DNA of 64,000 nucleotides, from positions 10,230,001-10,294,000 of the forward strand of contig NZ_CP108070.1 in the NCBI RefSeq assembly GCF_036178845.1. The letters are read 5' to 3'. The DNA is from Streptomyces sp. NBC_00271 (GTDB taxonomy: Bacteria; Actinomycetota; Actinomycetes; Streptomycetales; Streptomycetaceae). The notes under the pieces are model-generated. The model saw nothing but the letters and a program-made list of their open reading frames with translations. It was not told where the DNA came from and did not search any database. The stretch's first letter is position 1. The number at the start of each line of letters is the position of its first letter. A program made the translations under genes and the position numbers. Below are positions 1-64,000 of the stretch, piece after piece.

Positions 1-1049
1 CCGAGGCGATCCGGCTGCTCGGCGCGGCCATGGACCATCTGCGCCGCTCCCCGACCTCCGGAGCCAACGCCACCGTGGCCCAGGCCCTCGCGCTGGCCCT
101 CTACGAGAGCGGGTCCTGGACCAAGGCCCGCGCGGCACTCGACGAGGCGTACGGCCTGGCCGCCGAAGGCGGACTGGAGAACGTGGTGGTGGGAGCGGCC
201 GTGCTCCGCGCCACCCTGCTCGCCCTGCGCGGCGACACCGAAGAGGCCCGCGCCGCCGTACAGCGCGCCGTGCACGGCATCGACCTGCCCAACTGCCGCA
301 GCCTGCAGGTGCGCACGCACTACGCGCTGGGCGCCGCCGCACTCGCGGAGGGCGACCACGCGGCGGCCTACGACCGCTTCCGCGCCGTCTACACCCGGCA
401 GCCGGAGCCCGCGCCCCTGCACTTCCACGCCTCCGACTACTACCTGGCCGACCTCGTGGCAGCCGCCGTCCGCACGGGCCGGACCGAGGACGCACGGCTC
501 GTCCTCGATACGGCCAGGCGGCGCCTCGCCGAGGGCGAGACATCCGCGCGGCTCACCGCGATCGTGCACCGGGCCGAGGCCCTGCTCGCCGAACCGGACG
601 ACGCCGAACGGCACTTCACGGCGGCCCTGGCCGACCCGGCGGGCGACCAGTGGCCCTTCGAACGGGCACAGGTCCGCCTCGACTACGCCGAGTGGCTGCG
701 CCGCAGGCGCCGCGCGGTGGAGGCGCGCCCCCTGCTCGCCGCCGCGCTGGAGGTCTTCGAACGGCTCGGCACCCGCCCCTGGACGGACCGCACCCGCGCC
801 GAACTGCGCGCCGCGGGCGTCACCCCGGTGAGCACGCCCGCCGGCTCCGCGGACAGCCTCGCCGAACTCACCCCGCAGCAGCTGCAGATCGCCCGCCTCG
901 CCGCCGCGGGACTGACCAACCGGGAGATCGGCGAACGGATCTTCCTCTCGCCCCGTACGGTCGGCTTCCACCTCTACCGGATCTTCCCCAAGCTCGGCAT
1001 CACCTCCCGCGCCCAACTCCGCGACGCGCTGCCCGAGCCGGAGGAATGA
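1..1049 (+). CDS. LuxR-family transcriptional regulator, C-terminal part (5' end outside window)
   Basis: The reading frame is open to the left edge, so only about the last 349 residues are present. The visible part is an Ala/Leu/Arg-rich helical region resembling the TPR-like tail of large (LAL/MalT-type) LuxR regulators. It ends in a LuxR-type helix-turn-helix around positions 870-1030: LTPQQLQIARLAAAGLTNRE, then the recognition-helix region LSPRTVGFHLYRIFPKLGI. The N-terminal half, where a P-loop ATPase would lie, cannot be seen. Family knowledge suggests a cytoplasmic DNA-binding activator. The next gene is convergent, with its stop 3 bases away, so this is the end of its transcription unit. 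The target is unknown. Confidence 0.9.
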   Translation, partial: EAIRLLGAAMDHLRRSPTSGANATVAQALALALYESGSWTKARAALDEAYGLAAEGGLENVVVGAAVLRATLLALRGDTEEARAAVQRAVHGIDLPNCRSLQVRTHYALGAAALAEGDHAAAYDRFRAVYTRQPEPAPLHFHASDYYLADLVAAAVRTGRTEDARLVLDTARRRLAEGETSARLTAIVHRAEALLAEPDDAERHFTAALADPAGDQWPFERAQVRLDYAEWLRRRRRAVEARPLLAAALEVFERLGTRPWTDRTRAELRAAGVTPVSTPAGSADSLAELTPQQLQIARLAAAGLTNREIGERIFLSPRTVGFHLYRIFPKLGITSRAQLRDALPEPEE

Positions 1050-1051
1050 CA

Positions 1052-1870
1052 TCAGTGCGGTGCGGCCGGGCCGAACTCCGTGCCGCACGGGCCCGCGCCC
1101 TCGCTCTCGGCCAGGGTGACGGGCTCGCCGCCCATCGTCAGCGTGGGGTAATGGCGCCCGATGTGATGGGCGGAGCGGCCGACGTAATGGCCGATGAAGG
1201 AGCGGCGGAAACGGTCGGCGCTGCGGTTGGGCCCGGAGCCGTGCACCAGACTGCCGTTGAAGAACAGCACGTCGCCCGCTGCCATGTCGACGGGCACGAC
1301 GGCCAGACCGGGCGGTGGCGGGACGTACTCCCGTACGAAGGACAGCTCCTCGTCCGCCTCCTCCGGGCAGAACAGGTCCATGCGGTGCGTGCCCGGCACC
1401 ACTTCCAGGCCGCCGTTCTCCCGGTCGATCGCGTCGCAGGCGATCCAGGCGGCCACGCAGGTGCCCGGCTCGACCCGCAGATAGAAGTTGTCCTGGTGCA
1501 GCGCCTGCCCCCGGGCGCCGGGCGGCTTGAAGTAGAACATGCTCTGCGCCGCCAGGACCTCCTCGCCGAGCAGCGTCTCCAGGATCCGCCGCAACCGGGG
1601 ATCGAGAAGACGGCGCAGGGACAGCTCGCTGATGCGGTGCGGATGCATGACCCGGGGGTGGGCGTCCAGCGGATCCGCCGGACCGCCGGTCCCGGCGGCC
1701 CCGGTGGCCCGGGGTTCGAAGTGCCCCGGGACCGGCTCGGCGGCGTGCAGGGCCGCGAACTCCGCGCACAGCTCGTCGATCTCGGCGCCGGTGAACAGTC
1801 CGCGCACCACCACGAACCCGTTCTCCTCGAAGTCCGACCACCGCGGCCCGCCCATGTCCGTGACTGTCAT
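1052..1870 (-). CDS. Phytanoyl-CoA dioxygenase (PhyH) family protein
   Basis: A 272-residue Fe(II)/2-oxoglutarate-dependent oxygenase of the PhyH family. The metal triad is visible as H125-x-D127 in LHQDNFYL and a distal H210 in SLVHGSGP, followed by RFRRSF where the 2-oxoglutarate-binding Arg is expected. An ATG at 1888 exists, but the ATG at 1870 is preceded by a GGGAAGGGAC ribosome binding site, so 1870 is chosen. It is divergent from an AraC regulator that starts 70 bases away, a common pairing that suggests local control. The substrate cannot be read from sequence; these enzymes hydroxylate varied small molecules. Confidence 0.88.
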   Translation of the reverse strand: MTVTDMGGPRWSDFEENGFVVVRGLFTGAEIDELCAEFAALHAAEPVPGHFEPRATGAAGTGGPADPLDAHPRVMHPHRISELSLRRLLDPRLRRILETLLGEEVLAAQSMFYFKPPGARGQALHQDNFYLRVEPGTCVAAWIACDAIDRENGGLEVVPGTHRMDLFCPEEADEELSFVREYVPPPPGLAVVPVDMAAGDVLFFNGSLVHGSGPNRSADRFRRSFIGHYVGRSAHHIGRHYPTLTMGGEPVTLAESEGAGPCGTEFGPAAPH

Positions 1871-1940
1871 CCGACCGTCCCTTCCCACCGGAGTCCCAGG
1901 TCCTCCACGCTAGGTCGACGAGCCTTTCGGGAGGATGCCC

Positions 1941-2891
1941 GTGCGTGCTGAGGAGTTGCCCGAGCCTGCCGCCCCGTCCCCGCCGCTGGGCCTGGTGACC
2001 GTCGGTCGCTTCGACCAGGGACCGGGATACCGCGTCAACCGGCCTCGGGGCAGCGACAGTTGGCTGTTCACCTGGACGACCGGCGGACGGGGACGGCTGC
2101 GGCAGGGAGCGGCCCGGACCGTGGCCGGCGCCGGAGACCTGGTGGTCCTGGGCCCCGGCGTGCCGCAGCGCTACGCCGTCGAACCCGGCGCCGGACACTG
2201 GGCGTTCTGGTGGGCGCACTGTCAGGCCCGCTCGTCCTGGGCCGGATGGCTGCGGCCCCACGCCCTCGACGACGGCCTGTACGCTGTCGGACCCGCGCCC
2301 GCCCGGGAACGTATCGAAGCGGCGTTCCGCCGGATGCTCGCCGACGCCCGCTGGACGGGAGACGGCCCGCCACCCGAGGGCGCGGAGCCCGCTCCGGGCG
2401 AGGTCGCGGTGGCGCACGGCACCGCCGCCCGGGAGCTGGCCCTGTGCTCCCTGGAGGAGATCGTGCTGCTCGCCGCCGCCCGGGCGGAGCGCCGCCGTCC
2501 CGATCTCGACGCCCGGGTCCGCCGCGCGGAGGCGGTGATCGCCGCGGACCCGGGCGCGCCCCACACCGTCCGCTCGCTGGCCGGGGCGGTCGCGCTCTCA
2601 CCGTCCCGGTTCGCCCACCTGTTCACCGAGCAACTCGGCCACTCCCCGATGCGGGCGCTGCGCGAGGCCCGGCTGCTGCACGCGGCCCGGCTGCTGGAAG
2701 CCACCGAGCTCCCGGTGGAACGGGTGGCCGCGGCCTCCGGATTCACCAGCCCGTTCCACTTCAGCCGGGTCTTCCGGCAGCGCTACGGGAGTCCACCGGG
2801 CGCCTACCGGAAGGGCACCGCTAGGAGCGCGGGGGACGCGGGTGATGCGGGGGATCCGGAGAATGCGCGGGCGGCGGCGGGATCGTCGTGA
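1941..2891 (+). CDS. AraC-family transcriptional regulator
   Basis: A 316-residue regulator with an N-terminal cupin-like sensing domain (about residues 15-160; GAGDLVVLGPGVPQRY is typical) and a C-terminal double helix-turn-helix (about 185-285) with SLAGAVALSPSRFAHLFTEQ and the AraC signature FTSPFHFSRVFRQRYGSPPG. GTG at 1941 sits 6 bases after GGGAGG; the ATG at 1935 directly abuts that site and is less likely. It probably controls the divergent PhyH-type oxygenase. After the normal AraC end (near YRKG) a low-complexity tail of about 25 residues continues and overlaps the 3' end of the convergent stress-protein gene by 71 bases. Confidence 0.9.
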   Translation: MRAEELPEPAAPSPPLGLVTVGRFDQGPGYRVNRPRGSDSWLFTWTTGGRGRLRQGAARTVAGAGDLVVLGPGVPQRYAVEPGAGHWAFWWAHCQARSSWAGWLRPHALDDGLYAVGPAPARERIEAAFRRMLADARWTGDGPPPEGAEPAPGEVAVAHGTAARELALCSLEEIVLLAAARAERRRPDLDARVRRAEAVIAADPGAPHTVRSLAGAVALSPSRFAHLFTEQLGHSPMRALREARLLHAARLLEATELPVERVAAASGFTSPFHFSRVFRQRYGSPPGAYRKGTARSAGDAGDAGDPENARAAAGSS

Positions 2892-3345
2892 CGGCGGGCG
2901 TGGCCTCGGGCCAGATCAGCAGCACCGGGCACGGCGCGTGGTCGACGACGAACCGTCCGGCCCGGCCCAGGCTGTGCGGCCCGAGCCGGGCCCGGTCGCC
3001 GTCCCGGGCCACCACGAGCAGATCGGCGCCCTCGGCGGCGGCGACCACCTCACGCTCCGTGCGCCCGGTGCTTTCCTGGCGGGTGCAGGGGCGGCCGAGA
3101 CGCTCGGCCGCCGCGTCGAGCAGCCGCGCCGCCGACCGGGCGCCGAGGTACTCCAGCCGGTTCCCGGGATCGCGCTCGGTGTGCCCCCGGCCGAGCAGCC
3201 CGGCGAAGGCGCCGTGCGCGATCCCGGGCACCCCGGGTTCGCTGACGTGCAGCAGCACGACCTCGGTCGCCTGGGGCGCGTGCGTGCGCACGGCGTCCAC
3301 GCAGGCCGGCCAGGTCCCCTCGACGAGCCAGACGACGACCCGCAT
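2821..3345 (-). CDS. Universal stress protein (UspA-like) family
   Basis: A 174-residue protein with the UspA alpha/beta fold: N-terminal strand MRVVVWLVEGTW, central ADLLVVARDGDRARLGPHSLGRAGRFVVDHAPCPVLLI with the G-x9-G-[S/R] type nucleotide-binding end in weakened form. ATG at 3345 lies 9 bases from GGAGG; the ATG at 3351 is only 3 bases away. The domain proper ends near CPVLLIW, and a Pro/His-rich tail of about 30 residues overlaps the AraC gene. It lies 35 bases downstream of the permease gene in the same direction, so the two are likely cotranscribed. The ligand is unknown. Confidence 0.82.
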   Translation of the reverse strand: MRVVVWLVEGTWPACVDAVRTHAPQATEVVLLHVSEPGVPGIAHGAFAGLLGRGHTERDPGNRLEYLGARSAARLLDAAAERLGRPCTRQESTGRTEREVVAAAEGADLLVVARDGDRARLGPHSLGRAGRFVVDHAPCPVLLIWPEATPAVTTIPPPPAHSPDPPHHPRPPRS

Positions 3346-3380
3346 GAGCATCAGCCTCCGGCCCTCACTTGTGCGACGGC

Positions 3381-4574
3381 TCAGCCCCCGATGACGCGGA
3401 GCGAGAGCCACAGTGCCAGTACGGCGGGAACCAGCGCCGCCGGCACGGCGATCAGACCCAGCCGGGTGAACTCCCGCAGATCGACGCCGTGGTCGTGCTC
3501 CTGCACGATACGCCGCCACAACAGGGTCGCCAGGGATCCGGCGTAGGTGAGGTTGGGGCCGATGTTGACCCCCAAGAGCACGGCCAGCACCGCGCCGGAG
3601 CCGGACGTGGCGGCCAGCGGCAGCAGCACCAGGACGGCGGGCAGGTTGTTGATGAGATTGGCCAGTACGGCGGCGAGCGCCGCGATCCCGAGCAGCGCGG
3701 GCAGCCCGCTGCCGTCCGGGAGGAGATGCCCGAGGGCGTCGGAGAGTCCGTTGTCGACCACCGCCCGGACGACGATGCCCAGCGCGAGCACGAACACGAG
3801 GAAGGCCGGAGCGGCGGCCCTCAGCACGGTGAGCGGGGTGGCGCGCCCGCGCAGCAGGGCCCGGACGGCGAGCACCAGCGCCCCCGCCGCGGCGGACCAG
3901 GCGGGGTCCACGCCCAGTGCGGAGGCGACGACGAACCCCGCCAGGGTGCAGCCCACGGTGACCAGCGCGAACAGGGGCAGCTCCGGCGGCTCTCCGGTCG
4001 TCGGCTCGGGCACGGCCGCTGCCAGGTCGCCGGCGAAGAAGCGCCGGAAGACCACGTACTCGGCCCCGATGGCCACCAGCCACGGCAGCACCATCAGCGC
4101 CGCGAACCGGGTGAAGCTGAGACCGCTCGCGGTGAAGGCGAGCAGATTGGTGAGGTTGGAGACCGGCAGCAGCAGCGAGGCCGTGTTCGACAGATGGGTG
4201 CAGGCGTACACGTGCGGCTTCGGGCGGGCGCCCATCCGGGCGGCGGTGGCGAACACGACCGGGGTGAGCAGCACGATGGTGGCGTCCAGGCTGAGCACCG
4301 CGGTGATCGCCGAGGCGAGCGCGAAGACCGCGGTCAGCAGGCGCCCCGGCCGCCCCGCCGCCCAGCGGGCCATCCACGCGCCGCAGGCGTGGAAGAGCCC
4401 CTCGTCGTCACAGAACTTGGCGAGTACCAGTACCGCCGCCAGGAAGCCGATCACCGGCCCGAGGTGACCCGCCTCCGCGCCCGCGTGGTCCCAGGAGATC
4501 GCGCCGGTGGCGATCACCAGCAGGGCGGCCGGGGCCGCGACGACCGCCTCGGGCCAGCCGAAGGGGCGGACCAC
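3381..4574 (-). CDS. SLC13 / ArsB-NhaD superfamily permease
   Basis: An integral membrane protein with about ten hydrophobic helices. Two re-entrant signatures of the ArsB/NhaD/SLC13 superfamily are visible: LSLDATIVLLTPVVFATAAR near residue 95 and ANLINNLPAVLVLLPLA near residue 300. These carriers move arsenite, Na+/H+ or dicarboxylates; the substrate cannot be assigned here. The frame as given begins at GTG 4574, which cuts into the first membrane helix. Upstream in-frame codons continue to CTG at 4637, preceded by GGAGG at 8-base spacing, giving a complete first helix (418 residues). The true start may therefore be CTG 4637. It is cotranscribed with the following universal stress protein. 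Confidence 0.85.
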   Translation of the reverse strand: MVRPFGWPEAVVAAPAALLVIATGAISWDHAGAEAGHLGPVIGFLAAVLVLAKFCDDEGLFHACGAWMARWAAGRPGRLLTAVFALASAITAVLSLDATIVLLTPVVFATAARMGARPKPHVYACTHLSNTASLLLPVSNLTNLLAFTASGLSFTRFAALMVLPWLVAIGAEYVVFRRFFAGDLAAAVPEPTTGEPPELPLFALVTVGCTLAGFVVASALGVDPAWSAAAGALVLAVRALLRGRATPLTVLRAAAPAFLVFVLALGIVVRAVVDNGLSDALGHLLPDGSGLPALLGIAALAAVLANLINNLPAVLVLLPLAATSGSGAVLAVLLGVNIGPNLTYAGSLATLLWRRIVQEHDHGVDLREFTRLGLIAVPAALVPAVLALWLSLRVIGG

Positions 4575-4735
4575 CGCGCAGACGAGGACGGCGACGAGCA
4601 GGACGACGGACAGGGATTCGGCGAGCGGGGTGTTCAGGGTTCGGTCCTCCGGGACACGTGTCGTGGTGCCCGACCATCACATCAGACGCCGTACGCCGCC
4701 CCGCTCACCGACCCTTCGGACCTGCGTCGATGTCG

Positions 4736-7120
4736 TCAGAACTCCCCGTGGAGCGTCAGCTCCGCCCAGATCGTCTTGCCGTCGGCCGTATGGCGGCTGC
4801 CCCAGCGCTGGGTGAGCTGGGCGACCAGCAGCAGTCCGCGCCCGCCCTCGTCGTAGGCCTTGGCCCGGCGCAGATGCGGCGCGGTGTGGCTGCTGTCGGA
4901 GACCTCGAATATCAGGGTCTCGGCGTCGTGGATGAGCCGCAGTCGGATGGGCGGCTCGCCGTAGCGGATCGCGTTGGTGACCAGTTCGCTCACCACGAGC
5001 TCGGCCGTGAAGGTCGCGGCGTTCAGCTCCCAGGCGTCGAGCTGGTCGACGACCTGCTTGCGGATCGGCGCGACCAGCGCGGGGTCGGCGGGAATGTCCC
5101 AGGTCGCCACCTGGGAGGGCGCGAGCCCGTGGGTCCGGGCGAGCAGCAGTGCCACGTCGTCCTGGGCGCCGCCCACCGGAAGCAGGGTCCGCAGAATGTC
5201 GTGGCAGGCACCTTCCAGGGAGTCCGCGGACTCCGCCAGGGCATGGCACAGCAGCTCGTGGTTGGCCTCGGCATCCCGCTCGCGGTTCTTGACCAGGCCG
5301 TCGGTGAACAGCGCGAGCACCGTGCCCTCGGGAAGGGCGAGCTCGATGGACTCGAAGGGCAGTCCGCCCAGGCCCAGCGGCGGACCGGCCGGCAGCTCGA
5401 TCTGCCGGGGCGGGCCCCCGGGCGGGAGCATGACCGGCGGGGGATGACCGGCCCGGGCGAGGGCGCAGCGCCGCGAGATCGGGTCGTACACCGCGTACAG
5501 GCAGGTCGCGCCGACCTCGCCGGTGGTGCCCTCGGCTCCGGCCTCCGTGGAGAGCCGTACGACGAGGTCGTTGAGGTGGGTGAGCAGTTCGTCGGGGGCG
5601 AGGTCGATGTCGGCGAGCGTACGGACGGCGGTGCGCAGCCGTCCCATGGTGGCGGAGGCCGCGATGCCGTGGCCGACGACGTCTCCGACGACCATGGCGA
5701 CCCGCATCCCCGACAGCGGGATCACGTCGAACCAGTCGCCGCCCACCCCGGCCCGCGCGGCGGGCAGATAGCGGGAGGCCGCCTCCACGGCGGCCGTCCG
5801 GGGCAGCGACTGGGGGAGCAGGCTGCGCTGGAGGGCGAGGGCGGTCTCGCGCTCGCGCGAGAAGCGCCGGGCGTTGTCGATACAGACGCCGGCCCTCGCC
5901 GTCACCTCCTCGGCCAGCAGCACGTCGTCGGGGGTGAAGGGACCGGTGTGCCGGAACCGGGTGAGGACGGCCACCCCGAGGGTCTGGCCGCGGGCCTTGA
6001 TCGGCACCGCCATGCTGGCGTGCAGGCCGAGCTCGGCGACGCGCGCGGCTCGCACGTCGTCCCAGGCGAGCCACTCCGCCAGGGTGGCGGTCTCGTCGGG
6101 CGCCACGATCGTCCGGCCGGCCGTGAGGGAGTCCGCCTGCGGCGAGTGCGCGGGGTAGATGTCGACCTGGCCGGGCTTGACGACCGCCTCCGGGCAGCCG
6201 GGGTTCACCGACTGGTGGGCGGCGCGGCGCAGCGTGATCGGCGCGGTCGGTGGCTCCGGGTGGGGCTCGCCCCCGTGCTCCGGCGGATCCAGCAGGTCGA
6301 CCCTGACGAAGTCGGCGAGGGCGGGTACGCAGACGTCGGCGAGCTCCTGGGCCGTTCGGGTGACGTCGAGGGTGGTGCCGATGCGCACGCTGGCCTCGTT
6401 GACGAGCTGCAGCCGCTCCCGGGCGTTGTACTGCTCGGTGAAGTCGTGCGCGGCCAGGCACACCCCCCGTACCTGGCCTTCGGCGTCGGTGAGCGGGGCC
6501 ATCCGGGCGAGCCAGGCGTGCGCGTGGTACTCGCCGCCGGTCTGCATGAACGTCTCCACGTCACGACCGGTCCCGGTGACGAGGACCTCGTGCAGCTGTG
6601 ACTCGAGGGCTTCGCTCTCCTCCTTGCCGCCGATCTCGGAGAACCTCAGGCCCTGGATGCGGGACTCGGGGAGGCCGATCACGTCGGCCATCGCGTCGTT
6701 CACCCCGAAGAGGCGCAGTCGGTCGTCGTAGACCGCCATCGGGCACGGGGACTGCGCCAGCACCGCCGTCGTCAGCGGGTCGTCCGGCGAGCGCGGGCCG
6801 CGGGCCTCCAGCGGGGTGACCACCAGCCAGGTGGCCGGGCCGCCGTCCGGTGGCTTCCGGCGATGGGCGAGCAGCCACACGGAGACGGTGTGTCCGTCGC
6901 GGTGGCGCAGATCGAGGCTGCCGTTCCAGCGGTTACCCGTCGGCTCGGCCGGTACGGGCGTGTCCGTGGCCAGCAGCTCGGCGGCGGGCCGCCCCTCGAC
7001 CTCCTCCGGGGCATAACCCAGTAGACGGCGGGCCCCTTCGCTCCATCGGAGCAGGGTGCCGTTCCCGTCGATGACCGCCCGTGCCGTGGCAGCCTCGTCG
7101 AGCGGGTGGACCGGGCTCAT
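4736..7120 (-). CDS. PAS-GAF-SpoIIE phosphatase with C-terminal HATPase (anti-sigma) domain
   Basis: A 794-residue multidomain partner-switching protein. In order: two PAS-like domains (about 10-235; the second ends in VCLAAHDFTEQYNARERLQL), a GAF domain (about 245-430), a PP2C-type SpoIIE phosphatase (about 450-650) with GGDWFDVIPL, MVVGDVVGHGIAAS, LALFTDGLVKN and QDDVALLLART, and a GHKL ATPase/anti-sigma domain (about 660-790) with ELVVSELVTNAIRYG and GGRGLLLVAQL. ATG 7120 has GGAG at 8 bases; an in-frame GTG at 7165 is less well placed. Such proteins dephosphorylate STAS antagonists and bind sigma factors; the partner is unknown. It stands alone. Confidence 0.93.
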   Translation of the reverse strand: MSPVHPLDEAATARAVIDGNGTLLRWSEGARRLLGYAPEEVEGRPAAELLATDTPVPAEPTGNRWNGSLDLRHRDGHTVSVWLLAHRRKPPDGGPATWLVVTPLEARGPRSPDDPLTTAVLAQSPCPMAVYDDRLRLFGVNDAMADVIGLPESRIQGLRFSEIGGKEESEALESQLHEVLVTGTGRDVETFMQTGGEYHAHAWLARMAPLTDAEGQVRGVCLAAHDFTEQYNARERLQLVNEASVRIGTTLDVTRTAQELADVCVPALADFVRVDLLDPPEHGGEPHPEPPTAPITLRRAAHQSVNPGCPEAVVKPGQVDIYPAHSPQADSLTAGRTIVAPDETATLAEWLAWDDVRAARVAELGLHASMAVPIKARGQTLGVAVLTRFRHTGPFTPDDVLLAEEVTARAGVCIDNARRFSRERETALALQRSLLPQSLPRTAAVEAASRYLPAARAGVGGDWFDVIPLSGMRVAMVVGDVVGHGIAASATMGRLRTAVRTLADIDLAPDELLTHLNDLVVRLSTEAGAEGTTGEVGATCLYAVYDPISRRCALARAGHPPPVMLPPGGPPRQIELPAGPPLGLGGLPFESIELALPEGTVLALFTDGLVKNRERDAEANHELLCHALAESADSLEGACHDILRTLLPVGGAQDDVALLLARTHGLAPSQVATWDIPADPALVAPIRKQVVDQLDAWELNAATFTAELVVSELVTNAIRYGEPPIRLRLIHDAETLIFEVSDSSHTAPHLRRAKAYDEGGRGLLLVAQLTQRWGSRHTADGKTIWAELTLHGEF

Positions 7121-7374
7121 CGTCGCCACTCCATTGCGGACACTCACAGTGAACAGGCGCGTCACTCGGGTTCCAGCCTAGTGCGTACGCGCGTTCCGCA
7201 CCCGGCACACGGGCGGCCCCAGGGGTACATCGGTACGACGGATTCCGGCCGATGTGATGCGCGGGGCGGAAGTGGGTGCCGCACCCTTGACGGCGCTGTG
7301 TGTCACCCCGTCAGAATCTGTTTGTTCACGATCAGTTGTGATGACTTATGGGCCCTTGAGTAGGGAGAGCCGCC

Positions 7375-10300
7375 ATGTCGGTCACTCGAAGATCGGTATT
7401 GATCGCAGGAACCGCCGCACCCGCGGCCGGATCGCTCCTGGGCGCCGCCGACGCCTGGGCGGACTCGCCGGGGCGCGCCGCGGGCCGCCGCCTGGTCGAG
7501 CTGCGCGACGGCTGGCGCTTCGCGCTGGTCGACCCGGGTGGGATCACCGACCCCACCGGCGCGTACGAGGGCGCCGCGCAGCCCGGCTACGACGACTCGG
7601 CGTGGCGGGAAGTCTCCGTTCCGCACGACTGGAGCATCGAACAGACCCCCACCAGGGAACACGGCACCACCAGTGGCACCGGCTTCTTCCCGGGCGGCCT
7701 CGGCTGGTACCGCACCACCTTCACGCTGCCGCCCGCCCTCGCCGGCCGGCGGATCTCCGTGGAGTTCGACGGCGTCTACATGGACTCGCATGTCTACTGC
7801 AACGGCGAGGAGGTCGGCCACCACCCCTACGGGTACACGGGGTTCGCCTTCGACCTCACCGGTCTGCTGCACACGGACGGCACCACCGAGAACGTCATCG
7901 CGGTGAAGGTGCAGAACCAACTGCCCAGCAGCCGCTGGTACTCGGGCAGCGGCATCTACCGCGAGGCCCGGCTCGTGGTCACCGAACCGGTGCACGTCCC
8001 GCGCTGGGGCACGTATGTCACCACGCCGGACATCACGGCGGAGCGGGCGGTCGTACGGGTGCGGACGACTGTCGTCAACGAGTCCGGTGCCGCCGCCGAG
8101 GTCCAGGTGATCTCGCGGATCGTCGACCCCGACGGCCGTACGGCGACCCGTACGTCCACCATGGTCACGGTCGCCGACCGTGCCGACGAGACCCATGAAC
8201 TCACTGTCGCCAGGCCCCGGTTGTGGGACTTCGTGACTCCGGGCCACCGCTACGCCCTGGAGACCGAACTGCGGGTCGGTGGCGCGAGGGTCGACACCTG
8301 CCGCACTCCCTTCGGCATCCGCACCTTCCGCTTCGACCCGGACGAGGGCTTCCACCTCAACGGCGTCCACGCCAAGATCAAGGGCGTCGACCTGCACCAC
8401 GACCAGGGCGCGCTGGGCGCCGCGATCAGCGTCGACGCCGTACGCCGGCAGATGACGATCATGAAGTCGATGGGCGTCAACGCCTTCCGCACCTCGCACA
8501 ACCCGCCCTCGCCGCAGATGATCCAGGTCTGCGAGGAGCTGGGCATCGTGATGATGGTGGAGGCCTTCGACTGCTGGCGGACCGGCAAGACGAGGTACGA
8601 CTACGGCCGGTTCTTCGACGAGTGGTGCGAGAAGGACGCCACCGAGATGGTCCTCGCGGCCCGCAACTCGCCCGCCGTGGTCCTGTGGTCCATCGGCAAC
8701 GAGATCCCCGACTCCACCTCCACCCCGGGCCTCGCCATGGCGGACCGGATCATCGCCGCGATCAAGGCGGCGGACGACACCAGGCCGCTGGTCATCGGCT
8801 CGGACAAATACCGCCGCGTGCCCACGAAGGGCTCCGCTGCCGACCTCATGCTCGCCAAGCTGGACGGGCTCGGTCTGAACTACAACACCGCCCAGTCGGT
8901 GGACGCCCTGCACGCCGCCTATCCGCACCTCTTCCTCTTCGAGTCGGAGTCGTCGTCCGAGACCTCGACCCGCTCCACCTATCAGGAGCCGGAGCACCTC
9001 AACACCGGCGAGAACCACACCCCGGGCCGGCGCGCGGTCTCCTCGTACGACAACAACCTCGCGTCCTGGACGATGAGCGGCGAGTACGGGCACAAGAAGG
9101 ACCGGGACCGTAAATGGTTCGCGGGGGAGTTCCTGTGGTCGGGCATCGACTACATCGGGGAGCCCACGCCGTACGACGTGTTCCCGGTGAAGGCGTCCTT
9201 CTTCGGCGCCGTCGACACCGCGGGCTTCCCCAAGGACATGTACCACCTGTTCAGGAGCCAGTGGGTGAGCGAGCCCATGGTGCATCTGGTGCCCATGACC
9301 TGGAACCACGAGGCCGGCGACACGGTCGAGGTCTGGGCGTACGCGAACGTCGACACCGTGGAGCTCTTCCTCAACGGGAAGTCCCTCGGCACACGGAGGT
9401 TCGACACCAAGACGACCACCGACGGCCGTACCTATCTGGAGACCACCGAGGCGACCGGCGACGACAAGACCTTCACCGCGGGCCCCTACCCGGGCAGTTA
9501 CACCAGCCCGAACGGCAGTGCGGGCAAGCTCCACCTCACCTGGAAAGTGCCCTACGCGCCGGGTGAGTTGAAGGCGGTGGCCCGCCGCGGCGGCCGTACG
9601 GTCGCCACGGACGTCCTGCGCACCGCCGGGGCGCCGCACGCGATACGCCTCACGCCGGACCGCACGTCGCTCGCCGCCGACGGCCGTTCCCTGCTCTTCG
9701 TGACGGCCGAGGTCGTCGACGCCCGTGGTGTGGTCGTGCCCGACGCGGAGCACCTGATCGCCTTCGACATCGAGGGCGGCTCGCTCGCCGGGCTCGACAA
9801 CGGCCGGGAGGAGAGCGCCGAGCGCTATCAGGCGAGCACCCGAACGGCCTTCCACGGCAAGGCGCTCGCGATCGTACGATCCGGCACGCGGCCGGGCTCG
9901 CTCAGGGTGACGGCACGCTCCGAGGGAGTGCGGGGCGCCACCGTCACCGTACGCACCGCCTCGGCACGCGCGAAGGCGACCACCCCGCCCGCGGTCTTCC
10001 GGCCGGACCCGGGTCCCGGCGCCCCGAACGAGTCGCTCGCGGACGCCAGTTACTCCGGCCGCCCGGACACCCTGCCCGCCGCCATGCTCGACGGCGACGC
10101 GGCGACGGGGTGGTCCAACGCCTTCTACAAGTCGGCGACAGCCCTGCTGCCCGCCTTCAGCGGGGCCCGCCCCGAGGACTGGGTCTCGGTCGCCTGGGCC
10201 CGTCCCCGCGCGGTCGACCGCGTCGAGGTCTCCTTCACCGTCGACGCGACGCACACACTGCCCGCGTCGGTCGAGGTCGCGGTGTGGGACGGCAGGCGGT

Positions 10301-10473
10301 ACGTGCCGGTGAAGGGAACGGCCGTCGACTGGGCCACCGCGTCCGACGCGCCGACCGTCATCACCTTCGACGGGGTGCGCGGCTCACGGCTGCGGCTCCT
10401 CATGGCGAGCGGGCACCCGGGCGCCGTCGAGGGTGGGCTGCGGATCAGCCGTCTGGAGGTCCCGGTGGTCTGA
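7375..10473 (+). CDS. Secreted glycoside hydrolase family 2 (beta-galactosidase-like)
   Basis: A 1032-residue exoenzyme. The N-terminus MSVTRRSVLIAGTAAPAAG is a twin-arginine-like signal ending near ADAWADSPG. A GH2 sugar-binding jelly roll (VPHDWSIEQ, GWYRTTFTLP) is followed by an immunoglobulin-like domain and a TIM barrel. The acid/base Glu is E443 in VVLWSIGNEIPDS and the nucleophile is probably E525 in FESESSSE. A DUF4982-like segment, an invasin/Ig-like segment and a C-terminal F5/8C-like carbohydrate-binding module (about 885-1030) follow. Family knowledge allows beta-galactosidase, beta-glucuronidase or related activity. Its 3' end overlaps the convergent cytochrome b gene by 90 bases. 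Confidence 0.93.
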   Translation: MSVTRRSVLIAGTAAPAAGSLLGAADAWADSPGRAAGRRLVELRDGWRFALVDPGGITDPTGAYEGAAQPGYDDSAWREVSVPHDWSIEQTPTREHGTTSGTGFFPGGLGWYRTTFTLPPALAGRRISVEFDGVYMDSHVYCNGEEVGHHPYGYTGFAFDLTGLLHTDGTTENVIAVKVQNQLPSSRWYSGSGIYREARLVVTEPVHVPRWGTYVTTPDITAERAVVRVRTTVVNESGAAAEVQVISRIVDPDGRTATRTSTMVTVADRADETHELTVARPRLWDFVTPGHRYALETELRVGGARVDTCRTPFGIRTFRFDPDEGFHLNGVHAKIKGVDLHHDQGALGAAISVDAVRRQMTIMKSMGVNAFRTSHNPPSPQMIQVCEELGIVMMVEAFDCWRTGKTRYDYGRFFDEWCEKDATEMVLAARNSPAVVLWSIGNEIPDSTSTPGLAMADRIIAAIKAADDTRPLVIGSDKYRRVPTKGSAADLMLAKLDGLGLNYNTAQSVDALHAAYPHLFLFESESSSETSTRSTYQEPEHLNTGENHTPGRRAVSSYDNNLASWTMSGEYGHKKDRDRKWFAGEFLWSGIDYIGEPTPYDVFPVKASFFGAVDTAGFPKDMYHLFRSQWVSEPMVHLVPMTWNHEAGDTVEVWAYANVDTVELFLNGKSLGTRRFDTKTTTDGRTYLETTEATGDDKTFTAGPYPGSYTSPNGSAGKLHLTWKVPYAPGELKAVARRGGRTVATDVLRTAGAPHAIRLTPDRTSLAADGRSLLFVTAEVVDARGVVVPDAEHLIAFDIEGGSLAGLDNGREESAERYQASTRTAFHGKALAIVRSGTRPGSLRVTARSEGVRGATVTVRTASARAKATTPPAVFRPDPGPGAPNESLADASYSGRPDTLPAAMLDGDAATGWSNAFYKSATALLPAFSGARPEDWVSVAWARPRAVDRVEVSFTVDATHTLPASVEVAVWDGRRYVPVKGTAVDWATASDAPTVITFDGVRGSRLRLLMASGHPGAVEGGLRISRLEVPVV

Positions 10474-11931
10474 CCGGTCCCGGTGCTCGTGCTCGGTCAG
10501 CGTGTGGAGTTCGGCCGGGCCGAGCGGGCGGTGCACCTCGACGTACTCGCCGTGCGGCAGGCGTGTGACGACGCCGGTCGCACGGCCGTGCGCCACCAGT
10601 TCCCGGTCCCGCAGCTGCAACCCCAGGCAGATGCGCCGGGTGACCACGAAGACGACGGCCGGGACGACGAACAGGGAGATCCGCACGGCCCAGGTGACGG
10701 TGTTGATCGACAGATGGAAGCGCGTCGCCACGATGTCGTTGCCGCCGCCCGCGAGCAGGATCAGATAGAGGCTGATCCAGGCCGCTCCGATCGACGTACG
10801 GACCGGCCGGTTGCGCGGGCGGTCGAGGAGATGGTGCTCACGCCGGTCTCCCGTGACCCACGACTCGATGAACGGGTACACGCCGATGGCGACCAGAAGC
10901 AGCGGGAAGACGACGATGGGGATCAGCACACCGAGCACGAGCGTGTGCCCGGCCACGCTGATCTCCCAGCCCGGCATGACGCGCACCAGGCCCTCGGCGA
11001 AGCCCAAGTACCAGTCCGGCTGGGCGCCCGTCGACACCTGGTCGGCGCGGTAAGGGCCGTACGACCAGACGGGGTTGATGGTCGCCACCGCCGAGATCAG
11101 CGCGAGGACACCGAACACCAGGAAGAAGAAGCCGCCCGCCTTCGCCAGGTAGACCGGCAGGAACGGGGTACCCACGACGTTGCGTTCGGTCTTTCCCGGG
11201 CCCGCGAACTGGGTGTGCTTGTGGTACACGACGAGGATCAGATGCGCCACGACAAGTGCCGCCATGATCCCCGGAATCAGCAGGATGTGCAGCGAGTAGA
11301 AGCGCGCCACGATGTCGTGGCCGGGGAACTCCCCGCCGAACAGGAAGAACGACAGATACGTGCCGACCACCGGCACCGACAGGATCGCCCCGTCCACGAA
11401 CCTGAGCCCCGTCCCGGACAGCAGGTCGTCCGGCAGCGAGTAGCCGAAGAGGCCCTCGAACAGACCGAGGAGCAGCAGCGTCCAGCCGAACACCCAGTTC
11501 ACCTCGCGGGGCCTGCGGAACGAGCCCGTGAAGAAGTGCCGCATCATGTGCGTCAGCATCGCGGCGAGGAAGACCAGCGCGGCCCAGTGGTGCAGCTGCC
11601 GGACCAGCAGTCCGCCGCGCACGTCGAAGCTGATGTGGAGCGTCGAGGCGTACGCCTCCGACATCCGGATGCCGTTCAGGGGGACGTAACCGCCGTGGTA
11701 CGTCACCTCGTTCATGGAGGGGTGGAAGAACAGGGTCAGGTACACCCCGGTGAGGATCAGCACGACGAAGCTGTAGAGGCATATCTCGCCGAGGAGGAAG
11801 GACCAGTGGTCCGGGAAGACCTTGCGCAGATAGCGCCTGCCGAGGGCGTACACACCGAGCCGGCCGTCGAACCAGTCGGCGACGCGCTCACCGGAGGACG
11901 CCTTCGCGGGCCGGTGGTCCGTGGCGGTCAT
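10384..11931 (-). CDS. Cytochrome b (QcrB-like) subunit, solitary paralogue
   Basis: A 515-residue cytochrome b of the actinobacterial bc1 type. Two pairs of haem-ligating His lie in facing helices: QLHHWAALVFLAAMLTHMMR and FYSLHILLIPGIMAALVVAH. The Qo-site loop motif is PDWY (in TGAQPDWYLGFAEG), the actinobacterial form of PEWY. Some eight membrane helices are followed by a cytoplasmic tail rich in His/Glu/Asp. The start ATG 11931 overlaps the sigma-factor stop as ATGA, so the two are translationally coupled. No qcrA or qcrC accompanies it, unlike the housekeeping qcrCAB operon. Role inferred: an accessory quinol-oxidising or redox membrane protein controlled by the sigma factor. Confidence 0.88.
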   Translation of the reverse strand: MTATDHRPAKASSGERVADWFDGRLGVYALGRRYLRKVFPDHWSFLLGEICLYSFVVLILTGVYLTLFFHPSMNEVTYHGGYVPLNGIRMSEAYASTLHISFDVRGGLLVRQLHHWAALVFLAAMLTHMMRHFFTGSFRRPREVNWVFGWTLLLLGLFEGLFGYSLPDDLLSGTGLRFVDGAILSVPVVGTYLSFFLFGGEFPGHDIVARFYSLHILLIPGIMAALVVAHLILVVYHKHTQFAGPGKTERNVVGTPFLPVYLAKAGGFFFLVFGVLALISAVATINPVWSYGPYRADQVSTGAQPDWYLGFAEGLVRVMPGWEISVAGHTLVLGVLIPIVVFPLLLVAIGVYPFIESWVTGDRREHHLLDRPRNRPVRTSIGAAWISLYLILLAGGGNDIVATRFHLSINTVTWAVRISLFVVPAVVFVVTRRICLGLQLRDRELVAHGRATGVVTRLPHGEYVEVHRPLGPAELHTLTEHEHRDRSDHRDLQTADPQPTLDGARVPARHEEPQP

Positions 11932-12890
11932 GCGCGCTCCCCTTCCGCGACCCCGGTCTCCTGGTTCTCGTCGTCGCGCCGCACATGCGCGAGTTTCTCG
12001 GGATTGGTGACGATGTAGACGCCCGACACCTGCTCGCCGTCCGCGGTGAGGTCCATGACCATGACCGCGTACGGCGACTCGCCCTCGAAGAGCACGGCGG
12101 AGTCGTCGCCGTTGACGCGCCGGTAGCGCAGGTCGAAGCCGGTGCCGCGCCGGGTCGCGTAACCGGCGAACAGCCGCGCCGCCTTGTCCCGGCCGTGCAC
12201 CGGGCGCAGCCCGCCCGAGGCCTTCCCGCCGCCGTCCGTCCACACCGTGACGTCCGGTGCCAGGATCTCCATCAGCGCCGCGATGTCCCCGCCGAGCGCG
12301 GCCTCGACGAAGCGCTCGGTCGCCTGCCGGCGGACGCGCGGATGGGCTTGGTAGCGCGGCCGACGGGCGTGCACGTGTTCCCGCGCGCGGTGCGCGAGCT
12401 GGCGTACCGCCGCGGGGCTGCGGTCGATGACCTCCGCGATCTCGGTGTGCGCGTAGCCGAACACCTCGTTGAGGACGAAGACCGCGCGCTCCAGCGGGGT
12501 GAGGGACTCCAGGACCACGAGCATCGCCAGCGACACCGACTCTGAGCGCAGGGCCCGGTCGTCGGCCGAGTCCTCGGGGGTGGGCTCGTCGAGTAGCGGC
12601 TCCGGCAGCCAGGGGCCCACATACGTCTCGCGACGGCGGGTGATCGCGGCGCGCCGCGCGAGCGCGTGGTTCACGGCGATGCGTACGAGATAGGCGCGCG
12701 GGTTGGTGATGCCCTCCAGCGGAGTGCGGTGGGCGCGGCCCGTCCAGGACAGCCAGGTCTCCTGGAGGACGTCGTCGGTGTCGGCGACGCTGCCGAGGAT
12801 GTTGTAGACGATCGCGAAGAGCAGCTCGCGGTGGTCGACGAACACCTGCGTCGCGCCGTCGGCCGTCCCGGTCGCGGGGCTTTCGGACAT
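11928..12890 (-). CDS. ECF41-type sigma factor with SnoaL-like C-terminal extension
   Basis: A 320-residue ECF sigma factor. Region 2 contains YNILGSVADTDDVLQETWL (about 28-48) and region 4 ends at ARPRYQAH (about 185). A SnoaL-like extension follows, carrying both hallmarks of group ECF41: WTDGGGKASGG and NPEKLAH near the C-terminus. In this group the extension controls sigma activity in place of a separate anti-sigma factor. ATG 12890 has GGGAGG upstream. ECF41 genes usually sit beside a carboxymuconolactone decarboxylase/oxidoreductase/epimerase; here the partner is a cytochrome b gene coupled by a 4-base overlap. Confidence 0.92.
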   Translation of the reverse strand: MSESPATGTADGATQVFVDHRELLFAIVYNILGSVADTDDVLQETWLSWTGRAHRTPLEGITNPRAYLVRIAVNHALARRAAITRRRETYVGPWLPEPLLDEPTPEDSADDRALRSESVSLAMLVVLESLTPLERAVFVLNEVFGYAHTEIAEVIDRSPAAVRQLAHRAREHVHARRPRYQAHPRVRRQATERFVEAALGGDIAALMEILAPDVTVWTDGGGKASGGLRPVHGRDKAARLFAGYATRRGTGFDLRYRRVNGDDSAVLFEGESPYAVMVMDLTADGEQVSGVYIVTNPEKLAHVRRDDENQETGVAEGERA

Positions 12891-12942
12891 GCCTTGCCTC
12901 CCTTGGTGCGCTCGCTACTGCGAGGGGAGAAGCGGGCCCGAA

Positions 12943-13000
12943 TGTGACGTCCGGAGGGCGAAATGTGACGTACGTCTCACGAGGCCTGCCGGACGTCACA
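12943..13000. promoter_or_regulatory. Cluster of TGTGACGT half-sites between ECF41 and DHA2 genes
   Basis: A 12-bp perfect inverted repeat, TGTGACGTCCGG (12943-12954) and CCGGACGTCACA (12989-13000), flanks a third copy TGTGACGTACGT (12964-12975) that is itself part of a near-palindrome ending in ACGTCTCA. On the minus strand CGTCACA followed 14 bases later by CGTC resembles the published ECF41 promoter (TGTCACA, 16-base spacer, CGTC) but with one mismatch and a short spacer. It may be an operator, or promoter elements of both divergent units. Confidence 0.5.
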
Positions 13001-13063
13001 CCGGTCGAAGCCCACGCCCTCTTGAACGCGAGTCCGATGCCTCGACACAAGGAGACAGACACC

Positions 13064-14689
13064 GTGTTCAAGAAGTGGCACGACACGTGGCACGGCAACC
13101 CATGGGCGATCCTCATCACGCTCTCCCTGGGCTTCTTCATGACCTTGCTCGATCTGACGATCGTGAACATCGCGATCCCCGACATGGGCCGGGACCTCGA
13201 CGCCTCCCTCGACGAGATCCTGTGGGTCGTCAACGCCTACACCCTCGCCCTGGCCGTCCTGATGATCACCGCCGGGCGCCTTGGCGACCTGCGCGGCAAA
13301 CGCAACCTGTTCCTCGCGGGCGTCGCCCTGTTCACCCTCGCCAGCCTCGCTTGCGGCCTTGCGCGGAATCCGGCGCAGCTGATCGCGTTCCGCGCCGTCC
13401 AGGGCCTGGGCGCTGCGCTGCTCATGCCGCAGACCCTGTCGATCATCGCGGAGGTGTTCCCGGCCGACCGGCGGGGCGCCGCGATGGGCGTCTGGGGCGT
13501 GGTCGCGGGCGTCTCCGGAGCCCTCGGCCCGATCATCGGCGGCGCGCTGATCACCCACCTCGACTGGCGGTGGATCTTCTTCGTGAACCTGCCGCTCGGG
13601 GTCGTGGTGCTGGGCCTCGCCGCGGCGGTCATCCCCGGTTCACGGCGCACCGTGCGCCACCGCTTCGACACCCTGGGCGTGCTGCTCGCCTCGGGAGCCC
13701 TGTTCTGCCTGGCCTTCGGTCTGACGGAGGGGCAGCGCTACGACTGGAACGCCTGGATCTGGTCGCTGTTCGGCGCGGCGGCACTCCTCTTCGCCGCCTT
13801 CCTCGGTCATGAGCGCGGCCAGCAGGGCGACGAGCCACTCGTCCCGTTCTCGCTCTTCAAGGACCGCAACTTCACCCTCATCAACTTCGTGGGCGTCACC
13901 GTGTCGTTCGGCATCGTCGGGATGTTCCTGCCGCTGACGATCTACCTGCAGTCCGTACTGGGCTACAGCGCGCTCAAGTCCGGGCTCGTGCTGCTGCCCC
14001 TCGCGCTCGGCTCGTTCGTGACGGCCGGGCCCGCCGGAGTCCTCGCGGACAAGATCGGCGGCAAGTTCATCCTGATGACCGGGCTGCTCGCCTGGACGGC
14101 GGCCCTGGTGTGGATCGTGGCCGCGGCGGACGTCGGGTCGAGCTGGACGGCGGTCGCCTTCCCCCTCTTCCTCGCGGGTCTGGGCGCGGGCTGCACCTTC
14201 GCACCGATGGCGACGGAGGTCATGCGCAACGTACCGGCGAAGCTCTCCGGAGCGGCGTCCGGCGTCAACAACGCGCTGCGGCAGGTCGGTTCGGTGCTCG
14301 CGGGCGCCGTCGTCGGCGCCGTGCTCCAGGCCCGGCTCGCCTCCTCGCTCACCGACCAGGCCCGACAGCGCGCCGGACAACTGCCCGCCGCGTACCGCGA
14401 CGGCTTCGTCGGCGGCTTCTCCCAGGCGGGGACCGATGTGAACGCGCGCCAGGCGGCACGGCTGCCGGAGGGCCTACCGCACGACATCGCGGAGCGCATG
14501 CGCGCCCTGGGCGCCCAGGTCTTCGGCCACGGCTTCGTGCACGCCATGGGTCCCGCCGTCCTGGTCTCGGCCGCCGTCCTGCTGACCGGCGCGCTCACCT
14601 GCCTCGCCGTACGCCGTCACCGCGGCCCGTCGGCCAACCCGCACGCCCTGCCCGTCTTTGAGCCCGAACTGGAGGAAGCGACCTCATGA
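13064..14689 (+). CDS. MFS drug exporter, DHA2 (EmrB/QacA) family, 14 helices
   Basis: A 541-residue multidrug-type exporter. Helix 1 carries FFMTLLDLTIVNIAIPDMGR, matching the DHA2 motif around LDxTIVNVALP. The motif A loop GRLGDLRGKRNLF follows, and motif C WGVVAGVSGALGPIIGGAL lies in helix 5. Fourteen hydrophobic segments are visible. GTG 13064 is 9 bases from AAGGAG; the ATG at 13037 in the same frame lacks such a site. It is divergent from the ECF41 operon and its last four bases overlap the hemerythrin gene. The substrate is unknown; proton antiport export is expected. Confidence 0.92.
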   Translation: MFKKWHDTWHGNPWAILITLSLGFFMTLLDLTIVNIAIPDMGRDLDASLDEILWVVNAYTLALAVLMITAGRLGDLRGKRNLFLAGVALFTLASLACGLARNPAQLIAFRAVQGLGAALLMPQTLSIIAEVFPADRRGAAMGVWGVVAGVSGALGPIIGGALITHLDWRWIFFVNLPLGVVVLGLAAAVIPGSRRTVRHRFDTLGVLLASGALFCLAFGLTEGQRYDWNAWIWSLFGAAALLFAAFLGHERGQQGDEPLVPFSLFKDRNFTLINFVGVTVSFGIVGMFLPLTIYLQSVLGYSALKSGLVLLPLALGSFVTAGPAGVLADKIGGKFILMTGLLAWTAALVWIVAAADVGSSWTAVAFPLFLAGLGAGCTFAPMATEVMRNVPAKLSGAASGVNNALRQVGSVLAGAVVGAVLQARLASSLTDQARQRAGQLPAAYRDGFVGGFSQAGTDVNARQAARLPEGLPHDIAERMRALGAQVFGHGFVHAMGPAVLVSAAVLLTGALTCLAVRRHRGPSANPHALPVFEPELEEATS

Positions 14690-15315
14690 CCACCGAAGCC
14701 GCAGCCGGCACTGTCGACCTCACCGTCATGTACGCAGCCCACGACGCCTTCCGCCGCGACCTGGAACGCCTCGGCGACGCGGCGGCCGACGGCACCGCCT
14801 TCACCCCCCAGGTCCGCGCGGGCTGGGACAACTTCAGGCATCAGCTGCACATCCACCACGCCGCCGAGGACAGCGATCTGTGGCCGCGCGTGGAGCGCAA
14901 GGTCGCTGGCCGTCCCCGGGACGTCGCCCTCCTCGCCGAGATGGAGGCGGAGCACGCCCTCCTCGACCCGCGGCTCACCGCCGTCGACGCGGCCCTGAAG
15001 GATCGGTCGGCCGAACTCCCCGCCCTGGTCCGCTCGTTGGCATCGACCCTCGACGACCACCTCGCCCACGAGGAGGAGAGTGCTCTGCCGCTCATCCGGG
15101 AGGTACTGACGCCCGCGGACTGGGGCGCGTTCACCGGCCGCATCCGTAAGACGCAGGGCGTGCGCGGGGCCGCGCTCTTCGTACCGTGGATCGTCGACGG
15201 AGCGCCGCCCGCCGACCGCGCCCGGTTCCTCGGCGCGTTCCCGCCGCCCGTACGCGTCCTCAACAAGCTGTTCTGGGAGGCTGGCTACCGCAAGCGTGGG
15301 CTGTGGGGGGCCTGA
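14686..15315 (+). CDS. Hemerythrin-domain (HHE) protein
   Basis: A 209-residue protein starting with an ATGA overlap on the exporter gene. Its first 140 residues form a four-helix HHE/hemerythrin bundle with candidate iron ligands H19 (MYAAHDAF), H57/H58 with E61 in HIHHAAEDSDLWP, H90 in EAEHALLD and HLAHEEESALPL. The rest is a helical extension seen in actinobacterial homologues. It probably binds a di-iron centre and senses or buffers O2, NO or peroxide. The context with an ECF41 sigma factor and a cytochrome b fits a redox-stress locus, which is inference. Confidence 0.88.
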   Translation: MTTEAAAGTVDLTVMYAAHDAFRRDLERLGDAAADGTAFTPQVRAGWDNFRHQLHIHHAAEDSDLWPRVERKVAGRPRDVALLAEMEAEHALLDPRLTAVDAALKDRSAELPALVRSLASTLDDHLAHEEESALPLIREVLTPADWGAFTGRIRKTQGVRGAALFVPWIVDGAPPADRARFLGAFPPPVRVLNKLFWEAGYRKRGLWGA

Positions 15316-15407
15316 GAGCGCGGAAGCGCCCAGGCGGGGTTCCGCTCCGTCCGGCTGTCCGGAGCGGGGCCGCCGCCGAGCGCCCGTACGCGGCCTCGCC
15401 GAATCGG

Positions 15408-15474
15408 CTCGCGGTACCGCTGCGCATACCTCTTGAGCAGGTGATATTTACGAGTAAGTACCCTCGCGGTACCG
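15408..15474 (+). promoter_or_regulatory. Promoter and flanking operators of the toxin-antitoxin pair
   Basis: A perfect 12-bp direct repeat CTCGCGGTACCG occurs at 15408-15419 and 15463-15474, each holding the palindrome CGGTACCG (10-bp GCGGTACCGC in the first). Between them lie a possible -35 TTGAGC (15433-15438), a 16-base spacer and a possible -10 TAAGTA (15455-15460), plus the palindrome TTAC-GA-GTAA (15448-15457). This fits autoregulation by the ribbon-helix-helix antitoxin encoded just downstream. Confidence 0.55.
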
Positions 15475-15481
15475 TGGCGGC

Positions 15482-15727
15482 ATGCCAGCCTTGAATGTGG
15501 AGTTCAGTGACCGTGAACTCGAGGACCTCCGGCAGATCGCCAAAGAGCGCGGTACGTCGATGAAGGCCCTGGTGCGCGAGGCGGCCGCGGCCGACATCGT
15601 GCGGCACCGGGCGCTGAAGGAGGGCGCGGAGGTGTTCCGCCGCTTCTTCACTGCGCACGCCGACGAGTTCGCGGCCGCTTTCCCCGAGGACGAACCTCCT
15701 GGCAGGGGCGAGGGACGGGCCGCCTGA
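15482..15727 (+). CDS. Ribbon-helix-helix antitoxin of a Fic-type toxin-antitoxin pair
   Basis: An 81-residue protein. The N-terminal strand ALNVEFSDRELEDLRQI and helices KERGTSMKALVREAAAADI match an Arc/MetJ-type ribbon-helix-helix DNA-binding domain. The remaining helical tail with FRRFFTAHADEFAAAF would bind the toxin. It lies 3 bases ahead of the Fic-fold toxin gene, as in type II toxin-antitoxin operons, and likely represses its own promoter through the repeated GCGGTACCG sites upstream. A strong ribosome binding site is absent; the predicted transcript leader is only about 15 bases. Confidence 0.82.
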   Translation: MPALNVEFSDRELEDLRQIAKERGTSMKALVREAAAADIVRHRALKEGAEVFRRFFTAHADEFAAAFPEDEPPGRGEGRAA

Positions 15728-15730
15728 GCG

Positions 15731-16108
15731 ATGGCTCCCGTCATCCATATCGATGTGCCGTGGCTGTTGCAGCGCCACGAAGAGGTGCTGCCCGACCAGC
15801 CCACGGTCAACGACTTCTCGGCCCTGGTCGCCGCCGTGGCCCGGCATCGTGTCGACCCGCCCCGCCTCGGAGTCGACTCCGACCCGGCCTGGCGCGCCGC
15901 CGCTCTGCTGCACACCCTGGCCCTGCTGAAGCCGCTACCGGCCGCCAATGCCCGTTTCGCCTGTTCGGCGGCGGTGGCGTACATGTTCGTCAGCGGTGTC
16001 GGGATCGACCCGCCCTACGGGGCGCTGGTTGACCTCGCCCGGGATCTGATCTCCGGCAAGACCGACGTCTACGGCGCGGCCGACCGGCTGCGCTCCTGGC
16101 AGATCTGA
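15731..16108 (+). CDS. Fic/Doc-family toxin with degenerate active-site motif
   Basis: A 125-residue all-helical protein matching the toxin half of actinobacterial Fic/Doc pairs. Doc enzymes use a motif like H-x-F-x-D-x-N-x-[K/R] to transfer phosphate to elongation factor Tu. The corresponding stretch here is LKPLPAANARFACSAAVAYM: Asn and Arg are kept, but the catalytic His reads Lys or Pro and the acidic residue reads Ala. Whether it is active is therefore uncertain. The last codons and stop lie in the first copy of an exact 14-bp tandem duplication (16095-16122). Confidence 0.78.
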   Translation: MAPVIHIDVPWLLQRHEEVLPDQPTVNDFSALVAAVARHRVDPPRLGVDSDPAWRAAALLHTLALLKPLPAANARFACSAAVAYMFVSGVGIDPPYGALVDLARDLISGKTDVYGAADRLRSWQI

Positions 16109-16180
16109 CCTGGCAGATCTGATACCTGTCGCGCGTCCGATACCTGCCGCGCGGCCCCCCTGCCGCCCCCCGAGGCCGCC
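16095..16180. repeat. Nested short tandem duplications after the toxin stop codon
   Basis: CCTGGCAGATCTGA occurs twice back to back (16095-16108, 16109-16122), the first copy containing the toxin stop codon. TACCTGYCGCGCG follows twice with an 18-base period, and CCCCGAGGCCGCC appears twice soon after. These look like replication-slippage duplications. Confidence 0.7.
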
Positions 16181-16696
16181 CCCCGAGGCCGCCGGCCGAG
16201 GGCGGGAGGATCGGGGCCGGCGGCCGGTTTCGCGCGGGAGAGCCGCCGTCCTGCGCGGGGCCTCCGAGAAGGGCCGGGTTCCAGTGGACTACGGAGCTCC
16301 GCGCGCCGGGAGCGTGCGACGGGCTCCGGAGCGAGCGCGCGGTTCACACGGGGCGCGTGAGGTCCCATGGCGTATGAACGTGGTGCCGTGGTGAGGCGCA
16401 TGAACGTGGAGCGGGAAATTTCGAAAGCCGGTGCGAGCGACGCGAGTTGGCGCAGTTACTGACTATCTTTCAATATGCGGATGTTGCCCAAGTGCCTTGT
16501 TGGTCATGAGCGTGTTGTGCGAGGGTGAACATACCGCGCGGGTCAATGGCCGGGTATGAAATCGGTGTTCATTATTCCGGGCCGGCGGCCATTTTCCCGG
16601 CGCTCCGTCAAAAAGGTGTGCACCAGGCAGGGGCTCCCTTTTCGGCGACCAAGGAAATTCTGTGCACCACCTTGCACCGTGGAAGGAACCCGCTCT
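16181..16696. other. Intergenic region without a recognised gene
   Basis: About 515 bases between the toxin gene and the ricin-domain gene. The first half is extremely GC-rich. The second half (16410-16690) is less so and contains AT-rich islands such as AAATTTCGAAAG and CTTTCAATATGCGG that may hold the promoter of the downstream gene. I found no convincing -35/-10 pair. A frame continuing upstream of the ricin gene to 16556 looks non-coding in composition. Confidence 0.5.
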
Positions 16697-18604
16697 GTGC
16701 CCACCCCCCACCCCCCTCGCCCGTCCTATCCTCCCGGCGGTGCTCCCGGGGAGTCCGACGAAAGCCTCGCCGCGCGGCTGAGTGGCCGGACGGAGGGCGA
16801 GGCCACGCAGTCCGTCGCCCTGCTGATGGCGCGGCACTGGCAGCCGACGTACGACTACGCGGCCATCTGCCTAGCCGCTTCCTCGGACGTCGTCTCGATG
16901 GTCGCCGCGACCTCCTTCCACTACGCCCTCGACTGCCTGATACGCGGCGAGTCCGGAGCGGCCCTGCGGCCCCGGCTCCTCGTGACCGTGCGGGACACCG
17001 TCAACGAGTGGTCCGGTGAGGACCGGATATCCGGCGTTCTGCCGGATTTGAGGAAACCCGCCGGGGGGCGGGGTATGCGGGCGGCGCAGTCCATGACCAC
17101 CGAAAATCGGAAGCTCGCCGAGCGCTCTTTCCATGCCTTGCCGCCCCTCGCCCAGTGCCTGCTGTGGCACACCGAGGTCGAGGCCGAGGACATTTCCGTA
17201 CCGGCCGGTCTGTCGGGCCTGGACATCGACACCGCGTCGGCCGCTCTGGAGCAGGCCCGTGAGCAATTCCGCCAGGGATGTGTGCGCGCCCACCGGGAAC
17301 TCGCGCCGAGCAAGGAATGCGGCTTCTACAACCGGCTGCTCGACGTCCCGATTCGTCGTGGGGGCGCCTTGCTGCCGGATGTCCGACAGCATCTGGGGGA
17401 GTGCCGCCACTGTCGGCACGCGGCCGAGCAACTCAACTATTTCGAGGGCGGCTTGGGGATTCTGCTCGCCGAAGCGGTGCTCGGTTGGGGCGCGCGACGC
17501 TACCTCGACGCACGCCCGGGGCGTGTGCGGCAAGCGGTGCGCCCCGAGGAGGGGTCGGCGTTCGGCGGCGGACGGGCGGGCGCCGGCGGAGGCGTGGGTA
17601 GCGGCGGGCGCGTGGGTACCGGCGGGCGTCTCGGGACCGGTGGACGTCCTGGGAGTGCCGGCCGGCATCGTCTGCTGGGGCAGTTTCCCGCGCCCGGGCG
17701 GCTGGCCCAGATTGCCCAGAAGCACTCGAAGGTCCTGCTCACAGGGGCGGGCACGGCCTCGGCGGTGCTGCTCGTGAGCGTGCTCACCATCAGCCTGTGG
17801 TCCCACGGCGACGGTGGCGCCGACCCGACCGCCTCCACGGGGGTCGGCAGCAGCCACACCGTCTCGCCCAGCCCGGACGCCCCGGATCCCTCCGCCGGCT
17901 CCTCGCCCCCGACCTCGGCCGGACTGCCGACCAGCACCGAGCAGACCCGGCTGCGTAGCCTCGCCGCCGACCTCTGCCTCGACATCCGGGGCGGCAAGGC
18001 GGAGGTCGGTGCCGAGGCCGAGCTGGCCGTCTGCTCGTCCGCCTGGACCCAGCAGTGGTCGTACGAGAGCGACGGCCTGCTGCGCAGCGTCGCCGACCCC
18101 GCGCTGTGCCTGGACTCGCACGCCGACGACGGTGTCGTCGCCCTGGACCACTGCGTCGCGAAGAGCGCCGCGCGGGGCGGCGACGTGCGCTACGACCTCA
18201 CCGTGCGGGGCGAGTTGCTGTCGCGCTCGCGCGAGGGACTCGCGGTCACGCCCAGTTCCACCGATCCGAACGCCGACATCGTGGTCAAGGACCGGGACGG
18301 CTCCGACGCGCAGCGGTGGCGGACCGACTCCGCCTCGGCCGACCCCGGGTCGCTGTCGATCGCGGGGACGGCGAGCGCCTCGACCCGGGCGGTCAGCAAG
18401 TCGCCGTCCCCGGCGAGCACGGCCGATGAGCCGAGCGCGTCGCCCAGCGAGCCGCCGACGGACGGCCGGACCGACCCGTCGGCGACCCCCTCGGAGTCCT
18501 CCGCCGAGCCCCGTTCCGTGATGGTCGACGACCGCACGAGCGCCCAGCCCGTGCTTCCGCTGACCGCTCAACTCTCCTCCCTTGTGGAGGGGTTGGGTCT
18601 GTAA
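16697..18604 (+). CDS. Membrane protein with sigma-like N-terminus, zinc-finger motif and ricin-type lectin domain
   Basis: A 635-residue protein. Residues 20-210 resemble sigma-factor regions 2 and 4 in degraded form (LLMARHWQPTYDYAAICLAA; FHALPPLAQCLLWHTEVEAE). A zinc-binding anti-sigma motif H-x3-C-x2-C follows in QHLGECRHCRHAAEQL. A Gly/Arg-rich linker leads to one membrane helix (LLTGAGTASAVLLVSVLTIS). Outside, a Ser/Pro/Thr-rich stretch precedes a ricin-B-like lectin domain (LCLDIRG, ALCLDSHADDGVVALDHC, QRWRTD), then a Ser/Pro tail. GTG 16697 follows GGAAGGAA. The likely role is envelope sensing or carbohydrate binding; the sigma-like part may bind protein rather than DNA. Confidence 0.75.
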   Translation: MPTPHPPRPSYPPGGAPGESDESLAARLSGRTEGEATQSVALLMARHWQPTYDYAAICLAASSDVVSMVAATSFHYALDCLIRGESGAALRPRLLVTVRDTVNEWSGEDRISGVLPDLRKPAGGRGMRAAQSMTTENRKLAERSFHALPPLAQCLLWHTEVEAEDISVPAGLSGLDIDTASAALEQAREQFRQGCVRAHRELAPSKECGFYNRLLDVPIRRGGALLPDVRQHLGECRHCRHAAEQLNYFEGGLGILLAEAVLGWGARRYLDARPGRVRQAVRPEEGSAFGGGRAGAGGGVGSGGRVGTGGRLGTGGRPGSAGRHRLLGQFPAPGRLAQIAQKHSKVLLTGAGTASAVLLVSVLTISLWSHGDGGADPTASTGVGSSHTVSPSPDAPDPSAGSSPPTSAGLPTSTEQTRLRSLAADLCLDIRGGKAEVGAEAELAVCSSAWTQQWSYESDGLLRSVADPALCLDSHADDGVVALDHCVAKSAARGGDVRYDLTVRGELLSRSREGLAVTPSSTDPNADIVVKDRDGSDAQRWRTDSASADPGSLSIAGTASASTRAVSKSPSPASTADEPSASPSEPPTDGRTDPSATPSESSAEPRSVMVDDRTSAQPVLPLTAQLSSLVEGLGL

Positions 18605-18625
18605 CGGGCGCGCCGGGCGGCGGGG

Positions 18626-19645
18626 CTAGGACACCACGTCCCGGGGCGGCTTGCCCGCCACGAAGTCGGCGGCGTTCTGGACCGCCGCCAGCGCGATCCG
18701 TACGAGCGTCTCGCGCGTGACGCCCGCGACATGCGGCGACAACACCACGTTCGGGGACTTGAGCAACCGCAGGGCCGCGGTGGGCGGTTCGGGGTCGAAG
18801 ACGTCGATGCCCGCCCCGGCCAGGGTGCCCGCCTCGAGCGCGTCCGCGAGGGCGTCCTGGTCGATCAGGGCGCCCCGCGAGGTGTTGACCACGAACGCGG
18901 TCGGCTTGAGGAGCGCGAGCCGCTCGGCGTTCAGCAGATGCCGGGTCTCCTCGGTGAGCGGGGCGTGCAACGTGACGTAGTCCGACGTGCGCAGCAGTTC
19001 GTCGAGTTCGACATGACGGGCGCCGCCGAGCCGTGCCTCGGCCTCCGCGCCGACCGACTGCGGACCGGCGTACACGATGCTCATGTCGAACGCGACCGCG
19101 CGCCGGGCGACCTCCTCGCCGATGTGGCCGAGCCCGACGATGCCGAGGGTCTTGCCGGACAGTTCGGTGATGGACCGCTGCAGCCTCGGCAGCGCCCAGT
19201 CGGCGTCGACGAGCGCGGTGTGCGCCGGGACCAGCTGCTTGGCGAGGGCCAGCATGAGGGCGAAGGTCTGCTCGGCCACGTTCTGCTTCTCGGCGCCGCT
19301 GGAGCCGATGTTGCACACCGGCACCCCCTTGGCGCGGGCGGCGTCCAGGTCGACGTAGTCGAAACCGTGGCTCGCGCACTGGACCAGTTCCAAGTCCGGT
19401 GCGGCGGCGAGGTGTTCGGCGGTCACCGGGCTGAGACCCGTGATGATGACATGGGCCTCGCGCAGCGCGGCCGGGTCCTCGTCGGTCGTCTCCACGACGG
19501 TGACCTTGGCCTCGCCGGGGAAGACGGTGGCGAGCGCGGCACCGGCGGTGCGACCGCCGACGTGGGCCGAGACCACGGCCAGAACGTTCTTCGCCACCGC
19601 GGTGACCGTCGTGTCGGGCGTGTCGGTCGTGTGGGTCGTGCTCAT
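18626..19645 (-). CDS. D-isomer-specific 2-hydroxyacid dehydrogenase (NAD-dependent)
   Basis: A 339-residue enzyme of the D-2-hydroxyacid dehydrogenase family. The Rossmann motif is GIVGLGHIGEE; the catalytic set is Arg in VNTSRGALID, Glu in VFDPEPP and His in LSPHVAG. Its start ATG overlaps the stop of the upstream FMN dehydrogenase gene as ATGA, so the two form one operon. Together they could interconvert a 2-hydroxyacid and its 2-oxoacid using different cofactors and stereochemistry. The substrate is not evident. Confidence 0.92.
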   Translation of the reverse strand: MSTTHTTDTPDTTVTAVAKNVLAVVSAHVGGRTAGAALATVFPGEAKVTVVETTDEDPAALREAHVIITGLSPVTAEHLAAAPDLELVQCASHGFDYVDLDAARAKGVPVCNIGSSGAEKQNVAEQTFALMLALAKQLVPAHTALVDADWALPRLQRSITELSGKTLGIVGLGHIGEEVARRAVAFDMSIVYAGPQSVGAEAEARLGGARHVELDELLRTSDYVTLHAPLTEETRHLLNAERLALLKPTAFVVNTSRGALIDQDALADALEAGTLAGAGIDVFDPEPPTAALRLLKSPNVVLSPHVAGVTRETLVRIALAAVQNAADFVAGKPPRDVVS

Positions 19646-20811
19646 GCGGATTCCTCGATCAGGTCGTCGGGGCCGAGGGTGGTGGGGCGGGCGTGCCCGG
19701 ACAGGGCGAGGGTGAGGTCGAACTCGGCGAGCAGACAGCGGACGACGTGTTCGACGCCCGCCTGTCCGTCCAGGCCCAGCCCATAGGCGTACGGGCGTCC
19801 GAGGAGAACGGCTCGCGCGCCGAGCGCGAGCGCCTTGAAGACGTCGTCGCCGGTGCGGATGCCGCTGTCGAAGAGGACGGTCAGCCGTTCGCCGACCGCC
19901 TCGACCACCCGTGGCAGCGCGTCGGCCGCCGCCACCGACCCCGCCACCTGCCGGCCGCCGTGGTTGGAGACGACCACGCCGTCCATCCCGGCGTCGGCGG
20001 CGCGTCGGGCGTCGTCCGGATGCAGGATGCCCTTGAGGACGATCGGCCCGTCCCAGTTCTCCCGCAGGAACGCGAGATCGGGCCAGGTCTTGCCCGGGTC
20101 CGCGAACATGCCGACGAAATGCAGCACGGCCGCGTTCGGGTCCTCGTGCACCGGCTTGGCCAGACCCGCCTGGAACGCCGGGTCGGAGAAGTAGTTCGCC
20201 GTGCCCACACCGTGCAGGAACGGCAGATACGCCTGGTCGAGGTCGCGCGGACGCCAGGCCAGCAGCGGGGTGTCGAGAGTGACGAACAGCGCGGTGAACC
20301 CGGCCGCCTTCGCCCGGTCCAGGAAGGACCGGGTGACCTCGCGGTCCTTCGCCCAGTACAGCTGGAACCAGCGCTCCGCCCCGCCCATCGCCTCCGCGAC
20401 CTGTTCCATGGGCGTGCTGGAGGCCGAGGACAGGATGTACGGGACGCCCTGCGCCGCGGCGGCCCGCGCGGCGGCGGACTCCGCGTCCGGATGCATGATC
20501 GACAGCACGCCCACGGGCGCGAGCGCCAGCGGCGCGGGCAGGGCGCGACCCAACACCTCGACGGACAGATCGCGTTCGTGCACGTCACGCAACATGCGCG
20601 GCACGATCCGGCGCCGGTCGAGGGCGGCCCGGTTGGCCCGGGCGGTGCTCCCGTTGCCCGCGCTGCCCGCCACGTAGCCGACCGGACCGGGCCCGAGCCG
20701 CTGCTCGGTGAGCTCCTCCAGCTGGGTCAGATCGGTGGGCAGCCGCGGTACGGCGCCCGTCATTCCGTTCAGATAGATCTCGTACTGGAAGTCGGCCCAA
20801 TGCTTAGCCAT
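19642..20811 (-). CDS. FMN-dependent alpha-hydroxyacid dehydrogenase / lactate 2-monooxygenase-like
   Basis: A 389-residue TIM-barrel flavoenzyme of the LldD/glycolate oxidase/lactate 2-monooxygenase family. The signature SNHGGRQVAGSVAAADALP contains the catalytic His and substrate-binding Arg. FMN-phosphate contacts lie in FDSGIRTGDDVFKALALGAR and LLGRPYAYGL. An ATG-like frame extends to 20931, but MAKHWADFQYEIY at 20811 begins the conserved region and follows GAGGCGGGA. It is first in a two-gene operon, divergent from a PucR regulator that probably controls it. It could be lactate 2-monooxygenase rather than a dehydrogenase. Confidence 0.9.
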   Translation of the reverse strand: MAKHWADFQYEIYLNGMTGAVPRLPTDLTQLEELTEQRLGPGPVGYVAGSAGNGSTARANRAALDRRRIVPRMLRDVHERDLSVEVLGRALPAPLALAPVGVLSIMHPDAESAAARAAAAQGVPYILSSASSTPMEQVAEAMGGAERWFQLYWAKDREVTRSFLDRAKAAGFTALFVTLDTPLLAWRPRDLDQAYLPFLHGVGTANYFSDPAFQAGLAKPVHEDPNAAVLHFVGMFADPGKTWPDLAFLRENWDGPIVLKGILHPDDARRAADAGMDGVVVSNHGGRQVAGSVAAADALPRVVEAVGERLTVLFDSGIRTGDDVFKALALGARAVLLGRPYAYGLGLDGQAGVEHVVRCLLAEFDLTLALSGHARPTTLGPDDLIEESA

Positions 20812-20924
20812 CCGTACGTCCCGCCTCTCGTCCCTGAGACCGCGCTGTACGTCGTCGATCCTGGCGAAGGTGACAAGGGCCGTCCACCGTGGTGCGCACA
20901 TCGCGCGGCTGGGATCATCACCCT

Positions 20925-22121
20925 GTGACAAGTCTGCCCGTTGCCGCCAGAGAACACGTCCGGCAGGAGATGGTCGCCGATCCGCGCGTCGTGGCGGCGA
21001 TCGTCTCGGCGGTCCACGAACAGGTCCCGGTGTACGCCGCGCTCGACGACAGCCGGCTGCCGGAGGTACGGGCCATCGCGGCCTGGGGCCTGGAGCGGCT
21101 TCTCGACCTGTGGGTCACCGACGGCGCCCTCGAACCGTCGGACCTGCGGCGCCTGCGAGGCATCGCGGCGGCCCGCGCGGCGGACGGGCGACCCGTGCAG
21201 GCGGTGTTGCGGGCCTACCGGGTGGCGGCGACCGTCCTCACCGACGAGATCGCGGCCCGTGCGCCCCGGCTCGCCGCCGCGGACGCCTTCGCTCTCAGCC
21301 GGATGCTGCTGACCGCGCTCGACACCCTCTCCGAGGAGATGACCACGGCGTACGCCGCCACCGACGAGGACCTCGCGGCGGACCGTGACCGGGCGCTGCG
21401 GCTGCTGCTCGACGACCTGATCGCCGGGCGGCATGCCTCGGTGGGTGCGCTGAGCGACCGGTCGGCCCGGCTGGGGGTCCAACTTCCCGACCCCTACTGT
21501 CTGTTGGTGGCCGAGCCGGTGGGCGCGGAGCGTCCCGAGATGGCGCTCGACGCGGCGACGGGGCTGCTCGAGGCGTTGGCCGTGCCGGGCGTTCCGGGCG
21601 TTCCGGGGGACGAGGTGGCCTCGTCCGCGACGGTACGTGGCTCCCGTGCCGTTCTGTTGCTGCCGGGTGCGGCTGCCGCCAGGGCGGGGGCGGTGCTGGG
21701 CGCGCGGTCCTGGCGGGGCTGTGCGATCACCGGGGAGAGCCTGGACCGGGTCGCCGTGGCGCATCGGCTCGCCGCCGACGCCCTCGACACGGCGCCCGCC
21801 CACGCGCACCGGCCGGGGCGTGTCCTCACGGACGCCGACGCCCATGTCCTCGCCCTGCTCGGCGGGCATCCCGCCGCCGCGCCGGACCAGGTCGCCCGCC
21901 TCGTACTCGGACCGCTCACCGACCCGGGGCAGCGGCATCTCATGGAGGCGCTGACCGCGTACATCGACGCCGGCTCGGCGAGCGCCGCCGCGCGGGTGCT
22001 TCACCTGCACGCGCAGTCCCTGCGCTACCGCCTGCGGCGCATCCACGCCCTGACGTCCCGTGATCCCCGCGACCCCTGGCAACGCCTCACCCTGGACATC
22101 GCCCGCACGATCAGGCCGTAG
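20925..22121 (+). CDS. PucR-type transcriptional regulator (CdaR/PucR helix-turn-helix)
   Basis: A 398-residue regulator. The N-terminal two thirds form the helical RsbRD-like/GGDEF-like sensory part of PucR proteins. The C-terminus is a PucR helix-turn-helix: LMEALTAYIDAGSASAAARV, LHLHAQSLRYRLRRIHALTS and a final DPWQRLTLDIARTI. GTG 20925 is the most plausible start; GTG 20889 is in frame, but its upstream region overlaps the leader of the divergent gene. It likely activates the divergent hydroxyacid operon. A small VPGVPGVPG duplication sits mid-protein. Confidence 0.88.
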   Translation: MTSLPVAAREHVRQEMVADPRVVAAIVSAVHEQVPVYAALDDSRLPEVRAIAAWGLERLLDLWVTDGALEPSDLRRLRGIAAARAADGRPVQAVLRAYRVAATVLTDEIAARAPRLAAADAFALSRMLLTALDTLSEEMTTAYAATDEDLAADRDRALRLLLDDLIAGRHASVGALSDRSARLGVQLPDPYCLLVAEPVGAERPEMALDAATGLLEALAVPGVPGVPGDEVASSATVRGSRAVLLLPGAAAARAGAVLGARSWRGCAITGESLDRVAVAHRLAADALDTAPAHAHRPGRVLTDADAHVLALLGGHPAAAPDQVARLVLGPLTDPGQRHLMEALTAYIDAGSASAAARVLHLHAQSLRYRLRRIHALTSRDPRDPWQRLTLDIARTIRP

Positions 22122-22159
22122 CCTCCTCGCCCCCACCGCCCCTACCCGTCCCATCCCCA

Positions 22160-22401
22160 GGGGCTCCGCCCCTTCAACCCCGACCCCGACGGAGCTACGC
22201 CCCTGCACCCCCGCTTCGCCCGAAGGGCTCGTCCTCAGGTGCCGTACGGGCTGAGTGGTGCGGGCCGGGCCGAGGCTTTTAGGGGCGCGGGGAACTGCGC
22301 GAACGGCCCCCACCGGCCCGCAGCCGAACGAATTCGGGCGGGCGGGATCCGGGGCGAAGCCCCGCACGAGGGGCGCGGGGAACTGCGCGACCAGCCCCCA
22401 C
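22160..22401. repeat. Dispersed GC-rich Streptomyces intergenic repeats, two copies, with hairpins
   Basis: The 20-mer GGGGCGCGGGGAACTGCGCG begins at 22282 and again at 22370, each followed by a matching arm ending GCCCCCAC, so each copy can fold. The full units are 22282-22313 and 22370-22401. Small hairpins GGGGC-TCC-GCCCC (22160-22172) and GGGGC-GAA-GCCCC (22351-22363) accompany them. This family is familiar from ends of Streptomyces genes. The block fills the 317-base gap between convergent genes and may act as a bidirectional terminator. Confidence 0.75.
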
Positions 22402-22438
22402 CCCCCCCGGCACCCGACGAACACACCCCAGGTAGGGA

Positions 22439-23107
22439 CTACCGCGCGCGGGCCGTGACGCGGGCCGTCGCCCGGACCGGGCCCCCGTCGGCCCCGGCGA
22501 GGCGCATGGGGAACAGGAACACCTCCGCCGAACACCCCGCGGCCTGCGCGTCCGCGACGCCTCCGAGCCCGGTCAGGTTCTCGGCGATCACACCCCCCGC
22601 TCCGCACAGCACACGGTGGGAGGGCAGATCCGCGGGACCGGTCGGATCGACGCTCAGCGCGTCGATCCCGACGGTGAGGACCCCCGCCGCGACCACGGCC
22701 TCCGCCGCCTCCGGCGTCAGCCAGGGATGAGCGAGGTAGTCCTCGGTTCCCCAGTACCGCGACCACCCGGTGGCCAGCAGCAGGACCGAACCGGGCCGCA
22801 GCAGACCGAGGGCAGGGGCGAGCAGGTCGGGAGTGATCGGCGCCCGCGCAGGCAACCCACGGACGTCGGCGACGACCGCCGGCCCCGCGAACCGCTCCAG
22901 CGGCAGATCGTCCAACGTGGGCCACGCCTCGTCCACGTGGTACGGCGCGTCGACATGTGTACCGGACTGCGACCCCATGTGCAGCCGAAGGACGTTCACT
23001 CCGTGCTCGGCGACCCGCAACGCCCTGGAGACCTCCACCTCCGGGTCACCGGGATAGACGGGCATCCCGGTGACCACGGGCACGGACAGGTCGAGCCAGC
23101 TCTCCAT
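22439..23107 (-). CDS. Cyclase family protein (KynB-like metal-dependent hydrolase)
   Basis: A 222-residue member of the cyclase/arylformamidase family. The metal motif SGTHVDAPYH (H51, D53, H57) is intact, and GIDALSVDP and the C-terminal FLFPMRLAGADGGPVRATA are typical. Relatives include kynurenine formamidase, isatin hydrolase and polyketide cyclases. It follows an NCS1 permease in the same direction, so it may act on an imported cyclic amide; that is inference. The start ATG lies in a run of near-identical ATGGAGAAC/GCTGG units (see repeat). Confidence 0.88.
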   Translation of the reverse strand: MESWLDLSVPVVTGMPVYPGDPEVEVSRALRVAEHGVNVLRLHMGSQSGTHVDAPYHVDEAWPTLDDLPLERFAGPAVVADVRGLPARAPITPDLLAPALGLLRPGSVLLLATGWSRYWGTEDYLAHPWLTPEAAEAVVAAGVLTVGIDALSVDPTGPADLPSHRVLCGAGGVIAENLTGLGGVADAQAAGCSAEVFLFPMRLAGADGGPVRATARVTARAR

Positions 23108-23178
23108 CAGTTCTCCACCAGCCAGTTCTCCATGAACCAGTTCTCCATCAGCCAGCTCGTCAACCAGTTCTCCGTCGG
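23105..23178 (-). repeat. 15-bp tandem array of ATG/SD-like units upstream of the cyclase gene
   Basis: Between the permease stop and the cyclase start, GGAGAACTGG recurs with a period near 15 bases on the minus strand, in variants such as ATGGAGAACTGGTTC and GTGGAGAACTGGCTG. The cyclase start itself reads ATGGAGAGCTGG. The array probably arose by slippage of the start region. It offers several GGAG/ATG pairs in other frames. Confidence 0.7.
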
Positions 23179-23182
23179 CGCA

Positions 23183-24766
23183 TCAACTGCCGTCGACGGC
23201 GAGAACCGCGGGCGTGCCCTCGCTCTCCGCCCCGGGACCGGTGATCGGCGGCACCGGCACGTCGACGGTACGGGCCAGCCGCGGACCCTCGGGCCCGTAC
23301 ACCGCCCGCGGCTCGGGGAACAGTCGGAGCATCGCCAGATACAGCACGGCGGCGACGGCCAGCGACAGCGGCAGGCTGATGTCGATGCCGTTCGCGAGGT
23401 CGCCCAGCGGTCCGACGAACTGGCCGGGGATGTTGGTGAACAGCACACCGACCACCGCGGCCACCCACCAGGCCGTCATGCCCCGCCAGTTCCAGCCGTG
23501 TGTGAACCAGTAACGGCCGCCGCGCTGACGGCGGTTGAAGACCTGGAGCGCGTCCGGGTCGTACCAGCCGCGCCGGGTGTAGAACCCGAGGATCATCACG
23601 ACCATCCAGGGCGTGGTGCAGGTGATGATCATCGTGGCGAACGTCGAGATGGACTGCACCAGGTCGAAGCCGAAGCGGCCGATGAAGATGAACGCGATCG
23701 ACAGGACCCCGACCAGGATCGTCGCCTGGACCCGGGACAGCCGCGGGAACACCGACGAGAAGTCGAGCCCGGTGCCGTACAGCGACGTCGTGCCGGTCGA
23801 CATGCCGCCGATCAGGGCGAGCAGACACACCGGCAGGAAGAACCAGCTCGGCGAGATGGCCAACAGGCCGCCGACGAAGTCGGGGGCCGCCGGGTCGACG
23901 TACTTCGGCGCCTTGGTCGCGATGATGCTCGCGGTCGCGAGCCCGAACACGAACGGCAGCAGGGTGGCGATCTGGGACAGGAACGCGGCACCGACGACCT
24001 TGCGGCGCGGCGCGTTCGCCGGGATGTAACGCGACCAGTCGCCGAGGAACGCGCCGAAGGACACCGGGTTCGACAGCACGATCAGCGCCGAGCCGATGAA
24101 GGAGGGCCAGAACAGCGCCTGCGTCGCGGAGTCGGCCGAGGCCGTGAAGACTCCGGCGTATGAGGGATCGAAGTCACCGGCGAAGGCGATCGCGCCGAGC
24201 AGGAACAGCACGGTCGCCGAGGTCACCGCGATCTTGTTGACGAACAGCATGAACCGGAACCCGTACACGCACACCGCGAGCACCAGGCAGCCGAAGAGCG
24301 CGTACGCGACCACGTACGACAGGTTGCTGCGCTCCAGGCCGAACAGCCGGTGCGCGCCGCCGACCAGGGCGTCGCCGGAGCTCCACACCGAGATCGAGAA
24401 GAACGCCACGGCCGTGAGCAGCGACAGGAACGAGCCGACGACCCGGCCGTGCACCCCGAGGTGCGCGGAGGAGGCGACCGCGTTGTTGGTTCCGTTGACC
24501 GGGCCGAACATCGCCATCGGGCACAGGATCAGCGCCCCGACGACGACTCCGAGGAGGGTGGCCGCGAGCCCCTGCCAGAAGGAGAGGCCGAAGAGGATGG
24601 GGAAGGCCCCGAGGACGCAGGTGGAGAAGGTGTTCGCACCGCCGAAGGCGACTCTGAACAGATCGAGCGGCGACGCGGTGCGGTCCGCGTCGGGGATGCG
24701 CTCGACGCCGTAGGTCTCCACCTCGGTGAGAGACGGCGACGGCGCGGCGGGGGAGTTCTCGGACAA
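23183..24766 (-). CDS. NCS1-family purine/cytosine-type permease
   Basis: A 527-residue transporter with about twelve membrane helices. The NCS1 (purine-cytosine/allantoin permease) character is seen in VFGPVNGTNNAV-like helix 3 (MFGPVNGTNNAVASSAHLG), ALIVLSNPVSFGAFLGDWSR and PANAPRRKVVGA. TTG 24766 is preceded by GGAG at 5 bases and begins LSENSPAAPSPSLTEVETYG, a typical NCS1 N-terminus. The ORF extends further upstream, but that part is Pro/Arg-rich and unlike the family. It is likely cotranscribed with the cyclase gene. The substrate could be a nucleobase, hydantoin or related ring compound. Confidence 0.87.
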   Translation of the reverse strand: MSENSPAAPSPSLTEVETYGVERIPDADRTASPLDLFRVAFGGANTFSTCVLGAFPILFGLSFWQGLAATLLGVVVGALILCPMAMFGPVNGTNNAVASSAHLGVHGRVVGSFLSLLTAVAFFSISVWSSGDALVGGAHRLFGLERSNLSYVVAYALFGCLVLAVCVYGFRFMLFVNKIAVTSATVLFLLGAIAFAGDFDPSYAGVFTASADSATQALFWPSFIGSALIVLSNPVSFGAFLGDWSRYIPANAPRRKVVGAAFLSQIATLLPFVFGLATASIIATKAPKYVDPAAPDFVGGLLAISPSWFFLPVCLLALIGGMSTGTTSLYGTGLDFSSVFPRLSRVQATILVGVLSIAFIFIGRFGFDLVQSISTFATMIITCTTPWMVVMILGFYTRRGWYDPDALQVFNRRQRGGRYWFTHGWNWRGMTAWWVAAVVGVLFTNIPGQFVGPLGDLANGIDISLPLSLAVAAVLYLAMLRLFPEPRAVYGPEGPRLARTVDVPVPPITGPGAESEGTPAVLAVDGS

Positions 24767-24882
24767 GGGTGCTCCAGCGAAGTGCCTGTGCCCGGAAGCG
24801 GGCGGTGGAGCGCGTGGTGGCGCGAGGGGAGGGCGGCCCCGTGGTCGCCGCGGGGGTGTGCGGCGGCGGGTGAACGTCCTTG

Positions 24883-24920
24883 GCAGGTCTGCCGACGCTA
24901 AGGCCGGCCCGGAGACCTGC
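24883..24920. promoter_or_regulatory. Inverted repeat upstream of the NCS1 permease gene
   Basis: GCAGGTCT (24883-24890) and AGACCTGC (24913-24920) form a perfect 8-bp inverted repeat with a 22-base interior, inside the 244-base gap before the permease. It could fold in the leader RNA or serve as an operator. No known riboswitch consensus (for example TPP) was recognised. Confidence 0.4.
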
Positions 24921-25010
24921 GCCAGAAGGTAAAACATCCATCTTCCGTGCCCGGGGTGGAGCATTCGTCCAGTCCGGCGTTGGTCCGCCGCGGGAGGTGC
25001 CCGCCGTGGC

Positions 25011-25457
25011 TCAGCGCTCCGGGCCGGGCTCCGCTGTGGCGCGCCAGCCGTGCCAGCGGTGGACGGTGACGGCGATCACCGGGCCGTCCGGCGGCCGCTG
25101 CCGGTACTGCGCGTACTTCTCGCGCAGCAGGTCGATCGCTGCCGTGTACTCGTCCTGTGTGCCGGGCGGCAGGACCCGGGCGTCGCCGTCCGCCCGTACC
25201 CACCACAGCTGCTCCCAGTCCTCGTCGTAGGCATCGACGAGCAGGCACACGGCGGGGTGGGCGGCGATGTTGCGCAGCCGCCGCAGCCGCCGCGACCTCT
25301 TCGGTTTGTGGTCGACCGCGGTGACGATCTCGCCGCCGCGCGCCGCGAAGACGAGGGGCACGAGGTGCGGGCGCCCCTCGGCGTCCACCGTCGCCAGGCG
25401 CGCCACCCGTGCCGCCACGAACCGGCGGCGCGCCTCCTCCTCGTCCATGTCCGGCAC
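25011..25457 (-). CDS. Pyridoxamine 5'-phosphate oxidase-like / F420-dependent oxidoreductase, split-barrel fold
   Basis: A 148-residue split-beta-barrel protein. ARVARLATVDAEGRPHLVPLVFA is the typical N-terminal barrel strand, followed by DHKPKRSRRLRRLRNIAAHP and LLVDAYDEDWEQLWWVRADG. This matches the actinobacterial F420-binding subgroup of the pyridoxamine-oxidase superfamily. GTG 25457 has GGAG at 6 bases; the ATG at 25448 is the alternative. It lies 65 bases downstream of an LLM-class enzyme gene that also likely uses F420, so the two may be coexpressed. The substrate is unknown. Confidence 0.82.
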   Translation of the reverse strand: MPDMDEEEARRRFVAARVARLATVDAEGRPHLVPLVFAARGGEIVTAVDHKPKRSRRLRRLRNIAAHPAVCLLVDAYDEDWEQLWWVRADGDARVLPPGTQDEYTAAIDLLREKYAQYRQRPPDGPVIAVTVHRWHGWRATAEPGPER

Positions 25458-25521
25458 GGTGAGCTCCGATTCCCCGGTGGCGGGAACGCGATGGGCTCGC
25501 GATTCCCGGCGGCCGGAAGCG

Positions 25522-26349
25522 TCAGCGGTGGGCGGACACGGCCTCGGCCAGCTCGTCGAGCGTGCGCAGTGTCTCGTCCTCCGGCTGGGTCGGCAGATAC
25601 AGCAGCACGCGGTCGACGCCGAGTTCCGCGTAGGTGTCGAGTGACTCCCGGTCGCTTTCGCCCGCGTAGACCACGACGGCCGGCCGGTCACCGGCCGTCT
25701 TGCGCATCTGTTCGATGCGCGCGCCCAGTTCCTTGGGCGGTACGGCGCTGGGCAGCCACGCCGACCCGTACTCGGCGACGCGGGCGAAGGTGCGCTCACT
25801 GTTGCCCCCGACCCAGATGGGCGGGTGCGGCCGCTGGACCGGCTTGGGCCAGGCGTAGACCGGTGCGAAGTCGACGAAGTCGCCGTGGAACTCGGCCTCG
25901 TCCTTCGTCCACAGTTCGATCATGGCGCGAATGCGCTCGTCCATCAGCCGGCCGCGGGAGGCAGGATCCGTGCCGTGGTTGCGCATCTCCTCCCGGTTCC
26001 AGCCGGCGCCGACACCGAACACGGCACGGCCGCCGGAGATCAGGTCGAGGGAGGCGATCTCCTTCGCGGTGGTGATCGGATCACGCTGGACCACCAGAGC
26101 GATCCCCGTGCCCAGGAGCAGGTCCCGGGTCACGGAGGCAGCGGCGGCGAGCGCCACGAACGGATCGAGCGTGCGGTAGTAGACGCGGGGCAGTTCGCCG
26201 CCGCCCGGATACGGCGTCTCCCGGTTCACCGGGATGTGCGAGTGCTCGGCCAGCAGCAGCGTGTCGAACCCGCGCTCTTCCAGAGCGGGACCCAGGGCCC
26301 TGGGGCCGATGCCCTCATCGGTGATGAACGTCGACACTCCGAACTTCAT
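25522..26349 (-). CDS. LLM-class F420-dependent oxidoreductase
   Basis: A 275-residue TIM-barrel enzyme of the luciferase-like monooxygenase class. The N-terminus MKFGVSTFITDEGIGPRALG, LLLGTGIALVVQRDPITTAK, GGRAVFGVGAGWNREEMRNHG and PPIWVGGNSE are characteristic of actinobacterial F420-dependent members. ATG 26349 starts at the conserved first strand; an upstream ATG at 26403 has no family support. The reaction is probably hydride transfer between F420 and an unknown substrate. Confidence 0.9.
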   Translation of the reverse strand: MKFGVSTFITDEGIGPRALGPALEERGFDTLLLAEHSHIPVNRETPYPGGGELPRVYYRTLDPFVALAAAASVTRDLLLGTGIALVVQRDPITTAKEIASLDLISGGRAVFGVGAGWNREEMRNHGTDPASRGRLMDERIRAMIELWTKDEAEFHGDFVDFAPVYAWPKPVQRPHPPIWVGGNSERTFARVAEYGSAWLPSAVPPKELGARIEQMRKTAGDRPAVVVYAGESDRESLDTYAELGVDRVLLYLPTQPEDETLRTLDELAEAVSAHR

Positions 26350-26399
26350 CCGCGACCACCTCGTCTTGTCGGCTGTTGCTGCCAGTGTGACGTGGGAGG

Positions 26400-26951
26400 T
26401 CACTCCTCGTCAGGTGTGGCGTCCCGCGGCGTGGCGTCCGGACCCTGGGCCCGGACCCGCTGCACATGTTCCAGCGAGTCGCGCAGTTCCGTCAGCCAGT
26501 CGTCGGCGTGACGCTGGACGAGGCGGACACACCAGGCGAGGGCGTCGCTGCGGCTGCGCGCGACCCCGGCGGCGATGAGGGTGTCGAGGACCTGGCGCTC
26601 GGGCTGGCGCAGCCGGGTCATGACGGGCGCGGCGATATGGGTGAACAGGGCGCGCTCGCCCCCGCACTCCACGCCCCAGGAGACCTTCTTGCCGAACCGG
26701 TGCTCGGCTTCCCGTGCCACCGCGACCCGGTCGTCGCGGGTGCGCTCGCGGAATTCCTGGATACGGGCCTGGGCGGCCGTCTCCTTCTCGGCGTCCGAGG
26801 CACCTTCGGCGAGCCCGGGCTCGGGGATACGGCCGACGACGGTGATCTCCTCCCGGTCGACCGTCACCTCCGCCAGGCTCTCGAAGAGATCGTCGGGCAG
26901 GCGGCCGGCGAACCAGCCGCGCAGCTTCTCGTGCTGCTCTGAAGTAATCAT
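26400..26951 (-). CDS. Hypothetical protein
   Basis: A 183-residue protein I do not recognise. It is charged and mostly helical, with no signal or membrane segment. Near residues 125-150, VARSRSDALAWCVRLVQRHA resembles the helix-turn-helix half of a ribbon-helix-helix domain. Codon bias is typical of the region, so it is likely a real gene. There is no clear ribosome binding site within 12 bases of ATG 26951; the sequence just upstream is the inverted repeat GTAAT-CGTC-ATTAC, which may be a promoter operator, and the mRNA may be leaderless. Confidence 0.7.
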   Translation of the reverse strand: MITSEQHEKLRGWFAGRLPDDLFESLAEVTVDREEITVVGRIPEPGLAEGASDAEKETAAQARIQEFRERTRDDRVAVAREAEHRFGKKVSWGVECGGERALFTHIAAPVMTRLRQPERQVLDTLIAAGVARSRSDALAWCVRLVQRHADDWLTELRDSLEHVQRVRAQGPDATPRDATPDEE

Positions 26952-26965
26952 GTAATGACGATTAC
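26952..26965. promoter_or_regulatory. GTAAT inverted repeat abutting the start of the hypothetical gene
   Basis: GTAAT-GACG-ATTAC is a perfect 5-bp inverted repeat with a 4-base centre, touching the start codon of the minus-strand gene. Another GTAAT lies at 26944-26948. It could be an autoregulatory operator if the gene product binds DNA. Confidence 0.45.
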
Positions 26966-27042
26966 TCCGTTGCAGAGAAGAAGCAAGGGGGTCCGCCGGA
27001 GGCTGAACCGGAATGTTTCAGGCCTATTGCAGAGCCGGGGGA

Positions 27043-27124
27043 ATCCGGCCAGGAGGGTGCCCTTGGCGATCAACAACCGCTCAGTTCCGGGGCTTGAACG
27101 TTCGAATTTCGTAACTTCACGCCA
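27043..27124. promoter_or_regulatory. Candidate AdpA-binding sites upstream of the protease-inhibitor gene
   Basis: AATCCGGCCA (27043-27052) is, on the minus strand, TGGCCGGATT, a full match to the AdpA consensus TGGCSNGWWY. CTTCACGCCA (27115-27124) matches 9 of 10. They lie about 210 and 140 bases before the start. In S. griseus, AdpA directly activates the inhibitor gene sgiA, so the context fits. The rest of the 309-base gap is relatively AT-rich (for example TTAAATACTC at 27129-27138). Confidence 0.5.
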
Positions 27125-27260
27125 CTGATTAAATACTCAAGGTTACCGAAACGCATGGGGTCGATGTGTGTTTCCGGTCCGGACTCGGCAGACTCGCGCT
27201 CGCCGCACCGGCACCCAACCGAGCCGGTACTGCATTCAATCGAGCGGAAGGATGCACACA

Positions 27261-27740
27261 ATGCCGAACACCGCGCGCTGGGCAGCGACTCTCACCCTCA
27301 CGGCCGCTGCCGTCTGCGGCCCCTTCGGGGGGTCCGCCCTCGCCACCCCGGCCCACGCGACCCAGACGGTCACGAGTCAGGCCCACGCCACGCCGGCCCT
27401 CGCCCCCTCAGGGCTCTACGCCCCCTCGGCCCTGGTGCTCACCATGGGCCACGGAGAGACCGCCGCCACCGTCACCCCGGAGCGCGCAGTCACGCTGAAC
27501 TGCGCCCCGACCCCCTCCGGCACCCACCCCGCCGCCTACGACGCCTGCGGCGAACTCCGGGCGGTGAACGGCGACTTGGACGCCCTGACCCTCAGAGACG
27601 GCGCACTGTGTACGCGGCAGTTCGATCCGGTGGTCGTCACCGTCGAGGGCGTCTGGCGCGGCAAGCGCGTCTCGTACGAACGGACCTTCGCCAACGAGTG
27701 CGTGAAGAACTCCTACGGGACGAGCTTCTTCACGTTCTGA
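27261..27740 (+). CDS. Secreted subtilisin-inhibitor-like protein (SSI family, Arg at P1)
   Basis: A 159-residue precursor with a Sec signal ([20 protein letters not shown]) and a mature SSI domain: [63 protein letters not shown]. The four Cys of the two family disulfides are present. The reactive loop is [11 protein letters not shown], placing Arg at P1 where SSI has Met, so trypsin-like proteases are the expected targets, as in Streptomyces trypsin inhibitors. ATG 27261 is 9 bases after GGAAGG; the ATG at 27252 lies within that spacing. Likely AdpA-controlled. Confidence 0.93.
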
Positions 27741-27928
27741 GAGACCGGGATCGCGCGGCCTTCGTGAGCGTCGAGCGGGGTCAGTAGGTGGGGAGTGCGC
27801 GCCCCGAAGCACGGAGTACGACGCGATCTCGCATCGGGGGTCGGTCAGGCGGAGTGGGGCCGCCGGCCGGCCCCCGACATCTGTCTGCCCCGGCTCGGGG
27901 CCCTCAACTCGTAGTTGTGTCAGAAGTG

Positions 27929-27957
27929 TTGACCCCGCATTGGAAACGTTTTAATTT
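27929..27957 (+). promoter_or_regulatory. Promoter of the ABC importer operon with LacI-type operator in its spacer
   Basis: -35 TTGACC (27929-27934), a 17-base spacer and -10 TAATTT (27952-27957). The spacer ends with the palindrome AAACGTTT (27944-27951), the core of many LacI-family operators. Transcription would begin near 27964, about 28 bases before the GTG. A second candidate operator, TGAAA-CGC-TTTCA, lies in the first gene at 28074-28086. Confidence 0.7.
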
Positions 27958-27991
27958 CCCCTCACCCGACAGTCCCAGGTGAGGAGGCTCC

Positions 27992-28972
27992 GTGGCCGCA
28001 GTGTTGCGGGATCGCGCAGGTACGGAGGCGGTGGACCCTTCTCCCCGCCCTCCGATCGAGGCCCGTCGCGGCTTGAAACGCTTTCAGAAACGTGGCAGCA
28101 GGGCGCTGTTCCTGCTGATGCTCCCCGGGCTCGCCTACTTCCTGGTGTTCCACTACGGCGCCCTGCTCGGCAACGTCATCGCGTTCAAGGACTACGTGCC
28201 GTTCGACGGCGTCTGGGGCAGCCGTTGGGTGGGCCTCGACAACTTCCGGCGCATGTTCGAGGACGGCGAGTTCTGGGACGCGGTCCTCAACACCCTCTGG
28301 ATCGCGGTCCTGCAGATCGTCTTCTACTTCCCCGTCCCGCTCGCCCTCGCCCTGCTGCTGCACAGCCTCACCCGCAGCAGCATCCGCCGCTTCGTGCAGT
28401 CGGTGGCCTACCTGCCGCACTTCATCTCGTGGGTGATCGTCGTCGCCCTGTTCCAGCAGGTCCTGGGCGACACGGGCATGGTGAACAGCTATCTCGGCGA
28501 CGCCGGCCTGCACACCGTGGACATCATCGGCAATCCCGACGCCTTCAAACCGCTCGTCGTCGCCCAGGTCATCTGGAAGGACGCAGGCTGGGGCACGATC
28601 ATCTTCCTCGCCGCGCTCTCCCAGGTCGACGAGCAGCAGTACGAGGCCGCGGCCATCGACGGCGCGGGCCCCTGGCGCCGCTTCTGGCACGTCACCCTGC
28701 CCGCCATCCGCGCGGTGATCGTGCTGCTGCTCATCATGCGGCTCGGCGACATCCTCTCGGTCGGCTTCGAGCAGATGCTGCTCCAGCGGGATGCCGTCGG
28801 CCCGCAGGCCGCCGAGATCATCGACACCTTCGTCTACTACCAGGGCATCGTCGGCGGCGACTACGGATTCGCCGCCGCCGCAGGCCTGTTCAAGGGTGTC
28901 GTCGGCGCCCTGCTCGTCTACGCGGCCAACAAGGTCGCCCACCGCCTCGGCGAACAGGGGGTCTACCGGTGA
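27992..28972 (+). CDS. ABC sugar transporter permease, LplB-like
   Basis: A 326-residue inner-membrane permease with six helices. The cytoplasmic EAA loop is EAAAIDGAGPWRRFWHVTLP. The sequence resembles LplB/YteP-type permeases for complex oligosaccharides (FKDYVPFDGVWGSRWVGLDN is typical). GTG 27992 follows GGAGG. It is first in a five-gene unit and its stop overlaps the next start (GTGA). No ATP-binding subunit is encoded nearby; in Streptomyces the shared MsiK ATPase usually serves such importers. Confidence 0.92.
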   Translation: MAAVLRDRAGTEAVDPSPRPPIEARRGLKRFQKRGSRALFLLMLPGLAYFLVFHYGALLGNVIAFKDYVPFDGVWGSRWVGLDNFRRMFEDGEFWDAVLNTLWIAVLQIVFYFPVPLALALLLHSLTRSSIRRFVQSVAYLPHFISWVIVVALFQQVLGDTGMVNSYLGDAGLHTVDIIGNPDAFKPLVVAQVIWKDAGWGTIIFLAALSQVDEQQYEAAAIDGAGPWRRFWHVTLPAIRAVIVLLLIMRLGDILSVGFEQMLLQRDAVGPQAAEIIDTFVYYQGIVGGDYGFAAAAGLFKGVVGALLVYAANKVAHRLGEQGVYR

Positions 28973-29856
28973 GCACCCATGCCCGGCCCGGCTGGATGGA
29001 GAAGCCGAAGCCCGCGACCCAGGCCGCCAAGGCCGTCGCCCTCGCCGCCGTCGTCCTGCTGGTGTGCGTGCCGTTCCTCGTCATCCTCTCCACCTCGCTC
29101 GCCTCCCAGCGGGAGGTCGTCGCGAACGGCGGCTGGGTGCTCTGGCCCCAGCACCCCACCCTCAAGGCCTACCGCGACGTCCTCGACGGCGGCATCGTCA
29201 CCCATGCCCTCGGCATCAGCGCGGGCGTCACCCTCGTCGGCACCCTGCTCAGCCTCGTCTGCACCGTCACCCTCGCCTACGCGCTGTCGCGCCCCGGCGT
29301 CTTCGGCGGCAGACCGGTTCTGCTCCTGATCCTGTTCACCTTCCTCTTCCCCCCGGGCATGATCCCCGGCTTCCTGCTGGTCAAGGAGCTGGGCATGCTC
29401 GACTCGTACAGCTCGCTGATCCTGCCCGTGCTCGTGAACGTGTTCAACCTCGTCGTCCTGCGCGGCTTCTTCCAGGCGATCCCGGAGGAGCTGTACGAGG
29501 CCGCGCGGCTGGACGGGGCGGGGGACTGGCGGGTGCTGTGGTCGGTCGTACTGCCCCTGTCGAAGGCGGCCCTCGCCGTCGTCGGACTGTTCTACGCGGT
29601 GGCGTACTGGAACTCCTGGTTCTACGCCTCCCTGTATCTGGAGAGCGACCACTGGCCGCTCCAACAGGTGCTGCGCACCTACGTGGTGGCCGGTTCCGGG
29701 CTCACCGACACGACGGTCGGCGAGGGCACGGTCAACGCGCCGCAGACCGTGCAGATGGCGGTCCTGGTGATCGCCACCGTACCGATCCTGCTCGTCTATC
29801 CCTTCCTCCAGAAGTACTTCACCAAGGGCGTGCTCACCGGCGCCGTCAAGAGCTGA
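28969..29856 (+). CDS. ABC sugar transporter permease, LplC/YtcP-like
   Basis: A 295-residue permease partner. The EAA loop is EAARLDGAGDWRVLWSVVLP and LFTFLFPPGMIPGFLLVKEL marks the LplC/YtcP type. GTG 28969 overlaps the previous stop by four bases; the N-terminal run STHARPGWMEKPKPATQAAK is a typical short cytoplasmic leader. Six helices are visible. It forms the heterodimeric channel with the LplB-like protein. Confidence 0.92.
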   Translation: MSTHARPGWMEKPKPATQAAKAVALAAVVLLVCVPFLVILSTSLASQREVVANGGWVLWPQHPTLKAYRDVLDGGIVTHALGISAGVTLVGTLLSLVCTVTLAYALSRPGVFGGRPVLLLILFTFLFPPGMIPGFLLVKELGMLDSYSSLILPVLVNVFNLVVLRGFFQAIPEELYEAARLDGAGDWRVLWSVVLPLSKAALAVVGLFYAVAYWNSWFYASLYLESDHWPLQQVLRTYVVAGSGLTDTTVGEGTVNAPQTVQMAVLVIATVPILLVYPFLQKYFTKGVLTGAVKS

Positions 29857-29885
29857 CTCCGTCCACCAGGAAAGGTCGGTTTCCC

Positions 29886-31535
29886 ATGCCCTCCCTGTCC
29901 CGGCGCACCCTGCTGCGCTCGATGGCCGTCGGCGGCGCCGCGCTCGCCGCGCCCGGCGCACTGGCCGCCTGCTCGACCGGCTCGGGAGACGGCGACGTCT
30001 CCAACGCGGGCAAAAAGCTGGCCCCTTGGCCCGCGTACAAGGCGTTCGCCGGCCCGAAGCCCGACCTCGCGCCCACCGACGCCGGGGTCCAGGCGGGATA
30101 CACGGCCTACCCCGGCGACCTGGTCACGGCCGTCTCGGGCACACCGGGCGACGGCTCCACCGTCAAGGTCATGTCCGTGACCTTCGGTACGCCGCCCAAG
30201 CCGGCCTCCGCGAACCAGTTCTGGGCGGCGGTCGAGAAGGCGCTCGGCGTGAAGATCGAATACACGATCATCTCTCAGACCGACTACCAGAAGAAGATGG
30301 CCACGGTGATGGCCGGTGACCCGGGCGAACTGCCCGACATCATCAACGTCTTCTCCGGCTTCGTGCTGCCCCGCGAGGCCCAGTTCGTGCAGCGCAGGGC
30401 GGAGGACCTCACCCCGTACCTGTCCGGCGAGGCGATCGCGGACTATCCCAACCTCGCCAACATCCCCACCCACGCCTGGCGCGACATGGGCCGCGTCGGC
30501 GGCCGGATCTACGGCATCCCCCTGGAACGCCCGCTGCCGGGCTCCACCCTCTGGCTCAACCAGGCCTTCTTCACCGACGCGGGGATGAAGGAGGGCTGGA
30601 CCTCCCAGGACTTCGCCGCCGTCGCCAAGAAGGGAACCAGCGGAAAGAAGTACGCGCTCGGGGCCGCGACCGGCTCGCTGTTCGGCAACGCGGTGCACTC
30701 CGCCGCGCACAATGCGCCACAGGGCTGGGCCGTGGACAAGGACGGCACCTTCCACGCGAACTACGGCGACGAACGCTACAAGGCGGCGGTCGCCTATCAG
30801 GCACAGCTCCGCAAGAACGGCTCCTACCACCCCGACGCCACCTCCCTCTCCCAGCCGGACCTGAGCACGCTCTTCCTCAACGGCACCGTCGGCTCCATGC
30901 AGGACGGATTCGGCGGGTACCTCCCCAAGTACCTCGACTCCAAGGGCCTGTTGACCCCCGCCGCCGCGCTGCCGTACAGCGTGGACGGGACACCCGGCGG
31001 CATCGTCGCCGGCCGCCGCTCCTTCGGCTACACCGTCCTGAAGAAGGCGAAGAAGGAACGCGTCGAACTTCTCCTGCGCGTCCTGAACTACCTCGCAGCG
31101 CCCTTCGGCAGCAAGGAGTGGGAACTCGTCCACTACGGCGTCGAGGGCACCCACTTCACCCGCGGCACGGACGGCTCGCCCGAGGCCACCAAGCTCGGCG
31201 ACGTCGAGAACAACACCAACCTGCCGCTGAAGTACCTCGCCGAGGGGCCCCAGGTGCTGTTCGTGCCGGGCATGCCCGAGGCCGTACGCGCCCTGCACGC
31301 CTGGCAGGTGAAGGTGGTCCCGGTGGCGATCCGCAACGCCTCCTTCGGGTTGCAGTCCAGCACGTACACCGCCCAGGGCACCACGCTCAGGGCGCTGATG
31401 GACGACACCGTCACCGGCGTCATCGCGGGCCGCCTGCCGCTGTCCGAGCTCGACGCGGCCGCGAGGAAATGGCGCGATCGCGGCGGCGACAGAATGGCCG
31501 AGGAGTTCGCGAAGGACTACGCCGCCAACACCTGA
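29886..31535 (+). CDS. Extracellular solute-binding lipoprotein of the ABC importer
   Basis: A 549-residue binding protein. MPSLSRRTLLRSMAVGG is a twin-arginine-like signal leading to the lipobox LAAC with Cys29, so it is a membrane-anchored lipoprotein. The mature part has the cluster D (LipO-like) layout, with ALGVKIEYTIISQTDYQKKM, GDPGELPDIINVF and a conserved LNYLAAPFGSKEWELVHYG region. The size matches binding proteins for plant-wall oligosaccharides. It lies 29 bases after the permeases, with AGGAAAGG upstream. Confidence 0.93.
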   Translation: MPSLSRRTLLRSMAVGGAALAAPGALAACSTGSGDGDVSNAGKKLAPWPAYKAFAGPKPDLAPTDAGVQAGYTAYPGDLVTAVSGTPGDGSTVKVMSVTFGTPPKPASANQFWAAVEKALGVKIEYTIISQTDYQKKMATVMAGDPGELPDIINVFSGFVLPREAQFVQRRAEDLTPYLSGEAIADYPNLANIPTHAWRDMGRVGGRIYGIPLERPLPGSTLWLNQAFFTDAGMKEGWTSQDFAAVAKKGTSGKKYALGAATGSLFGNAVHSAAHNAPQGWAVDKDGTFHANYGDERYKAAVAYQAQLRKNGSYHPDATSLSQPDLSTLFLNGTVGSMQDGFGGYLPKYLDSKGLLTPAAALPYSVDGTPGGIVAGRRSFGYTVLKKAKKERVELLLRVLNYLAAPFGSKEWELVHYGVEGTHFTRGTDGSPEATKLGDVENNTNLPLKYLAEGPQVLFVPGMPEAVRALHAWQVKVVPVAIRNASFGLQSSTYTAQGTTLRALMDDTVTGVIAGRLPLSELDAAARKWRDRGGDRMAEEFAKDYAANT

Positions 31536-31569
31536 GGCGGCGGAGCCGGTCGAAGGAGAGGCGCGGGGG

Positions 31570-32733
31570 ATGGGCATGGGGATGGGGAACGACATGACGT
31601 CGAAGGGGCGGGTCACGATCCGCGAGGTGGCCGAGCGGGCCGGAGTGTCCATGGCCACGGTCTCGCGCGTGCTCAGCGGCAACCACCCGGTGCCCGCGTC
31701 CACCAGGGCCCGGGTGCTGCGCGCCGCCCGTGACCTCGACTACGTCGCCAACGCGCACGCCCGCGCCCTGGTCGGCGGCGGCCGCAAGATGGTCGCCGTC
31801 GTCCTGCGCCAGGTCACCAGCCCCTTCTACGCCCAGGTCGCCGAGGGCGTGGAGGCGGAGGCCGCCGCCCGCGGCTGGCTCTGCCTGGTCGGCACCACGG
31901 GCGGTGACCCGGCGCGCGAGCTGGAGTTCGTCCAGCTGATGCGCGAGGAGGGGGCGGGGCTGGTGATCCTGGTCGGCGGGGTCGTCGAGGACGACGCCTA
32001 CCGCGAGCGCGTCGCGCACTACGCCCAGGCCCTCGCCTCGTCCGGCGCGCGGCTCGTCCTGTGCGGGAGGCCCGCACCGGATCCCGACATCCCGGCGCTC
32101 GTCGTCGAGTTCGACAACGAGGCCGGGGCACGCGCGATCACCGGCCATCTGCTCTCGGCCGGCCACCGCAGGATCGTCTTCCTCGGCGGCCTGCCCGGCA
32201 ACACGGCCCTCGACGCCCGCGTCGCCGGATACCGGGCCGCACTCGCCGAACACGGCCTGGGCCCCGAGGCCGCCCACGTCGTCGACTGCGGCCTGGGCCG
32301 GGCGGCGGGCCACCGCGCGATGACGGAACTGCTCAAGGAGGGCGGGGACCTGGGCCCCGGTGACACCGCCACACCGGACGGCGACACCCTCGACACCGCC
32401 ACCCCGGGTACCGCCACCCCGGACGCCGGCCCCGCGCGCTTCACCGCGGTCTTCGCCGGGGACGACATGGTCGCCGCCGGAGCCCTGCGGGCCATCGCCG
32501 ACGCCGGGCTGCGCGTGCCCCAGGACATCTCGGTGGTCGGCTACAACGACATCCCGCTCGCCGAGGACTTCAACCCCCCGCTCACCACCGTCCGCACCCC
32601 CGCCGAGGAACTCGGCCGCGCCGCCGTCCGCATCGCCCTGCGCGACCCCGAACACGCGGCGGGCGCCCACCACTTGCTCGGCACCCACATCGTCGTGCGC
32701 GACAGCGTCCAGCCGCCCCCGCCGGGGGCCTAG
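31570..32733 (+). CDS. LacI-family transcriptional repressor of the importer operon
   Basis: A 387-residue regulator. The helix-turn-helix is VTIREVAERAGVSMATVSRV with hinge helix ANAHARALVGG, followed by a periplasmic-binding-like effector domain (VAVVLRQVTSPFYAQVAEGV; SVVGYNDIPLAEDFNPPLTT). Three tandem in-frame starts (MGMGMGNDM) leave the exact start open; 31570 is the first. A Thr/Ala/Pro-rich insert of about 25 residues (TATP repeated) interrupts the effector domain near residue 275, longer than usual for the family. It probably binds AAACGTTT in the promoter at 27929-27957. Confidence 0.92.
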   Translation: MGMGMGNDMTSKGRVTIREVAERAGVSMATVSRVLSGNHPVPASTRARVLRAARDLDYVANAHARALVGGGRKMVAVVLRQVTSPFYAQVAEGVEAEAAARGWLCLVGTTGGDPARELEFVQLMREEGAGLVILVGGVVEDDAYRERVAHYAQALASSGARLVLCGRPAPDPDIPALVVEFDNEAGARAITGHLLSAGHRRIVFLGGLPGNTALDARVAGYRAALAEHGLGPEAAHVVDCGLGRAAGHRAMTELLKEGGDLGPGDTATPDGDTLDTATPGTATPDAGPARFTAVFAGDDMVAAGALRAIADAGLRVPQDISVVGYNDIPLAEDFNPPLTTVRTPAEELGRAAVRIALRDPEHAAGAHHLLGTHIVVRDSVQPPPPGA

Positions 32734-32762
32734 GCCCTCGAAGACGGAGGATCCACCCCCGT

Positions 32763-34733
32763 ATGACCGTCCCGCATGTGCCGCTCACCGCCCCGACACA
32801 CCTGCCGCCCCCCGACCCCACCACCTCACCGGTCACCGGCTGGACCCGGGCCCACTGGGAGGCGACCGCCGACCGCCTCCTGGACGGTCTGCTCCCGCAC
32901 GCCTCACCCACCTCGGCCCAGTACCGGCTCCCCGGCCGGGCCAGTCACTCCGGCCCCTGGTCCGACGGCCTGGAGGGCTACGCACGTTCCTTCCTGCTCG
33001 CCGCCTTCCGTATCGCGGGCTCCGGCGGCCGGGTGGGGCCCGCGCTGATCGAGCGCTACGCGGCCGGGCTCACCGCCGGGACGGACCCGCACGGCCCGGA
33101 CCGGTGGCCGCCCATCACCGACCGGGGCCAGCCCATGGTCGAGGCCGCGTCCGTCGCGATCGCCCTGCACGAGACGCGCCCCTGGATCTGGGACCGCCTC
33201 GACGACTCCGTACGCGGCCGTGTCGTCGACTGGCTGAGCGGATTCATCGGCGCGCGGGTCAACGACTCCAACTGGCGGCTCTTCCAGGTCATCACGGAGG
33301 AGTTCCTCGCCTCGGTCGGCGCCCCGCACAGCCGGGACGAGATCGACGCCGGGCTGGCGCGGCTGGGGGACTGGTATCGGGGGGAGGGCTGGTACACGGA
33401 CGGCGACGGCCGCAAGTTCGACTACTACAACGCCTGGGCCCTGCACCTGTACCCGGTGCTGTGGGCGCGCGTCGCCGGATCGCGGGCCGACCCGGAGCTG
33501 GTGGCCGAGCACCGCGCCCGACTACGCGAATTCCTCGGCGTCCATCAGTACTTCTTCGGCGCGGACGGCGCCCCCGTGCACCAGGGCCGCTCCCTCACCT
33601 ACCGGTTCGCGACCACCGCCCCCCTGTGGGCGGGCGTCCTCGCCGACGCGACCCCGCTGGCACCGGGCGTGACCCGACGCCTCGCCTCCGGAGCCCTGAG
33701 GCACTTCGCCGAACGCGGTGTGCCCGACGAGCAGGGGCTGCTGTCGCTCGGCTGGTACCGCCCCTTTCTCCCGGTCACCCAGCGCTACTCGGGACCCGCC
33801 TCCCCGTACTGGGCGAGCAAGGCGTTCCTCGGCCTGCTGCTCCCCGCCGACCACCCCGTGTGGACGGCCCCCGAGGAGCCCGGCCCGGTGGACACGGCCG
33901 ACTCGTGCGTGGCGCTGCCGGTCCCGGGCTGGCTCCTGCACTCGACAGCCGCCGACGGCGTCGTACGCCTGGTGAACCACGGCAGCGACCGCCTGCCGCC
34001 CCCGCCCGCACCGGACGAGGACAGCCCGCACTACACGAGGTTCGCGTACGCCAGCGCGGCGGCGCCCGACACCGAGGGGATCGGGATCGGCACCGGGGGC
34101 GCCGGGATCGACAACCACCTCGCGCTGGTCGCGGCGGACGGCACGCGGTCCCGGCGCGGCCGGATCCATCCGCTGGGCGCGGCCGGGCGCCGCGCCGCCT
34201 CCTGGCACACGGCACGTCTGGCGGGCGCCGAGCACCGCATCGAGACGACCAGCGTGGTGCACGGTCCGTGGGAGGTCCGGGTGCACCGGGTGGCGGGGCC
34301 GCGCGGCGCGGTCGTACGCGAAGGGGGGTGGGCGCTGGCCGACGACGCCGGGCCGCCGGCGGAGGGCACGGGGCCGCGATGGGCGCGGGCGCGACGCCCG
34401 GACGGGCTGACGAGCGCGGTCGTCGGGCTGCTCGGCTGGGACGCGTCGGGGGACGGCCTGGTCGCGCGGGCGAGGGACGCCAACGCCTATGGGGTCCATT
34501 CGGCCACTCCCCATCTCGCGCTGCCCGTTCACCCCGGCGGGGTCCATCTCCTCGTCACCCTGGTGGTCCTCGGCCGCGATCCCGAACTCGCCGGTGCGAG
34601 CGCCCGGGTCACGACCGGGGGCGGGGTTCTGATCCGCTTTCCGGACGGGACGGAGGAGGAACTGCCCGGCGGCCCTGCGGGTGCGTCGATACCGGTGGTT
34701 CCGGGAGGTCGGCCAGCGGCGGAAAGCGGCTGA
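32763..34733 (+). CDS. DUF2264 family protein
   Basis: A 656-residue protein of the DUF2264 family, seen in WTRAHWEATADRLLDGLLPH, GPWSDGLEGYARSFLLAAFR, NDSNWRLFQVITEEFLASVG and GRKFDYYNAWALHLYPVLW. The N-terminal half forms an alpha/alpha-toroid-like fold and the C-terminal third is beta-rich. No signal peptide is seen, so it is cytoplasmic. Members cluster with polysaccharide-use genes; the function is not established. As the last gene of the importer unit it may process the imported oligosaccharide. Its 3' end overlaps the convergent STAS gene by 125 bases. Confidence 0.9.
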   Translation: MTVPHVPLTAPTHLPPPDPTTSPVTGWTRAHWEATADRLLDGLLPHASPTSAQYRLPGRASHSGPWSDGLEGYARSFLLAAFRIAGSGGRVGPALIERYAAGLTAGTDPHGPDRWPPITDRGQPMVEAASVAIALHETRPWIWDRLDDSVRGRVVDWLSGFIGARVNDSNWRLFQVITEEFLASVGAPHSRDEIDAGLARLGDWYRGEGWYTDGDGRKFDYYNAWALHLYPVLWARVAGSRADPELVAEHRARLREFLGVHQYFFGADGAPVHQGRSLTYRFATTAPLWAGVLADATPLAPGVTRRLASGALRHFAERGVPDEQGLLSLGWYRPFLPVTQRYSGPASPYWASKAFLGLLLPADHPVWTAPEEPGPVDTADSCVALPVPGWLLHSTAADGVVRLVNHGSDRLPPPPAPDEDSPHYTRFAYASAAAPDTEGIGIGTGGAGIDNHLALVAADGTRSRRGRIHPLGAAGRRAASWHTARLAGAEHRIETTSVVHGPWEVRVHRVAGPRGAVVREGGWALADDAGPPAEGTGPRWARARRPDGLTSAVVGLLGWDASGDGLVARARDANAYGVHSATPHLALPVHPGGVHLLVTLVVLGRDPELAGASARVTTGGGVLIRFPDGTEEELPGGPAGASIPVVPGGRPAAESG

Positions 34734-35049
34734 GCAGGCGCGCGGCGCGCAGGAGGCGGTGGACGCGGGGCCCGTCGGAGACGACGCGGAGCCGCCCGCC
34801 GCGCTCCCGCGCCCTCGTGTCGGCGCGGCACAGTACGCGCAAACCCGAGCAGTCGAAGAAGGCCACCCGGCGCAGATCGACCAGCACGTCCGGCTCGGCC
34901 CGGGCCGTCGCCGCCGACAGATGCACGGCCAGCGCCTCCGCCGTCGCGATGTCGATCTCTCCCGTCACCTCGACCACGGTGAACGGACCGCGCGGATAAC
35001 TGTGGGCGTAGGGGTTGGTCGAGGGAAGCCCGGAATCTGCGAGGGTCAT
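34609..35049 (-). CDS. STAS-domain anti-sigma factor antagonist
   Basis: A 146-residue protein with a STAS fold: FTVVEVTGEIDIATAEALAV, VLVDLRRVAFFDCSGLRVLC. DCSGL contains the phosphorylatable Ser of SpoIIAA-type antagonists. The domain ends near residue 105, and a Pro/Arg-rich tail of 40 residues overlaps the DUF2264 gene. No kinase or sigma gene lies beside it; the SpoIIE phosphatases of the window are candidate partners. The ribosome binding site is weak. Confidence 0.87.
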   Translation of the reverse strand: MTLADSGLPSTNPYAHSYPRGPFTVVEVTGEIDIATAEALAVHLSAATARAEPDVLVDLRRVAFFDCSGLRVLCRADTRARERGGRLRVVSDGPRVHRLLRAARLLSRFPPLADLPEPPVSTHPQGRRAVPPPSRPESGSEPRPRS

Positions 35050-35112
35050 GTGGTCTCGCTAGCTACCCCGGCCTGGCCGGAAACATCCTCAGGTCGCCAC
35101 GGACACTCCCCC

Positions 35113-35132
35113 ATTCACTCGAACGGGTGAAT
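35113..35132. promoter_or_regulatory. Inverted repeat between STAS and PAP2-kinase genes
   Basis: ATTCAC and GTGAAT form a perfect 6-bp inverted repeat with an 8-base centre, in the 143-base divergent gap. It is a possible operator or promoter-associated element; no confident -35/-10 pair was assigned. Confidence 0.35.
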
Positions 35133-35192
35133 ATTGGGGATGGTGTATTGACTGGGGATGCCGAGGCGGGCCGGGTGCCGTAGCCGTGGGGC

Positions 35193-36767
35193 ATGAGCGT
35201 TCTCGGCGAGTGGGACCGACGGCTGTTCACGCGGGTGGCCGCGGCACGGGTGCCCGGCGCGGATCCGGCGCTGCGACGGCTCAGCCGTTCCGCCGATCAC
35301 GGACGGCTGTGGCTCGGCACGGCGGCCGGCCTCGCGCTCGTCGGGGGCCGGGTACCCCGCCGGGCGGCCCTGCGGGGCGCGGGCTCGCTCGCGATCGCCT
35401 CGCTGACCGTCAACACCGTCGTGAAGTGGAGCACCCGGCGGCCCCGTCCGCTGCTGGAGCACGTGCCGTCGATCCGGCACCTGAAGCGTCAGCCGCACAC
35501 CACCTCCTTCCCCTCCGGCCACTCCGCCTCGGCCGCGGCGTTCGCCACCGGAGTCGCCCTGGAGTCGGCCGGATACGGTGCCCTGGTCGCGCCCTTCGCT
35601 GCCGCCGTCGCCTTCTCGCGGGTGTACGTCGGGGTGCACTACCCCGGAGACGTGCTGGCCGGGATGGCGATCGGCGTCGCGGCCGCCGCGCTCACCTGCC
35701 GCTGGTGGCCGCCGCGCCCCGCGCTCCCGGCGCGCGAACGGCCCTCGGTGCCCGCGCCCACGCTGCCCGGCGGCGAAGGACTCGTCGTCTTCGTCAACAC
35801 ACCGGCCGGGACGGGCGGGCCCGGCACCCCGTTGCCGCCCGTCGAGCGGCTGCGCCAACTGCTGCCGCGGGCCGAGCTGGTCGAGCGCGGCCCGGACGAC
35901 GACTTCGCCGCGCTGCTTCAGCGGGCGGTGGACCGGGCGGTCGAGCGGGCCGGGGCGGCGGGCGGTGTGCTCGGTGTGTGCGGGGGCGACGGCAGTGTCA
36001 ACGCGGCGGCCCGCGCGGCGGTCGGGCGGGGGCTCGCACTCGCGGTGTTCCCCGGCGGCACCCTCAACCACTTCGCCCAGGACGTCGGCGTACAGGATGT
36101 CGAGGACACCGCCGTCGCGGTCCGGCGGGGCGAGGCGGTTGCCGTGGACCTCGGCGTGGCGCGGTCGGGGACGGATGGAGAGGTGCAATTCCTCAACACC
36201 TTCAGCATCGGGCTGTACCCCGAACTCGTCCGGATGCGGGAGCACTTGGAGCGGCGCATGGGCAAGTGGCCGGCGGCGGCCGTCGCCCTCGTCCGGGTGC
36301 TGCGCACCGCGACGCCCGTGGAACTGAGCGTCAACGGACACCACCGCCGTCTGTGGCTGCTCTTCGCGGGCAACGGCCGCTACGAACCCCAGGGCTTCGC
36401 TCCCGGCTACCGGCCCCGCCTGGACGACGGGCTGATCGACCTGCGCCTGATCGACGGCGCACACCGGCTCGCCCGCACCCGGGTGATCGTCTCCGCGCTC
36501 GCCGGCACGCTCGGCCGGTCCCGGGTCTATGGAGCGGAGGTGGTTCCGTGGGTCGAGCTGGCGGAGCTCGGTGGTACGGACACACTCGCGTACGACGGTG
36601 AAGTCGCGCCCGCGCCGCCCGGGTTGAGGCTGGAGAAGGCGCGACGCACGCTCGTCGTGTACCGGCCCTCCGTACAGCGGAACGAACCCGCCCGGCATCC
36701 CCGGCGCCGCGGACGTGAGAGGGGCCGCCGTCTCCCTGCAGACGGCGGCCCCTCGGCCTGTGGGTGA
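35193..36767 (+). CDS. Fusion of PAP2 phosphatase and diacylglycerol/lipid kinase domains
   Basis: A 524-residue two-domain enzyme. Residues 1-180 are a type 2 phosphatidic acid phosphatase with the three motifs KWSTRRPRP, SFPSGHSAS and SRVYVGVHYPGD. Residues 195-500 are a diacylglycerol kinase catalytic domain with GGDGSVNAAAR and FPGGTLNHFAQDVG. The two activities are opposite in sign on the same lipid class, so substrates probably differ (undecaprenyl-PP or PA versus a lipid alcohol). Hydrophobic segments are confined to the first half. The last 16 codons lie in a terminator-like hairpin. Confidence 0.92.
   Translation: MSVLGEWDRRLFTRVAAARVPGADPALRRLSRSADHGRLWLGTAAGLALVGGRVPRRAALRGAGSLAIASLTVNTVVKWSTRRPRPLLEHVPSIRHLKRQPHTTSFPSGHSASAAAFATGVALESAGYGALVAPFAAAVAFSRVYVGVHYPGDVLAGMAIGVAAAALTCRWWPPRPALPARERPSVPAPTLPGGEGLVVFVNTPAGTGGPGTPLPPVERLRQLLPRAELVERGPDDDFAALLQRAVDRAVERAGAAGGVLGVCGGDGSVNAAARAAVGRGLALAVFPGGTLNHFAQDVGVQDVEDTAVAVRRGEAVAVDLGVARSGTDGEVQFLNTFSIGLYPELVRMREHLERRMGKWPAAAVALVRVLRTATPVELSVNGHHRRLWLLFAGNGRYEPQGFAPGYRPRLDDGLIDLRLIDGAHRLARTRVIVSALAGTLGRSRVYGAEVVPWVELAELGGTDTLAYDGEVAPAPPGLRLEKARRTLVVYRPSVQRNEPARHPRRRGRERGRRLPADGGPSACG
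36719..36754. terminator. 15-bp hairpin, probable bidirectional terminator
   Basis: Arms 36719-36733 and 36740-36754 pair perfectly over 15 bp around a 6-base loop. The hairpin lies between convergent genes, but inside the last codons of the PAP2-kinase gene (stop at 36765-36767) and 24 bases from the stop of the exporter gene. Confidence 0.75.
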
Positions 36768-36778
36768 TCACACGGGAC

Positions 36779-38278
36779 CTACATGTGGACGGCCCGCACG
36801 GCGTCCGGGTCCGCGTCCAGGGTTCCGCGGCGGTAGAGCAGGAAGGCGATCACCGCGCCCGCGGCGAAGAAGCCCGCCGACCACCAGAAGGCGGTGGTGT
36901 AGCTCTCGATCGTCGCCTGCGCCTGGACCAGCTTGCTGGTCGCGTCCTTGCCGGCGAGGTAGCTCGTGGCGGCGCTCGCGGCCAGCGTGTTCAGCAGCGC
37001 CGTACCGATCGAACCGCCCACCTGCTGCATGGTGTTGACCGTCGCGGAGGCGACACCCGCGTCCTCCGCCGCGATCCCGCTGGTGGCCAGCGACATGGCG
37101 GGCGGCATCACGATGCCGAGGCCCGCGCCGATCAGCAGCAGCGGCGGCAGCACGGCGGTCGAGAAGTCGGAGGCGACTCCGATGCCGGTCAGCCAGGCCA
37201 TGCCGCCCACCGCGATCGCGAAGCCCGCGGGGATGACGACCTTCGGTCCGATCCGCGGCACCAGGATGGTGGTGGAGACCTGGGCCATGACCATCAGGGC
37301 CGCCATCATCGGCAGGAACGCCACACCTGTCTTGGTGGGGCTGAAGCCCAGGTTCAGCTGCAGGTAGTAGGTGAGGAAGAGGAAGACGCCGAACATGCCC
37401 GCACCGGTGATCAGAACGGTGACGAAGGACGCGGCACGGTTGCGGTCGAGCAGCACGCGCATCGGCAGCAGCGGGTGCTCGGCGCGCGTCTGCCACCAGG
37501 CGAACGCGCTCAGCAGGACACCACCGGCGGCCAGGAAGCCCCAGGTCTGGGGCGAACTCCAGTCGTGCGTCTCGGCGTTGGAGAAGCCGTAGACGAGGGC
37601 GAAGAGGCCGGAGGAGACCAGCAGCGTGCCCGGCAGGTCCAGCTTGGAGTTGGCGGCGTCACGGTGATTGCTCAGCAGCACCCAGCCACCGGCGAAGGCG
37701 ACGACCGCGAAGACGAGGTTCACGAACAGCGTCCAGCGCCAGTCGAGCGCGTCGGTCAGCACACCGCCGAGCAGGAGGCCCACCGCGCCACCGGCACCGG
37801 CGATCGCCCCGTAGACGCTGAACGCCTTGGCGCGTTCCTTGGCGTCGGTGAACGTCGTGTTCAGCAGTGAGAGCGCGGCGGGCGCGAGCAGCGCGCCGAA
37901 GACACCCTGCAGGGCGCGCGCGGTGACCAGCATCCCGAAGCTGGTGGAGGCGCCGCCGAGCACCGAGGCTCCGGCGAATCCGGCGATACCGATGAGGAAG
38001 GCGGGCTTGCGTCCGAAGAGGTCGGCGATGCGTCCGCCGAGCAGCAGCAGGGAGGCGAAGGCCAGCGAGTAGGCCGTGACGATCCACTGCCGATTGCCGT
38101 CGGAGAAGCCGAGGTCGGCCTGGGCGGAGGGGAGGGCGATGTTCACGATGGTGGCGTCGAGGACCACCATCAGCTGTGCGATGCCGATGATCGAGAGGAT
38201 CCACCATCGCTTCGACGATGGAGTGGACGAACCGTCCACGGTGCCCTTGCGGGCACCTTCGGTCAGGGTCTGGGACAT
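36779..38278 (-). CDS. MFS drug exporter, DHA2 (EmrB/QacA) family
   Basis: A 499-residue exporter with 14 hydrophobic helices. LMVVLDATIVNIALPSAQAD in helix 1, GGRIADLFGRKPAFL (motif A) and GAIAGAGGAVGLLLGGVLTD (motif C) define the drug:H+ antiporter DHA2 family. ATG 38278 is preceded by GGAG at 10 bases. The promoter upstream overlaps GAAAC-type palindromes typical of TetR repressors, so expression is probably induced by substrate. No TetR gene adjoins it here. Confidence 0.92.
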   Translation of the reverse strand: MSQTLTEGARKGTVDGSSTPSSKRWWILSIIGIAQLMVVLDATIVNIALPSAQADLGFSDGNRQWIVTAYSLAFASLLLLGGRIADLFGRKPAFLIGIAGFAGASVLGGASTSFGMLVTARALQGVFGALLAPAALSLLNTTFTDAKERAKAFSVYGAIAGAGGAVGLLLGGVLTDALDWRWTLFVNLVFAVVAFAGGWVLLSNHRDAANSKLDLPGTLLVSSGLFALVYGFSNAETHDWSSPQTWGFLAAGGVLLSAFAWWQTRAEHPLLPMRVLLDRNRAASFVTVLITGAGMFGVFLFLTYYLQLNLGFSPTKTGVAFLPMMAALMVMAQVSTTILVPRIGPKVVIPAGFAIAVGGMAWLTGIGVASDFSTAVLPPLLLIGAGLGIVMPPAMSLATSGIAAEDAGVASATVNTMQQVGGSIGTALLNTLAASAATSYLAGKDATSKLVQAQATIESYTTAFWWSAGFFAAGAVIAFLLYRRGTLDADPDAVRAVHM

Positions 38279-38324
38279 GGGAGAACCACTCCAGGGAAGT
38301 CGCTCAGGGATTACGGGAACATAA

Positions 38325-38390
38325 ACGAAACTGTTTCGTACACCTCGACACTAGAACACCCCCAGCGAAACGGCAACGTTTCGCTGGGGG
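38325..38390 (-). promoter_or_regulatory. Promoter and two TetR-type palindromes of the DHA2 exporter gene
   Basis: On the minus strand, -35 TTGCCG (38376-38371) and -10 TAGTGT (38353-38348) are 17 bases apart. The -35 lies in the loop of a perfect 14-bp inverted repeat (38359-38372 and 38377-38390) whose inner arms are AGCGAAACG/CGTTTCGCT. A second palindrome, ACGAAAC-T-GTTTCGT (38325-38339), lies just downstream of the start site. Both share CGAAAC half-sites, as expected for a TetR-family operator pair. Confidence 0.7.
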
Positions 38391-38446
38391 TGGCGAGTGA
38401 GGTGGCCGTCACAGTGGCGGCCGGAGCCCGGTCGGCGCTGGACGCG

Positions 38447-38482
38447 TATGCCTTGACGGGAATATAACCGCCGAGGCATATT
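38447..38482 (+). promoter_or_regulatory. Promoter and inverted repeat of the ArsR-type gene
   Basis: -35 TTGACG (38453-38458), an 18-base spacer and -10 CATATT (38477-38482) would start transcription at or next to the ATG (38489), implying a leaderless mRNA. The inverted repeat TATGCCT (38447-38453) and AGGCATA (38474-38480) overlaps both elements and could be the autoregulatory operator. Confidence 0.55.
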
Positions 38483-38488
38483 GAGGCC

Positions 38489-38842
38489 ATGTCCGACGCC
38501 ACCCTCTGGACCGCTCTCGCCGACCCCCACCGTCGTGCGATCGTCGCGCTGCTCCTTGAGCGCCCGCGGCCGGTCGGAGAGATCGTGGAGGCGTGCGGTC
38601 TGAGTCAGCCGAGCACGTCGAAGCATCTGCGGGTGCTCCGGGACGCGGGCCTGGTGCGCGTACGACAGGACGCGCAACGCCGTGTCTACACCCTCGACCC
38701 GGCCCCGATCGCCGCACTCGACGCCTGGCTGACCCCGTACCGGACGCTGTGGAACGAGGGCCTGGACGCCCTCGGCCGCCGCCTGGACAGGACGGCGGGG
38801 GAGCCGTCGGACCCCCCGGAAGACCCCACCCCTAAGGACTGA
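38489..38842 (+). CDS. ArsR-type winged-helix transcriptional regulator
   Basis: A 117-residue ArsR-family protein. The winged helix is DPHRRAIVALLLERPRPVGE, IVEACGLSQPSTSKHLRVLR and DAGLVRVRQDAQRRVYTLDP. No metal-binding Cys pair (such as CVC) is present, which places it with the non-metal regulators that accompany SRPBCC proteins. The SRPBCC gene follows after 5 bases, so the two are an operon. The gene is probably translated from a leaderless transcript. Confidence 0.92.
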   Translation: MSDATLWTALADPHRRAIVALLLERPRPVGEIVEACGLSQPSTSKHLRVLRDAGLVRVRQDAQRRVYTLDPAPIAALDAWLTPYRTLWNEGLDALGRRLDRTAGEPSDPPEDPTPKD

Positions 38843-38847
38843 GCCAC

Positions 38848-39384
38848 ATGTCCGCCGAACCCACCGCGCTCACCGGCACCTACCTCACCCTCGACGACGG
38901 CCGCCCCGCCGTCCGCTTCAGCCGCACCTACGACCACCCCGTCGACCGCGTCTGGCGGTTCGTGACCGACCCGGACGAACTGGCCGCGTGGTTCCCGTCC
39001 CGGGCCGAGATCGAACTGCGCCCCGGCGGCACGATCAGGTTCAGCGGCGACCCGAACATGCCCGAGTCCACAGGCCGGGTCCTCGCCGTCGACCCGCCCC
39101 GGCACCTCTCCTTCGACTGGGGCGGCGACGAGCTCCGCTTCGACCTCGACGCCCTGGACGAGAAGCGCACCCACTTCACCCTCACCCACGTCCTCGCGGC
39201 CGAGAACACCGCCGCCCGCAACGGCGCCGGCTGGGAGGTGTGCCTCGCCGCCTTGGACGCGAAGGCCCGCGGCGAGCGCCTCGAGGGCCCGCACGCCGGG
39301 GCCACTGCGCCCTGGAAGGAGATCTACGCCCGTTACGTCGAGGCCGGGGTCCCGTCCGGCGCCCCGGTACCGGGCATGGACTGA
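38848..39384 (+). CDS. SRPBCC (AHSA1/START-like) domain protein
   Basis: A 178-residue helix-grip protein of the AHSA1 type: VRFSRTYDHPVDRVWRFVTD, LAAWFPSRAEIELRPGGTIR and the C-terminal helix AGWEVCLAALDAKARGE. Such proteins bind small hydrophobic ligands and are routinely paired with an upstream ArsR regulator, as here (spacing 5 bases, AAGGA upstream). The ligand is unknown. It converges on the NHLM exporter gene with a 10-base gap. Confidence 0.9.
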   Translation: MSAEPTALTGTYLTLDDGRPAVRFSRTYDHPVDRVWRFVTDPDELAAWFPSRAEIELRPGGTIRFSGDPNMPESTGRVLAVDPPRHLSFDWGGDELRFDLDALDEKRTHFTLTHVLAAENTAARNGAGWEVCLAALDAKARGERLEGPHAGATAPWKEIYARYVEAGVPSGAPVPGMD

Positions 39385-39394
39385 CGGCGCCGAC

Positions 39395-42220
39395 TCAGGC
39401 CAGCTGTCGTCGCACCAGCTCGTGCAGCCGCCCGCCCGTGTCCGCGAGCAGATGCGCGGGTGGGCCCTGCTGGGCGACCCGGCCGTCCTCCATCACGATG
39501 ACACGGTCCGCGTCCAGCACCGTGGACAGCCGGTGCGCGATCACGATCCGGGTGGCGTTGAGCGCCCGGGTGCTCTCGATGACCGTGCGCTGGGTCTCGT
39601 TGTCGAGCGCGCTGGTCGCCTCGTCGAAGAAGAGGATGCGCGGCCGGCGGATCAGCGCCTGGGCGATCATCAGGCGCTGCCGCTGGCCGCCGGAGATCGC
39701 CCCGCTGCCGGAGACGATGGTGTGCAGCCCCATCGGCATCCGCCTGATGTCCTCGGCCAGGCCGGCCATCTCGGCCGCCGCCATCGCCTCCTCGGGCGTG
39801 TACGGCTCGGTGCCGCAGATGCAGTCCAGGATCGAGCCGGTGAACGGCTGGGCGTGCTGGAGCACCACACCGCACTGACGGCGTACGGCGGACTGGTCGA
39901 GCGCCCCCAGATCCTGTCCGTCGTAGAGCACACTGCCCGAGACCGGCTTGTCGAAGCCGATCAGCAGCCGCAGCAGCGTGGACTTTCCGCAGCCGCTGGG
40001 GCCGACGATCGCCACGAACTCGCCGGGCTTGATGTCGAACGACACGTCGTCCAGGACCAGCGGGCCGTCGTCGGCGTACCGGAAGGACAGCCGCCGGGCT
40101 TCGATGGCACCGGACAGCACCCCGGGGCGGGTGCTCGCCACCCGCACCTCCGGCGTGGCGTCGAGCACCGGCTTGATCTCCTCGAACATCGGCAGCGCGG
40201 CCGCCGCCGACACGAACGCGCCCGTCACCTGGGTGACCGAGGTCAGCAGCATCGTCATCGACGTGCTGAAGGTCAGGAAGTCGGCGGCCGACAGCGAGCC
40301 GCGCGCCGGACCCGCGAGCAGCATGAACATCAGCAGCGAGCACAGCGGCAGGTACACCGCGCCCATCACCGTCGTGAGGTTCTTGATGCGGCCGACCTTC
40401 TGCTGGAGCTCACGGCTGCGCGCGAACTCGCCCGCCCAGGCGGCGTACGCGTAGTTCTCGGCCGCCGCGACCCGCAGCTTGGGCAGGCCGCGCAGGGTCT
40501 GGAACGCCTGGTTGTTCAGCTTGTTGCTGAGCACGACCAGGCGGCGTTGCCAGCGCACCTGCCACAGTCCGAGCCCGAGGAACGCGGCCGCGATGACGAC
40601 GAGCATGCCGATCGCGGCGAGCGCCATGGGCACGCTGTACCAAAGGAGCAGCCCCAGGTTCATCGCGCCGACCGTGCCCGCCTGTGCGAGCGTCGGTCCG
40701 ACGCCCGCGAGGAGGCGGCGGATCGCGCTGATACCCATGGCGGCGCTGGCCAGCTCACCGGTCGAGCGGGACGTGAAGAACTTCGTCGGCAGCCTCAGCA
40801 GCCGGTCCCACACGGCCGGTTGGAGCGTCGCCTCGATCCGCCCCTCCATCCGCAGCATCGTGAGGTTCTGGAGCAGCATGAACGCGGCCGACACGATGCT
40901 GGTGACCATGATGGCCAGACAGACCTGCACGATCAGGCCGTGCTGGGCCTTGGGCACGTACTCGCCGAGCACCTGGCCGGTGGCGATCGGCACCAGCGCG
41001 CCGATCGCGACGGTGACGAGACCGCTGATCGCGAGGTTGCGCAGGTCGCCGCCGGTGCCCTGGAGGCAGAAACGCAGCAGCCGCAGCGGGCTCAGCTTCC
41101 GCTCGGGCAGCGGACGGTAGAACATCACGGCCCGCGCCTCGAACTCCGGCGCGTTGGCCTTCTCGATGGGGGTCTCCCGCCCCGAAGACGGCTGTACGGC
41201 CACGTATCCGCCGCGCCGCCACAACAGCGCGACCGGCGAGCCCGACACGGCACGGTGGCCCACCAGCGGGCCGATGTTGTCGCGCCACCAGCGCCCGTCG
41301 AGGCGTACGGCACGGGTGCGGACGCGCGAGGCGAGCGCGATCCGTTCCACCGGATCGAGCCGGTCGCTCTCCGTGCCGCTCTGCGCGGACTCGGCGAGAG
41401 TGATCCCGGACGCGCGGGCGACCAGCTTGCAGGCCGCGTACGTGGCGTCCGCGTCGGCCGCCGTCGGGCGCTTGGACGACTTGCCGATCGACGCCAGCAG
41501 GGTGCGGTCGGCCTGGGCGCGGACGGCCTCGCCCGCCTTGATGCCCGCCGCCGTACGGTCCTCGTGGCTGGCCTCCAACTGCTCGATCCAGCGGTCGAGC
41601 GTGGACAGCAGTCGATACTGCTGGTCGACCATGCCCTGCCAGACACCGGAGTCCATCAGCAGATCGGCCGCCGCCTCGGCGCCGTACAGGGAGCCGTACT
41701 GGACACTCCCGGGCGGCACCTGCATCCAGAAGACGTCGTCATCGGTCAGCGCGGCGGCGTTCTCCGTGGCCATCGGCGCCTGGAAGAGAATGGACAGGCT
41801 GCGGCCGACGCCGAGGGCGAGGGCGTACTCCAGCGGGCTCGACGTCGGCGGTACGTACTGGGGGTTGCCGTAGTCGTCGTAGGACCAGGTCTGGGTGTCC
41901 ACCTGCTGGTACAGCTCGCGCAGCACGATCCGGCGCACCACGCAGTCCCGCAACGGCCGCCCCACGAGGGTGTGTTGCGGGCCGGCGACGGGGCCGAGCA
42001 GCAGGGAGCCCGCTTCGAGGCGGCCGAGGTGGTGCCAGTGGCCCTGCTGGACGGCGTCGACCGCGAACAGGTCCATGGCGCCCGCCGCCACCAGCCAGAG
42101 GACCTGCGGGCCTTCCAGATCGAGGCGGCCGAGGCCGGAGCAGTCGACCGGCGTTCCCATGCCGCCGAGCGCGCCGAGGACGAGGTCTCCCTCGCGTGCG
42201 CCCTCGTGAACCGTGGTCAT
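39395..42220 (-). CDS. NHLM/NHLP-type peptide export ABC transporter, permease/ATPase subunit
   Basis: A 941-residue half-transporter. A long N-terminal soluble region of about 390 residues (with an early cyclic-nucleotide-binding-like/cupin part) is followed by six helices (about 390-690) and an ATPase. Walker A is GPSGCGKST near 738, the signature AISGGQRQRL and Walker B ILFFDEATSALD. The missing C39 peptidase and long N-terminus match the second ABC subunit of NHLM bacteriocin systems. It is last of the four-gene operon, 1 base after the C39-ABC gene, and likely forms a heterodimer with it. Confidence 0.92.
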   Translation of the reverse strand: MTTVHEGAREGDLVLGALGGMGTPVDCSGLGRLDLEGPQVLWLVAAGAMDLFAVDAVQQGHWHHLGRLEAGSLLLGPVAGPQHTLVGRPLRDCVVRRIVLRELYQQVDTQTWSYDDYGNPQYVPPTSSPLEYALALGVGRSLSILFQAPMATENAAALTDDDVFWMQVPPGSVQYGSLYGAEAAADLLMDSGVWQGMVDQQYRLLSTLDRWIEQLEASHEDRTAAGIKAGEAVRAQADRTLLASIGKSSKRPTAADADATYAACKLVARASGITLAESAQSGTESDRLDPVERIALASRVRTRAVRLDGRWWRDNIGPLVGHRAVSGSPVALLWRRGGYVAVQPSSGRETPIEKANAPEFEARAVMFYRPLPERKLSPLRLLRFCLQGTGGDLRNLAISGLVTVAIGALVPIATGQVLGEYVPKAQHGLIVQVCLAIMVTSIVSAAFMLLQNLTMLRMEGRIEATLQPAVWDRLLRLPTKFFTSRSTGELASAAMGISAIRRLLAGVGPTLAQAGTVGAMNLGLLLWYSVPMALAAIGMLVVIAAAFLGLGLWQVRWQRRLVVLSNKLNNQAFQTLRGLPKLRVAAAENYAYAAWAGEFARSRELQQKVGRIKNLTTVMGAVYLPLCSLLMFMLLAGPARGSLSAADFLTFSTSMTMLLTSVTQVTGAFVSAAAALPMFEEIKPVLDATPEVRVASTRPGVLSGAIEARRLSFRYADDGPLVLDDVSFDIKPGEFVAIVGPSGCGKSTLLRLLIGFDKPVSGSVLYDGQDLGALDQSAVRRQCGVVLQHAQPFTGSILDCICGTEPYTPEEAMAAAEMAGLAEDIRRMPMGLHTIVSGSGAISGGQRQRLMIAQALIRRPRILFFDEATSALDNETQRTVIESTRALNATRIVIAHRLSTVLDADRVIVMEDGRVAQQGPPAHLLADTGGRLHELVRRQLA

Positions 42221-42221
42221 C

Positions 42222-44444
42222 TCATCGCTCCTTGACCAGCTCGGCGTACGGACCGCCGGCCGCGACCAGGGCGTCGTGCCGCCCGCGTTCCACGATCGTG
42301 CCGTGCTGCAGCACGACGATCTCGTCGCTGTCGCGCACGGTGCTGAGCCGGTGCGCGATCACCACACAGGCACAGCCGCGCTTGCGCAGGTTGTCGATGA
42401 CCGTCTGCTCGGTCTCGGCGTCCAGCGCGCTGGTCACCTCGTCGAGCACCAGGATGCTCGGCCGGCGCACCAACGCCCGTGCGATCTCCAGGCGTTGGCG
42501 CTGGCCACCGGAGAAGTTGCGGCCGTCCTGCTCGACCCGGCTGTGGATGCCACCGGGGCGGCGCGTGACCACGTCGTACAGCGCCGCGTCCTCCAACGCC
42601 GCGACCACGGCCTCGTCGGGAATGGACGGATCCCACAGGGCCACGTTGTCGCGGACCGTCCCCTCGAAGAGGAACACGTCCTGGTCGACGAAGGAGACCG
42701 AGGCGGCGAGCGCGCCGCGCGGGATGTCCTCCAGTCGCTGTCCGTCGATGCGGATCGTGCCCTCCCACGGGGAGTACAGGCCCGATATGAGCCTGGAGAC
42801 CGTGGACTTGCCGCTGCCCGAGCCGCCGACCAGGGCCACCTGCTGGCCCGGGCCGACCGTCAGGGAGAAGCCGGTGAGCAGGGGTTTGTCGAGCGGGCTG
42901 TAGCCGAACGTGATGTTCTCCAGCTCGACATGACCCTGGAGCCTGCGGGTGGACTCGCCGCTGCCGGAGCGGGCGTAGAGCGGGTCGGTCTGGAAGTTCT
43001 CGACGTCCTTGAGCCGGGCCACGTCGGCGGCGAAGTCCTGGATGCGGCCCGCGACGCCGTTGAGCCGGGTGAGGGGCGCGGTGAAGCGGGTGACCAGGGC
43101 CTGGAAGGCGACGAGCAGGCCGACGGAGATGTGCCCCTCGACCGCCCGCAGCCCGCCGATCCACAGGATCAGCGCGGAGTTGAGCGTCGCGAGCGTCGGT
43201 GCGACCACACCCAGCCAGGCGCTCGGCACCCCGAGGCGCTGCTGCTCCTCCAGGGTGGTCGCGTGCTGGCCCGCCCACTTGCGGAAGTAGCCGTCCTCCC
43301 CGCCGGTCGCCTTCATCGTTTCGATCAACTGGAGGCCGGTGTACGCGGTGTTGGTGAGGCGCGCGTTGTCGGCGCGCAGCTTCGCCGTACGGGTCGCGCG
43401 CAGCCGGATCACCACGCGCATCGCGATCACGTTGAGCAGCGCGACGCCGATGCCCACGGCCGTGAGCTGCGGGTCGTAGGTGTAGAGGAGCACCGCGTAC
43501 AGGACGACCACGATCGCGTCCACGCCGGCCGCCGCGAGGTCGCGGGCCAGGGTCTCGGCCACCGCGTCGTTCGACTGGAGCCGCTGCACCAGGTCGGCCG
43601 GGCTGCGCTGGGAGAAGAACGTGACGGGCAGCCGCAGCAGATGGCGCAGGAAGCGGGCGCTGGAGAGGGTGGAGGAGATGATCCGGCCGTGCAGCAGGTT
43701 CGCCTGCTGGAGCCAGGTCAGCACGACGGTCAGCGCCACACAGGCGCCCATCGACGTGAACAGCACGCCCAGCAGCGAGGTCCGGCCGCCGATCAGATAC
43801 GTGTCGATGTACGTCCGGCTCAACGCGGGGACCGCCGCGCCGACCGCGACCAGCAGCAGGCTCGCCAGCACGGCCGCGGGCATCGTGCCCGAGGTGCCGC
43901 GCAGCCGGGCCGGCATGGCACCCAGGACGCCCGGCTTGCGGCCGCCCTTGTGGAAGTCGGGCCCCGGCTCCATGACCAGCACCACACCCGTGAAGCTGGT
44001 GTCGAAGTCCTCCATGGGCACGAAACGGCGGCCCTTGCCGGGGTCGTTGATGTGCACGCCGCGCCGTCCGAAGCGGCGGCCCATGCCGTCGTAGACGACG
44101 TAGTGGTTGAACTCCCAGAACAGGATCGCGGGCGCCTTCACCTCGGCGAGCGCGGCCGTGTCCATCTGCATGCCCTTGGCCGTGAGGCCGTAACTGCGCG
44201 CCGCCTTGAGCAGGTTGCTGGCGCGCGAGCCGTCCCGGGAGACACCGCACGCGATGCGCAGCTCTTCGAGGGGGATGTGGCGGCCGTAGTGGCCGAGCAC
44301 CATGGCGAGGGAGGCGGCGCCGCACTCCACGGCCTCCATCTGGAGGACGGTGGGGGTGCGGACCGTCTTCCCCTTCGCCTTGGGGACCGTGCGCTTGGGC
44401 GGGGCGGTGCGGCGTCTGCTCCGGGTGTCTGGTGCGGTGGTCAC
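42222..44444 (-). CDS. NHLM/NHLP-type peptidase (C39)/permease/ATPase ABC transporter
   Basis: A 740-residue export protein that cleaves and exports double-glycine peptides. The C39 peptidase has Q35 and C41 (LQMEAVECGAAS), H114 (FNHYVVYDG) and D134 (HINDPGKG), all intact. A six-helix membrane domain follows, then the ATPase with Walker A GGSGSGKST near 539, signature FSGGQRQRLEIARAL and ILVLDEVTSALD. GTG 44444 overlaps the adaptor stop by four bases; the longer frame to 44546 runs into the adaptor gene and is rejected. Its substrate is presumably the precursor at 45343-45558. Confidence 0.94.
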   Translation of the reverse strand: MTTAPDTRSRRRTAPPKRTVPKAKGKTVRTPTVLQMEAVECGAASLAMVLGHYGRHIPLEELRIACGVSRDGSRASNLLKAARSYGLTAKGMQMDTAALAEVKAPAILFWEFNHYVVYDGMGRRFGRRGVHINDPGKGRRFVPMEDFDTSFTGVVLVMEPGPDFHKGGRKPGVLGAMPARLRGTSGTMPAAVLASLLLVAVGAAVPALSRTYIDTYLIGGRTSLLGVLFTSMGACVALTVVLTWLQQANLLHGRIISSTLSSARFLRHLLRLPVTFFSQRSPADLVQRLQSNDAVAETLARDLAAAGVDAIVVVLYAVLLYTYDPQLTAVGIGVALLNVIAMRVVIRLRATRTAKLRADNARLTNTAYTGLQLIETMKATGGEDGYFRKWAGQHATTLEEQQRLGVPSAWLGVVAPTLATLNSALILWIGGLRAVEGHISVGLLVAFQALVTRFTAPLTRLNGVAGRIQDFAADVARLKDVENFQTDPLYARSGSGESTRRLQGHVELENITFGYSPLDKPLLTGFSLTVGPGQQVALVGGSGSGKSTVSRLISGLYSPWEGTIRIDGQRLEDIPRGALAASVSFVDQDVFLFEGTVRDNVALWDPSIPDEAVVAALEDAALYDVVTRRPGGIHSRVEQDGRNFSGGQRQRLEIARALVRRPSILVLDEVTSALDAETEQTVIDNLRKRGCACVVIAHRLSTVRDSDEIVVLQHGTIVERGRHDALVAAGGPYAELVKER

Positions 44445-45250
44445 GGCAGGAGCCAATCGACGGGGCGCTGATCGGCCAGGCGGATCGAACCCGTGGCCAG
44501 GGTCATGGAGGTGAGTGCGAACGGCGGCCCGTCGGCCGAGGACCACTTCAGGCCGCTCTTCGTCGCGGTGGAGCGGTCGAGGCGGACCAGGACGGCCACC
44601 GGCCTGCCCTTCTTGGTGAACTGTTCGCCGAGTTGGCTGTCACCGAGGAAGGAGGAGATCTGCTGGGGGGTCTGCACGCTCCGGCCGACCGCCTTCACAT
44701 GGCCGCGCAGTACCCCGTACTGCTGGGTCGGCACCGACTGCACGGTGAGGTCGACCGCGGCGTTCGCGGGGATGGTGGCCGCGCTCTCGGCGGGGACGTA
44801 CACCGTCGCGTAGAGCGGGTCGTCGGCGTGGGCGACCTTCTCCACGGCGGCGACGTTCGCGCCGGTCGAGATGATCGCGCCGATGGTGGCGGCGAGCGCG
44901 GTGACGCGTCCCGCGGCGACCGTGCGGACGACGGTCGTACCGCCCTGGGCCGTACGGACCTTGAGCACCGGCGCGTTCGCGGGCAGCCGTTCGCCCTCCT
45001 GGGCGACGACCTCGGTGACCTGCCCCGCGACGGGGCTCTGCAGGATGTAACTGCCCTCGCCGTGGGTGAGGACGGCGGGCGCGCTCACGGTGGACGCCAC
45101 CGTGCCCGTCACGGCCCAGACGGACGCCGCCGCCATGACGACCACCGTCACGGACAGGGCGAGCCAGCCCTGGGGGCGGGCGAAGCGCACCGGAAGGTCG
45201 AGCTCTTCGGGCGACTGCAGCTTGGCGAGGGCCTGTTGGCGGAACTGCAC
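44441..45250 (-). CDS. HlyD-type membrane-fusion adaptor of the NHLM export system
   Basis: A 269-residue adaptor with one N-terminal membrane helix (WLALSVTVVVMAAASVWAV, about 29-47) and an external biotinyl-lipoyl-like domain (YILQSPVAGQVTEVVAQEGE, VRTVAAGRVTALAATIGAII). It begins 92 bases after the precursor gene and overlaps the C39-ABC gene by four bases. In NHLM systems this protein links the two ABC subunits; in a monoderm bacterium it probably acts at the outer face of the membrane. Confidence 0.9.
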   Translation of the reverse strand: MQFRQQALAKLQSPEELDLPVRFARPQGWLALSVTVVVMAAASVWAVTGTVASTVSAPAVLTHGEGSYILQSPVAGQVTEVVAQEGERLPANAPVLKVRTAQGGTTVVRTVAAGRVTALAATIGAIISTGANVAAVEKVAHADDPLYATVYVPAESAATIPANAAVDLTVQSVPTQQYGVLRGHVKAVGRSVQTPQQISSFLGDSQLGEQFTKKGRPVAVLVRLDRSTATKSGLKWSSADGPPFALTSMTLATGSIRLADQRPVDWLLP

Positions 45251-45292
45251 GGGACTTCCCTCACCTGTTCGAGAGGTTTACGGCATCCGAGA

Positions 45293-45323
45293 AGTCCCGG
45301 AACCGGGGAGTGGTTCCGGGACT
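45293..45323. terminator. 12-bp hairpin between precursor peptide gene and exporter genes
   Basis: AGTCCCGGAACC (45293-45304) and GGTTCCGGGACT (45312-45323) pair perfectly around a 7-base loop, 20 bases after the precursor stop. It lacks a clean T-run, so it is more likely an attenuator or 3' stabiliser that gives more precursor than exporter mRNA. Confidence 0.7.
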
Positions 45324-45342
45324 CAACGGCACTGAAACGCGA

Positions 45343-45558
45343 TCAGAGACCGGCGACCAGGCCCGTGACCGGGGCGGTGTTGAGGCCGGTGACACCCTCG
45401 ACGGTGCCGACGACCGTGTTGACCAGGCCGGAGACCGGGGCAACACCGTCGACCAGGCCGGCCACGGTGCCAACGGCGTTCAGCGACAGGCCGCCGGAGA
45501 CGTTGTCGAGGTCGGCGTCCGAGATCTCGGCGGTGGCAACCTGGGGGGTGGAGTTCAT
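45343..45558 (-). CDS. Double-glycine leader peptide precursor (putative bacteriocin/secreted peptide)
   Basis: A 71-residue precursor. The leader is 23 residues ending EISDADLDNVSGG, a canonical double-glycine site for C39 peptidases. The 48-residue core (24-71) has no Cys, Lys, Arg or His, two acids (D37, E54), 12 Val and 9 Gly. It is internally duplicated (GTVAG 30-34 and GTVEG 51-55; APVSGLV 40-46 and APVTGLV 62-68) and has GxxxG at 30/34/38, 51/55 and 66/70. ATG 45558 lies 9 bases after GAAGGGA. Similar actinobacterial peptides are often labelled type A2 lantipeptide, but lanthionine is impossible without Cys. Confidence 0.87.
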   Translation of the reverse strand: MNSTPQVATAEISDADLDNVSGGLSLNAVGTVAGLVDGVAPVSGLVNTVVGTVEGVTGLNTAPVTGLVAGL

Positions 45559-46227
45559 GAGGGAACTTCCCTTCGTATGGATATTCATAAGGGGGAGAGC
45601 GGCCCCCCTCTGGGGACAGATGACGGCCGCCACCGCGGGGGTGCGGCACCCGATTCCGGGCGCTGTGCGGCGCCCGTTCCCGGATGCCTGGCTGCGACCT
45701 CCGCGGTGCAACGGATCAAAGCACGCTCGTGGCACGCGCATCCAATCAACCGGGGCTCTCACCTGGGAACTTGAGCGCGGTCGGGGCCCAACCGTGCAGG
45801 TGTGCGCACGTCTCGGCAGTCAGTTCTTCACATGCTGCACGGCATTGTTCCGTCCCCGCGCTTGTCGCCCCGCGCCCGAAAGGGACAGTCCCACCGCAAT
45901 GGCGCGGAGGGGGGCGTGCGAGTGTGCAGATCCGCTGTCCACCGTGACGCGCCTGCGTATTCGATGTGCAGATTCCCTGAAGTAGGGATTCCGTTCCTGC
46001 CGGAAGACGGACCGTCACCGATCGGTAGCGGAGCGTGTCATATCGGCTGCTCACTCGGTGTAATGGCCCGATTGCCTGGTATTTCATGTGTTTGGCCGAG
46101 CCAACTCAGCTCCTTTCTAAACACAGTTGAACAGCCCGCGCGGCTCACGCGTATCAACAGGCATCCAGGCGCCCCCTAGTCAGCCGCCGGACGGTGGCCT
46201 CGACCCCGTCCCCAGGAGGTCAAAGAG
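45559..46227. other. Long divergent regulatory region between precursor peptide and S1 protease genes
   Basis: 669 bases with no convincing gene; two frames (45746-46087 minus, 45802-46179 plus) have atypical composition. It contains a direct repeat TGTGCAGATYCSCTG (45923-45937 and 45965-45979, 42 bases apart), TCCCT-GAAGT-AGGGA (45974-45988 area), a palindrome TTGGC-CGA-GCCAA (46092-46104) and GTGTTT/AAACAC arms (46088-46093, 46119-46124) near the protease. Multiple regulator sites are likely. No -35/-10 pair was assigned with confidence. Confidence 0.5.
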
Positions 46228-47622
46228 TTGAGTCACAAAAGGATTCCCAAGCGCAAGGCCGCCATCGCTGTCGGAAGCGTCGCGGCGCTCGGAGCGGCGG
46301 CTCTGCTGCTGCCCCACGCCAACGCCTCGCAGACCGACGCGAAGGACGCCACTCCCAAGACGCTGAAGTCCGCGGACGCCTCGAGCCTGGCCTCGCTCAT
46401 CGCCTCCCAGCTCGGTGACGCCTTCGGCGGCGCGTACTGGGACGCCTCGAAGCAGCAGGTCATCGTCAATATCGTTGGCAACAACAGCAATGTCGTCAAC
46501 ACCGTCGAGAAGGCCGGCGCTGTTCCCCGCAGCGTCAACAACAGCCTGTCCACGCTCAAGACGGCTGCCAAGACGCTGAAGTCCGACGCGACCATCCCCG
46601 GCACCGCCTGGTCGATCGACCCCAAGACGAACCAGGTCCAGGTCACCGCCGACAGCACCGTCACAGGTGCGAAGTGGGCCAAGCTGACGTCGACCGTCGA
46701 CTCGCTCGGTTCCGGCGTGGCCACGGTCAAGAAGTCCGCCGGTACGTTCAAGACGTTCGTGTCGGGCGGTGACGCGATCTTCGCCCAGACGGACGCCGGC
46801 GGCGTCCGCTGTTCCCTCGGCTTCAACGTCACAGCGAGCGACGGCGCCCCCGCCTTCCTGACCGCCGGGCACTGCGGTGTCGCGGCCAAGCAGTGGTCGG
46901 ACTCGCAGAACGGGCAGCCGATCGCGACCGTCGACCAGGCCACCTTCCCCGGTGCCGGCGACTTCTCCCTCGTGAAGTACGACGACCCCGCCACCCAGAC
47001 GGCGAGCGAGGTGAACGTCGGCAACGGGAAGACCGTCCAGATCACCCAGGCGGCGGACGCCACGGTCGGTCAGCAGGTCCTCCGCATGGGCAGCACCACC
47101 GGTCTGCACGACGGCTCGGTCACCGGTCTCGACGCCACGGTCAACTTCCAGAGTGAGACCGACCCCAACGGCGTCGACACCGTCACCGGTCTCATACAGA
47201 CCGACGTCTGCGCCGAGGCGGGCGACAGCGGCGGCTCGCTGTTCACCCAGGACGGCAGCGCGATCGGCCTGACCTCCGGCGGCAGCGGTGACTGCACCGT
47301 CGGCGGCGAGACCTTCTTCCAGCCCGTGACCGCCGCCCTCCAGGCGACCGGCGCGACGCTCGGCGCGGGTGACGCCGCGGGTGCCGGCGACGCGAGTGCC
47401 GCGGCGACCGACCCGGCGGCCACCGACCCGGCAGCCACCGACCCGGCCGCGACCGACCCCGCGGCCACCGATCCGGCGGCCACGGACCCGGCGGCGACCG
47501 ACCCCGCGGCCACGGACCCGGCGGCCAGTGACCCGGCTGCGGGCGACGAGTCCGGGACCGGCAGCGACGAGAACAGCACCGGTATGGACGCGGGCTCCGG
47601 CCTGGTGACCAGCACCCCGTGA
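46228..47622 (+). CDS. Secreted S1-family serine protease (streptogrisin / alpha-lytic type) with TDPAA-repeat tail
   Basis: A 464-residue preproprotease. A signal peptide (about 1-34), a pro-region of about 155 residues and a chymotrypsin-fold domain are visible. The catalytic His is in AFLTAGHCG, the Asp in GAGDFSLVKYDD and the Ser in CAEAGDSGGSLF. Two Cys pairs are as in streptogrisins. The domain is followed by nine TDPAA-like pentapeptides and an acidic Gly/Ser tail, a linker normally seen before a second domain, but none follows. TTG 46228 has AGGAGG upstream. It may be involved in peptide maturation next door, which is speculative. Confidence 0.92.
   Translation: MSHKRIPKRKAAIAVGSVAALGAAALLLPHANASQTDAKDATPKTLKSADASSLASLIASQLGDAFGGAYWDASKQQVIVNIVGNNSNVVNTVEKAGAVPRSVNNSLSTLKTAAKTLKSDATIPGTAWSIDPKTNQVQVTADSTVTGAKWAKLTSTVDSLGSGVATVKKSAGTFKTFVSGGDAIFAQTDAGGVRCSLGFNVTASDGAPAFLTAGHCGVAAKQWSDSQNGQPIATVDQATFPGAGDFSLVKYDDPATQTASEVNVGNGKTVQITQAADATVGQQVLRMGSTTGLHDGSVTGLDATVNFQSETDPNGVDTVTGLIQTDVCAEAGDSGGSLFTQDGSAIGLTSGGSGDCTVGGETFFQPVTAALQATGATLGAGDAAGAGDASAAATDPAATDPAATDPAATDPAATDPAATDPAATDPAATDPAASDPAAGDESGTGSDENSTGMDAGSGLVTSTP
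47401..47535 (+). repeat. 15-bp tandem repeat encoding (A)TDPA units
   Basis: Nine contiguous 15-bp units of the form GCGGCCACCGACCCG, with silent changes, encode AATDP eight times and AASDP once. The frame is preserved, so copy number can change without frameshift. Confidence 0.9.
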
Positions 47623-47681
47623 CACCGGTGACCACGAGCCACTGACCCGACCGTGCCACCACGGCCCGGTCGGCAGTGGAA

Positions 47682-47713
47682 GGGTCCGGCCCTCCGGCGG
47701 GAGGGCCGGACCC
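47682..47713. terminator. 13-bp hairpin between convergent protease and phosphatase genes
   Basis: GGGTCCGGCCCTC (47682-47694) and GAGGGCCGGACCC (47701-47713) pair perfectly around a 6-base loop. A further copy of the right arm occurs at 47739-47752. It is a likely bidirectional terminator. Confidence 0.75.
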
Positions 47714-47770
47714 CACCGCTTTTCCCCGCCGCTCACGAGAGGGCCGGACCCCGCGGGGTTCCGGTACCGC

Positions 47771-49921
47771 TCAGTCGTGCGGACGTGCCCGCAACAGCAG
47801 CAGCGCCACGTCGTCGAGTCGCTCCTGCATCACCGCCCCGGTCTGCTCGACGAGACGGTCGGCCAGCGTGTTCAGCGACAGGTCATCGCCCTCGGCGAGT
47901 TTCCGACCGAGGTCGGCCAGGGCGTCCTCGATGTCCACGCCGGGCGACTCGATCAGACCGTCGGTGTACAGGGCGAGGACCGAACCGGGGACGAACGGCA
48001 CCTCGGTCGTCGGATACGTGGCGGCCGCGTCGATCCCCAGCAGTGGCCCACCGGCCAGGTCGAGCACCCGGACCCGCCCGTCCGGCCGGAGCAGCAGAGG
48101 GGGCGGGTGACCCGCGCGTGACATGACGGCCACCTCGCGCGCCGGGTCGAGACGCAGATAGAGACAGCTCGCGAACAGCTCGGCCCCCAGGTCGATCAGC
48201 AGCCGGTTGGTGCTGCGCATGACCTCCTCCGGCGGCTGACCGACGGTCGTGTACGCCCGTACGGCCGTGCGGATCTGCCCCATCAGGCCCGCCGCCGTCA
48301 CGTTGTGCCCCTGCACGTCACCGATGACCGCGGCGGCCAGACCGTGCGAGGGCATCAGGTCGTAGAAGTCCCCGCCGATCTCCATCCCCTGAGTGGCCGG
48401 GAGATAGCGCGCGGCCGCCTCGATCGAGGGCAGCGCGGGCAACGAGTGCGGCAACAGCGCGGCCTGCAGACCGTGGGCCAGCTGCAGCTTGGCGTCGTAG
48501 AGCAGGGCCCGCTCCAGGGCCTGCGCGATCAGACCGCAGAGACTGGTCAGCACGGCACGCTCGTCCGCCGGGAAGGTGTGCGGTTCCGCGTACCCGAGGA
48601 CGCAGGTGCCCACCGGCCGTCCGGACGCGATCAGCGGCAGGTACGCCCATGCCGCCATCCCGTCGGGCGTCGCACACCGGCCCGGGTAGAGGCGCTCCAG
48701 CTGCTGACGGGAGTCGAAGAACGCCGGCACCCCGGTTTTCAGGGCCTGGGTGCCCGGGGTCTGCGCGCTCAGTGGCACCCCGTGCCAGCGCTCCACGATG
48801 TGCGCGTCCGCGTACCCACGGTGGCCGAGCACGTGCAGGCGGCCGGATCGCGAGCCGAGGACGGCCAGGGCCTTGCTGCCGACGGCCGGCGCGATCTCGT
48901 CCGCCACCAGCTGCACCACGTCCTCGACGCTCGCCGCCTGGGTGAGCGCGCCGGCCAGACTCAGCAACTGGGAGATGGTCACCAGGCGCGGGGTGGTGTC
49001 GTCCTCGCCGTGCCGCGACTCGACGCGCCCCATCTCGGCCACCGCCCGGGCCCGGGAGATACGCACGCTCAGGCCGGTCGTACTCGGATAGAGCCGGAAC
49101 GACAGCCAGTCGCCCGGCGGCCGCAGCGCGACGAACGACGTCACATGCTGGCTGATCAGCGCGGCCCGGTAACGGTCCTCGTAGACGGGGTCGTTGAGCC
49201 AGGGCACCGACGCCCACAGCTGGGTGCCCAGCAGCCCGCTGACCGGGACACCGAGCATGTCCGCCGTCGCGGCGTTGGCGAAACTGACCCGGCCGTTCAG
49301 GTCCAGGGCGCACAGCCCGTACGGCAACCGCGCCACCATCCGCGCCGCTTCCAGCGTGCCGAGCACGTCGGTGGCCGGAGCCGCGGACGAGGCCAGCAGA
49401 TCCGGCTCGGGATGGGACGGACGCCGTTCCACCGCCGCCCGCTCCAGACGCAGCGCGAGCCGGGCGCAGGACGCCGTGAGATGGTCGCGCTCCCGGTCGG
49501 AGAGGTCCGGCGGATGCGATCCGGGCCAGGTCACGAAGACGGCGCCGTACACGGTGCCCGCGGTCGCCACCGGGAGGGCGGCCAGCGCGAAGGGATACGG
49601 CAGGACCACGGCGATCCGCGGGAAGCGGCGGGCCATCTCCTCCTCGCCACCGACCCAGACCAGCCGCCGCTCGCGCACCGCCAAGGCGACCGGGATCGGC
49701 GCGTTGAGCCCCACCCGCTCCCACGGCGCCGCGAACGACCTGGGCATGCCCGCCATGACCGCCATCTCCAGCACGGCCTCATCCGGCGTCAGCAGGTACA
49801 CCGCCCCGGAGTGGGCGTGGACCGACTCCATCATCGAGGCCAGCGTCAGCGACAGCAGCGGCAGCCCGACCGGCGTCCGCCGACCCGCCGGCGCCTGCAC
49901 GGACCCCTGCCAGTCGGACAC
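47771..49921 (-). CDS. GAF-PAS-GAF-SpoIIE phosphatase
   Basis: A 716-residue cytoplasmic PP2C-type phosphatase. An N-terminal GAF-like domain (about 20-170), a PAS domain ([20 protein letters not shown] onward), a second GAF (about 310-460) and a SpoIIE domain (about 490-710) are read. Catalytic motifs are [37 protein letters not shown] and LDDVALLLL. There is no HATPase domain, unlike the neighbour. GTG 49921 is 8 bases after AGGAGG; GTG 49930 abuts that site. It is divergent from a similar phosphatase gene. Confidence 0.92.
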
Positions 49922-50109
49922 GCCGACCACCTCCTCGCAGGGCCGCGCGACGGGACTCAGGGATCAAGGCTCCCTCGTGACGGCCCTTCCCGCACGGCGA
50001 ACGCCACGCGCGGCACAGGGTGCCGCATGCGGGCTCCGCCGCAGGCCCGACAGCCCCGGAACGGTCGCAGGGGCTGCGCGAGCGTCCCGGAAGCGCTGTA
50101 ATTGCGGAC

Positions 50110-52554
50110 GTGGTCAGTGAGGGCGCGGCGGAACGCGGAAAGAGGGCGCTGCGTGCCGAACTTGCCCTCAAGACGCCCACCCCGGACCTGGACCCGCGCG
50201 AGCGACAGCGCCGCGTGCTCGAACAGGCACTCGTCTTCGCGGGCGCGAGCGTCGTCGCGGTGTACTCGCCCACCGAGAGCGGCGACGAGCTGTACCTGTC
50301 CGAGTCGGCAGGCGTCCCCAGGACGCTCTACGGCCTGCGCGACAGCTATGTCCTCACCGGCGGCTCCCCGGCGGTGGACGCGTACCGCTCGGGCCGACCG
50401 CTGTGGCTCGGCCCGGCGGAGATCGCCCGCTGCGCCGACGCCCGCAGGCTGCCGTCCCAGGACTTCTGGCTGGCCGTCCTGCCCCTACCGGACGGCGGCT
50501 GCCTCGTGGCGGCCGGCGAGCGCCCGGGCGGCTTCGACGAGGAGGACCGGGAGTGCCTCGGCCTCATCGCCGAGGCCGCCGTGGTCCCCGTGCCCGGCTC
50601 ACCGCGCGCCACCGCCGCCCGGCCCACCAGCTCCTTCGACCTCGCCATGGACACCGGACACCTCGAGGTCGACGGCGAGTTGCTGGAGCTGTTCGGCCTC
50701 GACGCGGCCGAGTTCGACGGCAAGGTCGAGAGCCTGTTGTCGATGACCGTCCCCGAGGACCTGCCCGCGCTGATGTCCGTGGTGGAGGCGGACCACATGT
50801 CCATCGGCGACCGCGAGCTGGAGTTCCGCATCCTCCAGCCCTCCGGAGAGCCGAAGTGGCTACGGCTGCGCGGCCGTCTCGTGCCCGGCGGAGAGGGGCG
50901 CCCGGCGCACCTCGTAGGCACCGTCGCCGACGCCTCCAAGCTGCGCTCCGGCGTCAGCGACGTGGCCCGCGTCCAGCGACTCGCCTCGACCCTCGCCATC
51001 GCGGGCACCGTCCGTGACGTCGGCCGGGCCGTGGTGGCCGCGCTGAGGGGCCCCCTGCGGGCCGACCGGATCGCCCTCGCCGAGCTGGAGGGCGACCGTC
51101 TCGTCGTCACCCTCCTGGACCCTCCCGAGCCCGAAGCCTGGCCCGAGGTGTGGCGCTCCGAGTGGCGCTCGGAGTGGCCCGACGCGCCCGTACGCGCCAT
51201 GCCCACGCTGGAGGCGGCCCTCATCGAGGGGCGTCCCGCCGTCTGGCCCGCCGGAGCACCCCTGGAACCGGCGCTCGCCGACGTCGGCCCCGGCGGTCTC
51301 GCCATCCTGCCGCTGCCCGCAGGCGGCCGGATGGCGGGTGCCTGCCTGATCGGCTGGGACGACCCGCACGAGTTCGGCGCCGACGAGCGCGCGCTGCTCA
51401 CCGCGTCCGCGGGCCTCGCGGGCCAGGCCCTGACACGCGCCCGCGCCTTCGACGCCGAACACGAGCTGGTCGGCATGCTCCAGCGCTCCCTGCTGCCGCG
51501 CCGCCTGCCCCGGATCCCCGGCGCGGTAGCCGTCGCCCGCTATCTGCCCACCACGGCGGGCCTGGAGGTCGGCGGCGACTGGTACGACGTCATCCCGCTG
51601 CCCGACAACCACGTCGCCCTCGTCATCGGCGACGTCCAGGGCCACAACGCCCAGGCGGCCACCCTGATGGGCCAGATGCGCACGGCTCTGCGCGCGTACG
51701 CCATCGAGGGCCACCCCCCGGACGTCGTCGTGCAGCACGCCAACCGACTCCTCATGGACCTGGAGACCGACCTCTTCGTCACCTGCTGCTACGTCGACGT
51801 GGACCTGGAGGAGGGCACCGCCTGGTGCGTACGCGCCGGACACCACCCGCCCGTGCTGCGTCACCCGGACGGCACAACGGAGGTCACCGTGTCCGAGGGC
51901 GGACCACCACTGGGCGTCGTCACCCAGGCCGACTTCCCGATGATCCCGCTGCGACTCCAGCGCGGCACGGTCCTCGCCCTGACCACGGACGGTCTCGTCG
52001 AGTCCGCCGAGGTCGACATCGAGGACGGACTGAACCGACTGGCCGGCGAACTGACCGCGTCCGACCCCGCCCACCTCGGAGTGGTGGCCGACGGACTGCT
52101 CACGGGGGCCAACCGCAGCGACGACGTGGCCCTCCTCCTGATGCGCTACGACGGTCTGGCGACCCGCCCGCTGCGGGAGAGCTGGACGGTGTGGCGCGTC
52201 CCGGAGGCGGTCCGGCACGCCCGCCGCTTCACCCGACGCACTCTGCGCGCCTGGGGCGTGCCCGACGACAGCATGGACGGCGCGCTCCTGGTCGTCTCCG
52301 AACTCGTCACCAACGCCCTCGTACACACCGACGGGCAGGTCAGACTCGACATCACCCTCATCAACCACCGCCTGCGGATCTCCGTCGCCGACACCTCACC
52401 CCGTACGCCCGTCAAGCCCACCAGCATCGGCTGGGAGGCCACCGGCGGCCGTGGCATCCTCCTCGTCGAGGCCATGTCGACGACCTGGGGCACCGTGCCG
52501 GTCAGCGGCGGCAAGCAGGTGTGGAGCGAAATCCCGCTGGACGCAGGGGGATAG
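50110..52554 (+). CDS. GAF-PAS-GAF-SpoIIE phosphatase with C-terminal HATPase domain
   Basis: An 814-residue partner-switching protein. Two GAF-like regions flank a PAS fold (HLEVDGELLELFGLDAAEFD). The SpoIIE motifs are [38 protein letters not shown] and SDDVALLLMR, and the GHKL domain has LVVSELVTNALVHTDG and GGRGILLVEAM. A duplicated WRSEWRSEW sits before the second GAF. Starts are uncertain: GTG 50110 is preferred over GTG/ATG at 50020 because the upstream segment is Pro/Arg-rich; no strong ribosome binding site is seen. Probably a phosphatase and sigma-binding switch. Confidence 0.9.
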   Translation: MVSEGAAERGKRALRAELALKTPTPDLDPRERQRRVLEQALVFAGASVVAVYSPTESGDELYLSESAGVPRTLYGLRDSYVLTGGSPAVDAYRSGRPLWLGPAEIARCADARRLPSQDFWLAVLPLPDGGCLVAAGERPGGFDEEDRECLGLIAEAAVVPVPGSPRATAARPTSSFDLAMDTGHLEVDGELLELFGLDAAEFDGKVESLLSMTVPEDLPALMSVVEADHMSIGDRELEFRILQPSGEPKWLRLRGRLVPGGEGRPAHLVGTVADASKLRSGVSDVARVQRLASTLAIAGTVRDVGRAVVAALRGPLRADRIALAELEGDRLVVTLLDPPEPEAWPEVWRSEWRSEWPDAPVRAMPTLEAALIEGRPAVWPAGAPLEPALADVGPGGLAILPLPAGGRMAGACLIGWDDPHEFGADERALLTASAGLAGQALTRARAFDAEHELVGMLQRSLLPRRLPRIPGAVAVARYLPTTAGLEVGGDWYDVIPLPDNHVALVIGDVQGHNAQAATLMGQMRTALRAYAIEGHPPDVVVQHANRLLMDLETDLFVTCCYVDVDLEEGTAWCVRAGHHPPVLRHPDGTTEVTVSEGGPPLGVVTQADFPMIPLRLQRGTVLALTTDGLVESAEVDIEDGLNRLAGELTASDPAHLGVVADGLLTGANRSDDVALLLMRYDGLATRPLRESWTVWRVPEAVRHARRFTRRTLRAWGVPDDSMDGALLVVSELVTNALVHTDGQVRLDITLINHRLRISVADTSPRTPVKPTSIGWEATGGRGILLVEAMSTTWGTVPVSGGKQVWSEIPLDAGG

Positions 52555-52613
52555 GGTCGGGCACCAGGTGCTCCTGGGGGCGGGGGCCGCTATACACACG
52601 GGGGGCACTGCGC

Positions 52614-54134
52614 ATGGGGAAGACGCCTGAGCGGATATGGGAGGAAGCCGACCTGGCCGCGCGGCGGCTGGCCGGGCTGGCACTCAACCCCTCCACCCCG
52701 CAGGACGTCCTGCTACGGCTGCTCGCCGAGGGTCCGGCGGCGGTACGGATGGTGCTGTGCCGGGACCGGGTCCTGCCCGACGCCGTCGTGGACGCGGTGA
52801 TCGAGCACCCCGACACGTACACCCGCAGCTTCTTCGCCCGCAATCCCCACGTCGCTCCGGCCCAGCGGGTACGGCTGATCGACGATCCGGAGTGGTTCGT
52901 CCGCGCGCACCTCGCCGATGGACCCCGGATGCCTTTCCCGGTCCGGCCCGAGCCACTGCCCGACGAGGCCCTCGTCCACATGATCAGGACGTACGGGAAC
53001 GACGAACTCGCCGGTTTCTTCTACCAGCAGATCTCCATCGAGCTGCTGCGGACGATGCACACACACCCGGACGCGAAGGTCCGCCGCTGGGGGGTCGGCG
53101 CGTGGGGGTGGCTGTCCGCCGACGCGCGGGCCGCGCTGCTGGCGGACCCCGACGAGGGCGTCCGGGACAGGGCGCTGCTGCATACGCGCAACGAGGATGC
53201 GGCCTGGCTGGAGAGCGAGCTTCCCGCCAAGCCCTGTCACGGACGCACCGACATGCTGTGCAACCGGCCCCTCACCAGAGCCGTCGTGGACCTTGTCCTG
53301 ACCGCTCCGGCCAGTGACGACGAGCGGGCGATGATCGCCGGCAACCCCAGCCTCCCCGCCGACGTGGTGGTCCTGCTGGCCGCCGATCCGGACCCGGAGG
53401 TGCGGGAAGGCATCGCGTACCGCGCGGACCTCGGACCCGCCGAACGCCGTACGCTCGCCGTGGACCCTGACCCCAAGGTGCGGCTCGCGCTGTCCCTGCA
53501 CCCGGCGCTGAGCGAGGAGGAGCGGGCCGCGATCGACTACGAGGTGCCCATGGACCGCGGCTTCTCCCACTGGCCCGCAGCATGGGTGCCACGCGCCCCC
53601 GAGGACGTCCGCCGGGACGCCCTCTCCGCCCATCCGATGCTGCGCAGGAAGGCGGCCGGGGTCCACTCGCTCCCGCCGGACCTCGTGGCACGCCTGGCCG
53701 ACGACGAGGACCTCGGTGTACGCGTCACGCTCGCCCAGAACCATCCCGACGCCCCCGCGGCGCTGCTGCTGCGCAGTTTCCTGGAGTACACCGGTTCCGA
53801 CCGCGCCCACCTCGCCACCCGGCCGAACTTCCCGACCACCCGACTGGCCGCCTTCGCCGACCACGAGGACCCCGAGGTCAGGGCCCTGGCCATGCGCGAC
53901 CCCGAGATCGCGCCGACCGTCGTGGAACGCCTCACCAGGGACCCGGACCCCGCCGTACGGGCCGCGGCAGCCCGCCACCCGAACCTCCCCCGGCCCCGGC
54001 TGACGGAACTCCTCGACGACGAGGAACTGGCTCATCCGGCAGCCGCGAACCCGGCGTTGGAGGTGGCGGAGATACGGCGGCTGGCGCGGACGCTCGCGGA
54101 CCCGGCCGGGCCCCGCGCCGATACGCTGACCTGA
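52614..54134 (+). CDS. Leucine-rich-repeat-variant (LRV) protein
   Basis: A 506-residue soluble helical-repeat protein. Units such as NPSLPADVVVLLAADPDPEVRE, HPNLPRPRLTELLDDEE and LARDPDP-like segments recur about every 24 residues and fit LRV/HEAT-like repeats (N/H-P-x-LP...LL..D-P-x-VR). No enzyme motif or signal is visible. Such solenoids mediate protein binding. It lies 59 bases after the SpoIIE-HATPase gene in the same direction, so cotranscription is possible; function unknown. Confidence 0.85.
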   Translation: MGKTPERIWEEADLAARRLAGLALNPSTPQDVLLRLLAEGPAAVRMVLCRDRVLPDAVVDAVIEHPDTYTRSFFARNPHVAPAQRVRLIDDPEWFVRAHLADGPRMPFPVRPEPLPDEALVHMIRTYGNDELAGFFYQQISIELLRTMHTHPDAKVRRWGVGAWGWLSADARAALLADPDEGVRDRALLHTRNEDAAWLESELPAKPCHGRTDMLCNRPLTRAVVDLVLTAPASDDERAMIAGNPSLPADVVVLLAADPDPEVREGIAYRADLGPAERRTLAVDPDPKVRLALSLHPALSEEERAAIDYEVPMDRGFSHWPAAWVPRAPEDVRRDALSAHPMLRRKAAGVHSLPPDLVARLADDEDLGVRVTLAQNHPDAPAALLLRSFLEYTGSDRAHLATRPNFPTTRLAAFADHEDPEVRALAMRDPEIAPTVVERLTRDPDPAVRAAAARHPNLPRPRLTELLDDEELAHPAAANPALEVAEIRRLARTLADPAGPRADTLT

Positions 54135-54238
54135 GCGGCCGGCCCGGTCCGCTGTTCCAGTTCACCGACCCCGAGGCGTACACGCCGATGATCGGACGGT
54201 AGGTGAACACCGGCCCGGAACGGCACGTGAGAAAGAGT

Positions 54239-55405
54239 ATGGGAACCCCACTCACCGTCTCTCCACCACTGGAGCGGCCCGAAACGCGTGGACGCGGCCA
54301 GGTGCTGGGCCTTGACGGGCTCCGCGGCCTCGCCGCGCTGTACGTGTTGCTCTTCCACTGCTGGCTTCTGACCATGCCGGGCTTTCCCGAGAACAGGGGT
54401 CCCGCCTGGCTGGGCTGGCTGATGTACGGGCGTCTCGCCGTAGTCTTCTTCCTGGTGCTGTCGGGTTTCTCCCTGGCCATCTCACCGGCGCGCAACGGTT
54501 GGCAGCTGGGCGGCGTCTCCCGGTTCCTGCGGCGGCGCGCGTGGCGCATCCTGCCTCCCTACTGGGCGGCACTCGCGTTGAGCCTGGCGGTGGCCTGGTT
54601 CGTGGTGCCCGCCTCGCATTTCGGACCGCCGACCGGCACATCGATTCTGGTGTACGGCTTCGTGGTCCAGGACATCTTCACGGCTCCCACGCCGAACGGG
54701 GCCTTCTGGTCGATCGGCGTGGAGGCGGAGCTCTATCTCGTCTTTCCGCTCCTCCTTCTCGTCCGACGGCGGCTGGGCGCGGTCGTCCTGGTCGCGAGCG
54801 TGACGCTCCTGGTGATCGCGCGTGGCCTGCTGGCGCCGAACGCGTCCCCGGTGGAAGGCGTGAACTGGCTGACGCCGAACCTCGCCCCCGTGTTCGTCGC
54901 GGGGCTGGTGGGTGCGGGGATCGTCGTCGCGCCGGAGAGGATCCGGCGGCTGCCCTGGCACTGGCTCGCCGCTCTGGCCGCCCTGCCGGTTGTGGCCCTC
55001 GTCGTCATAAAGGGGTCGGCGTGGACGGTGGACCACTACTTCTGGATCGATCTCGCCGTGGCACCCGCCATGACCATGATGATCGCGGCGGTTGCCACCG
55101 GAAGGCCCGCCGTCCTCATGCGGCTCCTGGCCACGCGTCCCATGCGCGGCCTCGGCGACTTCTCCTACAGCCTCTACCTGGTTCACCTGCCGATCGTCAT
55201 GATCGTCTGCCGAAAGATGGCCCCACATTTCGTATCGCCGGGTCTGCCCGCGTTCTGGTTCACGCTGACACTGGCACTGCCCGCCTCGGTGCTGGGAGCG
55301 TGGCTGTTCGCCAAGCTGTTCGAGCTGCCGTTCAAGCGGAACCGATCATGGAAGTCCATGTTCTCGGCAGGGCGCGTGCTGACACGACCGCACTCCTCGC
55401 GGTGA
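54239..55405 (+). CDS. Acyltransferase 3 (OafA/YrhL-type) membrane protein
   Basis: A 388-residue membrane acyltransferase with about ten helices. The family signature LDGLRGLAALYVLLFHCW contains the conserved Arg and the catalytic-type His. RRRAWRILPPYWAAL (the R/K-R-x3-R-I-x-P-x-Y motif) and SIGVEAELYLVFPLLLL are also diagnostic. It likely acetylates or acylates a cell-surface polysaccharide or secondary metabolite. ATG 54239 (after GAGAAAGAG) is chosen over GTG 54203. Its end lies in a tandem duplication of 18 bp that includes the stop codon. Confidence 0.88.
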   Translation: MGTPLTVSPPLERPETRGRGQVLGLDGLRGLAALYVLLFHCWLLTMPGFPENRGPAWLGWLMYGRLAVVFFLVLSGFSLAISPARNGWQLGGVSRFLRRRAWRILPPYWAALALSLAVAWFVVPASHFGPPTGTSILVYGFVVQDIFTAPTPNGAFWSIGVEAELYLVFPLLLLVRRRLGAVVLVASVTLLVIARGLLAPNASPVEGVNWLTPNLAPVFVAGLVGAGIVVAPERIRRLPWHWLAALAALPVVALVVIKGSAWTVDHYFWIDLAVAPAMTMMIAAVATGRPAVLMRLLATRPMRGLGDFSYSLYLVHLPIVMIVCRKMAPHFVSPGLPAFWFTLTLALPASVLGAWLFAKLFELPFKRNRSWKSMFSAGRVLTRPHSSR

Positions 55406-55420
55406 CACGACCGCACTCCT
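55380..55420. repeat. 18-bp direct repeat at the acyltransferase stop codon
   Basis: TGACACGACCGCACTCCT occurs at 55380-55397 and 55403-55420, a 23-base period. The stop TGA is the first codon of the second copy. Without the duplication the gene would end at TAG after the same Ser codon. Confidence 0.85.
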
Positions 55421-55432
55421 AGGGTGGGTGCC

Positions 55433-55933
55433 GTGCGTCTGCTCCTGATGTCCGACACCCACCTGCCCAAGCGGGCCAAGGCACTGCCGCCGCAGCTGAT
55501 GGCCGAACTCCCGCACGCCGACGTCGTCGTCCACGCGGGCGACTGGGTGGACACCGCCACCCTCGATCTGCTGGAGGAGCGGGCACGCAGGCTCGTCGGG
55601 GTGTACGGCAACAACGACGGCCCGGCCCTGCGCGCCCGCCTCCCCGAGGTCGCCCGCGTCGACCTGGACGGTCTGCGCCTCGGCGTCGTCCATGAGACCG
55701 GTGCCGCCCAGGGCCGCGAACGGCGCTGCGCCGAGCGCTACCCCGACCTCGACGTCCTGGTCTTCGGACACAGCCACATTCCCTGGGACACCACCACCGG
55801 GACGGGCCTGCGCCTGCTCAACCCGGGCTCCCCGACCGACCGCCGCCGCCAGCCGCACCACACGTACATGACCGCGACCGTCACCGAGGGACGGCTGACC
55901 GAGGTGACCCTGCACCGCGTCGACCCCGGCTGA
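55433..55933 (+). CDS. Metallophosphoesterase, YfcE/MJ0936 family
   Basis: A 166-residue calcineurin-like phosphoesterase. Metal-binding motifs are LMSDTHLP (D-x-H), VHAGDWVD (G-D), VYGNNDGP (G-N-x-D) and VFGHSHIPW (G-H-x-H), all intact. The size matches YfcE-type cyclic-phosphodiesterases. GTG 55433 begins at the first strand and follows AGGGTGGG; GTG 55424 is an alternative. The substrate is unknown. It converges on the molybdoenzyme accessory operon with a 5-base gap. Confidence 0.9.
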   Translation: MRLLLMSDTHLPKRAKALPPQLMAELPHADVVVHAGDWVDTATLDLLEERARRLVGVYGNNDGPALRARLPEVARVDLDGLRLGVVHETGAAQGRERRCAERYPDLDVLVFGHSHIPWDTTTGTGLRLLNPGSPTDRRRQPHHTYMTATVTEGRLTEVTLHRVDPG

Positions 55934-55938
55934 GGCAC

Positions 55939-56595
55939 TCAGGCGTGCCGGTGCCGTCGTATGCGCACGAAGACCAGGGCCAGTACGGCGGTGGCCACCG
56001 CGACCCCCACGCGTTTGGCGACCGGAGGCCCGGCGGCCCGCAACAGGTCGATCGGCTCGACCGGTTGGACCGGTTGGACCGACTGCACCGGTTGGACTGG
56101 TTGCGCCGATCGGAATGGTTCGACCGCCTCGGGGGGCTCGGTCCGTTCGGTCGGTTCCTCGAGGCGCCGCGCCAGACACTCCGCGAATTGCCCGACCAGC
56201 TTGTCGCCCACCTCGGCCATGACGCCGCGACCGAACTGTGCCGGACGCCCCGTGACCGTCAGATCGGTGCGCACCGACACCGCCGTGCCGTCGTCGCGTT
56301 CGGCGAGCGTGCCCGTGACCGTGGCCCGTGCCGTGCCCTGGCCGCGGGTCTCCTTGCCGTTCGCGATCAGCACCATCCGGTGCGCGGACTCGTCCTGTTC
56401 CTCGAAGACGGCGGTGCCCCGGTACGTCACCGTGATGGGCCCCACCTTGACCTTCACCGAACCGGTCACGGTCTTGCCGTCGTAGTCGTCCACCGTCGCG
56501 CCCGGCATGCACGGGGCGATCCGTTCGACGTCGAGGAGCGCCCGCCAGGCGTCGTCGACGGGAACGGGGACGGTGAACTCATGATGCAGTTCCAT
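55939..56595 (-). CDS. CoxG-like SRPBCC protein with C-terminal membrane anchor
   Basis: A 218-residue protein. Residues 1-150 are a carbon-monoxide-dehydrogenase subunit G (CoxG) helix-grip domain: FTVPVPVDDAWRALLDVERI, APCMPGATVDD, FGRGVMAEVGDKLVGQFAEC. A PVQ/SVQ-repeat linker (QPVQPVQSVQPVQPVEP) leads to one C-terminal helix (VGVAVATAVLALVFV) and a basic end, so it is tail-anchored facing the cytoplasm. CoxG recruits the molybdoenzyme to the membrane in CO oxidisers. It overlaps the XdhC gene by 17 bases and ends the operon. Confidence 0.9.
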   Translation of the reverse strand: MELHHEFTVPVPVDDAWRALLDVERIAPCMPGATVDDYDGKTVTGSVKVKVGPITVTYRGTAVFEEQDESAHRMVLIANGKETRGQGTARATVTGTLAERDDGTAVSVRTDLTVTGRPAQFGRGVMAEVGDKLVGQFAECLARRLEEPTERTEPPEAVEPFRSAQPVQPVQSVQPVQPVEPIDLLRAAGPPVAKRVGVAVATAVLALVFVRIRRHRHA

Positions 56596-57739
56596 GCTGC
56601 TCTCCTCCAGGCGTAGCGACGGGTCCGGCAGGCGTGTCGACGGGTCCGGGATGGATCGCCCCGCCCGTCGCCGTCAGCGGCGCCCCGCTGCCGCCCCACC
56701 GCAGCGCGACGATCTCCGCGGCGACGGACACGGCCACCTCCTGCGGCGTACGGGCTCCGAGGTCGAGCCCGACCGGCGAGCGCAGCCGGGACAGTTCGCT
56801 CTCCGACAGACCGGCGTCGATGAGCCGCTTCCTGCGGTCGTCGTGGGTACGACGGCTGCCCATCGCCCCGATGTACGCGGCCGGGCGGCGCAGTGCCTCC
56901 TCCAGCAGGGGCACGTCGAACTTCGGGTCGTGGGTCAGGACGCAGATCACCGTGCGCGCGTCGGTCGTCGTACCCCGCAGATAGCGGTGCGGCCAGTCCA
57001 CGACGACCTCCACACCCGCCGGGAACCGTTTGGCGGTGGCGAAGACCGGGCGGGCGTCGCACACCGTGACCCGGTAGCCGAGGAAGTCCCCGATGCGGGC
57101 CACCGCCGCCGCGTAGTCGATCGCGCCGAAGACCAGCATGCGCGGGGGCGGCGCGAAGGAATGGAGGAAGACGGTCACGGCGTCCTCGCGGCGCTCGCCG
57201 TGCGGCCCGTAGTGCCGCCGGATCGTGGCGCCCTGGGCCAGTTCACCGCGGGCGTCGGCGGTGACGGCCACGTCCAGACCGGTGGAGCCCAACGAACCCG
57301 CCACCTCGTCCTGCCACACCGCGAGCGTGGCCCCGAGCGGCGCCGGTCCCTCGATCACCGTCGCCACCGTCACGGGCCGGCCTGCGGCCACCGAGTCGGC
57401 GACCGCGGCGAAGGAGGGGTCCTCGGCGGGCGTCACCCGGCGGATGAGCAGGGTGATCTCGCCGCCGCAGGTGAGTCCCACGGCGAACGCGTCCTCGTCG
57501 CTGTACCCGAAGGTCTCCAGGCGGGCCTCGCCGGACGCCACCACCTCCTGGGCCAGCTCGAAGACCGCCCCCTCGACACAGCCGCCGGACACACTGCCCA
57601 CGACCTCGTCGCCCGGCCCCACGGCCATGGCGGCCCCCGGGTCCCGGGGCGCGCTGCGGCTGACCGTGACCACCGTGGCGAGCCCGAAGGGGGAGCCCGC
57701 CGCGTACCACCGCTCCAGCGCCGGGAGGATCTCACGCAT
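56579..57739 (-). CDS. XdhC/CoxF-family molybdenum cofactor maturation protein
   Basis: A 386-residue protein with the XdhC N-terminal domain (FGLATVVTVSRSAPRDPGA, GSVSGGCVEGAVFELA) and C-terminal Rossmann domain (MLVFGAIDYAAAVARIGDFL, VLTHDPKFDVPLLEEALRR, YIGAMGSRRTHDDRRKRL). XdhC proteins bind and sulfurate the Mo cofactor and insert it into xanthine-dehydrogenase-type enzymes. ATG 57739 has GGAG at 6 bases. It lies 33 bases after the VWA gene in the operon. The usual G-x-G-x2-[A/G] motif reads FGAIDYA, slightly divergent. Confidence 0.92.
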   Translation of the reverse strand: MREILPALERWYAAGSPFGLATVVTVSRSAPRDPGAAMAVGPGDEVVGSVSGGCVEGAVFELAQEVVASGEARLETFGYSDEDAFAVGLTCGGEITLLIRRVTPAEDPSFAAVADSVAAGRPVTVATVIEGPAPLGATLAVWQDEVAGSLGSTGLDVAVTADARGELAQGATIRRHYGPHGERREDAVTVFLHSFAPPPRMLVFGAIDYAAAVARIGDFLGYRVTVCDARPVFATAKRFPAGVEVVVDWPHRYLRGTTTDARTVICVLTHDPKFDVPLLEEALRRPAAYIGAMGSRRTHDDRRKRLIDAGLSESELSRLRSPVGLDLGARTPQEVAVSVAAEIVALRWGGSGAPLTATGGAIHPGPVDTPAGPVATPGGEQHGTAS

Positions 57740-57772
57740 CGCTCGCTCCGCTCACCACAGGGTGTGTTCCAC

Positions 57773-59008
57773 TCAAGAGTCCGCTCCTCTCACCACCGCC
57801 GCCAGCCGCTCCAGCGCGGCCGGACTGTGTCCCTCGACGAACGCGTCCACGCTCGGCAGCGCCGCGGCCATCCCGCCGGCCAGGGGCGCGTAGCCGGGTC
57901 GGGCCTTACGCGGATTCGCCCAGATCACCCGGTGCGCGAGCCGGTGCAGGCGGCGCATCTGCTCCGCGAGCAGGGCAGGATCGCCACGCTCCCACCCGTC
58001 GGACAGCACGACGACCACCGCGCCGCGCGCCATGCCCCGCCGCCCCCACCGGTCCAGGAAGCCGCGCAGCATCTCACCCAACCGGGTGCCGCCACGCCAG
58101 TCCGGAACCGCCGCCGCGAGCGCGGCCATGGCCGTGTCGGGATCCCGGTGCGCCAATTCACGGGTCACCCGGGTCAGCCGGGTACCGATCGTGAAGACCT
58201 CCGTGCGGGTGCCCCGTGCGGCCCCGCCGGTGCGGGGGCCGTGGAGGGCCGCGTGCGCGAAACGCAGCAGCGCGTCCGCGTACGGCCCCATCGAGCCGCT
58301 CACGTCCACGAGCAGCACCACCCGGCGCGGCCGGTCCGCTCGCGCCCGGTGCCGCAGCCGCGCCGGCTCCCCGCCGCCGCGCAGCAACTCCCGTACCGTG
58401 CGCCGCGGATCGACGGCGCCCCGCCGGGCCGGATGCCGCCGCGCGGTGCGCCGGGCCTCGCCGCGCAGGGTGAACGCGGCCCGCAGCCGCCGCAGTTGGT
58501 CGCGCTCGTCGGCGGTCAGCTCGGCGAAGTCCCGGTGGCGCAGTACGTCGGTGGAGTCGGCCAGCACGGCCACGGGTACGGCGTCCTCGGCCCGCGCCGC
58601 CGGGCGGGGCACCGTACCGGCGCCGCGCAGGACCGTCCGGGTCCGCGGCGGGGGAGCGGACCGGGCAGGGACGCCGCCGGGCCGGCCGCCGAAGTACGCC
58701 GCGAAGACCCGCTCGTAGCGCTCCAGGTCGTCCTGGCTCCCGCACAGGGTGAGACGGCCCGCCCAGTACACGTCCGAGCGCGCACCGGGATCGAGCACGT
58801 CGAGCGCGCCCAGGAAGGCCTGCACGCGGTCGGGCGAGGCGTCGACACCCGCGGCGCGCAACGCGCGGGCGAACCCGACGACCACGGCGGACGCGTCGAC
58901 GGCGCGCCGTCGTCCCACCTGGTCACCGCCGTCTCCGCCCTCCCCGCGGCTTCGGCCGTCCCGGCCGTCGCCGCCATGGCTGCCGTCCTTGCCGTTCACG
59001 CTGCTCAC
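57773..59008 (-). CDS. CoxE-like VWA domain protein
   Basis: A 411-residue protein. A Gly/Asp-rich start and an Arg/Ala-rich middle precede a von Willebrand A domain (about 225-400) with an intact MIDAS: DVSGSMGPYAD, then RGGTRLGEML and VVVLSDGWERGD. It overlaps the MoxR AAA gene as ATGA. CoxE works with the CoxD AAA ATPase in late maturation of the Mo/Cu site of CO dehydrogenase; a comparable chaperone role is inferred here. Confidence 0.92.
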   Translation of the reverse strand: MSSVNGKDGSHGGDGRDGRSRGEGGDGGDQVGRRRAVDASAVVVGFARALRAAGVDASPDRVQAFLGALDVLDPGARSDVYWAGRLTLCGSQDDLERYERVFAAYFGGRPGGVPARSAPPPRTRTVLRGAGTVPRPAARAEDAVPVAVLADSTDVLRHRDFAELTADERDQLRRLRAAFTLRGEARRTARRHPARRGAVDPRRTVRELLRGGGEPARLRHRARADRPRRVVLLVDVSGSMGPYADALLRFAHAALHGPRTGGAARGTRTEVFTIGTRLTRVTRELAHRDPDTAMAALAAAVPDWRGGTRLGEMLRGFLDRWGRRGMARGAVVVVLSDGWERGDPALLAEQMRRLHRLAHRVIWANPRKARPGYAPLAGGMAAALPSVDAFVEGHSPAALERLAAVVRGADS

Positions 59009-59889
59009 GTCTCCCGTGCCGCGAGGATCGCCGACAGATCCAGCCCCCGTGCCCGCTCGGCGTCCTCCCGGTACTTCAGCACCGACCCCAGGGTCGCCAC
59101 CGCCAGCTCCGCGTCCACCTCGCTCGCCCCCAGCGCGTCCAGGGCCTCCGCCCAGTCGATGGTCTCCGCGACCCCGGGCGGCTTGACCAGGTCCTCGGCG
59201 CGCAGGGCCTGCGCGAGTGCGGTCACCTGCTCGGCCAGCCGCTCCGTGACCCGCGGCAACCGCCTTCGTACGATGGCGAGTTCACGGGCGAACCCGGGAT
59301 GGTCGAACCAGTGGTAGAGACACCTCCGCTTCAGCGCGTCGTGCACTTCACGCGTCCGGTTCGAGGTCAGCACCACGACGGGCGGCAGCTGCGCCCGCAG
59401 GGTGCCCAGTTCCGGAATGGTGATCGTGTACTCGGACAGCAACTCCAGCAGGAACGCCTCGAACTCGTCGTCCGCGCGGTCGATCTCGTCGACCAGCAGC
59501 ACCGACGGCTGGGTCTCCAGCGCCCGCAGCAGCGGACGCGTGACGAGGAACCGCCGGTCGTACAGCTCCCCTTCGAGCCGGTCGGCATCCGTCACGCCCG
59601 CCGCCTCGGCCGCCCGCAGGTGCAGCAGCTGACGCGGGAAGTCCCAGTCGTACAGGGCCTGGGAGGCGTCGATGCCCTCGTAGCACTGGAGCCGGATCAG
59701 CGGGGCGTCCATCGCCTCGGCCAGGGCGGACGCGAGCGCGGTCTTGCCCACGCCCGCGTCACCCTCGCAGAACAGCGGCCGGTGCAGCCGCAGCGCCAGG
59801 AAGCAGGCCACGGCCAGCCCGTCGTCGACGAGATACCCCGTCTTCTCCAGGCGGGCCCGCACCTCCGCCGGACCGCTCACCTCGTGCAT
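59005..59889 (-). CDS. MoxR/CoxD-type AAA+ ATPase
   Basis: A 294-residue AAA+ ATPase of the MoxR class. Walker A is GDAGVGKTALAS, Walker B VLLVDEIDRADDEFEAFLLE, sensor 1 VVLTSNRTREVHDALKRRCL. ATG 59889 follows GGAG that overlaps the stop of the preceding medium-subunit gene. Pairs of MoxR ATPase and VWA protein remodel enzymes during cofactor insertion; here they lie between structural and XdhC genes of a molybdoenzyme operon. Confidence 0.94.
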   Translation of the reverse strand: MHEVSGPAEVRARLEKTGYLVDDGLAVACFLALRLHRPLFCEGDAGVGKTALASALAEAMDAPLIRLQCYEGIDASQALYDWDFPRQLLHLRAAEAAGVTDADRLEGELYDRRFLVTRPLLRALETQPSVLLVDEIDRADDEFEAFLLELLSEYTITIPELGTLRAQLPPVVVLTSNRTREVHDALKRRCLYHWFDHPGFARELAIVRRRLPRVTERLAEQVTALAQALRAEDLVKPPGVAETIDWAEALDALGASEVDAELAVATLGSVLKYREDAERARGLDLSAILAARET

Positions 59890-59894
59890 GGGCG

Positions 59895-60742
59895 CTACTC
59901 CAGGGCGGCCAGCACCGCGCGTCGCGTCAGCACCCGGGCCAGGTGCGCGCGGTACTCGGGTGAGCCCGAGGGATCGGACGAGGGGTGCGTGCCCTCCGCC
60001 GCCGCCTCGGCGGCCCGTCCCACTGCGCCCGGTTCGGCGTCGGCGCCGGTGAGCGCCGCCTCGGTGGACGTGGCCCGCAGAGGCGTGGAGCCCATGTTGG
60101 TCAGTCCGATCCGGGACTCGGCGAGGTGTCCGTCGTCCCGCCGGACGAGCGCCGCCACCCCGACCACCGCCCAGGCCTGCGCGACCCGCTGGAACTTCTC
60201 GTAGTGGAAGCCCCAGCCCTCGGTCGACGGGATCTCCACCCGCACCAGCAGTTCGTCCGGGCGCAGCGCGGTCTGCAGATAGTCGACGAAGAACTCGCGG
60301 GCCGGGATCGCGCGCTGCCCGTCCGGTCCCACCGCGATCAAGGTCGCGTCGAGCGCGAGGACCACGGCGGGCAGGTCACCGGCCGGATCGGCGTGTGCGA
60401 GCGAACCACCGAGGGTGCCGCGATGGCGTACGGCGGGATCGGCGACCGTGGCGGTGGCCGCCGCCAGGAGCCCGGCGTGCCGGCGCACCAGCGGATCGCG
60501 GATGACGTCGTGGTGCGTGGTCATCGCGCCGATGACCAGCGTGCCGGCGTCCTCGCGGATCCCGCGCAGCTCCTGGATCCGGCCGACGTCGACGACCAGT
60601 TCGGGGAAGGCGAGCCGCAGCCGGAGCAGGGGCAGCAGGCTCTGCCCGCCGGCCAGCACCTTCGCGTCCTCGCCCGTGTCCGCGAGGGTGCGCACGGCCT
60701 CGTCGACGCTCGCGGGCCGTACATAGTCGAATGCGGGGGGAA

Positions 60743-60746
<4 letters not shown>
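59895..60746 (-). CDS. Molybdoenzyme FAD-binding (medium) subunit, CoxM-like
   Basis: A 283-residue FAD subunit of the xanthine dehydrogenase/CO dehydrogenase family. FAD contacts are AKVLAGGQSLLPLLRLRLAF and ATVADPAVRHRGTLGGSLAH ending in a DPAGDLPAVVLAL segment. The C-terminal CoxM domain is present. Its ATG overlaps the stop of the large-subunit gene (ATGA). It passes electrons from the 2Fe-2S subunit to the acceptor. Confidence 0.94.
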
Positions 60747-63120
<2,374 letters not shown>

Positions 63121-63124
<4 letters not shown>

Positions 63125-63591
63125 GACGACACCTCCTGTCCGGAGGCGGCGAGGACCGCGCGCACGATGTTCTGGTAGCCGGTGCAGCGGCAGAGGTTGC
63201 CCTCCAGTGCCTCGCGTACCTCCTGCGGGCCCGGGGCCGGGTTCTCGCGCAGCAGATCGCGGGCCGCCATGATCATCCCGGGGGTGCAGTAGCCGCACTG
63301 GAGCGCGTGCCGCTCGTGGAACGCCTTCTGGAGCGCATGCCACTCACCGTCGTGCGCCAGCCCCTGGATGGTGGTCACTTCGCTTCCGTCCGCCTGGACG
63401 GCGAGGACCGAGCAGCTCTTGACGGTCTCCCCGTCCAGGTCGACCGTGCAGGCCCCGCAGTTCGACGTGTCGCAGCCGATCGGGGTGCCGGTCAGACCCA
63501 GGTGGTCGCGCAGATAGTGGACCAGGAGAAGGCGGGGTTCGACCTCGTCCTCGTACGTGGTGCCGTCCACCTTTACCGAAATGCGGGTCAT
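63121..63591 (-). CDS. Molybdoenzyme 2Fe-2S (small) subunit, CoxS-like
   Basis: A 156-residue iron-sulfur subunit. The plant-type cluster ligands are in [16 protein letters not shown] and KSCSV; the second cluster is held by CGYCTPGMI and CRCTGY. It is first in the seven-gene operon, with GGGAGG before ATG 63591, and its stop overlaps the large-subunit GTG. Together with the next two genes it forms the S-L-M enzyme. Confidence 0.95.
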
Positions 63592-63774
63592 GTGCCCTCC
63601 CGGAGAGCCAGGTGAGGGGTATCAACCATTTTACGTGGTGTGCGTCACTCTAGGGCCGGGCGGGGAGGGCGGCGAGTGCTGCGGCGGGGATTTGTTGAGC
63701 GTTAATCCGTTGCTGCCGGGCGAGGTCGCCTGCTGCACTGAGAGGGAGGCGTCCACCAAGATCAGGGAGCAGCG

Positions 63775-63885
63775 ATGCGCACACCGTTCATGTCCACCCA
63801 GGAAGGAATCACTCCCACTCCAAAGGACATGACACCCGGTGCATATGCTCAACCTGGGAATCCTGGCGCACGTAGACGCCGGTAA
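63775..63885 (+). CDS. Candidate 36-residue leader peptide ahead of the ribosomal protection gene
   Basis: ATG 63775 follows AGGGAG at 5 bases and opens a 36-codon frame starting [18 protein letters not shown] and ending in four Arg codons before TAA (63883-63885). It overlaps the start of the ribosomal-protection gene by 47 bases in another frame, and that gene's only SD-like sequence (AAAGGA, 63822-63827) lies inside it. tet(M)-type genes are known to use leader-peptide attenuation, so a regulatory leader is plausible. Coding is unproven. Confidence 0.45.
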
Positions 63886-64000
63886 GACAAGCCTGACCGA
63901 GCGGCTGCTGCACTCGGTCGGAGTCATCGACGAGATCGGCAGCGTCGACGACGGGAACACCCAGACCGATTCCCTCGCGCTGGAGCGGCAGCGCGGCATC
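63839..64000 (+). CDS. Tetracycline-type ribosomal protection GTPase (TetM/OtrA-like), N-terminal part
   Basis: Only 54 codons lie in the window. [20 protein letters not shown] contains the G1 P-loop AHVDAGKT of elongation-factor-like GTPases; [12 protein letters not shown] and ALERQRGI match the switch I region of the TetM/OtrA group (EF-G would differ). GTG 63839 or ATG 63845 may be the start. Such proteins release tetracyclines from ribosomes, or give self-protection. It is divergent from the molybdoenzyme operon by about 250 bases. Confidence 0.85.

Follow-up and report, generated by a model that had tools for sequence, protein, structure and literature searches.

A genus-wide Streptomyces exporter operon that probably serves unmodified double-glycine peptides encoded within and beyond it

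The closest described system is SCO0753-0756 of Streptomyces coelicolor which, in the accessible portions of two reports, comprises in this order a short, Cys-free, hydrophobic precursor, an HlyD homologue and two ABC transporter genes, and occurs in many Streptomyces (PMC6629963, PMC5733086). According to the accessible portion of the first report, the operon responds to the SCO5282/5283 two-component system, its genes being those most raised by this system affecting hyphal clumping, with SCO0753 showing a log2 fold of 6.3 and the exporter genes one of 4.25-4.4, and the missing Cys of the peptide was already remarked upon (PMC6629963). The stretch analyzed here, referred to as the window, comprises 64,000 nucleotides of Streptomyces sp. 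NBC_00271 and holds an operon that, matched by description, is the orthologue of SCO0753-0756, so that the operon itself, already in print, is not new (PMC6629963, accessible portion). What differs is its interpretation: in the accessible portions, SCO0753-0756 is described as a single lantibiotic-like peptide plus exporter, and the scattered peptides, operator and 5'UTR presented below are unmentioned (PMC6629963, PMC5733086). We consider it likely that the operon exports, across the genus, unmodified peptides with few basic residues, which partly form one regulon. This reading builds on direct comparison of cassette content, of the co-occurrence of leader and exporter, of a partly shared promoter and 5'UTR and of neighbourhoods in which no tailoring gene recurs, from which we infer cleavage at GG, export in trans, an unmodified product and a role.

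The operon comprises four genes on the minus strand, transcribed from the precursor through the adaptor to the two transporters, with a protease gene pointing away from it:

39395..42220, minus strand: second NHLM-type ABC transporter (ABC2), 941 aa (TIGR03797, 897.2 bits against a curated cut-off of 709.4; PF00005 and PF00664; without a C39 match)
42222..44444, minus strand: C39 peptidase-ABC transporter (ABC1), 740 aa, GTG start (TIGR03796, 1021.6 bits against a cut-off of 853.3; PF03412 at 4.9e-36)
44441..45250, minus strand: HlyD-like adaptor, short form, 269 aa, GTG start (TIGR03794, 143.0 bits, below the cut-off of 156.2; PF13437)
45346..45558, minus strand: precursor, 71 aa, ATG at 45558 (leader MNSTPQVATAEISDADLDNVSGG followed by a 48-residue Cys-free core)
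46228..47622, plus strand: divergent secreted S1 protease (PF02983 and PF00089; a neighbour in clade I only)

These coordinates and profile matches bear out the gene order of the initial annotation (precursor, HlyD adaptor, C39-ABC, second ABC), which was also exact in naming intact C39 residues (C41, H114 and D134, the catalytic set of a PCAT, all present by motif in the 740-aa numbering) and right in its claims of a clear GG site and a Cys-free core of 48 residues. The solved C39 exporters 4ry2 and ComA align over nearly the whole length of the C39-ABC protein, and the C39 domain would be expected to cleave after GG. With NHLM/NHLP systems (TIGR03794/TIGR03796/TIGR03797) the operon shares two ABC transporters above their cut-offs and the adaptor-ABC1-ABC2 order; it differs from them in its adaptor, which scores below the cut-off with a best stretch at model positions 245-417 of 421, in its leader, which is short rather than of the long NHLP type, and in that no tailoring enzyme was found. 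The GTG of the C39-ABC gene overlaps the stop of the HlyD-like gene. An alternative in-frame ATG ten codons upstream would extend the precursor to 81 aa; the 71-aa start is preferred, as a matter of judgement, because conservation begins there.

ABC1 was present in 59 of 60 fetched loci, and all 59 hold the adaptor, the second ABC transporter and a precursor, the last detected by tblastn in 56 and by reading of open reading frames in the other 3; the remaining locus (L069), which lacks ABC1, was excluded from the cassette counts. Clade labels were derived from the identity of ABC1 and the flanks, not from a tree. The divergent S1 protease was rejected as a part of the system since it is not found directly upstream of clade II cassettes, two of which have a match about 7 kb away.

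The predicted core of the operon peptide, termed PRE1, spans residues 24-71 (LSLNAV...VAGL), is rich in V, G, T and L, contains no Lys, Arg or aromatic residue in the window and has, as a linear peptide, a computed monoisotopic mass of 4427.45 Da. Precursor homologues occur in 190 of 295 Streptomyces genomes, the closest 29 with 87-93% identity across all 71 residues, and the leader measures 20-23 residues in the 122 distinct precursors that were read from the fetched loci and the window. Among NCBIfam matches of the window precursor with E up to 1, no long nitrile-hydratase-alpha- or Nif11-like leader was found, and a weak match to FapA (E 0.003, 17.8 versus 100 bits) was dismissed as one of composition. 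The hydrophobic moment reaches its maximum near 110 degrees (z 3.5 for the window core; mean z 3.25 for 25 sampled cores; 11 angles tried) rather than at 160-180 degrees, and beta-strand or amyloid character was discarded on these grounds. No fold is assigned to the core because, over its full length, the periodicity falls short of significance (it was as high in 105 of 500 shuffles), and the predicted structure of PRE1 is of low confidence (pLDDT 57.9, pTM 0.20).

Further conserved elements surround the precursor gene:

45293..45323, minus strand: perfect 12-bp hairpin between the precursor and adaptor genes, seen in the sequence
45559..45720, minus strand: conserved 5'UTR region that starts with a TTTGATC block and has two predicted hairpins ahead of the ribosome-binding site (60-sequence alignment)
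45824..45832, minus strand: conserved TGTGAAGAA, 112 bp upstream of TTTGATC
45923..45930, minus strand: second TCTGCACA copy, 42 bp from the first copy
45965..45972, minus strand: distant operator-like TCTGCACA, 252 bp upstream of TTTGATC

The distant TCTGCACA is present in all 108 clade I and in 21 of 33 other upstream regions, with a spacing of 250-254 bp in 110 loci, the two copies lie 42 bp apart in 76 of 77 two-copy loci, and, among loci that hold both TGTGAAGAA and TTTGATC, these are spaced by 112 bp in 87, by 113 bp in 14 and by 111 bp in a single one. A hand-defined structure of the 5'UTR has 93.1% of its cells paired and a covariation of 0.158 versus 0.120 in shuffled alignments (0 of 500 as high), a test that leans towards the structure because the latter was drawn from these same sequences; RNAalifold alone gave a weak consensus (-6.44 kcal/mol), and no Rfam family scored above threshold for the 5'UTR, where the only match was mraW (20.4 bits versus 50). 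Between the precursor and adaptor genes, a perfect stem of at least 7 bp occurs in 115 of 133 distinct regions of 40-400 nt compared with 12% of mononucleotide shuffles, and this hairpin is perhaps a partial terminator or processing site.

The initial annotation described a minimal operon with a single peptide, a picture to which the counts from whole genomes lend no support. A 24-residue leader is found in 214 of 291 Streptomyces genomes and an exporter above the cut-off likewise in 214, with both together in 210; four genomes have the leader but no exporter above this cut-off, and 96 carry two to five leader genes. This 291-genome count is unbiased, whereas a set of 30 exporter-bearing genomes was mostly picked for two precursor-search matches. 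Away from the operon, 66 distinct peptides were read, namely 28 of a family termed PRE2 and 38 others, after two operon copies (L310 and L312) had been removed from an initial 68; L229 and L328 are the same gene, and L243 and L250 yielded no peptide by the search pattern. Full-length PRE2 occurs in 33 of the 291 genomes, every one of them with the exporter, and its predicted structure is of low confidence (pLDDT 51.4, pTM 0.20). The window's own genome has one scattered peptide, a PRE2 member 1.58 Mb from the operon. One Cys is present in 13 of the 66 scattered precursors. In searches of open-licence PubMed Central, no account of these peptides was seen among the matches listed.

Half of the scattered peptides (33/66; 0 of 1360 shuffles) carry the promoter pair of the operon, specifically 22 of the 28 PRE2-type and 11 of the 38 others, and in PRE2-type promoters TCTGCACA precedes TTTGAT by about 217 or 250 bp. 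A model of the 5'UTR matched 30 of 30 PRE2-type loci and 5 of 37 others, each time at a peptide start. Across 25 whole genomes it gave 28 matches, all at leader genes and 8 of them outside the operon, with zero matches in the 5 exporter-less genomes; in the 20 exporter-bearing ones, 32 leader genes lie away from the operon, of which it catches 8. An operator match with 2 mismatches, at G000:C1:1310953, falls within a called gene and was set aside as chance, and no leader gene was seen at two inspected matches with 3 mismatches. Since promoter and 5'UTR are common to a minority outside the PRE2 family (the promoter pair is missing from 27 of the 38 other peptides, and 32 of 37 have no UTR match), both the main reading and the open-ended repertoire outlined below become slightly less firm.

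The scattered peptides raise the question whether the system delivers bacteriocins, with PRE1 as a genus-wide component and the scattered peptides as strain-specific toxins that all use the same exporter, an arrangement like that of the pneumococcal BlpAB/ComAB network. A short GG leader together with a C39 exporter is the combination that marks class II (unmodified) bacteriocins, the scattered peptides are patchy, with the 66 sorted into 27 core groups by a crude comparison of strings, and pooled pairwise estimates, made under strong codon bias, give PRE2 a dN/dS of 1.39 in the core versus 0.55 in the leader, a core value more in keeping with antagonism or weak constraint than with a conserved structural role. 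However, the same kind of estimate points to purifying selection on the PRE1 core (dN/dS 0.50), all 122 PRE1 cores have a net side-chain charge of -1 to -3 (Lys, Arg, Asp and Glu counted) and no Lys, and the scattered cores contain 0.8% Lys and 0.2% Arg. Moreover, genes were called by a GC3 rule with a minimum of 80 aa, and in 27 clade II loci with differing flanks the families that recur in at least five are those of the cassette and one LysR-like gene (5 loci), with no immunity-like gene of at least 80 aa among them. Taken together, we regard a bacteriocin role as rather unlikely.

Extracellular signals, that is pheromones sensed by SCO5282/5283 or another two-component system, appear improbable. 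Hydrophobic cores of 48 residues, several per genome, are to our knowledge unusual for a pheromone, and among the partly annotated genes beside the cassette no recurring regulator was noticed other than a SpoIIE-type phosphatase (clade I) and a LysR-like gene (6 of 76 loci). The idea draws on GG peptides that act as pheromones elsewhere (PMC7018657, PMC7595303) and on the two-component control of the operon (PMC6629963), each as given in the accessible part of these sources.

Regarding modification, no enzyme family recurs beside the cassette in the 27 clade II loci, and neither LanM, YcaO nor another RiPP enzyme is among the recurring neighbours of related loci; since the neighbour scan is limited to the 25 families with the largest number of matching genes, a lone enzyme could escape it. 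A further set of 18 loci comprised 7 of the present type and 11 other NHLM loci, and tailoring genes were examined in six of the latter, all actinobacterial (L203, L204, L206, L207, L208 and L212). In these positive controls, YcaO (5 loci) or a SagB/ThcOx-type gene (2 scanned) adjoins the exporter, and four have long-leader precursors. The survey in trans was confined to two enzyme classes, LanM and YcaO. LanM (DUF4135) is present anywhere in only 14 and YcaO in only 19 of 30 cassette-bearing genomes, with both absent from G009, G191, G079 (78% complete), G111 and G118, which indicates that neither is needed in trans; the window's genome has one LanM-type gene, far from the operon, and no match to YcaO. 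A RiPP tailored by an enzyme encoded elsewhere is very unlikely, even though related NHLM exporters adjoin modification genes and databases name many relatives 'type A2 lantipeptide': a lanthipeptide was rejected for want of core Cys (0 of 122) and of a LanM that is more than patchy or recurs beside the cassette, and an azol(in)e peptide (TOMM) for the patchy YcaO and its lack of a match in the window's genome. As such, the claim that no modification enzyme accompanies the operon is strengthened, and the survey that the initial annotation had proposed, of orthologous precursors against nearby modification genes, came out in its favour. Its suggestion of a class of unmodified peptides is supported as far as modification is concerned, and unsupported in the picture of a one-peptide operon, given an exporter that co-occurs with a leader family encoded elsewhere, partly under the same promoter and 5'UTR.

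The data favour a model of unmodified export in which all peptides of the system carry a common leader, the C39-type machine would cut off its 20-23 residues after GG, and the exporter would release the core without enzymatic tailoring. Its cargo would comprise the V/G/T/L-rich core of the operon itself plus, in many strains, leader-bearing peptides encoded elsewhere, of which the PRE2 family nearly always carries the operon's promoter and 5'UTR, and the other scattered peptides do so in a minority. Hydrophobic and non-cationic, the peptides may tentatively be placed at the hyphal surface, in dispersal or clumping. A bolder extension, which we hold to be less likely than not, is an open-ended 'plug-in' repertoire, in which one chromosomal exporter and one conserved peptide would be joined by changing, scattered genes matched by the 24-residue leader, a subset being co-expressed via the distant operator and structured 5'UTR; the cores might jointly form or reshape the hyphal surface or have effects between strains, and new genes might join by gaining the leader, accompanied in some families by the promoter module.

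Present in 210 of 291 sampled Streptomyces, the system bears a lantibiotic annotation despite missing Cys and LanM, and peptides of this kind have so far been filed as lantibiotics or overlooked. Lacking Lys, Arg and aromatic residues alike, the window core would escape both tryptic proteomics and UV detection, a possible reason why no report of a product was found. The published two-component link to pellet formation (PMC6629963, accessible portion) makes the control of hyphal clumping in liquid culture testable, and the leader provides a ready search key for a strain's exported peptide repertoire. Overall, the family appears to consist of small peptides at scattered genome sites, some under a shared control region, that are trimmed and released by the exporter and are probably unmodified.

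Several known systems resemble parts of this arrangement. Pneumococcal BlpAB and ComAB are C39 exporters for multiple GG peptides encoded at different loci; they belong to a different exporter subfamily, are found in streptococci and export bacteriocins and pheromones, and we know of no structured 5'UTR common to their peptides. SapB and the chaplins are secreted hydrophobic morphogenetic peptides at the Streptomyces hyphal surface, the chaplins being exported by the Sec route, and the likeness to them lies in the suggested hyphal-surface role. SapB itself is lantibiotic-like and Cys-dependent (PMC6629963, accessible portion). Finally, the prochlorosins of picocyanobacteria are lanthipeptides of the Nif11 family made by ProcM, whereas here no LanM accompanies the cassette and the core of the operon peptide is free of Cys (PMC10783134, accessible portion). 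What they share with the present system is a conserved leader, diverse cores and machinery common to numerous precursors.

The gene order proposed in the initial annotation holds, with all four genes on the minus strand:
45346-45558, minus strand: precursor (PRE1), 71 aa
44441-45250, minus strand: short HlyD-like adaptor (269 aa), 143.0 bits, below its own NHLM cut-off of 156.2
42222-44444, minus strand: C39-ABC protein (ABC1), 740 aa counted from an overlapping GTG, above the curated NHLM cut-off
39395-42220, minus strand: second ABC protein, above the curated NHLM cut-off
46228-47622, plus strand: outside the operon, a divergent gene for a secreted trypsin-like protease (alpha-lytic-type prodomain), conserved at this place in one group of loci only

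The C39 residues C41, H114 and D134, described earlier as intact, are all present in the 740-aa protein, which aligns over almost its full length with the solved exporters 4ry2 and ComA. The 12.3-Mb genome contains a single PF03412 match. Between the precursor and adaptor genes lies a 12-bp hairpin. Of 133 distinct intergenic regions at this position, 115 contain a perfect stem of 7 bp or more, compared with 12% of mononucleotide shuffles. The hairpin may act as a partial terminator and thereby hold the exporter at a lower level than the precursor.

By description, this operon is SCO0753-SCO0756 of S. coelicolor. In a strain that carries an activating SCO5282 allele and grows dispersed, no gene is more overexpressed than SCO0753 (log2 6.3), and the exporter genes rise by log2 4.25-4.4; the operon is nearly silent in the null mutant (PMC6629963). 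SCO0753 is also raised in an aor1 mutant, listed as a bacteriocin-cluster gene (PMC5733086). The operon is therefore not new; the absent Cys and conserved gene order were already remarked on by the authors of PMC6629963, and the remark that an exact lantibiotic-like working is impossible is likewise in print. Many relatives bear the NCBI name 'type A2 lantipeptide'.

Sixty Streptomyces loci, each at most 20 kb long, were fetched. Of these, 59 contain ABC1, all 59 with adaptor and second ABC; tblastn recovers the precursor in 56, and at the corresponding position of the other three lies a diverged one. The loci form two groups, with ABC1 identity of about 90% and common flanks (a divergent S1 protease and a SpoIIE-type phosphatase) in group I versus about 85% and different flanks in group II. 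The genome survey proposed in the initial annotation supports its claim that no modification enzyme accompanies the operon: no tailoring family recurs across the 27 group II loci, where the families found in at least five loci, counting called genes of at least 80 aa, are the cassette genes and a LysR-like gene (five loci, assigned by eye). The positive control consisted of six other actinobacterial NHLM loci (ABC1 40-51% identical), inspected out of 11 that were fetched. YcaO adjoins the exporter in L203, L204, L206, L207 and L212 and a SagB/ThcOx-type oxidase in L203 and L208; four of the six have long-leader precursors, some with core Cys (L203, L204, L212). The cores of L203 and L204, both with YcaO, are very rich in Cys (e.g. 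CCCCPCCCCT). Of 30 genomes with the cassette, 14 have LanM-type DUF4135 and 19 have YcaO; neither is required in trans, because five of the 30 (one of them 78% complete) have neither.

The Cys-free character of the peptide is confirmed: Cys is absent from every core in a set of 141 precursors (122 distinct), as are Lys, Trp and Tyr, and 78% of core residues are Val, Gly, Thr, Leu or Ala. Net side-chain charge of the core is -1 to -3, and the computed monoisotopic mass of the window's core is 4427.45 Da. Pooled dN/dS over 99 distinct group I genes is 0.50 for the core (N-terminal half 0.63, C-terminal half 0.35) versus 0.27 for the leader, so the core is under constraint, albeit weaker than the leader's. 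As AlphaFold confidence is low and the amphipathic signal modest, no fold is claimed.

Conservation extends upstream of the precursor gene. The element TCTGCACA is present in the upstream regions of all 108 group I loci and 21 of 33 others. In 110 loci, the distance from its first copy to TTTGATC, the start of the conserved 5'UTR, is 250-254 bp; of the 77 loci with two copies, 76 have the second 42 bp after the first. Two hairpins are predicted after TTTGATC. Across 60 sequences, 93.1% of cells pair (shuffled: 90.9%). Covariation scores 0.158 against 0.120 for shuffles, of which none in 500 does as well, and sliding cuts the score to about half or less. This support is partial, because the structure was drawn from those same sequences and RNAalifold by itself is weak. 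An Rfam search of the 5'UTR returned no family at threshold. In five group II loci (L046, L048, L050, L055, L060), CCTTCGC at the UTR 5' end can, in the predicted fold, pair with GCGAAGG, the ribosome-binding site, a pairing through which translation could be controlled.

The initial annotation had assigned the operon to a single peptide, a view that is not supported. Searching the window's genome with the operator region, a distant conserved upstream element, returned the operon (0 mismatches), one 1-mismatch site and weaker ones. The 1-mismatch site precedes a second precursor gene:
G000:C1:8699218-8699424: PRE2 gene of the window's genome (L328, L229), 1.58 Mb off
In its product, MNSAPQVQTLEISDIELDTVSGG leads into an unrelated core of 46 residues; the gene has promoter and 5'UTR as in the operon and no exporter beside it, and its relatives are mostly annotated as hypothetical protein. 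Full-length PRE2 relatives (E up to 3.1e-9) were detected in 33 of the 291 Streptomyces genomes, each of which also has the exporter. A 24-residue leader profile finds leader genes in 214 of the 291 genomes, 210 with an over-threshold ABC1, and two to five leader genes in 96 of the 214; their distance from the exporter was checked in the fetched loci. Four genomes have an over-threshold NHLM ABC1 without a leader (G028, G038, G120, G188), with scores in the YcaO-type range, and four the reverse: G001, 79% complete, and G119, G180 and G279, whose ABC1 matches (1e-156 to 1e-184) are perhaps partial. The exporter thus probably serves more than one peptide.

The 66 distinct peptides encoded away from the operon have cores of 42-57 residues, which a crude string comparison sorts into 27 groups. 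The cores are rich in Ala, Gly, Val and Leu and poor in Lys (0.8%) and Arg (0.2%); 13 peptides have a single Cys and the others lack it. TCTGCACA followed by TTTGAT within 150-300 bp precedes 33 of the 66 (22 of 28 PRE2-type versus 11 of 38 others), and none of 1360 mononucleotide shuffles contains the pair. The spacings cluster at 216-221 bp (15) and 247-251 bp (15), a difference of about three helical turns. A covariance model built on the operon UTR matches 38 of 70 loci, always at the peptide start: 30 of 30 PRE2-type, five of 37 others, two operon copies and a duplicate of the window genome's PRE2. Each of its 28 matches in 25 whole genomes is at a leader gene (20 in operons, eight among the 32 others), and five exporter-less genomes have none; the search scored pre-selected candidates, and some operon matches are to the model's own source sequences. 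Given these counts, the leader is the family's general mark, and promoter and UTR mainly mark the operon and PRE2.

Among the 25 most frequent Pfam families (92 further ones were present) of 120 genes near the L289-L327 peptides, no RiPP-tailoring enzyme was found, nor among ten large neighbours inspected singly; the C39 and ABC matches come from L310 and L312, which are copies of the operon. Within groups of related loci, CNNM/CBS transporters, TadE-like pilus genes and LacI regulators recur. TadE-like genes lie near several of the related peptides of L292, L293, L316, L322, L323 and L325 and may hint at a surface role. The L306 peptide (near 3000), whose locus also contains an E1-E2 ATPase gene, has a possibly metal-binding GEHHGHHGHHGHHG stretch in its core, and that of L309 (near 2970) a run of GLP repeats.

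The simplest account would combine one C39 exporter, one conserved peptide and strain-variable peptide genes with a common leader, part of which would also share the exporter operon's promoter and 5'UTR. The associations described above suggest export in trans and unmodified release. As to role, antagonism is favoured by the patchy repertoire and the fast-evolving PRE2 core (dN/dS 1.39 versus 0.55 for the leader, 20 sequences), and a hyphal-surface function by the published link to the dispersal system and the hydrophobic, non-cationic cores; the data favour neither decisively. The pneumococcal BlpAB/ComAB exporters and the prochlorosins are the closest in workings, and neither is known to pair this exporter type with unmodified substrates.
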